64,000 bases of DNA from positions 2,914,001 through 2,978,000 of the forward strand of contig NZ_CP047027.1 in assembly GCF_009797025.1 (NCBI RefSeq). The letters are read 5' to 3'. Each line of letters opens with the position of its first letter. The stretch's first letter is position 1. This DNA comes from Cellulophaga sp. L1A9 (lineage in GTDB: Bacteria > Bacteroidota > Bacteroidia > Flavobacteriales > Flavobacteriaceae). Below the pieces are notes generated by a model. The model made no database searches and was not told the DNA's origin. It worked only from the letters and a program-made list of their open reading frames with translations. A program made the position numbers and the translations under genes. Shown piece after piece: positions 1 through 64,000 of this stretch.

Positions 1-1
1 T

Positions 2-700
2 CAAGAGAATGATTATGTTCGTGCTGGAATGCCACTTTCTGATGGATCTATTACTCCTGAGGATATCTTGAAAATTAAAGGCCCATCTGCTGTTCAACAG
101 TACTTGGTAAATGAAGTTCAAGAAGTATATCGTCTACAAGGGGTGAAGATTAATGATAAGCACTTTGAGGTAGTTGTACGTCAAATGATGCGTAAAGTAA
201 GAATTCAAGATCCAGGAGATACTATTTTCTTAGAAAACCAATTGGCACATAAAGATGATTTCATTACGGAAAATGATGGAATGTTCGGGAAAAAAGTGGT
301 AGTTGAAGTAGGAGATTCTGAAGTATTAAAACCAGGTCAGATTATTACAGCACGTCAGTTAAGAGATGAAAATTCTGTATTGAGAAGAAATGATAAAGCT
401 TTAGTAGAAGCTAGAGATGCAATTGCTGCTACAGCAACGCCAATACTTCAGGGTATTACTCGTGCTTCACTTCAGACGAAATCATTCATATCAGCAGCTT
501 CTTTCCAAGAGACGACTAAAGTATTAAATGAAGCAGCAGTAGCTGGTAAAATTGATGATTTAGAAGGCTTGAAAGAGAATGTTATTGTAGGTCATAAAAT
601 ACCAGCAGGAACAGGAATGAGAGATTACGATAGTATCATCGTAGGATCTAAGGAAGAGTATGATGAGATAATGGCTCGTAAGGAAGAATTTAAATTCTAA
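2..700 (+). CDS. rpoC: DNA-directed RNA polymerase subunit beta' (C-terminal part)
   Basis: This is the C-terminal ~233 residues of the RNA polymerase beta' subunit. The reading frame is open from base 2 and the true start lies before the window. The segment carries the conserved end of the family: the GSITPEDIL stretch, [13 protein letters not shown], the QMMRKV segment, and [21 protein letters not shown], which is the clamp/trigger-region motif close to the C-terminus of all bacterial beta' subunits. It ends in a short lysine/phenylalanine tail. A DUF3467 gene follows 14 bp downstream, the usual order in Flavobacteriaceae. The identification is essentially certain. Confidence 0.98.
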
Positions 701-714
701 ATAATAGCGTATTT

Positions 715-1020
715 ATGAGTGATCAAAACCAAAAACAAATCAATATAGAGTTAGATGAAAAAATGGCTGAAGGAATTTATTCTAATTTAGCGATCATTAA
801 TCACTCTGTGTCAGAATTTGTAGTTGATTTTATAAGTATGATGCCTGGGGCACCTAAAGCAAAAGTGAAGAGTAGAATTGTTCTTACTCCTCAACATGCT
901 AAGAAATTCCTTAAAGCATTAAACGATAATGTCAAGAGGTTTGAAAGTGCTCATGGTACTATTAAGGATTACGAACAGCCTCCAATTCCAATTAATTTTG
1001 GACCAACTGGAGAAGCATAA
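715..1020 (+). CDS. DUF3467 domain-containing protein
   Basis: A small soluble protein of 101 residues without signal peptide or membrane segment. It matches the DUF3467 family in length and pattern: an acidic start, EGIYSNLAIINHSVSEFVVDF in the first half, a PGAPKAKVKSRIVLTPQHAK centre and a proline-rich PPIPINFGP end. The function of the family is unknown. In Bacteroidota it commonly sits directly behind rpoC, as here (14-bp gap), so it is probably cotranscribed with the RNA polymerase operon. A strong terminator follows 8 bp after the stop codon. Confidence 0.93.
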   Translation: MSDQNQKQINIELDEKMAEGIYSNLAIINHSVSEFVVDFISMMPGAPKAKVKSRIVLTPQHAKKFLKALNDNVKRFESAHGTIKDYEQPPIPINFGPTGEA

Positions 1021-1028
1021 AAACAAGA

Positions 1029-1060
1029 AATCCCGTGATGAAAATCACGGGATTTTTTTA
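1029..1060 (+). terminator. Rho-independent terminator of the rpoC-DUF3467 operon
   Basis: Perfect 10-bp stem ATCCCGTGAT / ATCACGGGAT with a 4-nt loop, followed by seven T on the + strand. It lies 8 bp after the DUF3467 stop codon and should end the RNA polymerase operon transcript. Confidence 0.92.
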
Positions 1061-1346
1061 TGCCTACTATTTTGTCCTCTTGAAATGGCGATAAGCTAAA
1101 CATTTAGCGTATTAAACCATCAAAAAACACCGGGTATGTAAAGCGTACCCAAAAAATTACTTCGTTTCTTATGCGCTACAAATAGTTGCTAAACTTGAAT
1201 CTGGCCCATTGACAAGAACCAAAGCTTTGATGAAAATGCGATAGAATGATACAACCATTAAAAACCACATTTGTTACAGCATATGTTAGCTCTCATATAA
1301 AGGTGTTAATATGATAACTTAAGAGAAAAAAACAGTATAAAATAAA
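1061..1346. other. Intergenic stretch without a recognisable gene
   Basis: About 290 bp between the two convergent terminators. No open frame of useful length was seen. It contains two small dyads (GCTAAA-CA-TTTAGC near 1095-1108, and GGGTATG/CGTACCC near 1132-1150). Base composition is less AT-rich than neighbouring spacers, so it may be the remnant of a lost gene, but no family could be named. Confidence 0.4.
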
Positions 1347-1378
1347 AAAGCTGACCAATGATAGCATTGGTCAGCTTT
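1346..1378 (-). terminator. Rho-independent terminator of prfC
   Basis: A 14-bp perfect stem (AAAGCTGACCAATG and its complement) with loop ATAG. Read on the - strand it is followed by a T-rich run. It lies about 65 bp after the prfC stop codon. The + strand also has a weak A/T tail. Confidence 0.88.
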
Positions 1379-1441
1379 AAATTATAACGTTTAATCCTTT
1401 AATTATCTGTATCGGTTATTTTGGACGACACATGTGAAAGT

Positions 1442-3037
1442 CTATTCAAATTCTGAAGTGAATTTTAGAACTACACTTGGGTATTTTTGTTGCGTCATCT
1501 GTAATGAAAATTGAGAATCGGCAAGGAAAACTAATTGTCCTCTTTTATCTTTAGCTAAAAATTTCTGCTTTACACGTTTAAATTCTTTGAATTCGTCATT
1601 TTTAGGGTCTTTAGGAGCTACCCAACACGCTTTATATACAGGAAAGTTTTCATAGGTGCACTTCGCACCATATTCATGTTCTAAACGATATTGGATGACC
1701 TCGTATTGAAGGGCGCCTACAGTTCCAATAACCTTACGTCCATTTAATTCTAGTGTAAATAATTGAGCAACACCTTCATCCATTAATTGATCAATTCCTT
1801 TAAATAATTGTTTCGATTTTAAAGGATCTGCATTATTGATATATCTAAAATGTTCTGGGGAAAAACTAGGTATGCCTTTATAGTGAAGATTTTCGCCTTC
1901 CGTTAAAGTGTCACCAATTTTAAAATTTCCAGTATCATGAAGACCAACAATGTCACCAGGATACGAGATGTCTACAATTTCTTTTTTTTCAGCAAAAAAG
2001 GCATTGGGACTAGAGAATTTTAGTTTTTTATTATGGCGAACATGCAAATATGGAGTGTTTCTCTCAAAAGTTCCAGATACAATTTTAATGAAAGCTAGGC
2101 GATCTCTATGTTTTGGGTCCATATTGGCATGTATCTTAAATACAAAACCAGTAAACCCTTTTTCATTTGCTTTTACCAAGCGCTCTTCAGCCATTTTAGG
2201 TCTTGGAGTAGGGGCAATGTCTACGAAACAGTCTAATAGTTCTCGAACACCAAAATTATTTAAAGCAGAACCAAAGAATACCGGTTGTAAGTCACCAGCC
2301 AAATAGGCCTCTCGGTCAAATTCAGGATATACACCATGTACAAGTTCTAAATTCTCTCTTAGATCAGCTGCAGCTTTAGCACCAATGGTTTTTTCAAGTT
2401 CAGGATTGGCAATATTATCAAAAGCAATAACATCTTCAATATTTCTCTTGCTATCTCCGCTGAAAAGATTAATATTCTTTTCGTAAATATTATAAATTCC
2501 TTTAAAATCGTACCCCATACCAATAGGGAAACTTAAAGGAGTAACTCTTAAGCCTAATTTTTGTTCAACTTCGTCTAGTAAATCAAAAGCGTCTTTACCC
2601 TCGCGATCCATTTTATTAATGAATACAATAATAGGAATATTACGCATTCTACATACTTCTACTAGTTTTTTGGTTTGTTCCTCTACCCCTTTTGCAACAT
2701 CAATAACTACAATAACACTATCTACAGCGGTTAGTGTTCTAAAAGTGTCCTCTGCAAAATCCTTATGTCCAGGAGTATCAAGAATATTTATTTTTTTGTC
2801 CTTATATATAAAGGCTAATACGGAAGTAGCCACAGAAATTCCACGTTGTCTTTCAATTTCCATGAAATCACTTGTAGCCCCTTTTTTAATTTTGTTGTTT
2901 TTTACAGCACCAGCCTCCTGGATTGCACCACCAAAAAGCAATAATTTTTCGGTTAGTGTTGTTTTTCCTGCATCTGGGTGCGAAATGATACCAAATGTTC
3001 TTCTTCTTTGAATTTCCTTTTCAAAACTCATATTCAA
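1442..3037 (-). CDS. prfC: Peptide chain release factor 3
   Basis: RF3 is the translational GTPase that recycles RF1/RF2 from the ribosome after termination. The 531-residue length is the family norm. Visible motifs are the P-loop [13 protein letters not shown] (G1), the [11 protein letters not shown] switch region, DTPGHKDF (G3) and NKMDREG (G4), followed by the beta-barrel and C-terminal domains; [17 protein letters not shown] is typical of RF3. Two start codons are possible, ATG at 3037 and ATG at 3031; the second (MSFEKEI) fits the usual N-terminus slightly better. It is monocistronic, with its own terminator, and diverges from the large surface-protein block. Confidence 0.97.
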
Positions 3038-3278
3038 TGTTTTTGCAAAAATAAGATAAAATTATTGGCTTGTTCTTTTAATAAAAAATTAAAATATTTT
3101 AGACTTTTTTCATGATTTTTAAATTCACTAAAGTATTGGTAATCAGGTTTTAAAATTGTTTAAAACATCGGTAAACGGTATAATTCCTACATTTGTAGGA
3201 AATTACCCGACGTCTATATTTATCGTTTATCCGTATTTAAAACAGTTCAATTTTTTTAGGTTAGTGTCATTCATCGAG

Positions 3279-3286
3279 TATATTTG
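3279..3286 (+). promoter_or_regulatory. Candidate Bacteroidota -7 element upstream of the TSP3 giant
   Basis: TATATTTG matches the Bacteroidota/Flavobacteriaceae -7 consensus TAnnTTTG. It sits about 160 bp before the ATG at 3449. No good TTG -33 box was found at 17-23 bp upstream, so the call is tentative. A second match, TACATTTG, is at 3188-3195. The 411-bp gap 3038-3448 has no gene; a 6-bp hairpin AGAAGA/TCTTCT at 3374-3390 lies in the presumed leader. Confidence 0.4.
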
Positions 3287-3448
3287 CCGTTTAAAGATTT
3301 AAGAGAGTTCGTGCTTGTTGTCGTTTATCAATTATATTTATAAGCTATATCTTGCACCATAATTCTAAAGACCAGAAGACCCCATCTTCTTACTAAAATG
3401 TTATAACCTAAATGCCATGGTGATTAGTTCAACTATAAACTAACTCAT

Positions 3449-6400
3449 ATGGATATTTTTACTTTACTAAATAATTATAGGAAACTACAGAAATTTTCCT
3501 ATACGTTTTTTCTTTTACTTTTTGTATTTACGGCCCTATCTTCTTTTAGTGGTTATGGTAGAGGATTAGACTTCGCTGTTTACTTTGTAGACTCAGACGG
3601 AGATAAAATTCCCGATTCAAAAGATTTAGACTCTGATAATGATGGTATACTTGATACTGTTGAAGGCTACAGTGCTTATGCTTCAAGAGATACGGATAAC
3701 GATGGCGTTCCAGATTATTTAGATATAGATTCTGATAATGACGGAATCTTAGATAATGTAGAAGCACAGTCTACCGATGGCTTTATTCCAGCAACTGGCG
3801 TAGATAGCGATATGAATGGTCTTGATGATGCGTATGAGCATTGCCCTAAACAAGGTTTAACTCCAATTGATACCGATGGTGATGGTGTTCCAGATTATTT
3901 AGATATTGATTCTGATAATGATGGCATCTTAGATAATGTGGAAGCACAAAATGATTCCAATTATATCAAACCATGTCCTTTAGATGCAAACGGTAATGGT
4001 TTAGATGATCATTATGAAAATTATTCAGGTACAGGTTTAACTCCAGTTGACACAGATGGTGATAAAATTCCGGATTATAGAGACATAGATTCTGATAACG
4101 ATGGTATTCTTGATAATGTAGAAGCTCAAAATTCCTCGAGTTATACTTCTTATTATGGGCAAGATTCTGATGGAAACGGATTGGATGATCAGTACGAAAA
4201 CACTCCTGGTTCGGGTGAAGGTCTAACTCCGGTTAATACGGACACAGATACTAATCCTGATTTTAGAGATATTGATGCTGATAATGATGGTATTCCAGAT
4301 AACGTAGAAGCACAAACAACAGAAGATTATAAAGCACCAAGTGGAAACGATTCAGATATGGATGGTTTGGATGATGCTTATGAAGGTAGTGGGAATGAAG
4401 GATTAACTCCAGTAAATACAGATGGAGAAGATACTGCTGATTACAGAGACTTAGATTCAGATAACGATTCAGTTCCAGATAACAACGAAGGAAACGATTT
4501 TAACTTTGATGGTATTCCAGATCAGACGTATACAGGCGTAGATACGGATGGTGATGGTTTAGATGATGGTTATGAAGGATCGGATGTAAATGATGGTTTT
4601 GATGTTAATGATGAAATCAACGATCCAGCAAATGATTTACCAGATACAGACGGTACCGAAGATGTTAACTATAGAGATTTAGATGATGACGGTGACGAAA
4701 TCAACACGCCAGATGAAGATGCAGATGGTGACGGTGACCCAACCAATGATGATACTGACGGTGACGGTACTCCGGATTATTTAGATCCTACAGATGGAAT
4801 AGATACCGATGGTGATGGTGTTCCAGATGCAACAGATTTAGATGATGATAACGATGGTATCTTAGATGTTGTTGAAGATCCAAATACTGATGGAGATAAT
4901 GATCCATTGACAAATCCAACAGATACAGACGGTGATGGTATTCCAAATCATTTAGATATTGATGCTGATAACGACGGTATTCCAGATAACGTAGAAGCAC
5001 AAACAACAGAAGATTATAAAGCACCAAGCGGAAACGATTCAGATATGGATGGTTTGGATGATGCTTATGAAGGTAGTGGGAATGAAGGATTAACTCCAGT
5101 AAATACAGACGGAGAAGATACTGCTGATTATATCGATTTAGATTCAGATAACGATTCAGTTCCAGACAACAACGAAGGAAACGACTTTAACTTTGATGGT
5201 ATTCCTGATCAGACGTATACAGGAATAGATACAGACGGTGATGGTTTAGATGATGGCTATGAAGGATCAGATGTAAATGATGGTTTTGATGTTAATGATG
5301 AGATCAACGATCCAGCAAATGATTTACCAGATACAGACGGAACAGAAGATGTTAACTATAGAGATTTAGATGATGATGGTGATGGTATCAATACGCCAGA
5401 TGAAGATGCAGATGGTGATGGAGACCCAACCAATGATGATACTGACGGTGATGGTACTCCTGATTATTTAGATCCTACAGATGGAATAGATACCGATGGT
5501 GATGGTGTTCCAGATGTAACAGATTTAGATGATGATAATGATGGTATCTTAGATACAGTAGAAGATGCGAATGTAGATGGAGATAATGATCCATTAACAA
5601 ATCCAACAGATACAGATGGCGATGGTATTCCAAACCATTTAGATATTGATGCTGATAATGATGGTATTCCAGATAACGTAGAAGCGCAAACAACAGAAGG
5701 GTACATTGCACCTAACGAGGATGACGAAGCTACTTATGTTGCAAATGATGGATTGAATAGTGCTTATCCTGATGGGTTAACACCAAACAATCATGATGGT
5801 GAGGATACTCCAGATTATATCGATTTAGATTCAGATAACGATTCAGTTCCAGATAACAACGAAGGAAACGATTTTAACTTTGATGGTATTCCAGATCAGA
5901 CATTCACCGGTGTAGATACAGACGGTGATGGTTTAGATGATGGCTATGAAGGATCAGATGTAAATGATGGTTTTGATGTTAATGATGAGATCAACGATCC
6001 AGCAAATGATTTACCAGATACAGACGGTACAGAAGATGTTAACTATAGAGATTTAGATGATGACGGTGACGGTATCAACACGCCAGATGAAGATGCAGAT
6101 GGTGATGGTGACCCAACTAATGATGATACTGACGGTGATGGTACTCCTGATTATTTAGATCCTACAGATGATAATGGTACGGATACGGACGGAGATGGTG
6201 TTCCAGATGCAACAGATTTAGATGATGATAATGATGGTATCTTAGATACAGTAGAAGATGCGAATGTAGATGGAGACAATGATCCATTAACAGACCCAAC
6301 GGATACAGACGGCGATGGTATTCCAAACCATTTAGATATTGATGCTGATAATGACGGTATTCCAGATAACGTAGAAGCGCAAACAACAGAAGGGTACATT

Positions 6401-9400
6401 GCACCTAACGAGGATGACGAAGCTACGTATGTTGCAAATGATGGATTGAATAGTGCTTACCCTGATGGGTTAACACCAAACAATCATGATGGTACGGATA
6501 CTCCAGATTATATCGATTTAGATTCAGATAACGATTCAGTTCCAGATAACAACGAAGGAAACGACTTTAACTTTGATGGTATTCCAGATCAGACATTCAC
6601 CGGTGTAGATACAGACGGTGATGGTTTAGATGATGGCTATGAAGGATCAGATGTAAATGATGGTTTTGATGTTAATGATGAGATTAACGATCCAGCAAAT
6701 GATTTACCAGATACAGACGGTACAGAAGATGTTAACTATAGAGATTTAGATGACGATGGTGATGGTATCAACACGCCAGATGAAGATGCAGATGGTGATG
6801 GTGACCCAACTAATGATGATACTGACGGTGATGGTACTCCTGATTATTTAGATCCTACAGATGGAATAGATACCGATGGCGATGGTGTTCCAGATGCAAC
6901 AGATTTAGATGATGATAATGATGGTATCTTAGATACAGTAGAAGATGCGAATGTAGATGGAGATAATGATCCATTAACAGACCCAACAGATACAGACGGC
7001 GATGGTATTCCAAACCATTTAGATATTGATGCTGATAATGACGGTATTCCAGATAACGTAGAAGCGCAAACAACAGAAGGGTACATTGCACCTAACGAGG
7101 ATGACGAAGCTACTTATGTTGCAAATGATGGATTGAATAGTGCTTATCCTGATGGGTTAACACCAAACAATCATGATGGTGAGGATACTCCAGATTATAT
7201 CGATTTAGATTCAGATAACGATTCAGTTCCAGATAACAACGAAGGAAACGACTTTAACTTTGATGGTATTCCAGATCAGACATTCACCGGTGTAGATACA
7301 GACGGTGATGGTTTAGATGATGGCTATGAAGGATCAGATGTAAATGATGGTTTTGATGTTAATGATGAGATCAACGATCCAGCAAATGACTTACCAGATA
7401 CAGACGGTACAGAAGATGTTAACTATAGAGATTTAGATGACGATGGTGATGGTATCAACACGCCAGATGAAGATGCAGATGGCGATGGTGACCCAACTAA
7501 TGATGATACTGACGGTGATGGTACTCCAGATTATTTAGATCCTACAGATGGAATAGATACCGATGGTGATGGTGTTCCAGATGCAACAGATTTAGATGAT
7601 GATAATGATGGTATCCTAGATACAGTGGAAGATGCGAATGTAGATGGTGATAATGATCCATTAACAGATCCAACAGATACAGATGGCGATGGTATTCCAA
7701 ATCATTTAGATATTGATGCTGATAATGATGGTATTCCAGATAACGTAGAAGCGCAAACAACAGAAGGGTACATTGCACCTAACGAGGATGACGAAGCTAC
7801 TTATGCTGCAAATGATGGATTGAATAGTGCTTACCCTGATGGGTTAACACCAAACAATCATGATGGTACGGATACTCCAGATTATATCGATTTAGATTCA
7901 GATAACGATTCAGTTCCAGACAACAACGAAGGAAATGACTTTAACTTTGATGGTATTCCAGATCAGACCTACACAGGAGTAGATACAGATGGTGATGGTT
8001 TAGACGATGGCTATGAAGAATCAGAAGTAAATGATGGTTTTGATGTTAATGATGAGATTAACGATCCAGCAAATGATTTACCAGATACAGACGGTACAGA
8101 AGATGTTAACTATAGAGATTTAGATGACGATGGTGATGGTATCAACACGCCAGATGAAGATGCAGATGGTGATGGTGACCCAACTAATGATGATACTGAC
8201 GGTGATGGTACTCCAGATTATTTAGATCCTACAGATGGAATAGATACCGATGGCGATGGTGTTCCAGATGCAACAGATTTAGATGATGATAATGATGGTA
8301 TCTTAGATACAGTAGAAGATGCGAATGTAGATGGAGATAATGATCCATTAACAGACCCAACAGATACAGACGGCGATGGTATTCCAAACCATTTAGATAT
8401 TGATGCTGATAATGACGGTATTCCAGATAACGTAGAAGCGCAAACAACAGACGGGTACATTGCACCTAACGAGGATGACGAAGCTACTTATGTTGCAAAT
8501 GATGGATTGAATAGTGCTTATCCTGATGGATTAACACCAAACAATCATGATGGTGAGGATACTCCAGATTACATCGATTTAGATTCAGATAACGATTCAG
8601 TTCCAGATAATAACGAAGGAAACGACTTTAACTTTGATGGTATTCCAGATCAGACATTCACCGGTGTAGATACAGACGGTGATGGTTTAGATGATGGCTA
8701 TGAAGGATCAGATGTAAATGATGGTTTTGATGTTAATGATGAGATCAACGATCCAGCAAATGATTTACCAGATACAGACGGTACAGAAGATGTTAACTAT
8801 AGAGATTTAGATGATGACGGTGATGGTATCAACACGCCAGATGAAGATGCAGATGGTGACGGTGACCCAACCAATGATGATACAGACGGTGATGGTACTC
8901 CTGATTATTTAGATCCTACAGATGGAATAGATACCGATGGTGATGGTGTTCCAGATGCAACAGATTTAGATGATGATAACGATGGTATCTTAGATACAGT
9001 AGAAGATGCGAATGTAGATGGAGATAATGATCCATTAACAGACCCAACAGATACAGATGGCGATAGTATTCCAAATCATTTAGATATTGATGCTGATAAT
9101 GATGGTATTCCAGATAACGTAGAAGCGCAAACAACAGAAGGGTACATTGCACCGAATGAAGATGACGAAGCTACTTATGCTGCAAATGATGGATTGAATA
9201 GTGCTTACCCTGATGGGTTAACACCAAACAATCATGATGGTGAGGATACTCCAGATTATATCGATTTAGATTCAGATAACGATTCAGTTCCAGATAACAA
9301 CGAAGGAAACGATTTTAACTTTGATGGTATTCCAGATCAGACATTCACCGGTGTAGATACAGACGGTGATGGTTTAGATGATGGCTATGAAGGATCAGAT

Positions 9401-10627
9401 GTAAATGATGGTTTTGATGTTAATGATGAGATCAACGATCCAGCAAATGATTTACCAGATACAGACGGTACAGAAGATGTTAACTATAGAGATTTAGATG
9501 ATGACGGTGATGGTATCAATACGCCAGATGAAGATGCAGATGGTGATGGTGACCCAACCAATGATGATACCGACGGTGATGGTACTCCAGACTATTTAGA
9601 TCCTATTAATGATACACCAGGTATCGATACTGATGGAGATGGTGTTCCTGATAGTGTAGATTTAGATGATGATAACGATGGTATCTTAGATACTGTAGAA
9701 GATGAGAATATAGATGGAGATAATGATCCATTAACAAATCCAACAGATACAGACGGCGATGGTATTCCAAATCATTTAGATATTGATGCTGATGATGATG
9801 GTATTCCAGATAATGTAGAAGCGCAAACAACAGAAGGGTACATTGCACCTAACGAGGATGACGAAGCGACTTATGCTGCAAATGATGGATTGAATAGTGC
9901 TTATCCTGATGGGTTAACACCAAACAATCATGATGGTGAGGATACTCCAGATTATATCGATTTAGATAGTGATAATGATTTAGTTCCCGATTTTAATGAA
10001 GGAAATGACTTTAACTTTGATGGTATTCCTGATCAGACGTATACAGGAATAGATACAGACGGAGATGGTTTAGATGATGGTTATGAAGGTTCAGATGTTA
10101 ATGACGGATTCGATGTAAACGATGAGATCAATGATCCTGCAAATGATTTACCAGATACAGACGGTACCGAAGATGTTAACTATAGAGATTTAGATGACGA
10201 TGGTGACGGAATCAATACGCCAGATGAAGATGCAAATGGTGATGGTGATCCAACCAATGATGATACAGATGGAGATGGTACTCCAGACTATTTAGATCCA
10301 ACGGACGATACACCAGAGAATGAAAAGATTGAAGTGAATCAAATGGTAACTCCAAATGGTGATGGTAAGAATGATTTCTTGTTCATTAGAAATGTGGATT
10401 CAGCTTTTAATAATTCACTAAAGATCTTCAATCGATGGGGAATAGCAGTATATGAAGGTGAAGGGTATAACAACCAGAACAATGTATTCGACGGACGTTC
10501 AAGAGGTAGATCTACTGTTTCTAAAGATGAATATTTACCATCAGGAGTATATTTTTACATATTCGAATATCAAGATATTAACAATAAAGGAGTAACCGAT
10601 AGTGGTTATATCTATGTAAGTAAATAA
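3449..10627 (+). CDS. Giant TSP3-repeat surface protein with T9SS type B sorting domain
   Basis: A 2392-residue secreted protein. The N-terminus has a basic segment and a hydrophobic stretch (about residues 15-36) read as a signal peptide. Residues ~45-2290 are almost entirely acidic thrombospondin type 3 repeats ([18 protein letters not shown] and similar), a fold that wraps around many Ca2+ ions. Residues ~600 nt into this tract change to eight near-identical 229-residue units. The last ~100 residues ([42 protein letters not shown]) are the gliding-motility-associated CHU_C domain, the type B signal for T9SS export. A PorP/SprF gene follows 23 bp later, as in sprB-sprF of Flavobacterium johnsoniae. 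An adhesin or stalk role is inferred. Confidence 0.93.
4796..10310 (+). repeat. Eight tandem 687-693 bp repeat units inside the TSP3 giant
   Basis: Units begin at 4796, 5483, 6170, 6863, 7550, 8237, 8924 and about 9611, each starting at or near [11 protein letters not shown] and ending at [10 protein letters not shown]. Spacing is 687 bp except the third unit (693 bp, with an extra DN) and the seventh-to-eighth step (about 690 bp, with an NDTPG insertion). Internal units differ by only scattered, often silent, bases; the first and last are the most diverged. A related half-unit precedes the array at about 4269-4795. Such near-identity marks recent expansion or homogenisation by recombination. 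Confidence 0.93.
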
Positions 10628-10650
10628 TAGTATTGAGAACACTATATATT

Positions 10651-11601
10651 ATGAATAAACTAATTTTTTTATTATCCGTAGTAATGGCATCGTTTTTTTT
10701 TCAAAACGCAAATGCCCAACAAGATCCACAATATACCCAGTATATGTTTAACACCATGAGTGTAAATCCTGCCTATGCAGGATCTCGTGGACAGTTAAGT
10801 ATAACGGCGCTATACAGATCGCAATGGGTAGGTTTAGATGGTTCACCAACGTCACAAACTTTAAATTTACATTCTCCTATTAGGAATAGTAGATTAGGAT
10901 ACGGGGTATCTATTGTGAATGATGAAATTGGTAATGGTACTGTTCAAGAAACCTATTTTGACGGAGTTTTGTCTTATACACTAGACGTTTCGCAAACCGC
11001 AAAGTTGTCATTTGGTTTGAAAGCAGGGGGTAACCTATTGAATTTAGATTTTAATAAACTTAGAAATTTTGATAGTGAAACAGTTACAGGAGATAATATC
11101 GAAAATAAATTTTCTCCAAATTTTGGATTAGGATTGTATTATCATACGGATAAGTTTTATTTAGGTTTATCTGCTCCAAATATTTTAGAAACCGATCATT
11201 TTGATAATTCTGAACGAGACGCAGATTCGGTAACTTTCTTATCAACAGAACGTATCAATTTTTATGCTATTACTGGTTATGTATTTGATTTGTCTAGTGA
11301 ATTCAAATTTAAGCCTGCACTTTTAACAAAAGTTGTGGGTGGGGCACCTTTACAGGTAGATCTTTCTGCTAACTTTATGTATAATGATAAATTCACTTTT
11401 GGTGCAGCATATAGATGGGATGCAGCGGTAAGTGCGATGGCTGGATTTCAAGTATCTGATCAGTTCATGATTGGGTTAGCTTATGATAAAGAAACTACAG
11501 AATTAGGATCTACAAGATTTAATGATGGTTCTTTTGAAATCTTCTTGAGATATGAGTTAATGAAATCATTCCAAAAATTAGTATCACCACGTTTCTTCTA
11601 A
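10651..11601 (+). CDS. Type IX secretion membrane protein, PorP/SprF family
   Basis: An outer-membrane beta-barrel protein of the PorP/SprF family. After a signal peptide ending FFFQNANAQ the family signature QQDPQYTQYMFNTMSVNPAYAGSRG is present in pieces, followed by alternating strands, AAYRWDAAVSAMAGFQVSDQFMIG near the end, and a terminal SPRFF. SprF proteins are needed for export of their cognate T9SS type B substrate, and this gene sits directly behind the TSP3 giant, so it is inferred to serve that protein. I chose ATG 10651; a TTG at 10633 in the same frame would add six residues before a normal signal peptide. About 317 residues, a usual family length. Confidence 0.94.
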   Translation: MNKLIFLLSVVMASFFFQNANAQQDPQYTQYMFNTMSVNPAYAGSRGQLSITALYRSQWVGLDGSPTSQTLNLHSPIRNSRLGYGVSIVNDEIGNGTVQETYFDGVLSYTLDVSQTAKLSFGLKAGGNLLNLDFNKLRNFDSETVTGDNIENKFSPNFGLGLYYHTDKFYLGLSAPNILETDHFDNSERDADSVTFLSTERINFYAITGYVFDLSSEFKFKPALLTKVVGGAPLQVDLSANFMYNDKFTFGAAYRWDAAVSAMAGFQVSDQFMIGLAYDKETTELGSTRFNDGSFEIFLRYELMKSFQKLVSPRFF

Positions 11602-11610
11602 ATTACAATT

Positions 11611-13551
11611 ATGGTTAGAAAAATACTTTTTACAGTAGGTCTACTACTTATTTCAATTGGAAGTTTATCCGCACAAGAAAAAAGTCTTGAACGCGCTAAT
11701 ACCAAATATGACGAATTCTCGTTTAGCCCTGCTATCGATATTTATAAGAAGGTTCTTGATAAAGGTTTTGTTTCAGCAGAACTATTAAAGAAGTTAGGAA
11801 ATTCTTATTACTTCAATGCTGAATATAAAAATGCATCTGAAATTTATGAAAGGCTGGTAACGGAATATCAATCGGAGGTAACTCCAGATTATTATTTTAG
11901 ATACGCACAGACCTTAAGAAGTTTAGGAGAATATGAGGCGGCGGATGATTTAATGCAGAAATTTTCAGAGATCACTTCTGCCGAAGATTATAGAGCTAAT
12001 AACTTTACTTCGGATAGAGATTATAGAAAAGAGATTAAGGAAAATTCGGGGAGATATACCCTTAAGTCATTTGAATTTAATACGGTATATTCAGAGTTTG
12101 CACCTGCATATTATAAAGAAGGTTTGTTGTTTTCGTCAGATAGAGATACAGGTAACTTAGCGAGATATAGACATACTTGGAATTCTAAAGATTTCTTAGA
12201 CATCTATAAAGTAAATGCAGATAGTCTTTCTATGGGTAGGGTTGTTAAAATGAATAAAAACATTAACACCCGATTGCATGAATCTACAGTAGCAGCAACT
12301 AGAGGTGGCAGTGTAATATACTTTACGAGAAACAATTTCAAAGAAGGTAAATCTACAAAAGATGAAAACGGAGTAATTCGTTTAAAGATTTTTAGAGCTA
12401 TTATCCAAGATAGTATAGTAGCGTATCTTGAAGAGCTTCCTTTTAATAGTGATAGCTATTCTGTTGCGCACCCGGCGTTGAGTCCTGATGAAAAAACATT
12501 GTACTTTGCATCAGATATGCCTGGTACTTTGGGTGAATCAGATATTTTTAAAGTAACAATCAACGATGATAGAACATTTAGTACGCCTGAGAATCTTGGG
12601 AGTTCAATAAATACTGAAGCAAGAGAAACATTTCCTTTTGTATCAAGTGAAGATGTATTATACTTTTCTTCAGAAGGCCACCCGGGTTTAGGAGGCTTAG
12701 ATGTTTTTGCGACTAAAATTAGGGATAACGATTATACGGGTAACGTAAAAAATGTTGGGGAGCCTATAAACGGGCAGTTAGATGACTTTACGTTTATATT
12801 TAATGAAGATGACAGAACGGGGTATTTTGCATCTAATAGAGCTACTGGTTTAGGAAATGATGATATCTATAGTTTTGTAGAAAACATCCCATTACAATTA
12901 GAATGTAGACAGGAAATTTCAGGTGTCGTTAGAGATAAAATTTCGAATCAGGTTTTGGTAGGAGCTACTGTAAAAGTGATCAACGAAGACAATATTGAAA
13001 TTTTACAAACACTTACGGATGCTAACGGGTATTATGAAATTTTAATTGATTGTGATCAAGGAAATTTTGTTCGTGCTATGACAGATGGGTATATTCCGTC
13101 AGAAGAGTATATGGGAGAATCTGATGGCGAGCCTAAAGTAATTGATTTTTACTTAGAACGTGATAAGGTTTCAGGTGGTTTTGGTGACGATTTAGCGAAG
13201 TTATTGCAATTGAGTACGATATATTTCGATCTAAATAAATATAATATTAGACCAGATGCAGAAATTGAGATTCAGAAAGTAATTGCAGCCATGGAGAAGT
13301 ATCCTAGTTTGAAAATTAAAGTTAATTCTCATACGGATAGTCGTGGTAAAGATGCTTATAACTTATGGTTGTCTCAAAAAAGAGCAGAATCTACGGTTGG
13401 TTATATGGTTTCAAAAGGAATTGCTGCAGATAGATTAGAGGGTGAAGGTTTCGGAGAAACCAAACTGGTAAATAATTGCGGTAACAATTCTAAATGTTCT
13501 TCTAAGGAGCATGATTTAAACAGAAGATCAGAATTTATTATTAGGGAATAA
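11611..13551 (+). CDS. OmpA-family protein with TPR, PD40 propeller and peptidoglycan-binding domain
   Basis: A 646-residue envelope protein. Domain order is: signal peptide ending SIGSLSAQ; TPR-like helices (residues ~25-130); a WD40-like/PD40 propeller (~150-420) with repeated SPDEKTLYFASD and VLYFSSEGHPGLGGLDVF motifs; a carboxypeptidase-regulatory-like beta-sandwich (~429-510, ISGVVRDKISNQVLVGATV); and a C-terminal OmpA domain (~525-646, NSHTDSRGKDAYNLWLSQKRA) that should bind peptidoglycan. This architecture recurs beside PorP/SprF genes and resembles the PorE class associated with T9SS. It lies 9 bp after the SprF gene, forming a three-gene operon with the TSP3 giant and ending at a terminator. 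Confidence 0.93.
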   Translation: MVRKILFTVGLLLISIGSLSAQEKSLERANTKYDEFSFSPAIDIYKKVLDKGFVSAELLKKLGNSYYFNAEYKNASEIYERLVTEYQSEVTPDYYFRYAQTLRSLGEYEAADDLMQKFSEITSAEDYRANNFTSDRDYRKEIKENSGRYTLKSFEFNTVYSEFAPAYYKEGLLFSSDRDTGNLARYRHTWNSKDFLDIYKVNADSLSMGRVVKMNKNINTRLHESTVAATRGGSVIYFTRNNFKEGKSTKDENGVIRLKIFRAIIQDSIVAYLEELPFNSDSYSVAHPALSPDEKTLYFASDMPGTLGESDIFKVTINDDRTFSTPENLGSSINTEARETFPFVSSEDVLYFSSEGHPGLGGLDVFATKIRDNDYTGNVKNVGEPINGQLDDFTFIFNEDDRTGYFASNRATGLGNDDIYSFVENIPLQLECRQEISGVVRDKISNQVLVGATVKVINEDNIEILQTLTDANGYYEILIDCDQGNFVRAMTDGYIPSEEYMGESDGEPKVIDFYLERDKVSGGFGDDLAKLLQLSTIYFDLNKYNIRPDAEIEIQKVIAAMEKYPSLKIKVNSHTDSRGKDAYNLWLSQKRAESTVGYMVSKGIAADRLEGEGFGETKLVNNCGNNSKCSSKEHDLNRRSEFIIRE

Positions 13552-13571
13552 CAGCTCTTAAAATTACATAA

Positions 13572-13610
13572 AAAAGGCAGCTACTATACTGGTAGCTGCC
13601 TTTTAGTTTT
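13572..13610 (+). terminator. Rho-independent terminator after the TSP3-SprF-OmpA operon
   Basis: Stem AAAAGGCAGCTAC / GTAGCTGCCTTTT with a short loop, followed by TTTTAGTTTTTT-like T-rich sequence. It lies about 20 bp after the OmpA-family stop codon. Confidence 0.9.
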
Positions 13611-13750
13611 TTACATATTTATCAATTACGGGAAGTAAATTTTGCTGATTTAACAATCAAAATCCATTTGTTAACAATATTTTTGTAGGATTTTACATCT
13701 TTTTTTCTCTAAGTACACAACAAAATTTTCGAATTAGACTAGCGGATACA

Positions 13751-13758
13751 TACTTTTG
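13751..13758 (+). promoter_or_regulatory. Candidate -7 element for the split Calx-beta adhesin gene
   Basis: TACTTTTG matches TAnnTTTG; an imperfect TTC at the -33 distance lies 20 bp upstream. If used, transcription would start at about 13764, which makes the GTG at 13760 unusable and favours the in-frame GTG at 13802 as the start of the following gene. Confidence 0.45.
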
Positions 13759-13801
13759 GGTGTTGAATAATTTCATTCTAGCACTAACCAAAGTTTCTAT
13801 C

Positions 13802-15430
13802 GTGATAAATAAAATAATACTAACCTTTATACTGCTATTTTCTGCAGTACAGATGGTACGGGCACAATGTTCAAATACTGAATATGGTATAGCTACTAGT
13901 TTTGCAGCAAATATTACCAATACGAATAATATTTTGGGTGCTCCCAATAATCAATCTACTGTTTTTGGCGCTAATTCTCAATTAGTTGTTCGTTTAGCTA
14001 ATCCAGTTCTGGTGGGTACTCAAATTACTATAAGACTTCGTAGAAATACCAATAATGCAGGGTTATTAATTTATAACTCAGATCAAGAAGCGAGCGGTTA
14101 TAATAATTTAGCCCAATATAACTCAACAAACACAGCGCTAGGTTCAACAATAAATGTAACGTATACAGCAAACCGTACTATAGAATACCTATTATTTCTA
14201 GGCAATTCTAATAATGGAGAAACATTTAGTGTAGATGCTATCAGTTACTGTGCTCCAGATGACCCAAATATTTTAGTTGATGATGTTTCAATTTCAGAAA
14301 ATTCAGGTTCTGCAATTTTTAATGCCGTTCATGATGGGTCAGCCACTGCAGGAAGTTTCTCTGTAAATTATCTTATAACAGCAGGCTCCGCAACAGCGGG
14401 TGTAGATTATACCACAAGTTCTGGAGTATATACAGGAACCCTAAATTTTAATGGTACCAGTGGAGATACAGAACAAATAACCGTTTTAATAACCGATGAT
14501 TTAGATTTTGAAGGTCCGGAGACCTATACTATAAGTTTTACGTCAGTATCAGATGCATCAGTAGTTATTACAGATACAGCCACTGGAACAATTAACGATA
14601 ATGATATCCCAGCAAATACACCATTAACATTGTTTTCAGAATTTAATGGCTATTTTGATTATGCATTAACAGGAGGGAGTTTAAGAGATACGTCTAATCC
14701 TACTACTTCCATAGTGGCTAGTTCTTCTAATACCTTAACAACCGCAGTTCCTGCAACTGCACAAATTAAAAAGGCATATTTGTTTTGGACTCATTCTGGC
14801 GCTACCCCTGATCTTTCTATAACATTTGAAAATCAAACTGTTGCTGCAGATTATGCGAATCAATATGTTATTAGTAGTTTATCATTTTATGCATTATTTG
14901 CTGATGTTACAACGTTGATTAACGGTATAGGAGTGAGCAATTTAAATAGTACCACTTTTGATTTTTCAGATTTAAATGTTGATAACTCGGGCAGTTACGC
15001 AAGTGGAAATGTTACCTTGGGTGGTTGGAGTTTGATGATCTTTTATGAAGAGCCAACCTTACCGGCAGTGTCTATTAATCTCTATCAAGGTTTTATCGGG
15101 TATCAAAATACTTCTACACCGGTTAGTTTTGCTTTAGATGGTTTCTATGCTATTTCTACCGTTGGTGCCAAAGCAACTTTCTTATCTTGGGAAGGTGATC
15201 CATCTAGTGGTGGTGAACTATTATCACTAACTACTTCTTTGGGAACTAATGAATTGTCTGGTGATGGTGATAATATAGGTGCAGTTGACAATCCTTTTAA
15301 TGGAACCATTTTTGACAATACTGTTGTGCCAAATATTAATAACACCACAACTTTTGGCCTAGATTTAGACACCTACGATATTTCTACATTTATTGCTCCT
15401 GCAGAATCTTCAGTAACTGCAAATGTATAA
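13802..15430 (+). CDS. Calx-beta domain surface protein, 5' part of a gene split by an in-frame stop
   Basis: The frame is open from GTG 13760, but the in-frame GTG at 13802 gives an ideal signal peptide (INKIILTFILLFSAVQMVRAQ) and fits the promoter at 13751. The product contains a Calx-beta domain (nt ~14270-14610: VSISENSGSAIF, DDLDFEGPETYTI, ATGTINDND) and then a beta-rich domain of unknown name. It ends at TAA 15428-15430. The next codon is ATG in the same frame, and the downstream frame continues the same domain (GGDFVLLNAVVLKV) without a signal peptide, so the two frames are read as one original gene of ~1230 residues. Whether the product is truncated, read through or a sequencing error cannot be told here. 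Confidence 0.8.
   Translation: MINKIILTFILLFSAVQMVRAQCSNTEYGIATSFAANITNTNNILGAPNNQSTVFGANSQLVVRLANPVLVGTQITIRLRRNTNNAGLLIYNSDQEASGYNNLAQYNSTNTALGSTINVTYTANRTIEYLLFLGNSNNGETFSVDAISYCAPDDPNILVDDVSISENSGSAIFNAVHDGSATAGSFSVNYLITAGSATAGVDYTTSSGVYTGTLNFNGTSGDTEQITVLITDDLDFEGPETYTISFTSVSDASVVITDTATGTINDNDIPANTPLTLFSEFNGYFDYALTGGSLRDTSNPTTSIVASSSNTLTTAVPATAQIKKAYLFWTHSGATPDLSITFENQTVAADYANQYVISSLSFYALFADVTTLINGIGVSNLNSTTFDFSDLNVDNSGSYASGNVTLGGWSLMIFYEEPTLPAVSINLYQGFIGYQNTSTPVSFALDGFYAISTVGAKATFLSWEGDPSSGGELLSLTTSLGTNELSGDGDNIGAVDNPFNGTIFDNTVVPNINNTTTFGLDLDTYDISTFIAPAESSVTANV
15428..15430 (+). other. In-frame TAA interrupting the Calx-beta/SdrD/beta-helix gene
   Basis: The codons read GTA-TAA-ATG-GGA-GGA-GAT. 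The frames either side are identical and the encoded text is continuous for the domain, so a single base change (for example TCA, CAA or AAA to TAA) would explain the break. No frameshift is needed. Confidence 0.8.
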
Positions 15431-17488
15431 ATGGGAGGAGATTTTGTGCTCTTGAATGCAGTAGTGCTAAAAGTGCCATCCAATTTAATTTCTGGAAATA
15501 TTTTTGAAGATGTCAATTATCCGGGCGGGTCAGGTCGTAATTTAAACAATGCTTCAGGGGTTGGAATATCTAATGTTACCGTTGAACTTTATGACAGTTT
15601 CAATACGTTAATGGAGACTACGACAACCAATTTAAGTGGTGATTATTCTTTTGCTGGTATGGTCAATGGCAATTATTCTATACGAGTTGTAAATTCAACC
15701 GTAATATCAACTAGAGGTGGCGGAGCTACCTGTAGCACATGCTATGGAGTGCAAACTTTTAGGGTAGAAAATAGTACAGGATTGTCAGAAATAGTTAACG
15801 AAGTAGGTGGTGCCAATCCTTCATTACAAGATAGCAATCCAGGTGTTTTTACGGGTGCGCAGAGTATAAGTGTTGTTGCCCTTGCAAATAATGGAAAAGC
15901 TAATATCGATTTTGGTTTTAATTTTAATACAATAGTTAATACTAATGAGGATGGACAAGGATCTTTAAATCAATTTATAATAAATTCCAATGATTTAGAT
16001 GAAACAGGCTTAGATATCGCTGCCAATAGTATTTTTGATCCTGCTGCTGGAGAAGATATTTCCATATTTATGATTCCTCCTACGGGTGATGCTCAGGGAA
16101 GAACGGCGGATACAAATTATTCATCAGGTATTTTTGATATCTTCATTCCTAATACTAAATCCTTAGCTGTTATTACAGATGACAATACGAGTATTGATGG
16201 CAGAACGCAAACGGCATATTCTGGAGATACAAATACAGGAACTACTGGGCTAGGTGGCTCTAATGTTGGTGTTTCTGTAAATACTTTAACAACTTTTGCT
16301 AATCCTGAAATTCAGATTCATAGAAATGCAGGAGATTTAATAAGAATTCAAGCGCTGAATACAGTAATTAGGAATGTATCAATATATGCAAATAATAATG
16401 CCGGAATTCGTTTAGATTCAGGAGCTGCTTTAATTACAGAAAATCTTATAGGTGTTAACGCTCAAGGTAATAATTCAGGGAATATTGATTATGGTGTTGA
16501 AGTTGTTGGCGGTGAAATTGTTATACGTGATAATTATATTGCAACGACATCAGATGCAGGTATATTAATTAATGGAGGTACCAGTACATTAATTCAAGGT
16601 AATCAAATTACAGCAAATGGTACAGGGGCTTGTTTTGATAATATAAAGATTCAAAATGGTTCTAGTATTAATATTACAGGTAATTTAATTGAAAAAGCAG
16701 GTGCACTTGGTATTGATACAGATGGCTATGCTGGCAATTTAGTAATTAGTGAAAACACAATACTAAATTCTGGACAAAATGGTGGTGATTGTAGTGGTTC
16801 AATAGAGAATGCAGGAATCAAATTAGACGGTAATAATTCAATAATTTTAAAAAATATAATAGCTTCTAATGGAGGGGCAGGAATTGTTATTTCTGGTGGC
16901 ACAACTACTGGGAATTTAATATCACAGAATTCCATTTTTGCGAATGGAACAGCAGCCCCCGCGCTAGGAATAGATTTAGATGCAACAGATTTAATAGGAG
17001 ATGGAATAACACTTAATGACTCCAGTGATGGAGATTCAGGTCCTAACGGATTATTAAATTTCCCTGTGATTTCCAATGCATTTATATCTGGAGCAAATTT
17101 AGTTATTGAAGGATGGTCACGACCAGGAGCAACAATTGAAGTGTTTTTAACCGATATTAATGAAGGTAGTGCTGTTACAGGAGATAATCAATTGGGTCTT
17201 TCTACAGATTATGGTGAAGGACAAACATATCTCGCTACAGTGACCGAAGGTTCTGCTGCAGATGTATCCGCAGCAGTGAGTCCTTACACAGATGTAGATG
17301 GTAATACAGATAATTCAAATAAATTTAAATTTGTGATACCTGGACCGCTTACTATTGCTGCGGGTAATTTTATTACTTCAACAGCAACAATCTCAAATTC
17401 TACTTCAGAATTCTCACCGTTTAGTATGATCAAAAATTATACGGTAATCACAAATAGAAGGATAACCTATCGGGTAAAGAAAAATTAA
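15431..17488 (+). CDS. SdrD-B / right-handed beta-helix surface protein, 3' part of the split gene
   Basis: The frame continues directly from the upstream stop codon; the first residues (MGGDFVLLNAVVLKV) are the end of the preceding domain. Then come an SdrD B-like domain (residues ~20-112, ISGNIFEDVNYPG, VTVELYDS, TTNLSGDYSFAG), a linker, and a right-handed parallel beta-helix (~290-510, repeated RDNYI, ITGNLIE, ISENTILNSGQNG, ILKNIIASNGGAG). The C-terminus is TVITNRRITYRVKKN, almost the same tail as the lectin protein two genes downstream. It lacks a signal peptide of its own, so independent secretion is unlikely. It may be expressed only by readthrough or reinitiation (TAAATG), or be a dead 3' half. 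Confidence 0.78.
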   Translation: MGGDFVLLNAVVLKVPSNLISGNIFEDVNYPGGSGRNLNNASGVGISNVTVELYDSFNTLMETTTTNLSGDYSFAGMVNGNYSIRVVNSTVISTRGGGATCSTCYGVQTFRVENSTGLSEIVNEVGGANPSLQDSNPGVFTGAQSISVVALANNGKANIDFGFNFNTIVNTNEDGQGSLNQFIINSNDLDETGLDIAANSIFDPAAGEDISIFMIPPTGDAQGRTADTNYSSGIFDIFIPNTKSLAVITDDNTSIDGRTQTAYSGDTNTGTTGLGGSNVGVSVNTLTTFANPEIQIHRNAGDLIRIQALNTVIRNVSIYANNNAGIRLDSGAALITENLIGVNAQGNNSGNIDYGVEVVGGEIVIRDNYIATTSDAGILINGGTSTLIQGNQITANGTGACFDNIKIQNGSSINITGNLIEKAGALGIDTDGYAGNLVISENTILNSGQNGGDCSGSIENAGIKLDGNNSIILKNIIASNGGAGIVISGGTTTGNLISQNSIFANGTAAPALGIDLDATDLIGDGITLNDSSDGDSGPNGLLNFPVISNAFISGANLVIEGWSRPGATIEVFLTDINEGSAVTGDNQLGLSTDYGEGQTYLATVTEGSAADVSAAVSPYTDVDGNTDNSNKFKFVIPGPLTIAAGNFITSTATISNSTSEFSPFSMIKNYTVITNRRITYRVKKN

Positions 17489-17671
17489 TAATCGGATGAA
17501 GTGTAGTGTTTTTAAGTTGAAAAAAGGATAGGATTTGTTGGTAATCAATACCTAACAACAGAACTATTTGTTTTTACGGTTGTATAGTTCACTTTTGCAA
17601 CATTTATTTCCTATTTAAAGGCTAAAGGTAGATTTTTGATAAGTAGACGTACTATCAATAATTCAACCCAA

Positions 17672-17692
17672 CTATTCTATGCAATAGAATAG
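17672..17692 (+). repeat. Perfect 9-bp hairpin in the leader of a small secreted-protein gene
   Basis: CTATTCTAT-GCA-ATAGAATAG, a perfect 9-bp inverted repeat with a 3-nt loop, ending 13 nt before the ATG at 17706. No T tract follows, so it is not a terminator; it could mask the ribosome-binding region or be a protein-binding dyad. The remaining spacer 17489-17705 shows nothing else. Confidence 0.5.
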
Positions 17693-17705
17693 ACAGCCAC
17701 AGCCA

Positions 17706-18149
17706 ATGATTAAAATTGCAAACTTTAGCAGTAGACAACTTATAGCCTTCACCATCTTGCTAATTAGCTTGTTTCATGCACAAGCTATTTATTTTCAAAG
17801 CATTTTCACAGAAAGTGCGGCTACTTATAGTAGTTTACACTTAATAGAAACAAAAGGCGGTAGATCTGCTTGGTCAGATTTTTACAGTCATGAAGTTTCA
17901 GATGTTCTCGTTCTAGAGAACAATAATCATGTTTCCAAAACTTTTTTTTTAATACGTAATAATACATTGATCAATGTGCAAGCTATTTTCGCAGTTGGAC
18001 TGATTGGTGATTGGGCTGAGAGGCAAGCTTTTTCGGGAGCTATTAGTACTGATGGAAGAACAGCAATGCAAATTTTCATTCAAAATACATGGGGTACTTT
18101 TGGCAATGTGGCGCGCAGATGTACATCAATAATAGAATATTCGGTTTAA
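17706..18149 (+). CDS. Small putative secreted protein, no recognised family
   Basis: A 147-residue frame with an N-terminal signal-peptide-like segment (LIAFTILLISLFHAQA). The rest contains several Trp and Arg residues (SAWSDF, GDWAERQAF, NTWGTFGNVARRC), unlike the acidic repeats around it, and no domain I can name. A T9 homopolymer at 17942-17950 is a possible site of slippage, but both alternative frames close at once after it. It lies between two surface-protein genes that share a C-terminal tail which it lacks. It could be a real small exported protein or a decayed remnant; confidence is moderate. Confidence 0.48.
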   Translation: MIKIANFSSRQLIAFTILLISLFHAQAIYFQSIFTESAATYSSLHLIETKGGRSAWSDFYSHEVSDVLVLENNNHVSKTFFLIRNNTLINVQAIFAVGLIGDWAERQAFSGAISTDGRTAMQIFIQNTWGTFGNVARRCTSIIEYSV

Positions 18150-18182
18150 CATATGTTTTATTAAGCACTATTAACAGTATAT

Positions 18183-21100
18183 ATGGATTTATTGAAAAAA
18201 ATAGTATTTACCTTATTCTTTATTTTGGCTGGTTTTAGTACTTATGGCCAAGAGACGATTACAATCGAGGTAAATTGGCCTAATTGGTCTTCTCAAAATA
18301 GAGTAATTTTAAGAAATCCCGCAGCTAATCAGATTGGTTCTGTTTGCAACCCTTCAAATTGTTATGTTAATAATGTTGGAGATAGCTCTTACGATAATAT
18401 AGCAAGTCCAACTTCTTTTTCAGGATTAACTGCCGGAACAGGATATTCATTAGTGCTAGAAGACAGTTTTGGAGATGGTTGGAACGGTTCTGGTGCCTAT
18501 GTACGCGTGTTTCAAAACGGAAATCTAATTACGCAATCAACCTTAAGTAGTGGCTCTTCAAGTACAGTAAGTTTTAATATCGTTACAGCCAATGCACCGC
18601 CTGTCATTTCCGCTACGGGCAATGAGGAATATTGTACAGCAACAAATATACCCGTAGTCCAGTCTATAAGTATTACTGATTCTGATGATACGACAGCGGA
18701 AGCAGTTGCAGTACAAATATCTTCAGGTTATCTTAATGGAGAAGATGTATTAACATTGACTGGTACACATTCTTCAATAACAACAACATGGAGCGCTGTT
18801 GAAGGGAAACTTACATTAGCTGGTCCGGCTACGTTAACCGAATTTGAAAATGCAGTTGCTGCTATACGCTATTCGAGTAGTTCTACGAATCCAACAGGTT
18901 CTAGAAATTTTTCCATTACGGTGGGAGATCCTAATTATTTACCATCTATGGATCATTACTACGAATTTGTTTCTAGTATCGGAATAACGTGGACGGCGGC
19001 TAGAGATGCGGCAGCTTTACGAACCTATTATGGGTTGCAGGGCTATTTAGCTACATTAACTTCGCAAGAAGAAGCAGATTTTTCTGGCTCTCAGGCTCAA
19101 GGTACAGGTTGGATTGGCGCTTCTGATGCTGCTGTTGAGGGTGATTGGCGTTGGGTAACAGGGCCAGAAGCAGGTACCTCTTTTTGGAGTGGAACAAGTT
19201 CAGGGAATACCGTAGGACCTACATTTTTTGCCTATTGGAATGGAGGCGAACCTAATCAATCAGGTAATGAAGATTATGCGCATATTACAGACCCTTCAGT
19301 AGTTAGAGGATCTGGAGGTCCTGGTTCTTGGAATGATTTGAGTAATACAGGGTCAGGGAGCGGAGCATATCAGCCAAAAGGATATATTGTTGAGTATGGT
19401 GGATCAGCAGGAGACCCTACAATAAATATATCAGCTTCCACATCAATTCAACTAGACTCTGAAGCACCTACTTGGATTACTGTAAGTGGCAGTCTCGATG
19501 AAACTTATCAATGTGCAAGTGAAATTGCAACAGTGCCATCTTGTACTGATTTAAGGACAACCTATTTCAATCAAGCACAATATTCTTGGGGTTTTGGACT
19601 TCAAAACTCTACGGGGACTATAGTTCCGGAATGGGAAGTACGTATAAACAATGCCAACTACCAATTAAACCCAACGCAATTATCCAATCAGTCTGCTTTT
19701 ACCTACACAGAAGTAGATAATGGCAATGGAACTTATAATTTAATTTTGACGGGAACAAGTGCTATTCAAGCCTATAGTAGTATTCCAGGTGGAAATATAG
19801 AATGGTCAGGAGTTAATTTTGGTTTTACCCCTACATCTAACGGTATTTCTATTTACTGTGGCTCAGCCGCTCCAACCATGCCAGAGGCAACAGATAATTG
19901 TGCTATAGCCTCAATAGATGAAGTAAGTAATGTTACCGTTAATAATGGCTGTGCCAATAATTATACGCAAACAATTTCTTATCAGGCTACAGATACTAAT
20001 GGTAATTTGAGTTCTTTGTTTGTAAAGACTATAACGGTTAATGACAATACGCTACCCACTGCCAGTAACCCAAATGATGTAACTGTATATTGTCGCTCAG
20101 ATTTTCCAGTACCGGACAGTACCGTAGTAGATGACGAATCAGATAATTGTACGAGTAACCCCGTAGTCACTTTTATTAGTGATTCGAGTGATGGACTTTC
20201 AAATCCTGAAACAATTACGAGAACCTATTCGGTTACTGATGATTGTAGTAACGCTATTAATGTCACCCAACAAATAAAGGTGTATGCTGTTACTATAAAT
20301 ACGGCGCCAACACATCAATACGCGATTATTGGAGATGATGCTGTTTTTTCTGTAGCAGCAACAGGTGGTGCTAGTGGTAATTTAGCGTATCAATGGCAGC
20401 AAAGCATAGATAATGGTGCTACTTTTACAAATATCTCTGGAGCAACCAATAGCAGCTATACAGTATCAAACGTAAGTATGGCAGATCATAAAAAACAATT
20501 TCGAGTTTCAGTTTATGATTCAGCTCATATTTGTACTGATGAATATTCAAATGAAGTTATATTGTTTGTAGACGAAGATACAGATGCAGATGGGATCTTA
20601 AATATATTAGATTTTGATGATGATAATGATGGAATTTTAGATACTGACGAAGGTTGTGGGAATTTAATAATGAACCCTTCTTTTGAACAACAAGATTTTA
20701 CTGATCCAGCAACTTTTCCAAATGGATTTACAGATGGTTCTGGTACATTTATAGGCGCAACATACAATACAAATGCGTTAGCAGGTTGGAATTATACGAC
20801 TAATTTAGATGGCTGGGTAGGCGGAGGAAGTCCATCTTGGACTCCAGACGTTTATGCTCTAGCATACCATGGCAACCAATATATAGATGTTACAGGTAAC
20901 AATGATGTAACAAGTGGAGTGAACAACACGCTTTCTCAAATCATCACCACAGAAATTGGTAAAACATACCTGTTTTCATTCTTTTGGGGTGAAGATATAG
21001 GGCATGAGACAGGAACACAAGTAACATTAGATGTAGACGTAATAGATTCTGGGAATACGCATATTATTGATGAAACGCTAAATTACACCGCAGAGGGTCT

Positions 21101-22031
21101 TGTCCAGGGTATAAGAGGTCCTCAAAAATGGTTTTATTATGAACACAGTTTTGTAGCTACAACCACGGAAACAACCATTCAATTTTATGCAACTCCTGAT
21201 AGGACTTCAAATGGAGCTGCTTTAGATTTAGTAAGTGTTTCATCCAGTACAGAATGTTTAGATAGTGATAATGACGGAGTTCCAAATGTTTTTGATTTGG
21301 ATAGTGATAATGATGGTATATATGATGCTGTGGAAGCTGGTCATAATCAAGCCCATATTAACGGAGTTGTTCCTGGAGCAGTCGGCACAGACGGTGTGCC
21401 AGATAATGTTCAAAATAATCCAAATAGTGAGGCCGTGAATTATACGTTATCAGATGCTGATTTAGATGTGATACCGGATGTTTTAGAATTTGATTCAGAC
21501 AATGATGGGTGTAATGATGCTGATGAAGCCTTTGCTGATCCAGACGCAGATTTAGATAATAATGGAATGTATGGTTCAGGATCGCCTGCGGTAAATTCAG
21601 ATGGAACCGTTATTGCAGCTTCTTATCAAGAACCAGCGGATGCCGATAATAATAGTACCTATGACTTTTTAGAAATAGGTCAATCTTCAACGATTACATC
21701 AGAACCGACGAATCAAACCATATTTGTTAATACGCCAGCCACTTTTACTGTAATTGCAAATGATGCAAATTCATACCAATGGTATGAAAGTTCAGATGGT
21801 GGAGTACTATTTTTACTATTAGCAGATACTACAAAATATTCTGGTAGCCAGACTTCTACTTTAACTATTAATACACCTACTATAGCGGATAATGGTAAGT
21901 TGTATCGTGTTATAGTTACTAACAATTTTGCCTGTGCTATTGATAGAACATCTCAGCAAGCCTTATTAAATATAAAAGCAAAGACAATAATTACAAATAG
22001 AAGGATAACTTATAGAGTTAAAGCCAATTAA
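18183..22031 (+). CDS. C-type lectin / TSP3 multidomain surface protein
   Basis: A 1282-residue secreted protein with signal peptide (VFTLFFILAGFSTYGQ). Domains in order: an N-terminal beta domain (SFGDGWNGSGAYV, ~100-130); a C-type lectin-like domain (~256-415: YYEFVSSIGITWTAAR, LATLTSQEEADF, GWIGASD, WRWVTGPE, FAYWNGGEPNQSG, WNDL), expected to bind carbohydrate; HYR-like beta domains with paired Cys (~430-700); an Ig-like domain (~700-790); TSP3 repeats (~794-825 and ~1024-1105) around a carbohydrate-binding-like sandwich (~829-1020); a second Ig-like domain (~1172-1258); and the tail TIITNRRITYRVKAN. It has no CHU_C domain. A role in attachment to glycans is inferred. Confidence 0.9.
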   Translation: MDLLKKIVFTLFFILAGFSTYGQETITIEVNWPNWSSQNRVILRNPAANQIGSVCNPSNCYVNNVGDSSYDNIASPTSFSGLTAGTGYSLVLEDSFGDGWNGSGAYVRVFQNGNLITQSTLSSGSSSTVSFNIVTANAPPVISATGNEEYCTATNIPVVQSISITDSDDTTAEAVAVQISSGYLNGEDVLTLTGTHSSITTTWSAVEGKLTLAGPATLTEFENAVAAIRYSSSSTNPTGSRNFSITVGDPNYLPSMDHYYEFVSSIGITWTAARDAAALRTYYGLQGYLATLTSQEEADFSGSQAQGTGWIGASDAAVEGDWRWVTGPEAGTSFWSGTSSGNTVGPTFFAYWNGGEPNQSGNEDYAHITDPSVVRGSGGPGSWNDLSNTGSGSGAYQPKGYIVEYGGSAGDPTINISASTSIQLDSEAPTWITVSGSLDETYQCASEIATVPSCTDLRTTYFNQAQYSWGFGLQNSTGTIVPEWEVRINNANYQLNPTQLSNQSAFTYTEVDNGNGTYNLILTGTSAIQAYSSIPGGNIEWSGVNFGFTPTSNGISIYCGSAAPTMPEATDNCAIASIDEVSNVTVNNGCANNYTQTISYQATDTNGNLSSLFVKTITVNDNTLPTASNPNDVTVYCRSDFPVPDSTVVDDESDNCTSNPVVTFISDSSDGLSNPETITRTYSVTDDCSNAINVTQQIKVYAVTINTAPTHQYAIIGDDAVFSVAATGGASGNLAYQWQQSIDNGATFTNISGATNSSYTVSNVSMADHKKQFRVSVYDSAHICTDEYSNEVILFVDEDTDADGILNILDFDDDNDGILDTDEGCGNLIMNPSFEQQDFTDPATFPNGFTDGSGTFIGATYNTNALAGWNYTTNLDGWVGGGSPSWTPDVYALAYHGNQYIDVTGNNDVTSGVNNTLSQIITTEIGKTYLFSFFWGEDIGHETGTQVTLDVDVIDSGNTHIIDETLNYTAEGLVQGIRGPQKWFYYEHSFVATTTETTIQFYATPDRTSNGAALDLVSVSSSTECLDSDNDGVPNVFDLDSDNDGIYDAVEAGHNQAHINGVVPGAVGTDGVPDNVQNNPNSEAVNYTLSDADLDVIPDVLEFDSDNDGCNDADEAFADPDADLDNNGMYGSGSPAVNSDGTVIAASYQEPADADNNSTYDFLEIGQSSTITSEPTNQTIFVNTPATFTVIANDANSYQWYESSDGGVLFLLLADTTKYSGSQTSTLTINTPTIADNGKLYRVIVTNNFACAIDRTSQQALLNIKAKTIITNRRITYRVKAN

Positions 22032-22108
22032 AAAAACGGTTATTCTGATAAAAGAGCTCGTATAATACGCTTTTTAGAGTACAATTAAATAGCATATTTT
22101 AACGTATA

Positions 22109-22402
22109 AAATGTTGTGTATGGCGAAGGTTCTTACCACGAGTAATTTTGATATTGCTACGACAACGGTATAAAATTCAAGCTCAGAATTTTTGCCATTT
22201 GGTATTATGAGAAATACACACAGTTATCAAAAACAGAAGAATTACGTAGCGCGTAAAACAAACCAATTAGTCGGTTTTCTTAAAATATCAATCTTTCTCA
22301 AGCACTGTTTTTACTAAGTAGTTCGATAAAATGCATTTTTTTTATTCGGTAACCTCAGGTATTACTTCCCAGACCTTGGTATTTTATACATACACAACAT
22401 TT
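22109..22402. repeat. 14-bp inverted repeat bounding a ~294-bp intergenic segment (MITE-like candidate)
   Basis: AAATGTTGTGTATG at 22109-22122 and its exact complement CATACACAACATTT at 22389-22402 enclose a non-coding segment in the 489-bp gap 22032-22520. No open frame or transposase remnant is seen inside, and no clear target duplication outside. A 14-bp exact match is unlikely by chance in so short a gap. The remainder of the gap has only a weak TAnnTTTG match, TAATTTTG at 22427-22434. Confidence 0.5.
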
Positions 22403-22520
22403 ATTTTCCAAAACATAACCTAATGTTAATTTTGTAAAGTGTAAGTATCTCTAATTTACTTAAAGAAATAGGTTTACCATACATATTAATCATTATTGAA
22501 GTTTAAGTTAACCCACACCC

Positions 22521-25500
22521 ATGATTAAAAATTTCTTTTTACTAGTATTCCTATTAATGACTACTGTTGCCTTTTCACAAACCACAGTAACACTAGAAGA
22601 TCAGTGTAATTGCGAAGTGTTAAGCGGAACGGATGTTACTAGTCCAGGAATGACAACTCCAACAGGAGCAGATATTGGCGATGTTTATGTAAACACGGAT
22701 ACCGGAACAATTTATTTTTGGGATGGAGATTCTTGGGAATTAACCTCTTCCGATGACCAGCAAATTCAGGACTTTAGTTTCGATGAGTTGACGAATCAGT
22801 TAACCTTACAGTTAGAAAATGGGGGTACCGTTAGTGTTGCTATTTCTATGTTACAAGGTGATGGTAATATTACTTCGCCAAATGGTACTATTACTATTTC
22901 TGGAGATGCTAATGCTTTATTAGGAGATGTAGAAGTAGATATTATTTCAGGTGGCGTGGATCAAGTATTGGTTACCGATGCAACTGGCGCTGTAGAGTGG
23001 ATTGATAAGTCGGATTTTAACGCTATTGCGGATCAAGTAACTATTACTGGTTTAGGAACTGTAGCGGATCCATTTAAGGTAGAAGACTTAGCTATTGTAA
23101 CAGACAAATTAGCTGCAGATGCAGTAACTAACGAAAAGTTAGCAGATAATGCTGTTCAAACAGAAAACATAGTAAACGGCACAATTTTAACGGAAGACAT
23201 TGCTTCAGGTGGGGTAGATCAAGTATTGGTTACCGATGCAACTGGCGCTGTAGAGTGGATAGATAAGTCAGATTTTGATGCTATTGCCGATCAAGTAACT
23301 ATCACTGGCTTAGGAACAGTATCGGATCCTTTTAAGGTAGAAGACCTAGCTATTGTAACAGACAAATTAGCTGCAGATGCAGTGACTAACGAGAAGTTAG
23401 CAGATAATGCTGTTCAAACAGAAAACATAGTAAACGGTACAATTTTAACGGAAGATATTTCTTCAGGTGGCGTAGACCAAGTATTGGTTACCGATGCAAC
23501 TGGCGCTGTAGAGTGGATTGATAAGTCGGATTTTGACGCTATTGCGGATCAAGTAACTATTACGGGTTTAGGAACTGTAGCGGATCCTTTTAAGGTAGAA
23601 GACTTAGCTATTGTAACAGATAAATTAGCAGCAGATGCAGTGACTAACGCTAAGTTAGCGGATAATGCTGTTCAAACAGAAAACATAGTAAACGGTACAA
23701 TTTTAACGGAAGATATTTCTTCAGGTGGAAATGACCAAGTATTGGTTACCGATGCAACCGGTGCTGTAGTGTGGATAGATAAGTCAGATTTTGATGCTAT
23801 TGCCGATCAAGTAACTATCACTGGCTTAGGAACAGTATCGGATCCTTTTAAGGTAGAAGACCTAGCTATTGTAACAGACAAATTAGCTGCAGATGCAGTG
23901 ACTAACGAGAAGTTAGCAGATAATGCTGTTCAAACAGAAAACATAGTAAACGGTACAATTTTAACGGAAGATATTTCTTCAGGTGGCGTAGACCAAGTAT
24001 TGGTTACCGATGCAACTGGCGCTGTAGAGTGGATTGATAAGTCAGATTTTGATGCTATTGCTGATCAAGTAACTATTACGGGTTTAGGAACTCTATCGGA
24101 TCCTTTTAAGGTAGAAGACTTAGCTATCGTAACAGATAAATTAGCAGCAGATGCAGTGACTAACGAAAAGTTAGCAGATAATGCTGTTCAAACAGAAAAC
24201 ATAGTAAACGGTACAATTTTAACGGAAGATATTTCTTCAGGTGGCCTAGATCAAGTATTGGTTACCGATGCAACTGGCGCTGTAGAGTGGATAGATAAGT
24301 CAGATTTTGATGCTATTGCCGATCAAGTAACTATTACTGGTTTAGGAACTGTAGCAGATCCTTTTAAGGTAGAAGACTTAGCTATCGTAACAGATAAATT
24401 AGCTGCAGATGCAGTAACTAACGAAAAGTTAGCAGATAATGCTGTTCAAACAGAAAACATAGTAAACGGTACAATTTTAACAGAAGATATTGCTTCTGGA
24501 GGAAATGACCAAGTATTGGTTACCGATGCAACTGGCGCTGTAGAGTGGATAGATAAGTCAGATTTTGACGCTATTGCTGATCAAGTAACTATTACTGGTT
24601 TAGGAACTGTAGCGGATCCTTTTAAGGTAGAAGACTTAGCTATCGTAACAGATAAATTAGCTGCAGATGCAGTAACTAACGAAAAGTTAGCAGATAATGC
24701 TGTTCAAACAGAAAACATAGTAAACGGTACAATTTTAACGGAAGATATTGCTTCAGGAGGAAATGACCGTGTATTGGTTACAAATGCTGCAGGAGCGGTA
24801 GAGTGGATAGACAAAGCTACTTTAGTTCCGGCAACGACGGTTTCCAATACAAGTACAGTAAATACATTATCTACGACTGTAGATGGGGTTACTGGTGTGG
24901 GCGTTGCTATTATAAATAGTAATGAATTATCCTTAGATATCAATAATGAATTAGTAAGTACCATAAATGGTGAAGCTTCTACAGCGTTAGACTTAGAACC
25001 GACCATTGTCGCAAATCAAAAAACAACTTCAGTTGTAGAAGGAACAGGTGTAAATATTACGAATACTACAACAGGCAACAATACGGAATATACCGTAACA
25101 GTAGATCCAACAGATATAATAGGTGATGGAACAATTTCTTCTTCGGATATTGTAGTTTCTGGTGGAGCCAATTCAACATTAAATGATGTTACTTTAGAGA
25201 TAGCAGATAATGCTATTACGAATGCAAAGATGGCAGATAATGCTATTACAACTACAGAGATTGTAGATGGTACTATTGCAAGTGCAGATATTGCAGATAC
25301 AGCAGTTACTTTAGAAAAATTGGCTGATGGTAATTCGGATGGTCAAGTAATGAGATGGAATAATACTAGTTCAACATGGGAATTAGTAGATTTAGGATCA
25401 GTTACCGTAACAGAGAATGATGGTATTGTAGGTAATGAGGTTGTTGGGGCTACAAACACAACTTTAACTCGTTCTGGAGATGGTTCTCAAGCAGTACCTT

Positions 25501-28500
25501 ATACATTAGGCGTTTCTGATGGAGGAATTACTGCTACTCAATTAGCAGATAATGCCGTTACTCTTTCAAAATTAGCCGATGGTACTACTGATGGGCAGTT
25601 AATGCAGTGGAATTCAACCTTGGGAGCTTGGGAATTGATTGATGCTTCCAGTTTATCGGATGATGATATTAGTGTTGCTAATACGGTAACAGGACATATT
25701 ATAGCAACGATTTCAGAGCCAGGAATTACGGATGTAAATATTAATGAAACAGTAACTACATTAAGTGATGCAAATTCAGATGGTGTATTTGATTATGTAT
25801 CCGAGGATAATACGACTACAAGTTTTGATGGTACAGATGATCAAACTGCTACAGAGGTAGCTGTTGCAGATACCGCTAATAATTTTACGGCAACGGATGT
25901 AGAAGGAGCATTAGCAGAATTAGCTTTAGAAAGTACAGATGACCAAGCTTTAAGTTTAGCTACAGGCAATATATTAACTTTAGAAGATGGTGGTACAGTA
26001 AATTTAACTCCGTTCTTAGACAACACAGATAATCAAGAAATTACAGCTTTTAGTTTAGACAATACAACAAACGTATTGACCTTGACTTTAGAAGATGGAG
26101 GTACAGAGACCGTAGATTTCACTACAGTTTTAGCTGCAGCCGGGACAGATGATCAAGCCTTAAGTTTAGCTACAGGCAATATATTAACCTTAGAAGATGG
26201 TGGTACAGTAAATTTAACTCCGTTTTTAGACAATACAGATAATCAAGAAATCACAGCTTTTAGTTTAGACAATACAACAAACGTATTGACCTTGACTTTA
26301 GAAGATGGAGGTACAGAGACTGTAAATTTCACTACAGTTTTAGCTGCAGCCGGGACAGATGATCAAACTGCCACAGAGGTAGCTGTTACAGATACCGCTA
26401 ATAATTTTACGGCAACGGATGTAGAAGGAGCATTAGCAGAATTAGCTTTAGAAAGTACAGATGACCAAGCCTTAAGTTTAGCTACAGGAAACATATTAAC
26501 CTTAGAAGATGGTGGTACAGTAAATTTAACTCCGTTTTTAGACAATACAGATAATCAAGAAATTACAGCTTTTAGTTTAGACAATACAACAAACGTATTG
26601 ACCTTGACTTTAGAAGATGGAGGTACAGAGACCGTAGATTTCACTACAGTTTTAGCTGCAGCAGGGACAGATGACCAAGCTTTAAGTTTAGCTACAGGTA
26701 ATATATTAACCTTAGAAGATGGCGGTACAGTAAACTTAACTCCGTTTTTAGACAATACAGATAATCAAGAAATCACAGCTTTTAGTTTAGACAATACAAC
26801 AAACGTATTGACCTTGACTTTAGAAGATGGAGGTACAGAGACCGTAGATTTCACTACAGTTTTAGCTGCAGCCGGGACAGATGATCAAGCCTTAAGTTTA
26901 GCTACAGGCAATATATTAACCTTAGAAGATGGTGGTACAGTAAACCTAACTCCGTTTTTAGATAATACAGATGATCAAACTGCCACAGAGGTAGCTGTTA
27001 CAGATACCGCTAATAATTTTACGGCAACGGATGTAGAAGGAGCATTAGCAGAATTAGCTTTAGAAAGTACAGATGACCAAGCTTTAAGTTTAGCTACAGG
27101 TAATATATTAACTTTAGAAGATGGTGGTACAGTAAACTTAACTCCGTTTTTAGACAATACAGATAATCAAGAAATCACAGCTTTTAGTTTAGACAATACA
27201 ACAAACGTATTGACCTTGACTTTAGAAGATGGAGGTACAGAGACTGTAGATTTCACTACAGTTTTGGCTGCAGCAGGGACAGATAGTCAAGATTTAAGTT
27301 TAACAGGCGATGATCTTACATTAACAAACGATCCAACAGCAACAGCAATTGATTTATCAGCTTATAGAGAAACTGTATCTGGTATAAATGATATTACCGT
27401 AACGGACGATGGAGCAGGGAATTTTACAGTTGATTATGTTGATGGAGATAAAGATTCTACGAATGAATTAACTCAGACAGGATCAGGAGGCCCCTCAGGT
27501 AGTCCAGTAAATGGTTCTACATATGTAGATACGGATACAGGGCAAATGTATGTATATGAAGATTCTTGGAAACAAGTAGGCGGAAGTGCGACACCAGCGG
27601 CAGATATAGTCACAACATTAGCTACCTCTGATAATGTAACTTATACCTATACTTCAGAAAATAATACAATAACATCTTTTGATGGTACCGATGATCAGGA
27701 TGCATCAGAAGTTAGCTATGATGATGCTACCTCTTCAATAGGAGCAATAAATGTTCAGGAGGCAATTGAAGCTTTAGCTTCAGGAAGTACAGATGACCAA
27801 GCTTTAAGTTTAGCTACAGGAAACATATTAACCTTAGAAGATGGCGGTACAGTAAACTTAACTCCGTTTTTAGACAATACAGATAATCAAGAAATCACAG
27901 CTTTTAGTTTAGACAATACAACAAACGTATTGACCTTGACTTTAGAAGATGGAGGTACAGAGACTGTAGATTTCACTACAGTTTTAGCTGCAGCCGGGAC
28001 AGATGATCAAACTGCTACAGAGGTAGCTGTTGCAGATACCGCTAATAATTTTACAGCAACGGATGTAGAAGGAGCATTAGCAGAATTAGCTTTAGAAAGT
28101 ACAGATGACCAAGCTTTAAGTTTAGCTACAGGAAACATATTAACCTTAGAAGATGGTGGTGCAGTAAATTTAACTCCGTTTTTAGACAATACAGATAATC
28201 AAGAAATCACAGCTTTTAGTTTAGACAATACAACAAACGTATTGACCTTGACTTTAGAAGATGGAGGTACAGAGACTGTAGATTTCACTACAGTTTTAGC
28301 TGCAGCCGGGACAGATGATCAAACAGCTACAGAAGTTGTTGTTACTGATACAGCAAATAATTTTACAGCAACTGATGTAGAAGGTGCTTTAGCGGAATTA
28401 GCAATAGGTAGTACAGATGATCAAGCCTTAAGTTTAGCTACAGGAAACATATTAACCTTAGAAGATGGTGGTACAGTAAACTTAACTCCGTTTTTAGACA

Positions 28501-30734
28501 ATACAGATAATCAAGAAATCACAGCTTTTAGTTTAGACAATACAACAAACGTATTGACCTTGACTTTAGAAGATGGAGGTACAGAGACCGTAGATTTCAC
28601 TACAGTTTTAGCTGCAGCCGGGACAGATGACCAAGCCTTAAGTTTAGCTACAGGCAATATATTAACCTTAGAAGATGGTGGTACAGTAAACCTAACTCCG
28701 TTTTTAGATAATACAGATGATCAAACTGCCACAGAGGTAGCTGTTACAGATACCGCTAATAATTTTACAGCAACGGATGTAGAAGGAGCATTAGCAGAAT
28801 TAGCTTTAGAAAGTACGGATGACCAAGCTTTAAGTTTAGCTACAGGCAATATATTAACCTTAGAAGATGGTGGTACAGTAAACTTAACTCCGTTTTTAGA
28901 CAATACAGATAATCAAGAAATTACAGCTTTTAGTTTAAACAATACAACAAACGTATTGACCTTGACTTTAGAAGATGGAGGTACAGAGACTGTAGATTTC
29001 ACTACAGTTTTAGCTGCAGCAGGGACAGATGATCAAGCCTTAAGTTTAGCTACAGGCAATATATTAACCTTAGAAGATGGTGGTACAGTAAATTTAACTC
29101 CGTTTTTAGACAATACAGATAATCAAGAAATCACAGCTTTTAGTTTAGACAATACAACAAACGTATTGACCTTGACTTTAGAAGATGGAGGTACAGAGAC
29201 TGTAGATTTCACTACAGTTTTAGCTGCAGCCGGGACAGATGACCAAGCTTTAAGTTTAGCTACAGGTAATATATTAACTTTAGAAGATGGCGGTACAGTA
29301 AACCTAACTCCGTTTTTAGATAATACAGATAATCAAACCATTAGCACATTTGAGTTAGACGATACTACAGATGTATTGACTTTAACGTTGGAAGATGGCG
29401 GAACAGAAACTGTAGATTTCACAGCGGTATTAGCCGCAGCAGGTACAGATGATCAAACAGCTACAGAAGTAGTTGTTACTGATACAGCAAATAATTTTAC
29501 AGCAACTGATGTAGAAGGTGCTTTAGCGGAATTAGCAATAGGCAGTACAGATGATCAAGCATTAAGCTTAGAAACTGGAAACATATTAACTTTAGAGGAT
29601 GGTGGTACCGTAAACTTAACTTCCTTTTTAGATAATACAGATAATCAAACCATTACAACATTTGAGTTAGACAATACTACAGATGTATTGACTTTAACGT
29701 TGGAAGATGGCGGAACAGAAACTGTAGATTTCACAGCAGTATTAGCCGCAGCAGGTACAGATAATCAATATCCTGATAAGTTTAATTTAAATGGAACAAC
29801 TCTAGAATTATCCCTTATCCGTGATGGACTTTCAGATAGAACTATAAATTTAGATGGAACGTTTGCTACAGATGCTCAACTTGCCGCTTCTGATGCTGCA
29901 GATTTAGATAGAATTATTGGAAATGAAACGGTAACAAGTTTAGCCTTTAATGGAACCACGCTTACTTTAAATGAAGGTGGTAATACAGCAAAAACTGTTA
30001 ACTTAAGCAGTGTAAATACAGATAATCAAAAGGCAGATGTCTTTTCTCTTGTGGGAACAACACTGAGTCTTTCATTGCAAAATGATGGAGAAGTAGAGAA
30101 AACAGTTAATTTTAGCAGTTTTGCTACTGATGCAGAAGTAACAGCAGCGGTATCAGCAAGTGATGCAGCCGATTTAGATAAGGTTATAGGCAACGAATAC
30201 AACACAGCTTTTGCTGTAGTGGGTGCTAATTTGAGAATTACCGATGGCGGAGGAGATAGAGATGTGTCTTTAGCATCGTTAGGTACTGACGATCAAAAAG
30301 ATAATGAAGTATTATTAGACACTCCAATTGATGTTGATGAGGGTGGAGAAGCATCTCCAACTTTAGAAACAACTGTTCAAGAAGTAATTCAAGCAATCGC
30401 GCCAATTACGTCTAAAGCAGCTAGAATTTTCTATCCACCATCAATCGCAGTAGATGCATCTACCAATGGTACGTTTACAATTGATTTGTATGATGAGTAT
30501 ATCCAACAATATGGCTCTCCAACGGTAGGTAGTGCAGGTGCACCAAATGCTTTGCCAACTTATACGAGAACAGAATTGTATTACTATGTTACGTATGCAG
30601 ATCCAGCAGTTTTTGGGAATGGTACAGCGGTATCTGGAATGTCTATTGATGCTAATGGAAATTTAACCTATCAGGTTCAAAGTCAACCAACCGATTACAA
30701 TTCATTAATCAACGTAGTATTTGTAGTAAAATAA
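22521..30734 (+). CDS. Giant two-module repeat surface protein (2737 residues)
   Basis: Signal peptide MIKNFFLLVFLLMTTVAFSQ, then a fibre-like N-terminal segment with a YVNTDTGTIYFWDGDSWE motif. Residues 143-744 are seven exact-length 86-residue repeats (DQVLVTDATGAVEWIDKSD, ITGLGT, LAADAVTNEKLADNAVQTEN). After a unique stretch, residues ~1105-2413 are built from a 70-residue module (DDQALSLATGNILTLEDGG, LTLTLEDGGTETVDF, about 14 copies) mixed with a 34-residue module (TATEVAV, NNFTATDVEGALAEL). The C-terminus is unique and ends TYQVQSQP-LINVVFVVK, with no CHU_C domain. The repeats recall phage tail-fibre and adhesin shafts. It lies 29 bp before the CHU_C/SprF pair, a position like that of sprD before sprB-sprF; that functional parallel is inference. 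Confidence 0.88.
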   Translation: MIKNFFLLVFLLMTTVAFSQTTVTLEDQCNCEVLSGTDVTSPGMTTPTGADIGDVYVNTDTGTIYFWDGDSWELTSSDDQQIQDFSFDELTNQLTLQLENGGTVSVAISMLQGDGNITSPNGTITISGDANALLGDVEVDIISGGVDQVLVTDATGAVEWIDKSDFNAIADQVTITGLGTVADPFKVEDLAIVTDKLAADAVTNEKLADNAVQTENIVNGTILTEDIASGGVDQVLVTDATGAVEWIDKSDFDAIADQVTITGLGTVSDPFKVEDLAIVTDKLAADAVTNEKLADNAVQTENIVNGTILTEDISSGGVDQVLVTDATGAVEWIDKSDFDAIADQVTITGLGTVADPFKVEDLAIVTDKLAADAVTNAKLADNAVQTENIVNGTILTEDISSGGNDQVLVTDATGAVVWIDKSDFDAIADQVTITGLGTVSDPFKVEDLAIVTDKLAADAVTNEKLADNAVQTENIVNGTILTEDISSGGVDQVLVTDATGAVEWIDKSDFDAIADQVTITGLGTLSDPFKVEDLAIVTDKLAADAVTNEKLADNAVQTENIVNGTILTEDISSGGLDQVLVTDATGAVEWIDKSDFDAIADQVTITGLGTVADPFKVEDLAIVTDKLAADAVTNEKLADNAVQTENIVNGTILTEDIASGGNDQVLVTDATGAVEWIDKSDFDAIADQVTITGLGTVADPFKVEDLAIVTDKLAADAVTNEKLADNAVQTENIVNGTILTEDIASGGNDRVLVTNAAGAVEWIDKATLVPATTVSNTSTVNTLSTTVDGVTGVGVAIINSNELSLDINNELVSTINGEASTALDLEPTIVANQKTTSVVEGTGVNITNTTTGNNTEYTVTVDPTDIIGDGTISSSDIVVSGGANSTLNDVTLEIADNAITNAKMADNAITTTEIVDGTIASADIADTAVTLEKLADGNSDGQVMRWNNTSSTWELVDLGSVTVTENDGIVGNEVVGATNTTLTRSGDGSQAVPYTLGVSDGGITATQLADNAVTLSKLADGTTDGQLMQWNSTLGAWELIDASSLSDDDISVANTVTGHIIATISEPGITDVNINETVTTLSDANSDGVFDYVSEDNTTTSFDGTDDQTATEVAVADTANNFTATDVEGALAELALESTDDQALSLATGNILTLEDGGTVNLTPFLDNTDNQEITAFSLDNTTNVLTLTLEDGGTETVDFTTVLAAAGTDDQALSLATGNILTLEDGGTVNLTPFLDNTDNQEITAFSLDNTTNVLTLTLEDGGTETVNFTTVLAAAGTDDQTATEVAVTDTANNFTATDVEGALAELALESTDDQALSLATGNILTLEDGGTVNLTPFLDNTDNQEITAFSLDNTTNVLTLTLEDGGTETVDFTTVLAAAGTDDQALSLATGNILTLEDGGTVNLTPFLDNTDNQEITAFSLDNTTNVLTLTLEDGGTETVDFTTVLAAAGTDDQALSLATGNILTLEDGGTVNLTPFLDNTDDQTATEVAVTDTANNFTATDVEGALAELALESTDDQALSLATGNILTLEDGGTVNLTPFLDNTDNQEITAFSLDNTTNVLTLTLEDGGTETVDFTTVLAAAGTDSQDLSLTGDDLTLTNDPTATAIDLSAYRETVSGINDITVTDDGAGNFTVDYVDGDKDSTNELTQTGSGGPSGSPVNGSTYVDTDTGQMYVYEDSWKQVGGSATPAADIVTTLATSDNVTYTYTSENNTITSFDGTDDQDASEVSYDDATSSIGAINVQEAIEALASGSTDDQALSLATGNILTLEDGGTVNLTPFLDNTDNQEITAFSLDNTTNVLTLTLEDGGTETVDFTTVLAAAGTDDQTATEVAVADTANNFTATDVEGALAELALESTDDQALSLATGNILTLEDGGAVNLTPFLDNTDNQEITAFSLDNTTNVLTLTLEDGGTETVDFTTVLAAAGTDDQTATEVVVTDTANNFTATDVEGALAELAIGSTDDQALSLATGNILTLEDGGTVNLTPFLDNTDNQEITAFSLDNTTNVLTLTLEDGGTETVDFTTVLAAAGTDDQALSLATGNILTLEDGGTVNLTPFLDNTDDQTATEVAVTDTANNFTATDVEGALAELALESTDDQALSLATGNILTLEDGGTVNLTPFLDNTDNQEITAFSLNNTTNVLTLTLEDGGTETVDFTTVLAAAGTDDQALSLATGNILTLEDGGTVNLTPFLDNTDNQEITAFSLDNTTNVLTLTLEDGGTETVDFTTVLAAAGTDDQALSLATGNILTLEDGGTVNLTPFLDNTDNQTISTFELDDTTDVLTLTLEDGGTETVDFTAVLAAAGTDDQTATEVVVTDTANNFTATDVEGALAELAIGSTDDQALSLETGNILTLEDGGTVNLTSFLDNTDNQTITTFELDNTTDVLTLTLEDGGTETVDFTAVLAAAGTDNQYPDKFNLNGTTLELSLIRDGLSDRTINLDGTFATDAQLAASDAADLDRIIGNETVTSLAFNGTTLTLNEGGNTAKTVNLSSVNTDNQKADVFSLVGTTLSLSLQNDGEVEKTVNFSSFATDAEVTAAVSASDAADLDKVIGNEYNTAFAVVGANLRITDGGGDRDVSLASLGTDDQKDNEVLLDTPIDVDEGGEASPTLETTVQEVIQAIAPITSKAARIFYPPSIAVDASTNGTFTIDLYDEYIQQYGSPTVGSAGAPNALPTYTRTELYYYVTYADPAVFGNGTAVSGMSIDANGNLTYQVQSQPTDYNSLINVVFVVK
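22947..24752 (+). repeat. Seven tandem 258-bp coding repeats
   Basis: Exactly 7 x 258 bp from the codon for S in SGGVDQVLV; an eighth partial copy (SGGNDRVLVTNAAGAVEWID) starts at 24753. No length variation among the seven. Differences are mostly silent, plus a few changes at fixed positions (V/N/L before DQV, A/S in EDI[AS]SGG). Confidence 0.93.
25833..29757 (+). repeat. Interspersed 210-bp and 102-bp coding repeats
   Basis: About 14 copies of a 70-residue module and several of a 34-residue module in an irregular order, interrupted at about 27283-27790 by a unique segment that contains a second YVDTDTGQMYVYEDSWK motif. The irregular order points to unequal recombination rather than simple tandem growth. 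Some 20-residue sub-blocks are nearly identical at DNA level across kilobases. Confidence 0.88.
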
Positions 30735-30763
30735 TTTAAGCGAATAAATAAGAAGATAAGAGT

Positions 30764-32785
30764 TTGAAAGCAATCAACACATATAAGCTTGTATTCGCCA
30801 TCCTAATCGGATTGCTATGTTCTAATTGGGCAAGTGCACAATTCTTACTGCAAGCACCGAATAGTACAGACGAAAATAATTATAAATGGTATAATGCCTC
30901 TGATACTAGTACCGTATTAGGTACAGACTTCTTCTATGAAGTAAGTCAGCCAGGCGTATATTTTGCAACTTATGATGGAACTACATGTGGTAAAAATGCA
31001 ACCAGTTATTTTATATTAACCGATTGTGAAGCACCTAATAATGAGGTGACATTAGACATCACAGCAAACGTTCCGGTTGGTGCAAATATTAGCTGGTCTC
31101 CCGCATTAACAGGAGATCAAATAGCACCTCAAATTACAGCAACTAAAGATGTTGTTAAATATTTGGCGACTTTAGTAAAAGCGGGTAATGCTAAGAATCT
31201 GCCTTCTTTTACCGTAGTTTGTATGAGTCAGGCTGCTAATTTAGTAGATGATGTGGCCACAGTAGATGAAGACGACTCAGTAATGATTCCTATCTTTGAT
31301 AATGATACAGAATTGCCTGTCGCAGGAACCTTAACAACATCAGATCCAGCGAATGGAACTATTGTTATTGATGATAATGGTACGCCAAATAATCCTTCGG
31401 ATGATATACTAACTTATATTCCTAGTCCAGATTTTAATGGTGAGGATACGTTTACTTATACCATCTGTAATACGTTCGGAGATTGCAGTACAGCTACGGT
31501 TACAGTAGATGTTCTGCCTATTGTAGATGCCTTTGATGATGTGGTGACCACAGAAGAAAACATGCCTATAAGCATAGACAATTGGCAAGCTAATGATAAC
31601 GATTTACCAACAGTGGGTACGCTTACGGTAACTACACCTACCAATGGTACTTTGGTTGTAGACGATAATGGTACGCCAAATGATCCATCGGATGATGTGA
31701 TCACTTATACACCAAATACCGATTTCTCAGGAACAGATACTTTTGAGTATACCGTTTGTGATACTTTAGGGAATTGTAGTACTGCTACGATTACTGTAAT
31801 TACAACAGATCAGGTAGATTTAGATAGTGATGATGACGGAATTTTAGATGCTTGGGAAGATCTAAATACCGATAATGATAATGATCCTGCTACAAACCCA
31901 ACGGATTCAGATGGGGATGGTATCGCAGATTATTTAGACATTGATAGTGATGACGACGGAATTCCGGATAACGTAGAAGCACAAGCTACTGCAGATTATA
32001 TGGCACCTAGCGGAATAGATGCCAATGGTAATGGCTTAGATGACGCCTATGAGCAAGACGGAAATCTTGGAATAATTCCTGTAAACACAGACTTTGAAGA
32101 TTTACCAGATTATTTAGATGATGATAGTGATAATGACAATGTGCCAGATTATATAGAAGCACACGATCATGATCATGATGGTATTCCAGATGTGGTATTT
32201 ATCGGTTCTGATAAAGATAATGATGGTCTAGATGATGGTTTTGAAGGCAATACAACCATAGATATTGACGTTAATGATGAAGTAAACGATCCATGGGCAG
32301 ATTTACCAAACACGGATAATGACGATGAATCAGATTATAGAGATACGGATGATGACGATGATGGAATTTTTACAGCAGATGAAGATGTAAATCTTGATGG
32401 TGATTATGCTAATGATGATACCGATGGTAATGGAATACCTAATTACTTAGATCTAGATTTAGAAGAATTCTCAACAGATGAAGAAGTAGAAGTATTCAAT
32501 GTGGTTACGCCAAACGGAGATGGAGTACATGATTACTTGACCATCTCAGGATTAGAAAATTTCCCGAACAATACCATCAAAATTTACAACAGATGGGGTG
32601 TGTTAGTTTTTGTAACGAAAGCGTATAACACTCAAGGGAATATTTTTACAGGAAGTTCTAACGGCCGTGTTACGGTACAAAAAGACAATATGTTGCCTGT
32701 AGGTACGTATTTCTATATTTTAGATTATGGAGATGCATCGGGTACTATGAAATCAAAATCAGGATATATTTATATAAACAGATAG
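30764..32785 (+). CDS. Ig-like/TSP3 surface protein with T9SS type B sorting domain
   Basis: A 673-residue secreted protein starting at TTG 30764, the only start that includes the full signal peptide (KLVFAILIGLLCSNWASAQ). Domains: an N-terminal Ig-like segment; two cadherin/Ig-like tandem domains (~157-252 and ~253-345, each with DDNGTPN-PSDD and a D-F-G-DTF-YT motif); TSP3 repeats (~351-565), which are a single diverged version of the unit amplified in the protein at 3449; and a CHU_C type B sorting domain (~575-673: VVTPNGDGVHDYL, IYNRWGVLVF, PVGTYFYILDYG, GYIYINR). A PorP/SprF gene follows after 1 bp, so the pair is very probably a T9SS substrate and its partner, as sprB-sprF. Confidence 0.92.
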   Translation: MKAINTYKLVFAILIGLLCSNWASAQFLLQAPNSTDENNYKWYNASDTSTVLGTDFFYEVSQPGVYFATYDGTTCGKNATSYFILTDCEAPNNEVTLDITANVPVGANISWSPALTGDQIAPQITATKDVVKYLATLVKAGNAKNLPSFTVVCMSQAANLVDDVATVDEDDSVMIPIFDNDTELPVAGTLTTSDPANGTIVIDDNGTPNNPSDDILTYIPSPDFNGEDTFTYTICNTFGDCSTATVTVDVLPIVDAFDDVVTTEENMPISIDNWQANDNDLPTVGTLTVTTPTNGTLVVDDNGTPNDPSDDVITYTPNTDFSGTDTFEYTVCDTLGNCSTATITVITTDQVDLDSDDDGILDAWEDLNTDNDNDPATNPTDSDGDGIADYLDIDSDDDGIPDNVEAQATADYMAPSGIDANGNGLDDAYEQDGNLGIIPVNTDFEDLPDYLDDDSDNDNVPDYIEAHDHDHDGIPDVVFIGSDKDNDGLDDGFEGNTTIDIDVNDEVNDPWADLPNTDNDDESDYRDTDDDDDGIFTADEDVNLDGDYANDDTDGNGIPNYLDLDLEEFSTDEEVEVFNVVTPNGDGVHDYLTISGLENFPNNTIKIYNRWGVLVFVTKAYNTQGNIFTGSSNGRVTVQKDNMLPVGTYFYILDYGDASGTMKSKSGYIYINR

Positions 32786-32786
32786 T

Positions 32787-33740
32787 ATGAAAACCTTAAA
32801 TCTTATTACCTCTTATTACAAATGGGTTTTTGGCATACTATGCTTAGTAGGCTTCTTAAATACCACAAGTCTTACTGCGCAACAAGATGCACAATACACC
32901 CAATATATGTATAACACCATAAGTGTAAATCCGGGTTATGCAGGTTCTAGAGGGCATATGAGTGTTGGTTTGTTACATAGATCTCAGTGGTTAGGCTTAG
33001 ATGGTGCGCCCACGACACAAACATTTAATGTGCATTCTCCAATAGGATATAGAGGAGTAGGTTTAGGATTGTCTATAGTTAATGATAAAATTGGTCCCAC
33101 TTCTGAGACAAATTTTGATGTAGATTTTTCGTATACTATTCCTGTTTCTACAGATGCCAAAATAAGTTTTGGACTAAAAGGAAGTGCTAATTTATTAGAT
33201 ATAAGATATTCTGAACTTAATCAATATGCTTCAGATCAAACCTTGCAACAGGATATAAGCAATCGTTTGTCGCCAAATATAGGCGCAGGGGTGTATTATC
33301 ATACCGATAAATTTTATGCAGGTTTATCTGTGCCTCGATTTTTAGAAACTTCACATTTTGATGAATCTTCATTATCAACAGCTAAAGAACAAATGAACTT
33401 TTATTTAATTACAGGTTATGTTTGGGATTTAAACCCTAATTTAAAATTTAAACCTGCATTACTAACTAAATTAGTGCAAGGAGCACCGCTACAAGTAGAT
33501 GCTTCGGCTAATTTTATGTTCAATGATAAGTTGATATTAGGAGCTGCCTACCGTTGGAGTGCTGCCGTGAGTGGTATGGCTGGGTTTTATGTTTCAGAAG
33601 GCTTGTTAATTGGTATTGCTTATGATCGCGAAACTACAGATCTAGGGAATACTAGTTTTAATGATGGATCTTTTGAAATTGTATTCCGATATGACTTCAT
33701 TAGAACAAAAGGAAATATGAAATCGCCTAGATTCTTCTAA
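32787..33740 (+). CDS. Type IX secretion membrane protein, PorP/SprF family
   Basis: The second PorP/SprF protein of the window, 317 residues. It has a signal peptide ending TTSLTAQ, then QQDAQYTQYMYNTISVNPGYAGSRG in pieces, and the terminal SPRFF shared with the paralogue at 10651. The two paralogues match over their full length. Only one base separates it from the upstream type B substrate gene, implying translational coupling. It is inferred to guide that substrate through the T9SS outer-membrane machinery. Confidence 0.94.
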   Translation: MKTLNLITSYYKWVFGILCLVGFLNTTSLTAQQDAQYTQYMYNTISVNPGYAGSRGHMSVGLLHRSQWLGLDGAPTTQTFNVHSPIGYRGVGLGLSIVNDKIGPTSETNFDVDFSYTIPVSTDAKISFGLKGSANLLDIRYSELNQYASDQTLQQDISNRLSPNIGAGVYYHTDKFYAGLSVPRFLETSHFDESSLSTAKEQMNFYLITGYVWDLNPNLKFKPALLTKLVQGAPLQVDASANFMFNDKLILGAAYRWSAAVSGMAGFYVSEGLLIGIAYDRETTDLGNTSFNDGSFEIVFRYDFIRTKGNMKSPRFF

Positions 33741-33837
33741 ATCTAGCTTCGTTATTTTTTTGGACTTAGACAGACGTCTTATTCACTATCTTCTTATTTA
33801 TTTTTTTTCTTAAACTTTTTATATCCTATAAAGATGT

Positions 33838-33845
33838 TATTTTTG
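33838..33845 (+). promoter_or_regulatory. Candidate -7 element for the idi-ptpS-manA genes
   Basis: TATTTTTG matches TAnnTTTG and lies 47 bp before the idi start. No TTG -33 box at the right distance is visible, so the call rests on the -7 element and position. Confidence 0.45.
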
Positions 33846-33891
33846 TAAGGATGGCATACGTCATCATTGCTAAGATTAAAAAAAAAGAAAA

Positions 33892-34425
33892 TTGAAAGAA
33901 GAACACGTAATCCTTGTAAATCAATCTGATGAACAAATAGGCACAATGCCAAAAATGGAGGCACATGAAAAAGCGGTTTTACATCGCGCCTTTTCAGTGT
34001 TTATCATGAATAAAAATGGAGAAACTATGTTGCAACAACGTGCAGCACATAAATACCATTCGCCATTATTATGGACCAATACATGTTGCAGTCATCAACG
34101 TGTGGGAGAAACAAATATTCAAGCTGGAAAAAGAAGACTCCAAGAAGAAATGGGTTTTGAAGCGGAGCTAAAAGAATTATTCTCATTTATTTACAAAGCA
34201 CCTTTTGATAATGGGTTAACAGAATATGAACTCGATCATGTAATGGTGGGTTATTTTGATGCTTCTCCGGAAATTAATCCAGATGAAGTAGCCGATTGGA
34301 AATGGATGAAACCTGAAGATGTTAAGAAGGATATTTCAGAAAATCCTGAGAACTATACCGCCTGGTTTAAGATTATTTTTGAAAAATTCTATAGTTACAT
34401 TACCCAACATAAATTTGAATCATGA
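33892..34425 (+). CDS. idi: Isopentenyl-diphosphate delta-isomerase (type I, Nudix)
   Basis: Interconverts IPP and DMAPP for isoprenoid synthesis in the cytosol. The 177-residue length fits type I enzymes. Metal and catalytic residues of the family are visible: H25, H31, the WTNTCCSHQ loop with catalytic Cys66 and H68, and the acidic TEYELDHV segment holding the Glu pair. The start is TTG 33892; no in-frame ATG precedes it, and starting there keeps the N-terminal ILVNQSDEQIG strand. The stop overlaps the ATG of the next gene by 4 bp (ATGA), so the two are translationally coupled. Confidence 0.94.
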   Translation: MKEEHVILVNQSDEQIGTMPKMEAHEKAVLHRAFSVFIMNKNGETMLQQRAAHKYHSPLLWTNTCCSHQRVGETNIQAGKRRLQEEMGFEAELKELFSFIYKAPFDNGLTEYELDHVMVGYFDASPEINPDEVADWKWMKPEDVKKDISENPENYTAWFKIIFEKFYSYITQHKFES

Positions 34426-34838
34426 AAGTAAAAGTAAGTAGAAAAGCACATTTTAATGCTGCACATAGATTATACAATCCTGATTGGAGTTTCGAAAAAA
34501 ATGACGCCATCTTTGGCCTGTGTAATAACCCTAATTTTCACGGTCACAATTATGAATTAATTGTAAGTATAACTGGTAAAATAGATCCTGAAACCGGTTT
34601 TGTAATCGACGTTAAAATCCTAAAAGATTTAATCAAAAGTGAAATCGAAAATGCTTTTGATCATAAAAATTTAAATATAGAAGTACCTGAGTTTGCAAAT
34701 TTGAATCCTACAGCAGAGAATATTGCCGTGGTTATATATGATAAATTGAGACCACATTTTACTAGTGATAAAGATTTGGAAGTAGTTTTGTATGAGACTC
34801 CAAGAAATTTTGTTACTTACACCGGTAATGACGAATAG
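34422..34838 (+). CDS. 6-pyruvoyl-tetrahydropterin synthase family protein (PTPS type)
   Basis: A 138-residue T-fold enzyme. Zinc ligands H15 (HFNAAH), H40 and H42 (FHGHNY) and the candidate catalytic Cys34 are seen. The spacing is C-x5-HGH (GLCNNPNFHGHNY), as in mammalian-type 6-pyruvoyl tetrahydropterin synthase, whereas QueD (6-carboxy-tetrahydropterin synthase) has C-x3-HGH. The catalytic Asp/His (FDHKNLN) and Glu (YETPRN) are also present. It is therefore better called PTPS-type, acting on 7,8-dihydroneopterin triphosphate, though automated pipelines often name it QueD. Coupled to idi by a 4-bp overlap; the two pathways are not otherwise linked. Confidence 0.88.
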   Translation: MKVKVSRKAHFNAAHRLYNPDWSFEKNDAIFGLCNNPNFHGHNYELIVSITGKIDPETGFVIDVKILKDLIKSEIENAFDHKNLNIEVPEFANLNPTAENIAVVIYDKLRPHFTSDKDLEVVLYETPRNFVTYTGNDE

Positions 34839-34867
34839 ATAAAATAGAACAACCTAATATTGAAATC

Positions 34868-35836
34868 ATGAATTTATATCCTTTAAAATTTAATCCTATT
34901 CTAAAAGAACGTCTTTGGGGCGGAACCAAATTAGGCGATATTTTTGGTAAACCTATCGAGAATGATATTACAGGTGAGAGCTGGGAAATATCAACAGTTA
35001 AAGGCGATGTCTCTGTAGTATCTAGTGGTGAGGTAAAAGGACAATCGCTTCAAGATTTAATTGATAGTGATGCAGAAGCGCTTTTAGGGAAAAGTGTGGT
35101 AGCGCGTTTTGGAAAAGAATTTCCTATTTTAATTAAGTTTATTGATGCAAAACAAGATTTATCCATTCAATTGCATCCTAATGATGAATTGGCTAAAAAA
35201 CGTCATAATTCTTTCGGTAAAACCGAAATGTGGTATATCATGGATGCCGATGAAGGGGCAGATTTAATTGTTGGTTTTAACAAGGATGTTACTAAAGAGG
35301 AATATCAAAAAAGTATAGAAGACGATAAGCTTTTAGATTTATTAAATTATGAGAAAGTAAAAGAAGGCGATACCTTCTTTATCAACACAGGAAAAATACA
35401 TGCTATTGGAGCAGGGGTGGTCTTGGCAGAAATTCAACAAACATCAGATGTTACTTATCGTGTCTTTGATTTTAATAGAAAAGATAAAGCGGGTAATTTA
35501 CGCGAATTGCATACAGAATTAGCGTTAGATGCAATGGATTATGATAAAAAGGATGATTTTAAAGTAGGGTACGATAAGAATACTGATACTGTAAATGAAA
35601 TGGTAGACTGTCCTTATTTTAAAACAAACTACATTAAACTAACAAAGGATTTAAAACAAGATGTTGCAAATCGAGATTCTTTTACTATCTACATGTGTGT
35701 GTCTGGTGAAGCAATAGTTGCGAATGAATTTGGAGAAGCGACCGTTAAAAAAGGAGAAACTGTTTTGGTTTCAGCTAATTCAAAATCAATCGAATTAAAA
35801 TCTAAAGGAGCTACACTTTTGGAAGTTACGATATAA
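34868..35836 (+). CDS. manA: Mannose-6-phosphate isomerase, class I
   Basis: A 322-residue cupin enzyme that interconverts mannose-6-phosphate and fructose-6-phosphate. Family motifs: LKERLWGGTKLGD at the N-terminus, GESWEIS, the zinc-site IQLHPNDELAKK and GKTEMWYI, and the FINTGKIHAIGAGVVLAEIQQ segment with DVTYRVFDF. The length is that of the short bacterial (Bacillus-type) branch, not the 390-residue E. coli form. It lies 29 bp after the PTPS gene, probably in the same transcript. It could supply mannose units for surface polysaccharide. Confidence 0.93.
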   Translation: MNLYPLKFNPILKERLWGGTKLGDIFGKPIENDITGESWEISTVKGDVSVVSSGEVKGQSLQDLIDSDAEALLGKSVVARFGKEFPILIKFIDAKQDLSIQLHPNDELAKKRHNSFGKTEMWYIMDADEGADLIVGFNKDVTKEEYQKSIEDDKLLDLLNYEKVKEGDTFFINTGKIHAIGAGVVLAEIQQTSDVTYRVFDFNRKDKAGNLRELHTELALDAMDYDKKDDFKVGYDKNTDTVNEMVDCPYFKTNYIKLTKDLKQDVANRDSFTIYMCVSGEAIVANEFGEATVKKGETVLVSANSKSIELKSKGATLLEVTI

Positions 35837-35851
35837 AAATGCTTTAATGTG

Positions 35852-35880
35852 TTGATATACTTGGAAAAAGATTACTTTTG
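35852..35880 (+). promoter_or_regulatory. Bacteroidota-type promoter TTG-N18-TACTTTTG
   Basis: TTG at 35852-35854 and TACTTTTG at 35873-35880 give an 18-bp spacing, within the 17-23 bp known for Flavobacteriaceae. It lies 20 bp before the ATG at 35901, so that gene can be transcribed independently of manA. This is the best full promoter match in the window for the housekeeping sigma. Confidence 0.72.
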
Positions 35881-35900
35881 CAAAAAATAAAATTAGTAAG

Positions 35901-36170
35901 ATGGCAAGTATACAAGATTTAAAGAAAGATATTAATTACGTTCTAGGAGATATTATAGAAGCAGTATATTTCTGGGAAGCTTCAAACGGTAAGAAAAGTT
36001 CTACAGAAGGTTCTGCTCTTATTGATGATGCAATTAGTGTTTTTGATGAATTAATCGCTAAAGTAAATATGAAAAGTGTAGAAAACAGAAGTAAGCATTT
36101 AAATGGTGTTAAATCTGAATTAGAAGAAAAAGCTACAGTTCTAGTTGAAAAACTTAATAAATTAGGTTAA
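35901..36170 (+). CDS. Conserved small protein, function unknown
   Basis: An 89-residue protein predicted to be mostly alpha-helical, with Lys and Glu spread throughout (MASIQDLKKDINYVLGD, VFDELIAKVNMKSVEN, LEEKATVLVEKLNKLG). It has no signal peptide or Cys. It seems a typical short conserved protein of Flavobacteriaceae, but I cannot name a family. It has its own promoter and a strong terminator, which supports its being a well-expressed single gene. Confidence 0.85.
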   Translation: MASIQDLKKDINYVLGDIIEAVYFWEASNGKKSSTEGSALIDDAISVFDELIAKVNMKSVENRSKHLNGVKSELEEKATVLVEKLNKLG

Positions 36171-36192
36171 GACATACTTAACTTCAATAAAA

Positions 36193-36223
36193 AAAACCAT
36201 CCAAGTAATTGGATGGTTTTTTG
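36193..36223. terminator. Bidirectional terminator
   Basis: Stem AAAACCATCCA / TGGATGGTTTT with 6-nt loop, T-rich on the + strand and A-rich before it, so it serves both the small gene at 35901 and the convergent lipoprotein gene. Confidence 0.9.
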
Positions 36224-36242
36224 TTTTGTATACGATTGAAAA

Positions 36243-36950
36243 TTACTTTTCTTTCTTTAGTTCTTCAAGATATTTTTGAAGTTCCTTTCCATATTTAGAA
36301 GCAGCAACCTCAGGAGTAAGCATTTTATTGATAGAATCTAAATACTTCATGTTAGCATCTGCTACTTCTTTCACAGCAATATAAGGTGCTATATAAGAAT
36401 CTTTGTTGTTCAGAGCAAAGTTCAATGCATACGCGTAACTGCGATAAATATTCTTATCAGATAATTTTATCAGAGAATCTAAAGCTAAAGAATCTTTATT
36501 TACTTTAGGATCAAAACGCATCTGAAGAATTTCTAAATTCTTAGTGTTATACCTTGACATTCCCTTTTTGTATTCTTCTAATTTTTCATTCGTCTTAGAA
36601 CCCGTAATTTTTACGGAAGTATCAAAAGTATCCCAGGCAGTGTCTACCGTAATTATTCCAGGTTCTCCAAAAAATGTAATGCGGTCATTAATATCGTTAT
36701 GATCATTTTTTACTAGATATAAATAATAGATATCTGGATTTTCAATAGGGGTGTTAAAGCTAAAATCTCCATGTCCTTTTATTTCTAAGGAGTCTAGGTT
36801 TACTAAAACAGTATCCTGTAATTGTTGCAGGTAAAGTGTTCCTTTTTTTAAACCTTTAATGGTTCCGTTTATGGTCATTGAATTTTTAGAATCTCCCGAA
36901 CAGGAAATCAAGAAAAGTCCGACTATGGACAGTAAGAAAATGTTCTTCAT
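36243..36950 (-). CDS. DUF4369 domain-containing lipoprotein
   Basis: A lipoprotein of about 235 residues. ATG 36950 gives MKNIFLLSIVGLFLISC with a lipobox Cys; an upstream in-frame ATG at 36971 would add seven residues (MPTKINT) before the signal and is less likely. The mature N-terminus (TINGTIKGLKKGTLYLQQ, LDSLEIKGHGDFSF) is a DUF4369 beta-domain, often found before thioredoxin-like AhpC/TSA domains in Bacteroidota. Here the thioredoxin part is absent and is replaced by an alpha-helical Lys/Asp-rich segment. Function unknown; an outer or inner membrane-anchored periplasmic protein. Confidence 0.88.
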   Translation of the reverse strand: MKNIFLLSIVGLFLISCSGDSKNSMTINGTIKGLKKGTLYLQQLQDTVLVNLDSLEIKGHGDFSFNTPIENPDIYYLYLVKNDHNDINDRITFFGEPGIITVDTAWDTFDTSVKITGSKTNEKLEEYKKGMSRYNTKNLEILQMRFDPKVNKDSLALDSLIKLSDKNIYRSYAYALNFALNNKDSYIAPYIAVKEVADANMKYLDSINKMLTPEVAASKYGKELQKYLEELKKEK

Positions 36951-37037
36951 GGTATTAATTTTGGTGGGCAAATATCACTATTTTTTTATTTCAATTCGGT
37001 ATAAATACAGGTGTACTTGAATTATTTATACACAATA

Positions 37038-38300
37038 TTACATTTTAGAAGCTATTTCCATAAGATATGCACAAAGTAATGCACCACCGGTGCCCACTAC
37101 GTAGCCAAATACAGCCAATAGAACCCCAACAGAGGTTAAGGAGGAGTGAAACTCTGCAGCTACTACGGGAGCAGAAGCAGCACCACCCACGTTAGCTTGG
37201 CTACCTACCGCTAGGAAAAAGTAGGGTGCTTTTATGAGTTTGGCTACTAAAATAAGTAATAAGGCATGTATGGTAATCCAAATGAAACCTACAACCAATA
37301 ATCCTGGATTTTCTAATATTTTTGTAAGGTCCATCTTCATTCCAATCGTGGCTACTAGAATATAAATAAAAATACTTCCTATTTTACTAGCTCCGGCACC
37401 TTCATAATTCTTGGCTTTTGTAAAAGATAATAGTATTCCGGAAGCAGTAGCTAAAACCACCATCCAAAAGAAATTAGAGCCTAAGAAAGATAGAAAATTA
37501 CTTGGGTCTGCAACAGCAGCACTATTTTTTGTAAGATAGGTACTTATATAATCCCCAAAGAAATGTGATACTCCAACAGCTGTAAAAGCAAAACACAGCA
37601 TCATCATATAGTCTTTGAGCGTAGGTACACGTGTTATTTTTGCAGAAAAGGCACTCACCTTTACTTTTAAAGTTTCTATCGCAGATGTGTCTGCTTGCAA
37701 CCATTTATCTATGGCTTTTGTTTTGCCTACGCCAAATAAAATAACGGCCATCCATACATTAGCCACAACAATATCTACCAGTACCATTTTACCGTATTCA
37801 TCTGGATTGTATTTAAAAATTTCTAGCATGGCAGCTTGGTTGGCACCACCACCTATCCAACTACCAGCGATCGTAGAAAGTCCTCTCCACACGGCATCAA
37901 AATCATTGCCGCCAACCGTTTCTGGAGAAAAAATAGACACCAGTAATATCGCAATTGGTCCGCCGATAATAATTCCGACAGATCCTGTTAAAAACATGAT
38001 CAAGGCCTTAGAACCTAAATTAGAGATGGCTTTAAGGTCTATACTTAAGGTCATAAGCACAAGTGCAGCCGGTAATAAATACCTGCTAGCCATAAAGTAG
38101 AGTTGTGAGATGTCATCTGAAATTATGTGAAAACTTGCTAAGATAGCAGGCAGTAAATAACACATTAAAACAGCAGGGACTATACTGTAAAATTTAGACC
38201 AAAAACCGGTAGTTAACGAAGAGGTATAAAATATAAATCCAAGGCAAAGTGCTAAGAGTCCAAATACCACTGCATCATTCGTAATTAAAACTTCACTCAT
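37038..38300 (-). CDS. DUF819 family integral membrane protein
   Basis: A 420-residue polytopic membrane protein with about ten or more hydrophobic segments. It carries family hallmarks: SRYLLPAALVLMTLSIDLKAI, a Gly-rich GSWIGGGANQAAM motif in mid-protein, and GSQANVGGAASAPVVAAEF near the end, the paired loops resembling sodium-coupled permeases. The DUF819 family (YjcL-like) is regarded as transporters with unknown substrate. The gene precedes a HAD phosphatase on the same strand with a 26-bp gap to it, but no functional link is evident. Confidence 0.9.
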   Translation of the reverse strand: MSEVLITNDAVVFGLLALCLGFIFYTSSLTTGFWSKFYSIVPAVLMCYLLPAILASFHIISDDISQLYFMASRYLLPAALVLMTLSIDLKAISNLGSKALIMFLTGSVGIIIGGPIAILLVSIFSPETVGGNDFDAVWRGLSTIAGSWIGGGANQAAMLEIFKYNPDEYGKMVLVDIVVANVWMAVILFGVGKTKAIDKWLQADTSAIETLKVKVSAFSAKITRVPTLKDYMMMLCFAFTAVGVSHFFGDYISTYLTKNSAAVADPSNFLSFLGSNFFWMVVLATASGILLSFTKAKNYEGAGASKIGSIFIYILVATIGMKMDLTKILENPGLLVVGFIWITIHALLLILVAKLIKAPYFFLAVGSQANVGGAASAPVVAAEFHSSLTSVGVLLAVFGYVVGTGGALLCAYLMEIASKM

Positions 38301-38326
38301 ACATTAAAATATCAAGGGTAATTTTT

Positions 38327-39145
38327 TTATAAATATAATGAATCGCAAAGATGTTCTTTAATAAATTTAGCTACGCCGTGTTCTGTATTCTCCTCGGTAA
38401 TGTAATTAGCAATTTTTTTGACTTCATTTCTTGCATTCCCTACAGCAACGCCACAACCTACATTTTGAAGCATATCTATATCATTATAATTATCTCCGAA
38501 AGCAATGACATCCGCTAAATTTTCATCAGCCTTCAATAATATTTTTATTGCAGAAAGTTTTGTTACACTTTTAGGTGCAATTTCAATTAGAGTATCATTA
38601 GATCGATATAAAGCAATAGCATCACCATACTTGCTTTGTAATTCAGGAAAAATAGCATCACAAGAATCTTTTGTTCCCATGAGCATTACTTTATGTGCTC
38701 CGTCAATTTTTCTTGAACGCCAATCTTGAAATGTAGTTGGTGTTTTTCTAAATTCCGGAGTTGCTTTGGTATAGTTAATCTCTTTTTGTACCCGTTCAGA
38801 AATTTCCTCAACATACCATTCATCAGCATAATAAAGGCCTAGTTTAATTCCGTGCTGCTCTGTTTGACTATAAAGTTCTTTTAAGAGTCTCAGGGGAATG
38901 GTTACTGAATCTAAAATTGAATTTCCGTGTAGTATTAATGCGCCATTATAACACACAATAGGTTGGTTGTCTATTCCTAAATTCTTTTGTAGATAGGTCA
39001 TAGATTTAGGCATTCTTGCCGAAACCAAATATACTTTTACAGCGTCTTTAATTCGTTTAATTTCTGATATGGTTACTTCAGAAACATCACTTTTTGTAGA
39101 AAGTAAGGTTCCATCTAAATCGGAGCAAAGTATCTTATACCTCAA
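38327..39145 (-). CDS. Cof-type HAD family phosphatase
   Basis: A 272-residue haloacid dehalogenase hydrolase. Motif I is SDLDGTLLST (nucleophile Asp and general acid Asp), motif II is LVSARMP, the C2B-type cap lies in the middle, the conserved Lys is near SVTKLSAIKIL, and motif IV is FGDNYNDIDML followed by GVAVGNA. These define the Cof subfamily of cytosolic sugar-phosphate or cofactor phosphatases; the substrate cannot be told. It lies 10 bp downstream of the DUF5916 gene and upstream of the DUF819 gene, all on the - strand. Confidence 0.92.
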   Translation of the reverse strand: MRYKILCSDLDGTLLSTKSDVSEVTISEIKRIKDAVKVYLVSARMPKSMTYLQKNLGIDNQPIVCYNGALILHGNSILDSVTIPLRLLKELYSQTEQHGIKLGLYYADEWYVEEISERVQKEINYTKATPEFRKTPTTFQDWRSRKIDGAHKVMLMGTKDSCDAIFPELQSKYGDAIALYRSNDTLIEIAPKSVTKLSAIKILLKADENLADVIAFGDNYNDIDMLQNVGCGVAVGNARNEVKKIANYITEENTEHGVAKFIKEHLCDSLYL

Positions 39146-39155
39146 ATTGATTTTT

Positions 39156-41354
39156 TTAAATATTTAGCCAATATGTGAATTTTAAGTTTATTGACCTATT
39201 TCTTGGCTCAAAATTATTTACAATATAATTATCATTATAGACGATAAATAAATCGGACAGTGGTGCAAAACGCCATTGTACCCGAGAATTAAATCCTAAA
39301 TTATTTCTTTGATTACTATATTGTACTAAGGTAGACCAAAAGATTGATTTACTAAACGTAAATTCAAAACTAGGACTTACTAGCCAGAAATCTGCACTAG
39401 AGTAGGGTGCAGGGAGTGTTATCTTATCATAACTCACCAAAAAAGAAATAGCAGCTTTTGGTTGTAGTCGTAAAGTCATTTCTGCGGCAGAAGAAGATCT
39501 TGTTCCATTAAAAAATTCACCATAGGATTGCTCCAAAGAATAGGAAAAAGCTTTCCTAGAGTCAGAACTATAATTCATAGCAGCACTAGAATACGTGTAT
39601 TCAGAATTTGCGGGTAATGCAATTGCATCTGTAGTTCTGCTAGGATCAAAACCATTGACAAGGTAGGTATAGTTGGTATCTACACTGAAATTAAAGTCGG
39701 TTTGATTTACAAATTCTGCTCCCCAAGATGCGCGTATCGTATAATCGGTTGTTTTAAAATCAAGTTCAGGATTTAACGTAAAAATAGGAAAGACTTCAAA
39801 GCTATGGCTGTTAATTTTACTAGCGGTTGGCCAGAACACGCGCTCAAAGCCCGTTACGAACTTAAAAATATTTGTTCTCCGTATAAATCCGAGGTCAGAC
39901 CTAAAGTCATCTCCAATATATACCCAATCAGAAAATATATTAAACGTTCTACTGTTATAGGAGAGGTAAGCACCGGTAGAGATATCTTTAGTATCTGAAT
40001 CATGCTGAAAAGATTTATGCATATAAAACTTACCGTTCCAAGTATTGTCAGCAGAAGCTAGATTATAATCAACTCCTAAAACTCTATTGTACCGATCTTC
40101 TGGTGCTACAAAATCATACGATTTAAACGCTTCTCTGTTAATAAAAAACAAGCCAATATTAGATCTAGCGAATAGTTTGCGTTGTAGGGCAAACATGGAA
40201 TTATTGTTCGATGGAATCTCATTTTCTAAATCCTCGGCAGTTTGAAGATTTAGAAAGCCCAAGCGCCAGTCATTACTAAGTTTACCACTCAAACGAAAAC
40301 CACCAATAATTTTATTTTCAATGGAATTGTCATCTTTATCTCTGGCTATACCTATACGTCTAGAGAAAAACGGATTTGCATCTTGGCTACCTCCAAAGCT
40401 AGAAAAGAGGTCGCTATTATCTACAAAAAACTGCCGCTTTTCAGGTAAGGATACTTCAAAGCGAGTAAGATTAGTAAAGACGTTATCTATTTCCACATTA
40501 GAAAAATCTGGATTTAAGGTGATGTCTAAATTCATCCCATTACCAATAGCTACTTTAGCATCTCCACCAAATTTGAGATTGGTTTTACTGGCATTGGTTT
40601 CAAAATCTTTCTGTGCAAGCGTATTTACATAAGGTATAATGGCAATTGGCGTTCTGTATTTTCCTAAAGGCTTTTCAAACGTCATTTCTCCCATAAAAGC
40701 CAAGCTATAAATAGACTGGTTTTGCGGAATTTTAGCCCAAGTACTTGTTTCGTTATTTTGTGTATCAAACCTATAGCTGTTAAATCGCCATTTGGTTTCT
40801 CCCTCTTTAAATTTGAAGGAGGTTAATGGTATTGCTAGCTCAGCAGTATAATAATTTTCAAAGCTTCTGGCTTCTCCCTTCCATTTTACATCCCACGAAG
40901 TATTAAAACCACCATCACTGCCACCACCATTAGAAATTAGGGCTTCGCGAATGACTCCAAACGGATTTATACCAAACAGAAAAGCATTGGTGCCATCATT
41001 AAAGGTATCAAACAACAAGCTTATATTATCATTTCCGCCAGCTCTAAAATCTCTTTTTAAAGATGGAGTTACGTAGTTGCTTCCTGAAGTTTCTAAACGA
41101 ATACCAACATATAAATGAGTACCATCATAAAACATTCTGATGTCGGTATCTTTCTGAGCAAGTATGGTATCTGATGGAAAATATTGTTGAAATTTTGTGG
41201 CACTTTCTGCTTTCTCCCAAACGCGCTCATCTAAAATACCGTCTATCTGCGGAATTTCTGGAATGTATTTAATGCTAATGTGTTTGTCTTCATTTTGTCC
41301 TAAAACAGATAGTGATATTAGGAAAAAGAAGCAACATATAGAGAACTTGAACAT
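39156..41354 (-). CDS. DUF5916 outer-membrane protein with N-terminal CBM9-like domain
   Basis: A 732-residue protein with signal peptide (FSICCFFFLISLSVLGQ). The N-terminal ~200 residues form a carbohydrate-binding family 9-like beta-sandwich (PQIDGILDERVWEKAE, DTDIRMFYDGTHLYVGI). The rest is a DUF5916 domain with many alternating strands, aromatic-rich and ending in a beta-signal-like sequence (SINLKFTYWLNI), consistent with an outer-membrane beta-barrel. The SLPEKRQFFVDN motif is typical of the family. The function is unknown; it is very common in Bacteroidota. Not visibly linked to a polysaccharide utilisation locus here. Confidence 0.9.
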   Translation of the reverse strand: MFKFSICCFFFLISLSVLGQNEDKHISIKYIPEIPQIDGILDERVWEKAESATKFQQYFPSDTILAQKDTDIRMFYDGTHLYVGIRLETSGSNYVTPSLKRDFRAGGNDNISLLFDTFNDGTNAFLFGINPFGVIREALISNGGGSDGGFNTSWDVKWKGEARSFENYYTAELAIPLTSFKFKEGETKWRFNSYRFDTQNNETSTWAKIPQNQSIYSLAFMGEMTFEKPLGKYRTPIAIIPYVNTLAQKDFETNASKTNLKFGGDAKVAIGNGMNLDITLNPDFSNVEIDNVFTNLTRFEVSLPEKRQFFVDNSDLFSSFGGSQDANPFFSRRIGIARDKDDNSIENKIIGGFRLSGKLSNDWRLGFLNLQTAEDLENEIPSNNNSMFALQRKLFARSNIGLFFINREAFKSYDFVAPEDRYNRVLGVDYNLASADNTWNGKFYMHKSFQHDSDTKDISTGAYLSYNSRTFNIFSDWVYIGDDFRSDLGFIRRTNIFKFVTGFERVFWPTASKINSHSFEVFPIFTLNPELDFKTTDYTIRASWGAEFVNQTDFNFSVDTNYTYLVNGFDPSRTTDAIALPANSEYTYSSAAMNYSSDSRKAFSYSLEQSYGEFFNGTRSSSAAEMTLRLQPKAAISFLVSYDKITLPAPYSSADFWLVSPSFEFTFSKSIFWSTLVQYSNQRNNLGFNSRVQWRFAPLSDLFIVYNDNYIVNNFEPRNRSINLKFTYWLNI

Positions 41355-41451
41355 TAGGGTTGGTTTCGTTGGTTCTCAAATTTAAGCCATTAATTTGTGA
41401 AAAAATACTAAATTGACTTCGTATAGTTATGAAAAGCTCATTTTCTGTTGG

Positions 41452-42378
41452 TTATTGTGAAATAAATTGAAGTATCGTCGCTATCATTTTTGGTGAAATA
41501 GGATATTTAGGGTCAAAGTAACTTTCTAGCCCTGTAACCTGATCATCTTCTTCTTTCATGATATGATTCATGTTAGGGATAATCATTAAAGTTGCTTCTG
41601 GCTGAGCCACTTTTAAGTTTTGAGCGTTAGTAATATCCACCTGAATATCTTTATCACCATTAAGGATGAGTATAGGAATCTGTAGTTTTTTAATTTCTTT
41701 CTGAGGATCAATTGAAGCCCAAGTTTTATAGAAATTTTGAATTTGTGGTGGAAACATGGTGACTAAATTAGGATCTACTGTGGCAATACTACCTTTTGTC
41801 ATTAGCTCTTGAAAATGCTCTTCAACTAATTTCCCAAATTCTGGATTTTGCGCATAAATTTGTTGCACCATTATTTTATCAATAGTTTGTCCCGCGCCTG
41901 CCATAGATATTAATGAAGTTATATCTTCATTTACGGCCAACATAGCAATCAATGATCCTTGGCTATGTCCTATGAGATGAATGCCACTAAAACGTGGGTC
42001 GTTTTTAAAATGGGCTATAGCTACTTTAGCATCCGCTACAAAATCTAGAACCGTTACGTCTTCTAGTTTGTCAAAATTTTCAGACCGAGCGGAGCGTTTA
42101 TCATACCTGTAAAAAGCAATTTTATGATTATTTAAACTATCTGCCAATGCTTTAATGTAGCTACTTTGCATGGGTGTTCCTTCTTGGTTTCCATCGCGGT
42201 CTGGATTACCAGAACCATGGATAAAAATTACTAGAGGTACCTTGTTCTTTGTTTCAGGATACGTTAATGTTCCAGGGATAGCAATTTCTGCATTACTAAG
42301 GTTAATTTCTTCTTCTATAATTTGAGAAAAAGAAAACATACTGTAGGAGAGTAAAGTTGCAATAAGGAGATTTTTCAT
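41452..42378 (-). CDS. Exported alpha/beta hydrolase
   Basis: A 308-residue secreted hydrolase with signal peptide (LLIATLLSYSMFSFSQ). The oxyanion-hole region VIFIHGSGNPDRDG, the nucleophile elbow GHSQGS, the acid region ILNGDKDIQVD and a late His (NMNHIMKE) give the catalytic triad Ser-Asp-His. This is the esterase/dienelactone-hydrolase-like group; the natural substrate is unknown. It is the last gene of a three-gene operon (DUF2089 regulator, membrane protein, hydrolase), overlapping the middle gene by 4 bp. Confidence 0.92.
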   Translation of the reverse strand: MKNLLIATLLSYSMFSFSQIIEEEINLSNAEIAIPGTLTYPETKNKVPLVIFIHGSGNPDRDGNQEGTPMQSSYIKALADSLNNHKIAFYRYDKRSARSENFDKLEDVTVLDFVADAKVAIAHFKNDPRFSGIHLIGHSQGSLIAMLAVNEDITSLISMAGAGQTIDKIMVQQIYAQNPEFGKLVEEHFQELMTKGSIATVDPNLVTMFPPQIQNFYKTWASIDPQKEIKKLQIPILILNGDKDIQVDITNAQNLKVAQPEATLMIIPNMNHIMKEEDDQVTGLESYFDPKYPISPKMIATILQFISQ

Positions 42379-42971
42379 GAGTTCGTTAGCGTATTAAGGA
42401 ATAGTTTAGAAAGAATTTCAGCGATGATGATTGATGTGAAAAATAAAATGATATGTACTGTACTTTTTGCATTTGTTGCAATCTTAAAGCCATTAAATAA
42501 TAGTGAAATACTCCAAATGAGGAAAAGGATACTGATAAGCCCAAATACCCCTAAGGCAATTACTGAGTTTAAAGGAAGAGTAGATAGATCAGGAATTTTC
42601 TGCGTTAATAAAGTATTTAATACCTCTGAATTTATACGCTCCATAGCACCTCCTACATTAAAAAAGGTAATTAAATAGAAGGGAATTCTAGAAATTAATG
42701 TGATGTTCAGAATATCAATAAATCGTGTCTTTCTATTGATATACATGCCTAAGGCATATAATAGGATAGCTAATATAGAGCTATCAATTAAATTGTCTAA
42801 GGCCGGTTGCCAAGAGGAAGTGCTATTTGCAAAATGTACATCTAAAACTCCATCAAAGCGTACATTAAAAAGATAACCGAGATAGGAACCTAAAAGTGTA
42901 ACTGCTATTCCCAGTAGGAACAAATGATTTTCTTGATACCTTTTAAAAGGATTGAATAAAACTGTTTTCAT
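42375..42971 (-). CDS. Yip1-like integral membrane protein
   Basis: A 198-residue membrane protein with about five hydrophobic segments (LFLLGIAVTLLGSYLGYLF, SILAILLYALGMYI, VIALGVFGLISILFLIWSI, IILFFTSIIIAEIL). The pattern NPFKRY at the N-terminus and overall layout resemble Yip1-domain proteins, but the assignment is tentative. It stands between a DUF2089 regulator (2-bp gap) and an exported hydrolase (4-bp overlap) and is probably coexpressed with both. Function unknown. Confidence 0.82.
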   Translation of the reverse strand: MKTVLFNPFKRYQENHLFLLGIAVTLLGSYLGYLFNVRFDGVLDVHFANSTSSWQPALDNLIDSSILAILLYALGMYINRKTRFIDILNITLISRIPFYLITFFNVGGAMERINSEVLNTLLTQKIPDLSTLPLNSVIALGVFGLISILFLIWSISLLFNGFKIATNAKSTVHIILFFTSIIIAEILSKLFLNTLTNS

Positions 42972-42973
42972 AC

Positions 42974-43246
42974 TTAAGAATTTGAATTAGGGTGCAAGGA
43001 TGCAATGATTTCATCTAGCTTATTCCGCATCGTAGGATAGCTGATGTTCATTTGAATGGCCATCTTTTTTAGACTTCCACTATTTAAAACAAACTGCAAT
43101 ACAAATTCTTGATCTTCAGCAGATAATTGAAGTATTTGAGGAAGGTCAAATTTTCCAGAAATAACAGTGTCACAATTAGAGCATGAAAGTTCACTTACTA
43201 ATAAGTTGCTTTCACAACTAGGACAGAACACAGGTAACTTTTTCAT
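42974..43246 (-). CDS. DUF2089 family zinc-ribbon / helix-turn-helix regulator
   Basis: A 90-residue protein with an N-terminal zinc ribbon (C8-x2-C11 and C22-x2-C25) and a C-terminal helix-turn-helix-like part (LSAEDQEFVLQFVLNSGSLKKMA, NISYPTMRNKLDEII). DUF2089 proteins are small presumed DNA-binding regulators encoded next to membrane-protein genes. Here it heads an operon with a Yip1-like protein and a hydrolase. A perfect 7-bp-arm palindrome lies immediately before the start codon, next to a -7 element, and is a natural candidate for its own operator. Confidence 0.9.
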   Translation of the reverse strand: MKKLPVFCPSCESNLLVSELSCSNCDTVISGKFDLPQILQLSAEDQEFVLQFVLNSGSLKKMAIQMNISYPTMRNKLDEIIASLHPNSNS

Positions 43247-43249
43247 ATA

Positions 43250-43278
43250 CTAAACAGGTTTGTTTAGCAACAAAAGTA
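43250..43278 (-). promoter_or_regulatory. Promoter with overlapping palindrome before the DUF2089 operon
   Basis: On the - strand TACTTTTG (43278-43271) matches TAnnTTTG, with a TTG -33 box 24 bp upstream (43305-43303). Downstream, CTAAACA-GGTT-TGTTTAG (43250-43267) is an 18-bp palindrome between the -7 element and the ATG. Its position covers the expected transcription start and would allow repression. Confidence 0.6.
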
Positions 43279-43339
43279 TAAAAAATATTAATAAAATTAA
43301 AACAAAACTAAATAAAGTTTAATAATTTATTATTTATAA

Positions 43340-45586
43340 TTAATTAGATTTAAACTTTTTAGTCTTTTTCTTGTCAGGATTTTTAAACAAACGTTTTAAG
43401 AAACCGTCTTTTTTTATAGGATCACAGTTGAGGTTTGTCAATACGTCGTTAGATGGTGTTTCAAACTGAGCCTTAGTAATCGCATTAAATTCTTTGTCCT
43501 TGTTTAGTTTTTGTAATAACAAAGCAAACATAGGTAGTGCAGCATTTGCTCCTTGTCCTAAACTGGTGCTTTTAAATCCAAGTTCATGATTGTCTAAACC
43601 CACCCAAGTTATGTGCACTAGCTTTGGGGTAATCCCCACAAACCAAGCATCTTTATTATTTTGTGTAGTCCCTGTTTTACCCGCAATAGCATTCGGTAAA
43701 TTATAAGCGTCTCTTAATCTTGAAGCGGTACCAGAATTGATAGTTTCTTTCATCATTTCTATCATGGTTTGTCTGGTTTCTGTAGAAAATGCTTCGTTAT
43801 CGGCAATCTTAGGCTTAAAAGTTTCTAAGATAGAATCTTTACTATTTGTAATAGTCTGAATTAAAAAAGGAGTTACAGGTTTACTGTTATTTACAAAAGA
43901 AGCGTATGCTCCCGCAAGTTCTGTGATTTTTATTTCTCCTGTTCCTAAAGCTAAAGAAGGTTCGCTAGGTAACTTTTCTAAAATACCCATTTTATTAGCC
44001 TGCCGGATTACGTTTAATACGCCAACTTCTTCTAAAACTTTTACCGCTACAGTATTTACACTATTACTCAAAGCTTGCTCCATAGAATAATTTAAATAAG
44101 CTTCGTCTTTACTTCCCGAATTACTTGGGGACCATCCTTTTAAATTTTCATAGGCTACCTCTTGCGCAGAAAAATAGGTACAGGGTGCTATCCCATTTTC
44201 TAAAGCTGCAGTATATACAATGGGTTTAAAAGTAGAACCTACTTGGCGTTTACTCTGTGAAATATGGTCGTATTTAAAGTATTTAAAATTGACACCACCA
44301 ATCCAGGTTTTTACAGCTCCTGTAGTAGGGTCAATACCTAAAGATCCTGTATTTAAAAATTTTAGATAATGTTGCAAGCTATCTAGTGTATTGGCTTCAA
44401 CTGTTTTTTCGCCCTCCCAACCGGCAAGCGTCATTTTTCTTTTGATACTTAAAGAGTCTATTATTTTATCTTCTGAAAGGCCTTCCTTTTTAAGTTTTTT
44501 ATAAGCGTTTGTTCTTTTAAGTAGCTTCTCTAAGAGTTTTTTATTGGTAAGCCAAGGGGCATTTTTACCATAACTTTTTTCAAAATCTTTTTGCAAATTA
44601 GACAAATGTGCAACCATAGCTTCTTCGGCCAGTTGTTGCATTTTATAATCAAGGGTGGTATATATTTTTAAACCAGAAGTGTAAATATTATACTCATGAC
44701 CATTCTCTTTTTGGGTAGTACTCCAAGCCAACAGTTGCTTGCGGACTTCCTCTCTGAAGTAAGGTGCAAGTCCATCATTATAATTAAATTCTTTATAATC
44801 TAGTTTTAAAGGCAATGCGCTTAGGCTATCTTTTTGTTTTTCTGATAGGAAGTCATTTTTTTGCATGGCTTGTAGGACCAAGTTTCTTCTCTTTAAACTA
44901 TTCTCAGGGAATACTCTGGGGTTGTACCCATAGGTGGCTTTTAACATCCCCACCAATACAGCTGCTTCTTCGGTATTTAAATCTCTAGCTTTCTTATTAA
45001 AAAATTTTAAAGAGGCACTTTCCACACCAAAAGTATTATCTCCAAAACTTACTGTATTCAAATAATGATATAAAAGTTCTTCCTTATTATAGATGTCTTC
45101 TAAGCGAGACGCAATAAACATTTCTTTAATTTTATCTACCGCAATATTGGTGTTTTTTCGTTCGTCTCTTGGATATAGGTTTTTTGCCAATTGTTGTGTG
45201 ATGGTACTTCCTCCACCAGAACTTTTGTCCTGCATTAGAATAGATTTAAATGCCACACGCATTAAACTTGGATAATCAACTCCGGAATGTGTATAAAACC
45301 TTTCATCTTCAATAGCAATTAAAGCGTCTAAAAGATTTTCAGGAAATTCTTCAAAAGCAATGGGTTGTCTATCAAATAAATAATATTTACCAATTAGCGT
45401 GCTATCTGCAGCATATACTTCACTAGCTTTTTGATATTCTAGATTGCCTAATTCTTTTTTACTAGGCAATTCTCCCCATAGTCCTACTCGAATACTTACT
45501 ATAAATAGAATAAACAACAGCAATACACTTAGAACTGCAAGGAGTAGGTATCTTAGAATTGGAGATTTAATTTTTTTGAAAATCAC
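43340..45586 (-). CDS. Class A penicillin-binding protein (bifunctional transglycosylase/transpeptidase)
   Basis: A 748-residue peptidoglycan synthase anchored by one N-terminal membrane helix (LLLAVLSVLLLFILFIVSI). The GT51 transglycosylase domain shows the catalytic EDERFYTHSGVD and GGSTITQQLAKNL motifs (residues ~90-140). The transpeptidase domain has the SxxK motif STFK (near residue 448), the SxN motif SNSVN and the KTG triad GKTGTTQNNKDAWFVG (near residue 635). The C-terminus is a short Lys-rich tail. Role: elongating and cross-linking peptidoglycan outside the inner membrane. It is PBP1A-like and stands alone, divergent from the S1/P1 nuclease gene. Confidence 0.95.
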   Translation of the reverse strand: MIFKKIKSPILRYLLLAVLSVLLLFILFIVSIRVGLWGELPSKKELGNLEYQKASEVYAADSTLIGKYYLFDRQPIAFEEFPENLLDALIAIEDERFYTHSGVDYPSLMRVAFKSILMQDKSSGGGSTITQQLAKNLYPRDERKNTNIAVDKIKEMFIASRLEDIYNKEELLYHYLNTVSFGDNTFGVESASLKFFNKKARDLNTEEAAVLVGMLKATYGYNPRVFPENSLKRRNLVLQAMQKNDFLSEKQKDSLSALPLKLDYKEFNYNDGLAPYFREEVRKQLLAWSTTQKENGHEYNIYTSGLKIYTTLDYKMQQLAEEAMVAHLSNLQKDFEKSYGKNAPWLTNKKLLEKLLKRTNAYKKLKKEGLSEDKIIDSLSIKRKMTLAGWEGEKTVEANTLDSLQHYLKFLNTGSLGIDPTTGAVKTWIGGVNFKYFKYDHISQSKRQVGSTFKPIVYTAALENGIAPCTYFSAQEVAYENLKGWSPSNSGSKDEAYLNYSMEQALSNSVNTVAVKVLEEVGVLNVIRQANKMGILEKLPSEPSLALGTGEIKITELAGAYASFVNNSKPVTPFLIQTITNSKDSILETFKPKIADNEAFSTETRQTMIEMMKETINSGTASRLRDAYNLPNAIAGKTGTTQNNKDAWFVGITPKLVHITWVGLDNHELGFKSTSLGQGANAALPMFALLLQKLNKDKEFNAITKAQFETPSNDVLTNLNCDPIKKDGFLKRLFKNPDKKKTKKFKSN

Positions 45587-45656
45587 GCGGGTAATTTTTT
45601 TAGTTAAAATAGTTAAAACTATATACGACTTAATGATACATTAAGGTTGTATTGTT

Positions 45657-45664
45657 TATTTTTG
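45657..45664 (+). promoter_or_regulatory. Candidate -7 element for the S1/P1 nuclease gene
   Basis: TATTTTTG matches TAnnTTTG, 39 bp before the ATG at 45704. No well-spaced TTG -33 box is visible. Confidence 0.45.
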
Positions 45665-45703
45665 AGTGTATAAAAATGTAAAGATTGCGCAAATTTTAAA
45701 TTG

Positions 45704-46480
45704 ATGAAGAAAATTACCATTTTATTATTAACCCTATCCATTCAATTTGTTTTTTCAACAGAAGGGGAGTGGTCTAAAACAGGGCATAGAACAACCGGTG
45801 AAGTTGCACAACGTCACTTAAGCAGAAAAGCAAAGAAGGCAATTGCTAAATTGTTAGACGGGCAAAGTTTAGCCTTGGTTTCTACGTATGCAGATGATAT
45901 AAAGTCTGATAAAAAGTACAGAGAATTTAGTGCTTGGCATTATGTGAACTATCCGGCAGATAAAAAATATACAGAAGTAGCACCTAGCCCTTACGGTGAT
46001 ATTGTTGTGGGAATTCAGAAATGTGCAGCTATCGTAAAGGATGAAAACAGCTCGCAAGAAGATAAAGTATTCTATCTTAAATTTCTAGTACATTTATTAG
46101 GAGACTTACACCAACCTATGCATGTTGGAAGGCAAGAAGATAAAGGTGGTAATGATATACAAATACAGTGGTTTGGAAAAGGATCTAATCTACACCGACT
46201 ATGGGATAGCAATATGATTGATGATTACGGCATGAGTTTTACTGAAATTGCTGATAATTTACCAGAGTTAACAAAGGATGAGGAGAAGCAAATTCAACAA
46301 GGCGATGTTTTTGACTGGGTGGAAGAATCTAAAGGTTTAGCAACAGAGTTATATGCGTCTGTTGAGGTTGGAGAAAAACTTGGTTATGCATATAGTTATA
46401 AGTACTGGGGACTTGTAGAAACGCAATTGCAAAAAGGCGGATTGCGTTTAGCAAAAGTTTTAAATGAAGTTTTTGAATAA
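45704..46480 (+). CDS. S1/P1 nuclease family protein
   Basis: A secreted single-strand-specific nuclease of about 258 residues. A signal peptide (ITILLLTLSIQFVFS) is followed by the conserved WSKTGHRTTGEVAQ segment; in P1 nuclease an N-terminal Trp and this His bind zinc. Further ligands are visible in SAWHYVNYP, the HLLGDLHQPMHVG motif and the GGNDIQ-HRLWDSNMI region. Activity would be on single-stranded DNA/RNA and 3'-nucleotides, plausibly for phosphate or nucleoside scavenging. ATG 45704 is preferred; an adjacent TTG at 45701 would add one residue. Confidence 0.94.
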   Translation: MKKITILLLTLSIQFVFSTEGEWSKTGHRTTGEVAQRHLSRKAKKAIAKLLDGQSLALVSTYADDIKSDKKYREFSAWHYVNYPADKKYTEVAPSPYGDIVVGIQKCAAIVKDENSSQEDKVFYLKFLVHLLGDLHQPMHVGRQEDKGGNDIQIQWFGKGSNLHRLWDSNMIDDYGMSFTEIADNLPELTKDEEKQIQQGDVFDWVEESKGLATELYASVEVGEKLGYAYSYKYWGLVETQLQKGGLRLAKVLNEVFE

Positions 46481-46487
46481 GTAAAAT

Positions 46488-47087
46488 TTAATAAACCACC
46501 CTAAAGGTTAGGTTTATTCGCTCTTGAATAGGTTTAGCAGTTTTAGGTATTTGGTGCAACCAATGATGTTGTGTTGCTCCTTTCATAAGTAAGAGACTAC
46601 CATGTTCCAACAAAAGTTTATGTTTTAAATTTTTGTTGGTTCTGTGTTTTAAATGAAAAAAACGCGCTTCGCCTAGAGTAATTGAAGCAATTATAGGATT
46701 TTCTCCTAATTCTTTTTCATTGTCTGCATGCCAACCATTACTGTCTTTGCCATCTCTATATAAGTTTAACAAACAGGTGGTGAATTCTGTTTCAGCAAGC
46801 TTATCTACTTGATTTTTAATCTGCAACAGTTCTTTGGTAAATACATGTGGGTGCATGGTAATATTAGAATAAGCGTATGCCTTATCGTTATTAGCATATA
46901 ATGCTGTTAACCTTGGTTGCGCATATTTCTTACCAAATACCGTAATATCATCTTGTTGCCACGGTGTTTTTTCTTTGAGTAATGCAAAGTAACTATCTGC
47001 TGAATGGGTATCAAAGAAATTAGGATAGTATATAAGGTCACTATCTGGAAGATTTAAATGAAGCGCTTCAGAAAAAAGATTTGCCAT
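46488..47087 (-). CDS. AlkB-like 2-oxoglutarate/Fe(II)-dependent dioxygenase
   Basis: A 199-residue cytosolic dioxygenase of the ALKBH2/3-like bacterial branch, expected to repair alkylated DNA or RNA bases by oxidative demethylation. The Fe(II) ligands are in NGWHADNEKELG (HxD) and the later His in GATQHHWLHQIPK; the 2-oxoglutarate-binding Arg is in ERINLTFRVV at the C-terminus. The start overlaps the stop of the AraC gene by one base (TAATG), so the AraC regulator and AlkB are translationally coupled, recalling the adaptive-response pairing of AraC-type regulators with AlkB. The AraC protein here has a cupin domain rather than an Ada methyltransferase domain. Confidence 0.93.
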   Translation of the reverse strand: MANLFSEALHLNLPDSDLIYYPNFFDTHSADSYFALLKEKTPWQQDDITVFGKKYAQPRLTALYANNDKAYAYSNITMHPHVFTKELLQIKNQVDKLAETEFTTCLLNLYRDGKDSNGWHADNEKELGENPIIASITLGEARFFHLKHRTNKNLKHKLLLEHGSLLLMKGATQHHWLHQIPKTAKPIQERINLTFRVVY

Positions 47088-47959
47088 TATTGTATGATCG
47101 ACTTTAATTGATTTCTGTACTCAGAGGGGTTCTGTCCTGTAAACTGTTTAAATGATTTATTGAAATGTGAGAAATTATTGAATCCGCTTTCAAAGGCAAC
47201 ATCAGCAATACTCATAGGTTTTTCTGCTAGAAGCTTTGATGCATGTACCAATCGATATTCATTAACAAACTGTACAAAGGTTTTTTTAGTAATCTTTTTA
47301 AAATACCTGCAAAATGAAGGAACCGTCATACTCGTTAAATCTGCAATGGTTTCTAAAGTAATCTCTTCTTTAAAGTTTTCTTTCACAAAATTGAACACCA
47401 TATTAATACGGTCATTATCTTTCATAGAAGACTCCATAGAGAACCCTTCTGCGTTCAATAGCTTAAATTCTTCAGAGTTTCCTAGTTCGTTTAGTATATT
47501 AAGGATAGAAAGCAGCTTTTGAAAATCTGTTTGATATTCTAAAATTTCTATTTTCTCACCAATTTTCTTTTTTGTTTTACCATAAAAGGCAATTCCGCCT
47601 TTGCAAGCTTCAAAAATGGTTTGGATTTTTTTCATTTCGGGAATGTTGAAGAAATCAAATCCAAGAAAGTCTTGCTTCATCTGTACAACCGTCTCTGCCT
47701 TATTGCCTGTTGCTCCATCAGTAAAACCGCAATGAGGAAGATTAGATCCTATTAATATAAGGTCACCATCATTATAATAGGATACATGGCTTCCAATTTG
47801 TCGTTTTCCAGAGCCGCCATTAATATAGACTAATTCTAATTCTGGGTGGTAATGCCATACCGTATTCATATTAGGTTTGTCCTCATCAAACTTTTGATAG
47901 GTAAAGGAATGTCCAAAATCTGGAGCAATGACTTCAAATGTAGGTTTTTGTAGTATCAT
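47087..47959 (-). CDS. AraC family transcriptional regulator with cupin sensor domain
   Basis: A 290-residue regulator. The N-terminal ~150 residues form a cupin (WHYHPELELVYINGGSGKRQIG, GDLILIGSNLPHCGF), and the C-terminal ~100 residues contain two helix-turn-helix motifs of the AraC type (ITLETIADLTSMTVPSFCRYFKK and IADVAFESGFNNFSHFNKSFK in parts, ending GQNPSEYRN). A sugar or other small-molecule ligand is likely. It precedes and overlaps the AlkB gene by one base, so both are on one transcript. The ligand and targets are unknown. Confidence 0.93.
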   Translation of the reverse strand: MILQKPTFEVIAPDFGHSFTYQKFDEDKPNMNTVWHYHPELELVYINGGSGKRQIGSHVSYYNDGDLILIGSNLPHCGFTDGATGNKAETVVQMKQDFLGFDFFNIPEMKKIQTIFEACKGGIAFYGKTKKKIGEKIEILEYQTDFQKLLSILNILNELGNSEEFKLLNAEGFSMESSMKDNDRINMVFNFVKENFKEEITLETIADLTSMTVPSFCRYFKKITKKTFVQFVNEYRLVHASKLLAEKPMSIADVAFESGFNNFSHFNKSFKQFTGQNPSEYRNQLKSIIQ

Positions 47960-48127
47960 GCTTTTAAGTTTTTATACAATTAGAAATATGCTTCATTTTA
48001 CTTATATAGTGCAAAGTTACCTATAATGTATGTTATATTAACGTTAAGGTCATGTTAGAATTGTATTGATGTTAAAATAGCATAGAAATTGGAGAAATGT
48101 GCATCATTTTAATGTGAATATCGGTCA

Positions 48128-48135
48128 TACATTTG
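48128..48135 (+). promoter_or_regulatory. Candidate -7 element upstream of the small secreted protein gene
   Basis: TACATTTG matches TAnnTTTG and lies 40 bp before the ATG at 48176. No TTG box at a standard distance was seen. The rest of the divergent gap 47960-48175 has no gene. Confidence 0.42.
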
Positions 48136-48175
48136 TCATGTAAATAATTGAGAAATCCTCCAAATACAAATAGTT

Positions 48176-48760
48176 ATGAAAAAAGTTCTAAAATTTACCG
48201 CAATGGCAGCTTTAGTGTTAAGCACTTTTACAGCTTCGGCCAATGAACTGAAATTAAATGTTGCAACCGATAAGGATGCTAAAAGTTTAATTTTTGAATT
48301 AGACATTGTTTCTAAAGACACAAAAATTCAATTTATAGATAGTAAGAATAATGTTATCTATTCTAATAGTAACTTAAAAAGTAGTTCACTTCGTAAAAAA
48401 TTCGATTTAAGTAAATTAGAAAAAGGTATCTATTCATTTAGAGTAGATGATGCTACGCAAGTAACTACCTATGCTATAATGATTGATGGTGATTCTATCA
48501 GTATCCTTAATAAGGATGAAGTAATTAAGCCTGTATTTAGAATGAAAGATAATATGGTTTACATTAACTTTTTAAACGTAGAGAAGAAAGATGTTGAGAT
48601 TAAAGTATACGATTCTAACGAAAGAGTTTTATTCACTCAAAAAATATCTGATACTTTAATTGTTGAAAAAGCAGTAAACTTTCAATCGGCTCACAAAGGT
48701 GATTATACTATTGCAGTGAAAAATGCTAATGGAGTTTATACAGAAAACATAAGTATATAA
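48176..48760 (+). CDS. Secreted beta-sandwich protein, function unknown
   Basis: A 194-residue protein with a signal peptide (FTAMAALVLSTFTASA). The mature part contains two similar ~80-residue beta-rich halves, each ending in a strand pair like KGIYSFRVDDATQVTTYAIMI and KGDYTIAVKNANGVYTENIS. These endings resemble the C-terminal strands of T9SS type A sorting domains and of DUF3244-like periplasmic proteins; I cannot decide between them. It is monocistronic, with its own terminator, and probably abundant. Function unknown. Confidence 0.87.
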   Translation: MKKVLKFTAMAALVLSTFTASANELKLNVATDKDAKSLIFELDIVSKDTKIQFIDSKNNVIYSNSNLKSSSLRKKFDLSKLEKGIYSFRVDDATQVTTYAIMIDGDSISILNKDEVIKPVFRMKDNMVYINFLNVEKKDVEIKVYDSNERVLFTQKISDTLIVEKAVNFQSAHKGDYTIAVKNANGVYTENISI

Positions 48761-48808
48761 TATTTAAGATTTGGTTTTAAGTTAAGTTGAGTTAATTTTT
48801 TTAAACCT

Positions 48809-48837
48809 AAAAGGGGAGCGAAAGCTCCCCTTTTTAT
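48809..48837 (+). terminator. Rho-independent terminator
   Basis: Stem AAAAGGGGAGC / GCTCCCCTTTT with a GAAA tetraloop and a following T run, about 50 bp after the stop of the secreted protein gene. On the - strand it could also stop transcripts from the DUF885 gene. Confidence 0.93.
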
Positions 48838-48859
48838 TTTTACAATTTTTTGTAATTCT

Positions 48860-50641
48860 TTATTTAGAATTTGAAATCCACGTATTAATCTTTTTTTCTA
48901 ATAAAGCTAAGGGAACACAACCGGTTTCTAAAACTTGGTTGTGAAATGCTTTAATATCAAATTTATCGCCTAATTCTTTTTCTGCTTTAGCACGCAACTC
49001 CATAATTTTAAGTTGTCCTATTTTGTAGGATAAGGCTTGCCCAGGATTGGCCATATAGCGTTCAATTTCAGAAGTGATACCTGCTTCAGATTCTGCCTCG
49101 TTGTCTAAAGAGTATTGGATTGCTTCTTCTCTGGTCCATCCTTTAGAATGTAAACCTGTATCAACAACTAAACGTATTGCTCTGTGCATTTCAGCTCCTA
49201 GCATTCCAAAATATTGGTACGGATCTGTGTATAGTCCTAGTTCTTTACCTAAAGACTCGGTATATAATGCCCAACCTTCTCCATAAGCACTATACCATAA
49301 TGTTTTTCTGAACTTAGGTAAATCTTCATTTTCTTGTGTCAATGAAATTTGAAAGTGATGCCCAGGAATGGCTTCATGTAAAAACAAGTCTTCGTCAGAA
49401 TACATATTGTATTTAGTAACGTCTGGTATTGGGGTGTAAAAAATACCTGGTCGCGTGCCATCAATAGATCCAGGATTGTATTCTGCGCTTGCAGAAGCTT
49501 CTCTAAACGCTTCTGTTCTTCTGACCTCGAAAGGTGTTTTGGGTTGTTTTCCAAAAAGTTTATCCACTTGAGGTTTCATTCTCTCATGAATTTTATTGAA
49601 GTTTTCAATAACTTGCTCTGGAGATGTAAAAGGCATTAATTCCTTTTTATTACGTACAAAGTCAAAGAAGGCTTTTAAATCACCTTCAAAACCAACATCC
49701 TTCTTAATTTTCTCCATTTCAGAAGAAATACGTGCTACTTCACTTAATCCTAATTGATGAATTTCATCAGCAGTCATATCTGTTGTTGTATATAACTTTA
49801 TGGAATAGTCGTAATATTCTTTCCCATTAGGAATGCCTTCAATACCACTGGTGGTTCTAGCGGCATCCATGTATTCTGAATTCATGTAGTCGTACAAATT
49901 TTGGTATGCAGGGATAATTTTTTCAGAAATCATAGCAGAATAAGCCTCTGTTAAACGGTCGGTGTCTACATCTGAAAAGCTTTCCGGAATACTTTTTATA
50001 GGAGAGAAGAACAAATGTTTGTCCAAATCACTTTCTGTCATATCTTTTAGCTGTGGTGTAACTTTAGTTACTAACGCTTTTGGCAGTACATGACCTGTTT
50101 TTATACCTTCTTCCATTCTTGTTTTAGCACTAGCCAACCATGTTGTGTAGGCGTCTAACCTTTTTAACCAATTGTCATAATCGGCAACCGTTTTAAAGGG
50201 CTGCGAGCTTGCGCCACTGGCTAATTGTCCCATCATTAATTGCATGGTCCACATTTGGTTTATAGGAAGTAGTTCTTCTCTAAAACCTAAACGTTCTAAA
50301 TTACGGTCGCATTCCCAAAGTAAAATTTCTTTACTCATTTGTTGGCTAGGCGTAAGCGATTCTTCCTTTATTTCGGCTAGCTTTTGCTTGTAGTTAGAGT
50401 AAAATTTGTTTTCAGAGGCTATAAATTCATCACTTAAAAAATTGGGTAAAATATCATTGTAACGGGCATCTCCTTGTGAGGTAGCATTTAAAGGATATAG
50501 TTTTAGGCTCTCTTCAAAATAGTCTTCAAGTACAGTGTCAAATTCGGTGTTGTGCATGGCGACAGCAGGTTCTTTTTTAGCCTCTTCTTTACATGAGTAT
50601 AGGCCGAATAGGCACAAACTAATTATTAGAATTTTTTTCAT
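48860..50641 (-). CDS. DUF885 family lipoprotein (putative metallopeptidase)
   Basis: A 593-residue lipoprotein (IISLCLFGLYSC, lipobox Cys). The DUF885 domain covers most of it. The zinc-site motif FLHEAIPGHHFQ (HExxPGHH type) lies near residue 425, with GEGWALYTESLG and a late acidic region NEAESEAGITSEI. DUF885 proteins are gluzincin-like M3-related putative peptidases of the cell envelope. Two Cys are otherwise rare. It is followed, 4 bp upstream in genomic order, by the MOSC gene on the same strand, so the two are probably cotranscribed. Confidence 0.92.
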   Translation of the reverse strand: MKKILIISLCLFGLYSCKEEAKKEPAVAMHNTEFDTVLEDYFEESLKLYPLNATSQGDARYNDILPNFLSDEFIASENKFYSNYKQKLAEIKEESLTPSQQMSKEILLWECDRNLERLGFREELLPINQMWTMQLMMGQLASGASSQPFKTVADYDNWLKRLDAYTTWLASAKTRMEEGIKTGHVLPKALVTKVTPQLKDMTESDLDKHLFFSPIKSIPESFSDVDTDRLTEAYSAMISEKIIPAYQNLYDYMNSEYMDAARTTSGIEGIPNGKEYYDYSIKLYTTTDMTADEIHQLGLSEVARISSEMEKIKKDVGFEGDLKAFFDFVRNKKELMPFTSPEQVIENFNKIHERMKPQVDKLFGKQPKTPFEVRRTEAFREASASAEYNPGSIDGTRPGIFYTPIPDVTKYNMYSDEDLFLHEAIPGHHFQISLTQENEDLPKFRKTLWYSAYGEGWALYTESLGKELGLYTDPYQYFGMLGAEMHRAIRLVVDTGLHSKGWTREEAIQYSLDNEAESEAGITSEIERYMANPGQALSYKIGQLKIMELRAKAEKELGDKFDIKAFHNQVLETGCVPLALLEKKINTWISNSK

Positions 50642-50645
50642 AATA

Positions 50646-51287
50646 TTATTGTGTTTTTAGTGAGTTTCGTAATCTTTCTTTTTTGTATTCTGGTAAAGCA
50701 TCATTGCTCAAAATTAACTGGACCACTTCAGGGTCTTTGTTTTTTGAGAACAAAAATTGATAGTATTGATTAATGGTTAAGCTATTTTCAGATTGGGAGA
50801 TGAGTACCATTTCGTCACCTGCGGTAACCGCTCCAGGTTCTAAAATTTTTATGTAGGTGCCAGGGTAATTGTGTTGTACAAATTGTTTGATGATTTTAGA
50901 ATCATTAAATCGTATCCCTAATTTGTAGCATGGCTCTCTGGGCTGTGTAATTTGGACTAGTGCAGTACCAATTTTGTAGGTGTCACCAATTCTTAATTCA
51001 GACTCATTGAGACCTTCAATAGTTAAGTTTTCGCCGAACATTCCCCAATCCCATGTTAAATCTGGATACAGGTTTTTCCAATACGGATATTGATCTGCGG
51101 AGTACAGGTAACAAGCTTTGTTGGTACCACCATGGTGTTTTCTATCTATTACCGTGTCCTTGGCAACATCTTCTTTCAAAAGCTGTATAGCCTCTGAAGT
51201 TGGGTATTTGTAGATTCCTGTTTGTTCTTCTTTACCATTCCATTGAATAGTAGTAGACTTTCCTAAGTTGGTTGAAATTACCTTCAT
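50646..51287 (-). CDS. MOSC domain-containing protein
   Basis: A molybdenum-cofactor-sulfurase C-terminal (MOSC) protein of about 213 residues, YiiM-like. Motifs: DRKHHGGTNKACYLYS, GMFGENLTIEGL, the conserved Cys region TQPREPCYKLG, and a C-terminal alpha-helical extension. It may carry sulfur or the molybdenum cofactor or act on N-hydroxylated substrates. I start it at ATG 51287 (MKVISTNLG). An in-frame ATG at 51311 would add MMVFYLYN, but those codons lie in the terminator stem of the upstream gene, so that start is rejected. The DUF885 gene follows 4 bp later. Confidence 0.9.
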   Translation of the reverse strand: MKVISTNLGKSTTIQWNGKEEQTGIYKYPTSEAIQLLKEDVAKDTVIDRKHHGGTNKACYLYSADQYPYWKNLYPDLTWDWGMFGENLTIEGLNESELRIGDTYKIGTALVQITQPREPCYKLGIRFNDSKIIKQFVQHNYPGTYIKILEPGAVTAGDEMVLISQSENSLTINQYYQFLFSKNKDPEVVQLILSNDALPEYKKERLRNSLKTQ

Positions 51288-51299
51288 GTTATAAAGATA

Positions 51300-51332
51300 G
51301 AAAACCATCATAGATTAGTATGATGGTTTTTT
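51300..51332 (-). terminator. Rho-independent terminator of the DUF6249 gene
   Basis: Stem AAAACCATCATA / TATGATGGTTTT with a 5-nt loop; T-rich after it on the - strand. It lies between the DUF6249 stop and the MOSC start. Confidence 0.85.
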
Positions 51333-51357
51333 AAATTAAGATATTTTTTTTGAGCGC

Positions 51358-51705
51358 CTAGTTTGATAGTTTTTTACTAACGAAGAAACCTACTAAAAGA
51401 CTAATACCCGCCATTAAAAATATAGTGCCAGGATAAGCAACTTCGGAAAGCACTCCAATAGTAGCAACCAAAACGGAGGCTATAAATATTGCCAAGCCTA
51501 TACCAATTAATAATAAGGCAAAATTTAAGATAAATATTTTCCATACAGGAGAAGCATTTTCACTTCTACCTTTGTTAAAAATACTGGCATCTGTTCCTTT
51601 TTCAATAAGAGCCATACGTTCTCTGTTACGCGTTGAATAATAGAGGTAAGTAATTCCGAAAACTACTAAGAAAAAACTAACTGGGATTAAAATTGCTACT
51701 GCCAT
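51358..51705 (-). CDS. DUF6249 family two-helix membrane protein
   Basis: A 115-residue membrane protein. An N-terminal helix (VAILIPVSFFLVVFGITYLYY) is followed by a charged segment with the family motif RNRERMALIEKGTD, then two further hydrophobic stretches (ILNFALLLIGIGLAIFIASVL and a Gly-rich end FLMAGISLLVGFFVS). The family is widespread next to sigma factors in Bacteroidota and its function is unknown. The promoter TGTAACC-N16-CGTC on the - strand is the same as that of the divergent ECF sigma gene, so it is inferred to be a member of that sigma's regulon. Confidence 0.88.
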   Translation of the reverse strand: MAVAILIPVSFFLVVFGITYLYYSTRNRERMALIEKGTDASIFNKGRSENASPVWKIFILNFALLLIGIGLAIFIASVLVATIGVLSEVAYPGTIFLMAGISLLVGFFVSKKLSN

Positions 51706-51749
51706 GCTGATTGTTTTTTAATTGATTAATTTAATACGTTCAAGTATAT

Positions 51750-51776
51750 GACGAATAATTATTCCTCGCGGTTACA
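51750..51776 (-). promoter_or_regulatory. ECF-type promoter of the DUF6249 gene (TGTAACC-N16-CGTC)
   Basis: On the - strand TGTAACC (51776-51770), a 16-nt spacer and CGTC (51753-51750). The -35/-10 shape is that of extracytoplasmic-function sigma promoters. The start codon is 45 bp downstream. The two promoter boxes are an exact mirror of those for the sigma gene. Confidence 0.72.
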
Positions 51777-51799
51777 TAAATTATTTTTTTTATGAATTA

Positions 51800-51826
51800 T
51801 GTAACCCTGATTGTTTTTTATTCGTC
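51800..51826 (+). promoter_or_regulatory. ECF-type promoter of the sigma gene (TGTAACC-N16-CGTC)
   Basis: TGTAACC (51800-51806), a 16-nt spacer and CGTC (51823-51826), identical in boxes and spacing to the divergent promoter. The ATG of the sigma gene is only 11 bp after CGTC, so the transcript would have a very short leader or none. Self-transcription by the encoded sigma is the simplest reading. Confidence 0.72.
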
Positions 51827-51837
51827 TAATCAATTAA

Positions 51838-52422
51838 ATGAACAAGCGCCACGACCAACATTACATAGATGAAACATTAAGAGGTGATGCTCAAGCTTTT
51901 TCTGTATTGATTAATACCTATAAACATATGGTCTTTACCGTAGCATTAAAAATAACTAATAATAGAGAAAATGCAGAGGAGGTTGCTCAAGATACTTTTG
52001 TGAAGGCATACCATTCTTTAGCTACCTTTAAAGGAGCATCAAAATTTTCTACGTGGATTTATAAGATAACGTACTACGGCGCATTAGATTATTTGAAGAA
52101 AAATAATAGGAGAATTAAAACAAGTACAATCGAATCGGACCACGATATTAATCTATCAGAGCTTACAAACGTATTGGATGAGCTTGAGTTGAAAGACCGA
52201 CAAAATTGTATTAAAGAATCTCTGGATCAATTGGGAGCAGAAGAGTCAGTATTGGTTACCTTACATTATTTTGAAGAATTATCATTACAAGAAATCTCTG
52301 ATATTATTAATATACCAGCAAATACCATTAAGGTTCGCCTATATAGAATTAGAAAAAAATTAGCAGGTATTCTAGAAAAAAAATTAACCCCAGAAGCGAT
52401 TAAAAGTTATGGAAGAAAATAA
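51838..52422 (+). CDS. RNA polymerase sigma factor, ECF subfamily
   Basis: A 194-residue group 4 sigma factor. Region 2 (LINTYKHMVFTVALKITNN, AEEVAQDTFVKAYHSLATFKGASKFSTWIYKITYYGALDYLKK) and region 4 (EESVLVTLHYFEELSLQEISDIINIPANTIKVRLYRIRKKLA) are complete, separated by a short acidic linker. It directs RNA polymerase to stress or envelope-type promoters. The 14-bp overlap with the next gene, a two-helix membrane protein with a cytosolic N-terminus, marks a sigma/anti-sigma pair. Identical promoter elements before this gene and the divergent DUF6249 gene suggest autoregulation. Confidence 0.95.
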   Translation: MNKRHDQHYIDETLRGDAQAFSVLINTYKHMVFTVALKITNNRENAEEVAQDTFVKAYHSLATFKGASKFSTWIYKITYYGALDYLKKNNRRIKTSTIESDHDINLSELTNVLDELELKDRQNCIKESLDQLGAEESVLVTLHYFEELSLQEISDIINIPANTIKVRLYRIRKKLAGILEKKLTPEAIKSYGRK

Positions 52423-52843
52423 TAATAGAAACGATTTTGATGCCTTTTTGCGTAAAGCAATAAAAGAAGTAGGTGTAGAAGAGCCAAGTAAAGATTTTAA
52501 CCAATCTATTCTCTCAAGGCTACCTTTGGTTCAAGAAAGATCAATAAGTAGTCAACCACCATTAATTTCTAATTTTGTGTGGTTCCTAATTTCTTTTGGA
52601 GTTTTTGCTTTAATAGGCTTTGCTTTACTATATGATGAAGAAACTAAAGTAAATGGTGCTGATTTTAAATTTCTAAATAATTTAAGAGTTCCAAATTTTC
52701 TAGATTTTAATATAAATTTTGTTTCCTCAGACGTAGCATTCTATGGAATCATCAGTGTCTTAGTCTTTTTTTATATTCAAATTTTTGTACTAAAAAAATA
52801 CTTTTCAATGCATGATTATGCTCTTAATCAGTATATTAAATAG
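52409..52843 (+). CDS. Two-helix membrane protein, putative anti-sigma factor
   Basis: A 144-residue protein. The first ~60 residues are soluble and charged (NDFDAFLRKAIKEVGVEEPSKDFNQSILSRL), followed by one hydrophobic helix (FVWFLISFGVFALIGFALLY), a periplasmic-size loop, and a second helix (AFYGIISVLVFFYIQIFVL). The order and 14-bp overlap with an ECF sigma gene are those of an anti-sigma factor, which would hold the sigma at the membrane until a signal arrives. No zinc-binding HxxxCxxC motif is present, so it is not a ZAS-type anti-sigma. Function is inferred from position only. Confidence 0.78.
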   Translation: MEENNNRNDFDAFLRKAIKEVGVEEPSKDFNQSILSRLPLVQERSISSQPPLISNFVWFLISFGVFALIGFALLYDEETKVNGADFKFLNNLRVPNFLDFNINFVSSDVAFYGIISVLVFFYIQIFVLKKYFSMHDYALNQYIK

Positions 52844-53187
52844 TAATACGCCCAATACATTAATCCGAATTGTAACGGGATTCTCAGGATCAGGATCCAT
52901 TTTGGGATTCCTGCACTTTGCTTTTCTCCCGAAAGCATATAGAAGTGAACCAATAAGAAAACAGTGAGCATGGCTATAATTCCGTAAATGGATAAATTCT
53001 TTGTAGCAGGGAAACAGAGGCCTATGCCTAGTGCTATTTCCGCTATACCACTTAAAGATACTAGCAGCTTGTGATTAGGTAGGTATCTGGGCATAATGCG
53101 CAGATAGGTTTTTGGTTTTATAAAATGCATAACACCCGCAAACACATAGATCGCGGCCAATAGGTATAAGTGAAACGGGTAATTCAT
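52828..53187 (-). CDS. DoxX family membrane protein
   Basis: A 119-residue protein with four hydrophobic segments (YLLAAIYVFAGVMHFI, LVSLSGIAEIALGIGLCF, YGIIAMLTVFLLVHFYML, IPLQFGLMYWAYYYLI), as expected for DoxX-like proteins. The GVMHFIKPKTYLRIMP segment is characteristic. It is convergent with the putative anti-sigma gene and overlaps its 3' end by 16 bp. Only two bases separate it from the larger membrane protein upstream on the same strand, so these two are cotranscribed. A role in redox balance is known for some relatives, not established here. Confidence 0.9.
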   Translation of the reverse strand: MNYPFHLYLLAAIYVFAGVMHFIKPKTYLRIMPRYLPNHKLLVSLSGIAEIALGIGLCFPATKNLSIYGIIAMLTVFLLVHFYMLSGEKQSAGIPKWILILRIPLQFGLMYWAYYYLIY

Positions 53188-53189
53188 AG

Positions 53190-54500
53190 TTAGTCTTTAA
53201 AGTGCCAAAACGGAATAGTGACTAAGGTGTCATTTTCTACTTGAGTACTATCTTCGGCCGGCGCTAAGATACGCAGGATATGCTTGCCTTCATTTAAATC
53301 TCTTATGTTGAGGTAGGTTTCAAAACCTAGTCTTTTGTGTTTGTCTGTAGTAATGATGTAATCGGAGGAAAATCTTAAGGAATCTATTTGAATATAATAT
53401 AATTCTTTGAATGTGCTTAAATAATCAAGTTCGTTAAGATGGTTTTTTGTTTGAATTTTGATATTACTAAAACTAATTCCTCTTTGATCAAATTTAGGTT
53501 TTAATGCTTCGTTTTTTTTAAATATTTGATCTTCAATATTCTTTTTAAATAAAATAAAAACCTTTAAATAATTTTCCTTAATTATTTTAGAAGGTATGGA
53601 GGCCGTTTTTATAAAATCTTTATTGTCTAGCATTAAATCTTCATAATTGTAACTGCTAGCATAGTTTTCCAATGAAGTTGGCTTATTTGCTAAATAGTTT
53701 GAATGTTTAAAATCTATATTAAATAAAAAGGAAGTAATGATATATAGTGGTAATAATAAAAAGACAATGCGTTTACCAAATTTATTATCTAAGAAATTAT
53801 AAATTATTGGTCTGTATAAAAAGGATAGCGTCAAATAACTAAATAGCCAGTAAATAGGGAAGTAGATTTTAGCAATCCATTTATTTTTTTTTAAAATTCC
53901 TTGCCCAATAAAATCAATAAAAACGATAATTGATAATAAAATAAATATAGTTAAACCTACACTAAAACCCATCTCAACCCACATGATTCCTGACAAGTAT
54001 GGGTTTTCAAATATTAAATAAGCTACTGCTGCTAGGATTAATATAAAGATGAATAAGGATAGCGTGTAGAAAATGGATAAAAAAGAAATAGCAAATAATA
54101 CACTACAATACTTTTCTAATTGCCCAATATATTTATCAAAAGAGCCAACATTTTTTTTTAGATAAGTGGTAAATTGTTTTGAGTATTTTAAGGCGTTATA
54201 ATCGATATCTCCAGAAACATAGCGCAAACCAACAGCGCCAATCCATAAGCCTCTTAAAATAACATGTAATATTAAATTGAATATTAAGATACCCCATATT
54301 ATAGTCACTGCTTCCCACATAGTGTGGAAAAAGTCAAGATTCATTTCTTTTGCTGTTAACGAAGCAACTTTTAAAGGCTCATAAGCCAATATCAAAGCAT
54401 AAATGGCAAAACCTGAAATAATTAATTCTAATTGCCAACTTTCTTGCTGCAATTTGTCTAACCATCTTTTAAAGGAAGGGCTGCGATAATCGTTATTCAT
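53190..54500 (-). CDS. Polytopic membrane protein, function unknown
   Basis: About 436 residues. The first half has some five or six membrane helices (LELIISGFAIYALILAY, AVTIIWGILIFNLILHVIL, FIFILILAAVAYLIF, VGLTIFILLSIIVFIDFI), the second a soluble beta-rich domain (LNELDYLSTFKELYYIQIDS, LAPAEDSTQ). I recognise no named family, though the layout occurs across Bacteroidota. I start it at ATG 54500 (MNNDYRSPSF). An in-frame start at 54557 would place MKRLFIFRK inside the htpG terminator stem, which is unlikely. It is followed closely by the DoxX gene. Confidence 0.8.
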   Translation of the reverse strand: MNNDYRSPSFKRWLDKLQQESWQLELIISGFAIYALILAYEPLKVASLTAKEMNLDFFHTMWEAVTIIWGILIFNLILHVILRGLWIGAVGLRYVSGDIDYNALKYSKQFTTYLKKNVGSFDKYIGQLEKYCSVLFAISFLSIFYTLSLFIFILILAAVAYLIFENPYLSGIMWVEMGFSVGLTIFILLSIIVFIDFIGQGILKKNKWIAKIYFPIYWLFSYLTLSFLYRPIIYNFLDNKFGKRIVFLLLPLYIITSFLFNIDFKHSNYLANKPTSLENYASSYNYEDLMLDNKDFIKTASIPSKIIKENYLKVFILFKKNIEDQIFKKNEALKPKFDQRGISFSNIKIQTKNHLNELDYLSTFKELYYIQIDSLRFSSDYIITTDKHKRLGFETYLNIRDLNEGKHILRILAPAEDSTQVENDTLVTIPFWHFKD

Positions 54501-54542
54501 TGGTGTGGTTGTTTGCTGAAAGATACTAACTTTTCTAAAAAT

Positions 54543-54574
54543 AAAAAGCCGCTTCAAATAAATGAAGCGGCTTT
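54543..54574 (-). terminator. Rho-independent terminator of htpG
   Basis: Stem AAAAGCCGCTTCA / TGAAGCGGCTTTT, 13 bp perfect with a 6-nt loop, and a T-rich tail on the - strand. It lies about 45 bp after the htpG stop codon. Confidence 0.93.
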
Positions 54575-54615
54575 TATCATGTTTCTATAATCAACCAATA
54601 ACGGTTCGGTAATTA

Positions 54616-56502
54616 TTATTTCACCATCTCGTAACTACGCTTGATAAAGTTTGTAAGTTCTTCACCTTTTAATAGTCCTTTTGATAAACGCGCTAGATCT
54701 AAAGATTGATTAATTAATCGTTCTTTTTTCTTAGCTGTTTTTGTAGTTAAAATTTCAGATACCAGCTCGCTGTTTGTGTTCACTGTAAGGTTATACATTT
54801 CTGGCATATTCCCCATTCCGAACATTCCGCCACCACCGGTTTGTTGCATCTCTTTCATACGACGCATAAACTCAGGCTCCGTAATGATAAAAGGAGAAGC
54901 AGCACTATCCATAGCTTCTAACTGAATCGTATATGATTTATTCGCTATTGTTTCTTCTAAAACCTTTTTAAGGGTCTCTTTTTCTTCATCAGAAAGTTTA
55001 GAAATTTGCGCTTCATCTTTCTTGATCAAGTTTTCAATATGATCAGAATCTACACGTGTAAAAGAAATATTTTCTTTAGAAGTTTCTAGTTTTTGCATCA
55101 AGTGCGAAATAATAGGAGAATCTAAAAGTAACACCTCGTATCCTTTGTCTTTTGCAGTTTGAATATAACTGTGTTGTGCTTCTTTATCTGATGCGTAAAG
55201 AATAACTAACTTACCATCTTTATCTGTTTGGTTTGCTTTTATTTTCTCTTGCAATTCATCAAACGTAAAGAACTTACCATCTACCGTTGGGTAAAGTGCA
55301 AATTTATCTGCTTTTTCAAAGAATTTATCTTCAGAAAGCATACCGTATTCAATGACTATTTTAATGTCATTCCATTTTGCTTCAAAATCTTCTCTGTTAT
55401 CTTTAAATAAAGAAGAAAGTTTATCAGCTACTTTTCTTGTGATATAAGATGATATTTTCTTTACAGCACCATCAGATTGTAAGTAAGAACGAGAAACATT
55501 TAAAGGAATGTCTGGAGAGTCTACAACACCACGAAGCATCATTAAAAACTCAGGCACAATACCTTCAACATTATCTGTTACATACACCTGATTCTGATAT
55601 AACTGAATTTTATCTTTCTGACTATTTAAGTCATTCGTTAACCTAGGGAAGTATAAAATACCAGTTAAATGAAAAGGATAATCCACATTTAAGTGAATAT
55701 GAAATAAAGGCTCCTCAAATTGCATTGGATACAATTCTCTATAGAACTCTTGGTAATCTTTAGTCTCTAAATCTGCTGGTTGTTTTGTCCAAGCAGGAGT
55801 AGGATTGTTTATGATATTATCTACCTCTTCTGTAGGAGCTTCATCTTCTTCTTTAGCACCTTCTGGTTTTGGTAATGTTTCAGTTCTAGTTCCAAATTTT
55901 ATTGGAACTGGCATAAACTTGTTATACTTAGATAAAAGCTCGCTAATTCTATTGTCTTCTAAAAACTCAGTAGAATCATCAGCTACATGAAGTACAATTT
56001 CAGTACCTCTATCTGTTTTGTCAGAAGGTTCTAAATCAAAATTAGGAGAACCATCACAAGACCAATGAACTGCTGGCTCATCTTTAAAACTCTTAGTGAT
56101 AATTTCTACTTTACTAGCTACCATAAAGGCAGAGTAAAATCCTAAACCAAAGTGACCTATAATTCCAGAATCTTTTGCACTGTCTTTATACTTGTCTAAG
56201 AATTCTTCTGCACCAGAAAAAGCTACTTCATTAATGTACTTTTTTACTTCGTCCTCGGTCATTCCCAAACCTTGATCGATAATATGGATTTTCTTTCCTT
56301 CTTTATCAACTTTTACCTCGATAATTGGATTACCATATTCTACAGATGCTTCCCCAATAGAAGTCAAATGCTTTAATTTTAAAGTTGCATCTGTCGCATT
56401 AGAAATCAACTCTCTTAAAAATATTTCGTGATCGCTGTAAAGAAATTTCTTTATTAAAGGAAATATATTATCAACGGACACATTAATCTTACCTGTCGCC
56501 AT
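54616..56502 (-). CDS. htpG: Molecular chaperone HtpG (Hsp90)
   Basis: A 628-residue cytosolic Hsp90. The GHKL ATPase domain shows LRELISNATDATLKL, DQGLGMTEDEV and GHFGLGFYSAFMVA. The middle domain contains PLNVSRSYLQ (with the ATP-contacting Arg), and the C-terminal dimerisation domain ends in KGLLKGEELTNFIKRSYEMVK in parts. The length is that of bacterial HtpG, and the eukaryotic charged linker and MEEVD tail are absent. Upstream lies a sigma-54-like element (GG-N10-GA) with repeated TGTCA boxes, so regulation may be independent of the housekeeping promoter. Confidence 0.96.
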   Translation of the reverse strand: MATGKINVSVDNIFPLIKKFLYSDHEIFLRELISNATDATLKLKHLTSIGEASVEYGNPIIEVKVDKEGKKIHIIDQGLGMTEDEVKKYINEVAFSGAEEFLDKYKDSAKDSGIIGHFGLGFYSAFMVASKVEIITKSFKDEPAVHWSCDGSPNFDLEPSDKTDRGTEIVLHVADDSTEFLEDNRISELLSKYNKFMPVPIKFGTRTETLPKPEGAKEEDEAPTEEVDNIINNPTPAWTKQPADLETKDYQEFYRELYPMQFEEPLFHIHLNVDYPFHLTGILYFPRLTNDLNSQKDKIQLYQNQVYVTDNVEGIVPEFLMMLRGVVDSPDIPLNVSRSYLQSDGAVKKISSYITRKVADKLSSLFKDNREDFEAKWNDIKIVIEYGMLSEDKFFEKADKFALYPTVDGKFFTFDELQEKIKANQTDKDGKLVILYASDKEAQHSYIQTAKDKGYEVLLLDSPIISHLMQKLETSKENISFTRVDSDHIENLIKKDEAQISKLSDEEKETLKKVLEETIANKSYTIQLEAMDSAASPFIITEPEFMRRMKEMQQTGGGGMFGMGNMPEMYNLTVNTNSELVSEILTTKTAKKKERLINQSLDLARLSKGLLKGEELTNFIKRSYEMVK

Positions 56503-56544
56503 ATGTAAATTAAAATTTATAATTATTAATATGATTCTTAACAG

Positions 56545-56577
56545 TCAAAAAAAATACCAATCTGACAGAAAATGACA
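56545..56577 (-). promoter_or_regulatory. Candidate sigma-54-like promoter with TGTCA boxes for htpG
   Basis: On the - strand TTGG (56560-56557), ten bases TATTTTTTTT, then GA (56546-56545), that is GG-N10-GA where sigma-54 promoters have GG-N10-GC. Two TGTCA boxes at 56577-56573 and 56567-56563, one helical turn apart, lie just upstream. A start at about 56532 leaves a 30-nt leader. The element is imperfect at the -12 position, so the sigma assignment is tentative. Confidence 0.42.
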
Positions 56578-56730
56578 AACTGGCACTTTTTTTATTTTTT
56601 TCAGTAAAATTGTTAGTTCCTGTCTACTTATTCGACTAAATAAGTGTGGTGATTTGCATCTTTTTAAAGTCATCTAAAAGATTAACAAAAATTTTGTTTA
56701 ATTAATTTTTAAAATAGTTAAACATTTTTG

Positions 56731-56855
56731 TATCTTTGAAGTGTAATCGAGGAAGATTAATTGCTATGAAAAAGAATTTAGTTTTTTAATCGATTACCAT
56801 TATTGGTTAGGTTGTTTAAAAACGTATTTCCGTCTTCTAGGAGATACGTTTTTTT
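56731..56855 (+). ncRNA. Candidate leader RNA or small RNA upstream of the TetR gene
   Basis: A -7 element TATCTTTG (56731-56738) is followed by a 24-bp mini-frame ATG...TAA (MKKNLVF, 56766-56789) and then a strong hairpin: AAAAACGTAT / ATACGTTTTT (56818-56853) with an inner TCC/GGA pair, ending in seven T (56849-56855). The resulting RNA would be about 110 nt. It ends 45 bp before the TetR start, so it is either an independent small RNA or an attenuated leader controlling the TetR-ABC1 kinase genes. No match to a known riboswitch was recognised. Confidence 0.5.
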
Positions 56856-56899
56856 GTACCAATAGTAAATTGCTTTGTCACTCTTAAACTATAAACGTC

Positions 56900-57559
56900 A
56901 TGGCTAAAAAATCAGAAACAAAAAAAATTACAGAAGATCAAATAATAGGAATGTACATGGACTATGTCTTAGAACATGAAACTGTACCTAAATCTATTTA
57001 TAAGTTTTGTAAGTCAAATGCTATCAAAGAAGAAGAGTTTTATAACTTCTTTGGTTCAGTAGAAGGGCTACAAGCGGCCATATGGGAAAAGTTTTACACC
57101 AATACTGTGGGCGTTATGGCTAAAAACGAGGATTACGAGTCATTTTCTAATCAAGATAAAATGCTCACTTTCTTTTTCTCTATGTTTGAATTACTTACCA
57201 TGAATAGGAGTTATGTTCTTTTTGCATTAAGAGAACATGATAGCATGTTAAAGAACTTAAGCCAGTTAAAAGGCTTACGTTCTAATATAAAAATATTTGC
57301 ATCAGAACTAGTACAAGATGCTAATGCAGATATATCGTTTAAAATCACAAAGAAAAGTCCACAATTATATGCTGAGGGTACTTGGGTGCAATTTTTATTC
57401 TTGCTGAAATTTTGGATGGAAGATACCAGTGCAGGGTTTGAGAAAACGGATTTAGCTATTGAAAAATCTGTAAAAACAATTTTTGATGTTTTTGAAAATA
57501 CCCCTCTAGAGAGTATCATAGATTTTGGCAAATTCTTGTATAAGGAAAAATTTGCTTAA
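56900..57559 (+). CDS. TetR/AcrR family regulator
   Basis: A 219-residue protein with the TetR-type layout: an N-terminal three-helix DNA-binding part (IIGMYMDYVLEHETVPKSIYKFCKSNAIKEEEFYNFFGSVEGLQAAIW in parts) and an all-helical C-terminal ligand/dimer domain. The second DNA-binding helix is less basic than in typical TetR proteins, so DNA binding should be tested. It is followed after 61 bp by an ABC1/UbiB kinase gene, a pairing that recurs in Bacteroidota. A 110-nt candidate leader RNA with a terminator precedes it. Confidence 0.85.
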   Translation: MAKKSETKKITEDQIIGMYMDYVLEHETVPKSIYKFCKSNAIKEEEFYNFFGSVEGLQAAIWEKFYTNTVGVMAKNEDYESFSNQDKMLTFFFSMFELLTMNRSYVLFALREHDSMLKNLSQLKGLRSNIKIFASELVQDANADISFKITKKSPQLYAEGTWVQFLFLLKFWMEDTSAGFEKTDLAIEKSVKTIFDVFENTPLESIIDFGKFLYKEKFA

Positions 57560-57620
57560 CTCTTATTTTTAAACCTAACCACCATATACTGTTTTGAACA
57601 CTTTTAACTAAAAGTACTTT

Positions 57621-58931
57621 ATGAAAACATTAGATAAAATTCCAACAGGTAAGATAGAAAGAGCAGGAAAGCTTGTGAAAACAGGCGTTAAGATTGGTGG
57701 TAACTATGTAAAATATTACAGCAAAAAGTTAGTAAATCCTGAGCTGTCAAAAGATGAATTGAATGAGGATAATGCGGGTGATATCTATGACGGACTCAAA
57801 AGTTTAAAGGGTAGCGCGCTTAAAGTGGCTCAAATGTTAAGCATGGAGAAAAATATTCTACCAAGTGCTTATGTAGAGAAATTTTCATTATCACAATTTT
57901 CTGTTCCGCCACTATCTGCACCTTTAGTGCGTAAAACGTTTAAAAAATATTTAGGAAAATATCCAGAAGAGGTTTATGATACTTTTGATAAAGATTCTAT
58001 AAATGCAGCGAGTATAGGTCAAGTGCATAAGGCTACCAAAGATGGAAAAACCTTGGCAGTAAAAATTCAGTACCCAGGAGTGTCAGAAAGTATATCTAGT
58101 GATTTGGCTATTGTTAAACCTATAGCTATACGCATGTTCAACTTAAAAGGGAAAGATTCAGATAAATATTTTAAAGAAGTAGAGAATAAACTGGTAGAAG
58201 AGACCAATTATATTCTTGAAATGAGACAGAGTCAGGAAATTACAAAAGCATGCGCTGTAATTCCGAATATGGAATTTCCGGAATATTATCCAGACTTGTC
58301 TAGTGAACGAATCATTACCATGGATTGGATGAATGGTTTGCATTTAAGTGAGTTTGCTAAAACAAGTTTTACTGCTGCAGAAGGAAATAAATTGGGGCAG
58401 GCTTTATGGGACTTCTATATGTTCCAAATTCATGGACTTAGAAAGGTTCATGCAGATCCGCATCCAGGAAATTTTCTAGTAAGTAAGAGCAATACACTTA
58501 TTGCTATAGATTTTGGTTGCATTAAAGAAGTGCCAGATGAGTTCTATATTCCTTATTTTGAACTTGCAAAGAAAGAGGTTATTGAAAATGATTCGCACTT
58601 TATGGAAAAACTGTACGAATTGGAGATTCTGACCCCTACAGATTCTGAAGAAGAAATTACATTTTTCAAAGCCTTATTTAAAGAGATGTTACTGTTGTTT
58701 ACATCGCCTTTTAATGGAGATACTTTTAATTTTGGTTCTGATGATTTTTGGCTTCAAATAGCTGATTTGAGTCAGCGGTATTCTAAAGATGATCAGATAA
58801 GAAAAATGAATGGCAATAGAGGTTCAAAGCATTTCTTATACATGAATAGAACGTTCTTCGGACTCTTTAATTTACTTCACGATTTAAAAGCTAAGGTTGA
58901 GGTGAATAATTTTAGACAGTATTTAGATTAA
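57621..58931 (+). CDS. ABC1/AarF/UbiB family atypical kinase
   Basis: A 436-residue protein kinase-like protein. It shows the UbiB-family signatures GSALKVAQMLSME, INAASIGQVHKA, the Lys in LAVKIQYPG, the acidic ETNYILEMR, HADPHPGNFLV (catalytic loop) and the AIDFGC metal-binding motif. In canonical members the first of these is KxGQ; here it reads KVAQ, a Gly-to-Ala change in a motif that limits protein-kinase activity. No C-terminal membrane helix is obvious. Relatives support quinone biosynthesis or lipid metabolism. It is inferred to be regulated by the TetR gene 61 bp upstream. Confidence 0.9.
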   Translation: MKTLDKIPTGKIERAGKLVKTGVKIGGNYVKYYSKKLVNPELSKDELNEDNAGDIYDGLKSLKGSALKVAQMLSMEKNILPSAYVEKFSLSQFSVPPLSAPLVRKTFKKYLGKYPEEVYDTFDKDSINAASIGQVHKATKDGKTLAVKIQYPGVSESISSDLAIVKPIAIRMFNLKGKDSDKYFKEVENKLVEETNYILEMRQSQEITKACAVIPNMEFPEYYPDLSSERIITMDWMNGLHLSEFAKTSFTAAEGNKLGQALWDFYMFQIHGLRKVHADPHPGNFLVSKSNTLIAIDFGCIKEVPDEFYIPYFELAKKEVIENDSHFMEKLYELEILTPTDSEEEITFFKALFKEMLLLFTSPFNGDTFNFGSDDFWLQIADLSQRYSKDDQIRKMNGNRGSKHFLYMNRTFFGLFNLLHDLKAKVEVNNFRQYLD

Positions 58932-59138
58932 AACGATAAGTTATAAGCTCCAAATTAGATGTAAATGTCAGTTGTATGTTCATCATATTTCTGACGTTTA
59001 ATTTGTTACGATACAAACTAAATATATAATTCTATATTGATTTTACAACATTGTAGAATAATCCTTAAATTGCGTTCTTGTTTATTTAATTCGTAACTTA
59101 AATAAATGTATAATAAACAGATCAGATAACTAAACTGT

Positions 59139-60149
59139 ATGTATAATTCGAAAATTATAGGCTTAGGACATTACGTTCCTGAAAACGTTGTGACTAATGA
59201 TGATTTATCAAAGGTCATGGATACTAATGATGCGTGGATTCAAGAAAGAACAGGTATTAAAGAAAGACGTCATGTTATAAAAGGCGATGGCGATACTACC
59301 ACTACAATGGGGGTTAAAGCTGCTAAAATCGCTATTGAAAGAGCAGGTATAGATAAAGATGATATTGATTTTATTGTATTTGCGACCTTAAGTCCAGATT
59401 ATTATTTTCCTGGCCCAGGTGTCTTAGTGCAACGAGATTTAGGTATTAAAACAGTAGGAGCCTTAGACGTAAGAAATCAGTGTTCTGGTTTTGTTTACGC
59501 TATTTCTGTTGCCGATCAGTATATTAAAACAGGCATGTATAAGAATGTTTTAGTTATTGGATCAGAATTGCATTCTCATGGTTTAGATATGTCTACACGT
59601 GGTAGAGGTGTTTCTGTAATTTTTGGTGATGGAGCAGGGGCTGCGGTTTTATCAAGGGAAGAAGATAACAGCAAAGGAATCTTATCTACACATTTGCATT
59701 CTGAAGGGCAACATGCAGAGGAATTATCTTTGATAGCTCCAGGAATGGGAAAAAGATGGGTGACAGATATTATAGCAGATAATGATCCTAATGATGAATC
59801 TTATTTTCCATATATGAACGGTCAATTTGTATTTAAAAATGCAGTAGTCCGTTTTAGTGAAGTGATTATGGAAGGCTTAGGAGCAAATAAATTAGCGCCA
59901 ACAGATATTGACCTACTGGTGCCACATCAGGCAAATTTGAGAATTTCTCAATTCATTCAGAAGAAATTTAAATTATCAGATGATCAAGTTTTTAATAATA
60001 TTATGAACTACGGGAATACTACAGCCGCTTCAATTCCAATTGCTTTAACTGAGGCTTGGGAACAAGGCAAAGTAAAAGAAGGAGATTTAGTTGTACTAGC
60101 CGCATTTGGTAGTGGTTTTACATGGGGTAGTGTTATTATCCGCTGGTAA
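59139..60149 (+). CDS. 3-oxoacyl-ACP synthase III (FabH-like)
   Basis: A 336-residue ketosynthase III. The catalytic triad is present: Cys115 in RNQCSGFVYA, His in LLVPHQANLRI and Asn in NYGNTTAASIP. The N-terminal GLGHYVPENVVTNDDLSK and the WIQERTGIKERR motif are typical. It starts fatty acid chains from acyl-CoA, or builds related acyl products. Bacteroidota carry several FabH paralogues and this one is not in a fab cluster, so the housekeeping role is not certain. It is monocistronic and ends at a clear terminator. Confidence 0.92.
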   Translation: MYNSKIIGLGHYVPENVVTNDDLSKVMDTNDAWIQERTGIKERRHVIKGDGDTTTTMGVKAAKIAIERAGIDKDDIDFIVFATLSPDYYFPGPGVLVQRDLGIKTVGALDVRNQCSGFVYAISVADQYIKTGMYKNVLVIGSELHSHGLDMSTRGRGVSVIFGDGAGAAVLSREEDNSKGILSTHLHSEGQHAEELSLIAPGMGKRWVTDIIADNDPNDESYFPYMNGQFVFKNAVVRFSEVIMEGLGANKLAPTDIDLLVPHQANLRISQFIQKKFKLSDDQVFNNIMNYGNTTAASIPIALTEAWEQGKVKEGDLVVLAAFGSGFTWGSVIIRW

Positions 60150-60171
60150 TATCTATAAAATTATACTTTAA

Positions 60172-60203
60172 AAAAAGCCCTAACATAACTGTTGGGGCTT
60201 TTT
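60172..60203 (+). terminator. Rho-independent terminator of the FabH-like gene
   Basis: Stem AAAAAGCCCTAAC / GTTGGGGCTTTTT with one G-T wobble, loop ATAACT, T run after. It lies about 22 bp after the stop codon, and faces the 3' end of the receptor gene. Confidence 0.93.
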
Positions 60204-60260
60204 CATTAAGCTTGGTTTTTTTTAAACCAAAAATTCTTTTAAATGATGACCGGATTCATA

Positions 60261-62711
60261 TTATAAAATTCCGCCCCCACCTTCCTTGGTATTGTTGTCT
60301 CTATTTTTTCGTTTGCTAGCTTTATTTTTCCCGCTACCAAACATGTAGGATAAGCCCGCGTATACGGTTCTGCTTTCCCAATTAAATTCTCCAGTAGAGG
60401 CGTAAGGTCTTGTGCTGTCAAAAGCAAACCGCATGGTGTTGAATACATCGTTGAAGTTTAAGCTAAACGTTCCTTTTCCTTCAGCAAAACTGTAGCGAGC
60501 TCCTGTATTTACAAAATACATAGACTTTACATCAAACTGTATATTTTTATTAGCACCACGATAAAAGCCAAATACCTGAAAGCTTAAGTTTTTAGTCGCA
60601 TTGAAGCTGTTATTCATTCTAAAATTCCAAGCTGTATTCTCTACTTGAACTTCTTCTATCACAATGTCATCAACGGTAGCATCAGGGTTTTCTGTAGGTA
60701 ATGTTTCTGTAATGCCTCTTTGTGTTTGTGAGAATAAATCAAAACTACCATTAATACTCCACCAAGTTAAAGGTTTGTAGTTTAAAGATGCTTCCATTCC
60801 GTAGGCGGTGGTATTGTCAAAATTATCATAGGTTAAAATAAGTTTGTTTAAATCCAAACGGTCTACATATACAGCCCGGTTGATTTCATCTTTAATTTGG
60901 CGGTAGAAAACACCTGTAGTAATACTACCTTTTTCTAAGCGTTTGGTGTAGTTAACTTCGTAAGAATTGGTAAACTGCGGCACTAAACTTTGGTTTCCAA
61001 AAGAAGATATTAGTGGAGTAGACCATTCTCTTATAGGGTTTACTTGTTGCAATCCTGGTCTGTCTACACGGCGACTTAAACTAAATTGAAGCTGGTTTTT
61101 GTCATTGGGGGCATAGGTAACGTATGCAGAAGGATATAGCTGTGTATATTTGTCAGAAAACGATCGTATGTTATTAGTATCGGCTTTCACTTCCACATTT
61201 TCTACACGCAGTCCTGCCTGATAAGACCATTTTTTGTAATTCTGACCAAAAGTAGCGTAGGCAGAATAGATATCCATACCGTAAACAAAATCTGTGTCTG
61301 GAGTTGGTATTAAACTTCCCGTATCATTAAAAGATAACCCTGTAGAGGTATAATCTACATTGGTTTCAAAAATTCTAGATTCAACGCCTAATTCTAGTTT
61401 AGATATAGAATCTATAGGGTTTACATAATCTAAATTAGCAATGCTTTGCTTGCGTTTTGTATCCACCATGTCTACATAGTCTGGAAAAACAGTAGCACCA
61501 GAAGACTTAAAAAAGGCGTCTTCGTTTTGATTAAATTCATTGTAATCAACCTCCAACTCTATAGAATGACCTTCCTTTTTAAATTTCATTTTATAATCAA
61601 AATTATACTGCTCGCTCAGATTGTCTTGAAAATTATCAAAGATCTGATTAGAATTTCTGCTGGCATCATCATAATACAAAATATCAGTATCTCCTTTTCC
61701 TTTACCGTCAAATGAATTTTGATTGGTAAAAAATGAAATAGTATGGTAATCATTTAAATAAAAATCGACGCCTATTTTATATAAGTGCGATTTGTTGTTA
61801 TTGAGAAAACTAAATTGCTGTTCCGAGTTATCATCAGGTCTGTAAAGGTTTCCATTGTTTACGTATTTACCTATATTATTCCCATAGTTGCCATAAACAT
61901 TAAATTTTCCTGAACGATAATTAAGGTCAATAGCACTGTTAAACTTCGCTTCTTCACCTACGGTAAGTCCGGTACTTATGGTTCCATTAAATCCGTTATT
62001 AGCATTTTTATGAAGTATGATGTTGATGATACCGCTCATGCCTTCAGGATTATATTTTGCAGAGGGGTTGGTAATTAGTTCAATAGATTTTATGGAGCTA
62101 GACGGAATCTGTTTTAATAATTGTGCCACGGGAACATTAGACAGTTTTCCATCTACCATAACTCTTACGTTAGAATTTCCGCGCATAGAGAGTTCACCTG
62201 TTTGTTGGTCTATATTTACAGAAGGTATATTATTCATGATGTCTGATGCCGATGCACCTGCGGTGGTAAGGTCTTTCCCCACATTAATTACCTTTCTATC
62301 TATTTTTTGTTCAATAGTAGTGCGTTCTGCGACCACTTCTACCCCAGACAATTCTTGAGTTTCATCTTCAAGATAAATTGTTCCTAAGGCTATTTTTCGG
62401 TGATTTTTGTCAATGGTAATTAGCTTCGAGTAGGTTTTGTATCCTATAAATTGAACTAAAAAAGTAAGTGTTCCTTCGGGAATATTTTTAATTTCAAAAG
62501 TTCCGTTTTCTTCAGTAATACCACCAGTAATAATAGTAGACTTATCTTCAGACTTAATGACAATAGCAGCAAACGCTATCGGTTCTTGTAAAGATTGGTC
62601 TAAGATTGTGCCAGTGATTGTGCCTAATACAGCATCGGGGCTAGAGGGTTTTGTGTTTGCGAATAATGCACCGTTGATGAGCAGTGCAATACATACGATT
62701 GCTTTTTTCAT
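60261..62711 (-). CDS. TonB-dependent receptor-like outer-membrane protein
   Basis: An 816-residue outer-membrane protein. After a signal peptide (KKAIVCIALLINGALFA) comes a carboxypeptidase-regulatory-like domain (TGTILDQSLQEPIAFAAIVI, residues ~35-115), then a plug domain (~130-240: VINVGKDLTTAGASASDIMNNIPSV, LSMRGNSNVRVMVDGK, SIKSIELITNPSAKYNPEG in parts), and a C-terminal barrel of the OMP_b-brl_3 family. The C-terminus GLSYMFGSGKNKASKRKNRD-NTKEGGGGIL is an unusual basic then Gly-rich extension beyond the last strand. Its substrate is unknown. A (CAAT)10 tract lies 22 bp before the start codon, so expression may be phase-variable. Confidence 0.92.
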   Translation of the reverse strand: MKKAIVCIALLINGALFANTKPSSPDAVLGTITGTILDQSLQEPIAFAAIVIKSEDKSTIITGGITEENGTFEIKNIPEGTLTFLVQFIGYKTYSKLITIDKNHRKIALGTIYLEDETQELSGVEVVAERTTIEQKIDRKVINVGKDLTTAGASASDIMNNIPSVNIDQQTGELSMRGNSNVRVMVDGKLSNVPVAQLLKQIPSSSIKSIELITNPSAKYNPEGMSGIINIILHKNANNGFNGTISTGLTVGEEAKFNSAIDLNYRSGKFNVYGNYGNNIGKYVNNGNLYRPDDNSEQQFSFLNNNKSHLYKIGVDFYLNDYHTISFFTNQNSFDGKGKGDTDILYYDDASRNSNQIFDNFQDNLSEQYNFDYKMKFKKEGHSIELEVDYNEFNQNEDAFFKSSGATVFPDYVDMVDTKRKQSIANLDYVNPIDSISKLELGVESRIFETNVDYTSTGLSFNDTGSLIPTPDTDFVYGMDIYSAYATFGQNYKKWSYQAGLRVENVEVKADTNNIRSFSDKYTQLYPSAYVTYAPNDKNQLQFSLSRRVDRPGLQQVNPIREWSTPLISSFGNQSLVPQFTNSYEVNYTKRLEKGSITTGVFYRQIKDEINRAVYVDRLDLNKLILTYDNFDNTTAYGMEASLNYKPLTWWSINGSFDLFSQTQRGITETLPTENPDATVDDIVIEEVQVENTAWNFRMNNSFNATKNLSFQVFGFYRGANKNIQFDVKSMYFVNTGARYSFAEGKGTFSLNFNDVFNTMRFAFDSTRPYASTGEFNWESRTVYAGLSYMFGSGKNKASKRKNRDNNTKEGGGGIL

Positions 62712-62732
62712 GAATGTTCGTTTTGTAATTTA

Positions 62733-62774
<42 letters not shown>

Positions 62775-62871
62775 GAAATGCTACTTACAGGACGACACTA
62801 TGCTGTAATTGTTACAATACATTTTTATTTTAACAGTTTTTAACATATTTGAAATGGATAGAAGAATCTTT

Positions 62872-62883
62872 CTCAAATTTGAG
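62872..62883. promoter_or_regulatory. Perfect 12-bp palindrome CTCAAATTTGAG upstream of the receptor gene
   Basis: A perfect 12-bp palindrome about 160 bp before the receptor start codon, in the 439-bp gap 62712-63150. It may be an operator, but no regulator can be named. Confidence 0.35.
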
Positions 62884-62969
62884 GTTAAAATCTAATATTT
62901 AATTTTCTTAATCTTGCAGTGTGCTATTTGCTCTTGGAAAGGAAGGAAAAGAGTGATCTGGGGGGTATA

Positions 62970-63000
62970 AAAAACAAAACCCTCATTTACATGAGGGTTT
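62970..63000 (-). terminator. Orphan terminator-like hairpin
   Basis: Stem AAACCCTCAT / ATGAGGGTTT with 4-nt loop. Read on the - strand it is followed by a T-rich run (TTTTGTTTTTTAT), but no - strand gene lies on its upstream side within the gap. It may end an unannotated small RNA or transcript coming from the right. Confidence 0.5.
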
Positions 63001-63150
63001 CTATTATCGATAATGTGCACTAAACACTAACCATTAACTATAAAAATACAGCATTAACGACAAATTCATAATATCTTTAGTTTACTAATAGACGCAAAAT
63101 TCATATAATAATTACATTAATTAACAATTTTTAACATCATTTTCGGTAAA

Positions 63151-63510
63151 ATGCAAAAAACTCTCGTAATAGGCGCTTCGTTAAAATCAAGCAGATATAG
63201 TAATGTAGCTATAAAAAAACTAACAGAAAAATCCATTAAAACAGAAGCTTTTGGCTTAAAAGGAGGTATTCTTTACGGAGTGCAAATTAAGACTAATTTT
63301 GTCGATTTTCAAAATATACACACGGTTACTTTGTATTTAAATCCAAAATCCCAAGAAGAGTATTATCAAAAAATAATAAATTTAAACCCTAAGCGTGTAA
63401 TTTTTAATCCAGGAACAGAGAATCCAGATTTCTATACCTTACTTGAAAAGAATAATATTGAAGTTGAGGTGGCTTGCACACTAGTTTTGTTGGCTACAAA
63501 TCAATTTTAA
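63151..63510 (+). CDS. CoA-binding domain protein
   Basis: A 119-residue single-domain protein with a Rossmann-like CoA-binding fold (KTLVIGASLKSSRYSNVAIKKL, VTLYLNPKSQEEYYQKIINLNPKRVIFNPGTENP in parts). The family is common in Bacteroidota as a free-standing domain; it matches the CoA-binding N-terminus of succinyl-CoA synthetase alpha in form. Its biochemical role is unknown. recR follows 52 bp downstream on the same strand and may be cotranscribed. Confidence 0.9.
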   Translation: MQKTLVIGASLKSSRYSNVAIKKLTEKSIKTEAFGLKGGILYGVQIKTNFVDFQNIHTVTLYLNPKSQEEYYQKIINLNPKRVIFNPGTENPDFYTLLEKNNIEVEVACTLVLLATNQF

Positions 63511-63562
63511 ATTCTCTTCTATAAGTAAGAAATAAAACTCATAATGTCGTAATTTTACAACT

Positions 63563-64000
63563 ATGGAATTTTCTTCAAAATTATTGGAAAATGCAGTTTA
63601 TGAAATTTCACAATTGCCAGGGATCGGAAAGCGAACGGCATTGCGTTTGGCATTGCATTTATTAAAACAACCAGAAGAGCAAACATCACATTTAACAAGT
63701 GCATTAGAAAAGTTAAGAAAGCAGATAAAATTTTGCTCCAACTGTCATAATATATCTGATGTTGCGCTTTGTGAAATATGTGCAAATACCAAAAGAGATG
63801 CTACAGTAATCTGTGTAGTGGAAGATGTTAGGGATGTTATGGCTATAGAGAATACAGGACAGTTTAGGGGCTTGTATCATGTTTTGGGTGGTAAAATTTC
63901 ACCGATGGAATGTGTAGGTCCTCAAGACTTGACCATTGTTTCATTGGTTGATAAAGTAAAGAAAGGTGGCGTAAGTGAACTTATCTTTGCGCTAAGTTCT
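63563..64000 (+). CDS. recR: Recombination mediator RecR (5' part, runs off the window)
   Basis: Starts at ATG 63563 and is open for 146 codons to the window edge. The helix-hairpin-helix [20 protein letters not shown], the Cys4 zinc motif [16 protein letters not shown], and the Toprim start [37 protein letters not shown] in parts are diagnostic of RecR, the RecFOR partner in gap repair. The missing end is the rest of the Toprim domain. The usual length is about 200 residues, so some 55 are outside. Confidence 0.96.

Follow-up and report, generated by a model that had tools for sequence, protein, structure and literature searches.

A mirror pair of putative ECF promoters between a sigma-factor gene and a DUF6249 gene in the Flavobacteriaceae

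The divergent gap and its boxes

The window (i.e. the whole 64,000-nucleotide stretch of Cellulophaga sp. L1A9 DNA that was analyzed) contains a divergent gap at 51706-51837, with a DUF6249 gene on its left (minus strand) and a gene for an ECF sigma factor on its right (plus strand). The features treated below are as follows, with the basis of each assignment in parentheses.

51358..51705, minus strand: gene for a 115-aa DUF6249 protein, modelled as three long helices (Pfam PF19762, AF2)
51750..51754, minus strand: predicted -10 box of the DUF6249 promoter, TCGTC (sequence and conservation)
51770..51776, minus strand: predicted -35 box of the DUF6249 promoter, TGTAACC (sequence and conservation)
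51777..51799, no strand: A/T-rich 23-bp stretch separating the two -35 boxes (AT content)
51800..51806, plus strand: predicted -35 box of the sigma promoter, TGTAACC (sequence and conservation)
51822..51826, plus strand: predicted -10 box of the sigma promoter, TCGTC (sequence and conservation)
51838..52422, plus strand: gene for a 194-aa ECF sigma factor with regions 2 and 4 (Pfam Sigma70_r2, Sigma70_r4_2)
51841..51855, plus strand: codons 2-6 of the sigma gene, rich in C at synonymous third positions (codon counts)
52409..52843, plus strand: putative anti-sigma gene, 144 aa, two hydrophobic helices (open reading frame, AF2)

Two copies of TGTAACC-N16-CGTC run in opposite directions through the gap (minus strand, 51776..51750; plus strand, 51800..51826). 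All coordinates given for these equally spaced mirror copies in the preliminary description were re-checked and found to be exact, as were those of the nested inverted repeats (51770-51779/51797-51806, 51750-51758/51818-51826, and an outer 11-bp pair at 51718-51728/51827-51837) and of a 14-bp direct repeat (51707-51720/51807-51820). The DUF6249 ATG (51705) is located 44 nt past the divergent-side CGTC. It had also been proposed that the spacers are unconserved and that the boxes alone constitute the code. The boxes are indeed kept while the spacers diverge, but the spacer ends in T at both window sites, and the working motif was therefore corrected to TGTAACC-N15-TCGTC.

This motif did not arise in any of 100 simulated 64-kb sequences (first-order Markov), and the only occurrences in the 5.07-Mb, one-contig genome were the two sites in the gap. 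When the spacing was relaxed to N15-17, two further matches were found in the same genome, both intragenic. The reversed-pattern control also yielded four matches, so the relaxed form is not significant genome-wide by itself; the pairing and the conservation are. The paired boxes are beyond chance.

The flanking genes

Pfam agreed with the identities first proposed for the sigma and DUF6249 genes. Regions 2 and 4 were the only sigma regions matched, and the absence of region 3 places the protein among the ECF (group 4) factors. Its closest solved relatives by sequence, aligned over its length, included sigma-H (6in7), SigW (5wuq), and sigma-E (1or7). The scores nevertheless did not reach the curated cut-offs of the SigW equivalog NF007223 (121.8 vs. 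209 bits), the RpoE model (114.7 vs. 236.15 bits), and the PG0214/GFO_1088 family NF058625 (87.6 vs. 130 bits). The PG0214 family is presumably that of P. gingivalis SigP.

The putative anti-sigma gene shares 14 nt with the end of the sigma gene. In its AF2 model (mean pLDDT 74), helices span residues 5-20, 30-37, 55-75, and 108-143. A class I anti-sigma domain (ASDI) is a four-helix domain of at least 50 residues; here, about 54 residues forming two helices stand ahead of the first membrane helix, in a model of modest confidence. No Pfam family was matched, and a Foldseek search against solved structures (PDB) was empty. Class I anti-sigma factors are reported near only 6% of Bacteroidetes ECFs (PMC7406223, available text), and thus an unrecognized type at this locus is unsurprising.

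The DUF6249 protein scored 58.8 bits against PF19762 (cut-off, 33). Its AF2 model had a mean pLDDT of 84, and an RNxERxALIEKG segment was conserved in the alignment. Foldseek returned no match to a solved structure (best E-value 4.6 or worse). On the same strand, DUF6249 is followed by a MOSC-domain gene (window 50646-51311). Of the 67 loci with enough sequence, 16 have a relative of that gene no more than 2.5 kb downstream of DUF6249, in 14 of them as the very next gene, and it may be co-transcribed with DUF6249 in that subgroup.

Conservation within Cellulophaga

Although an ECF relative of some kind was present in all 18 Cellulophaga genomes, only 10 had a close one (47-100% identity; next best, 33%). 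DUF6249 was found in exactly those 10 and was missing from the other eight. Inspection of the orthologous gaps had been set beforehand as the refuting test for the promoter code; both sites were present at 10/10 Cellulophaga sigma loci. Both were exact in five, with the N16 spacing and the 11-nt distance between CGTC and the sigma ATG unchanged. The remaining five featured GGTAACC-N15-TCGTC on the sigma side (judged by eye; L010 was also scored), and their divergent sites were exact in four and had CCGTC in the fifth (L011). The outer 11-bp inverted repeat, in contrast, proved to be a local feature and not part of the code. By eye, neither it nor the 14-bp direct repeat was present in the distant orthologues L007 and L009; both appeared to be confined to the window and its closest relatives, and they were dropped as functional parts.

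The preliminary description had suggested scanning the genome for sites before envelope or stress genes. No wider regulon was visible in Cellulophaga by this means. The strict motif occurred 16 times in the 18 genomes, 14 times in the gaps and twice elsewhere; the reversed-pattern control, which is a rough one as its dinucleotide content differs, gave 15 matches. A one-mismatch search of five genomes added 30 matches, fewer than the control; 29 of these were intragenic, and the other (L277) was 163 nt before an open reading frame. Nothing beyond the gap stood out in the exact or the one-mismatch search, and a wider regulon in this genus was rejected as a candidate. Because nearly all of the extra matches were intragenic and less frequent than in the control, the Cellulophaga circuit looks like a closed local loop.

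Conservation across the Flavobacteriaceae

Genome contigs were scanned for exact mirror pairs with 10-40 bp allowed between the -35 boxes. At least 117 stretches were found, and 80 of them, most bearing Flavobacteriaceae names, were analyzed. A sigma match was present in 79, a match to the anti-sigma partner in 70 (overlapping the sigma gene in 65), and DUF6249 in 78 (all except L041 and L064). In L057, the sigma match is another ECF gene, and the neighboring one runs off the stretch. Within the limits of the search pattern, the -35 boxes of the 79 mirror loci were 21-40 bp apart. The first in-frame DUF6249 ATG was 44-46 nt past its own CGTC in 42/79. The stretch between the -35 boxes had a mean AT content of 0.85 (vs. 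0.66 for the loci) and contained an A4/T4 run in 79/79; it is possibly a shared UP-type element.

A family sample of 199 Flavobacteriaceae genomes (198 genera) was examined with a sigma cut-off of E at most 1e-38. The sigma factor was found in 90 of the genomes, representing 89 genera and 91 loci, and strict exact sites were located at no fewer than 150 places. Among the exact matches listed, 38 of the 91 loci had both sites, 6 the sigma-side site only, 19 the divergent site only, and 28 neither. The 53 loci without both were rescored from sequence, allowing up to two mismatches, which placed a sigma-side site at 52 and a divergent site at 49 of them. Overall, orthologous gaps in other genera bore out the proposal: at this tolerance, the sigma-side site was present at 90/91 loci and the divergent site at 87/91. 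The corresponding rates in random windows were about 1% (6/600) for the sigma-side scan and about 3.5% (21/600) for the divergent scan; these windows came from loci with true sites, and exact matches (6 and 23 of 600, respectively) were taken to be those and set aside.

All -35/-10 pairs kept the N16 spacing except for one (G032), in which the spacer was 1 bp shorter. The distance between the two sites, however, reached 96-235 bp in some family loci (G070, G069, G146, G129, and G170), and mirror closeness is thus not obligatory. The symmetry of the gap could also be viewed as a functionless local inverted duplication. In favor of this view, both the outer 11-bp pair and the 14-bp direct repeat are restricted to the window and the genomes nearest to it. 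The persistence of the boxes and their spacing throughout the family, while spacers and flanks diverge, already contradicts this account, and we regard it as exceedingly improbable.

Co-variation of the -10 boxes

Both sides could be scored at 87 loci after exclusion of the four without a divergent site. CGTC was found on both sides at 72, another form on both sides at 6, and another form on only one side at 9 (sigma side, 7; divergent side, 2), an association with p = 8e-5 when loci are treated as independent, i.e. ignoring shared ancestry. The T preceding CGTC co-varied as well (on both sides at 42 loci, on neither at 23, on one at 22; p = 1e-5, with the same proviso). These counts suggest that the -10 boxes of the two sides tend to change together, not strictly.

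CGTC is not universal, for lineages with AGTC and CATC exist. Among 397 family genomes, 20 had an AGTC mirror site; 7 of them had it on both sides and 13 on one. The seven are G099 and three pairs of species, each pair from a single genus. In a tree built from 56 sigma factors, AGTC on both sides requires about three changes, and one origin may also hold. CATC occupies both sides in G054 and at the second sigma locus of G197, and the sigma factors of these two loci form one supported clade; among the 397 genomes, exact CATC mirror pairs were found in G054 only. The one-sided AGTC sites (13/20), along with a site in a genome without the sigma factor (G175, see below), count against a strict code.

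The final TC was present in all counted sites, but these were picked by their likeness to TCGTC, and hence this is not independent evidence. The sigma factor SigH of M. tuberculosis is reported to read two unwound -10 bases (PMC6411747, available text), and by analogy the corresponding positions here may be the final TC. A search for a sigma residue that tracks the -10 type gave only a lead: the K-G usually found in the region 2.3 loop is missing from the two CATC sigma factors, but also from two distant sigma factors with CGTC (L064 and L076).

DUF6249 with and without the sigma factor

PF19762 scored above its cut-off in 105/199 family genomes, including all 90 with the sigma factor, and at 88/91 loci DUF6249 was divergent from and within 600 bp of the sigma gene. 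In G032, G192, and G137, the DUF6249 gene is displaced; it has its own TGTAACC-N15-nCGTC site with at most one mismatch in each case, and the sigma gene of G137 retains its promoter site, 11 nt from the ATG. Because each displaced gene is accompanied by a site of its own, we argue that each half of the mirror pair is a promoter in its own right.

These displaced genes bear on another reading of the gap, namely that its inverted repeats form the operator for a dimeric transcription factor and are not promoters. In favor of an operator are the palindromic form of the gap in the window and a mirror arrangement that most loci retain. Yet the site-to-site distance varies from 21 to 235 bp while the -35/-10 pairs hold N16, and single oriented sites stand before the displaced DUF6249 genes and before remote targets (below). 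We therefore consider an operator very improbable.

DUF6249 was present without a sigma factor at the cut-off in 15 genomes. In four of these (G023, G054, G145, and G190), a broken or more diverged sigma gene adjoins DUF6249, and both sites are present; in G023 (L292), the sigma gene by the intact mirror pair is a 96-aa open reading frame and apparently broken. Ten of the other 11 were examined (all but G138): nine had no site with up to two mismatches, and G175 had a two-mismatch site. Two of the eleven (G176 and G177) were searched for a sigma gene in the neighboring sequence, and none was found there. DUF6249 can thus exist outside of the circuit, and a weak site is possible without the sigma factor. 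In two of the nine, the small genomes G075 (L389) and G159 (L393), TGTAACC is kept upstream of DUF6249 and the -10 box is gone, possibly through decay after loss of the sigma factor.

Seven extra DUF6249 copies were found in genomes with the sigma factor; two had a two-mismatch site, and five had none with up to two mismatches. The two-mismatch sites, upstream of the copies in G202 (L380) and G034 (L382), read TGAAACC-N15-TAGTC and may represent another promoter code related to the first. In G151 (L332), a second DUF6249 gene adjoins a second sigma relative.

Sites away from the sigma gene

Among the matches listed, 49 exact sites were away from the sigma gene, 27 in genomes with the sigma factor and 22 in genomes without it at the cut-off. 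A script placed 9 of the 27 upstream of an open reading frame in the right direction (19-194 nt distant), 16 within genes, and 2 elsewhere; by eye, the sites of L235 and L250 are also upstream of a gene, giving 11/27. Of the 22, all 20 that were examined were intragenic, and the remaining two are the pair in G023. Upstream placement thus differed between the two groups of listed matches (9/27 vs. 0/20, Fisher p = 0.003; p = 0.0007 with 11). Remote targets appeared only in genera other than Cellulophaga.

The target genes include those for beta-lactamase-fold serine hydrolases, a DUF4440 protein, a DUF5694 protein, and the displaced DUF6249. The hydrolase targets come from five genomes of four genera, and three of them are 52-63% identical. 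In G216, a second species of one of the hydrolase genera, exact sites stand ahead of another hydrolase from that Pfam family and ahead of a 264-aa DUF4440 protein. In its sister G111, the counterpart of the latter site (L273, the second remote site of that genome) precedes only a 78-aa open reading frame with no Pfam match. By eye, the remote targets appear to be secreted or membrane-bound, which fits an envelope role.

The sites could be ECF promoters that are read by a different ECF sigma factor of the cell. The window genome contains 21 sigma-family matches, and overlapping ECF regulons have been proposed in F. psychrophilum, where the SM6 motif has a CGT box (PMC9723704, available text). 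Against this, the eight Cellulophaga genomes lacking a close relative (best identity at most 33%) also lack the paired sites and DUF6249, the listed exact sites examined in family genomes without the sigma factor are all intragenic, and the CATC boxes accompany a diverged clade of this very sigma factor. Reading by another factor is consequently judged quite improbable, and recognition by the adjacent sigma factor is preferred.

The start of the sigma gene

The distance of 11 bp between CGTC and the sigma ATG (51838), noted at the outset, was exact, and the short spacing is conserved (9-12 nt in 72/79 mirror loci). Transcripts of B. japonicum EcfF are reported to begin 6 bp after the -10 box (PMC3420878, available text). 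By that analogy, the sigma transcript would start at about 51832-51834, with a predicted leader of approximately 3-6 nt. This start is unlikely to be misplaced, since the next in-frame ATG is codon 31, inside the region 2 match that begins at residue 24. Leaderless mRNAs form a minority in flavobacteria: they are given as 5.5% in F. psychrophilum (PMC9723704), and 87% of leaders in F. johnsoniae are described as longer than 10 nt (PMC6847099), both according to the available text.

Codon usage directly after this start is unusual. In 74 sigma genes (5 of the 79 had no in-frame ATG at 8-14 nt and were excluded), C occupied 208 of the 264 third positions of codons 2-6 that hold a pyrimidine, compared with 1550/6159 in the rest. 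Among 32 representatives with less than 65% identity, the counts were 81/105 and 716/2587, respectively, and within-gene shuffling gave 30.8 (s.d. 4.4) for the former. Codons 2-6 of 490 other genes from the same loci had C in 381/1120. The bias was absent from DUF6249 (0.33 in codons 2-9 and 0.33 late), and the putative anti-sigma gene displayed only a small rise (0.33 vs. 0.24). Predicted leaderless genes with primary-sigma promoters were too few to judge (n = 6); no bias was seen in them (2/10 positions).

CA repeats that follow the AUG reportedly raise the translation of leaderless and leadered mRNAs alike (PMC9031893, available text), and a tie between the C-rich start and leaderless translation is offered as a hypothesis. 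A DNA or RNA regulatory element, such as an early-transcribed or small-RNA target region, could produce the same pattern independently of leaderless translation. The bias peaks in codons 2-6, right at the predicted transcript start; moreover, the reported effect on leadered mRNA means that CA repeats by themselves are no proof of leaderless translation. On the other hand, what is common across genera appears by eye to be the composition rather than one fixed sequence, though ACC ACC AAC GAC is frequent. We hold the regulatory element to be a substantial possibility, on balance doubtful.

Interpretation and relation to known systems

We are confident that the gap comprises two back-to-back promoters, one for the adjacent, presumably autoregulated operon of the ECF sigma factor and its putative anti-sigma factor and one for DUF6249 as the fixed output. 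The sites, their spacing and conservation, the co-occurrence of the genes, and the partial co-variation are all shown by comparison among genomes. The circuit of sigma factor, anti-sigma factor, and DUF6249 with a defined promoter code, as put forward in the preliminary description, is upheld by this conservation (90/91 and 87/91 loci for the sites; 90/90 genomes for DUF6249). We infer from it that the sites act as promoters, that this sigma factor reads them, and that the overlapping gene encodes its anti-sigma factor; the nature of the signal and the role of DUF6249 are proposed on the same footing.

In the envisioned mechanism, the overlapping anti-sigma protein most likely holds the sigma factor at the inner membrane, from which an envelope signal would free it. 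RNA polymerase carrying the freed sigma factor would then fire both mirror promoters. The sigma-side promoter would yield an mRNA with almost no leader, and from it additional sigma and anti-sigma protein, and the divergent promoter would supply DUF6249, a small three-helix membrane protein by prediction. In a number of other genera, this promoter code would also drive secreted or membrane-looking proteins, chiefly the beta-lactamase-fold serine hydrolase. A more far-reaching version is offered only tentatively: across the family, one ECF sigma factor would be hard-wired to an obligatory output, DUF6249, by mirror promoters whose -10 boxes drift largely in step, and its own near-leaderless, C-rich start would be a dedicated translation route, unlike that of ordinary flavobacterial mRNAs, making a fast, self-amplifying switch.

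Among the most similar described promoters is that of ECF16 (C. crescentus SigF and B. japonicum EcfF), proposed to be tGTAACc-N16-CGAA; EcfF is reported to be autoregulated, with a membrane anti-sigma factor, OsrA, that is a six-helix DUF1109 protein (PMC3420878). As far as the available text of that report goes, the -35 box and N16 spacing match those of the window sites, but the -10 box is CGAA there and CGTC, AGTC, or CATC here, which sets the present sigma factor apart from ECF16; also, the partner here is a protein with two hydrophobic helices that matches no Pfam family, and no DUF6249 partner is mentioned in that text. RpoE/AlgU/SigW-type systems resemble the locus in including the nearest solved relatives by sequence and in having a sigma gene followed by an overlapping membrane-protein gene. 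They differ in that the window sigma factor scores under the SigW and RpoE cut-offs and its putative anti-sigma factor is without a Pfam family. In F. psychrophilum, the SM6 set of ECF-type promoters has a CGT -10 box, includes one ECF/anti-sigma operon, and is described as driving T9SS genes (PMC9723704, available text). The likeness is that of flavobacterial ECF-type promoters with a CGT box; P. gingivalis SigP is a T9SS-control factor as well, and the window sigma factor falls under the PG0214-family cut-off.

Among the open-access papers listed, none was described as covering this circuit, and the one paper listed for DUF6249 concerned a plant kinase family. The kind of system is therefore known (an ECF16-like -35 box and spacing), and the -10 box and partner differ and appear to be new, with the reservation that the motifs of the ECF reclassification lay outside the comparison. 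The results would provide a specific promoter code for an ECF sigma factor found in 89 of the 198 flavobacterial genera sampled and a first regulatory context for DUF6249. The natural CGTC, AGTC, and CATC variants form a set for mapping sigma residues against bases, and the relocated DUF6249 genes offer natural experiments. The near-leaderless start would bear on translation initiation in a phylum described as largely without Shine-Dalgarno sequences (PMC6847099, available text).

Loci in other records

Exact mirror pairs adjoin more distant sigma factors in L076, a Saprospirales record, and in L064, a Muribaculaceae-labelled MAG; no DUF6249 match was found in L064. A Ginsengibacter record (L086), by name from another family, has sigma and DUF6249 proteins about as similar to those of the window as many flavobacterial ones are, and this locus represents either transfer or contamination.
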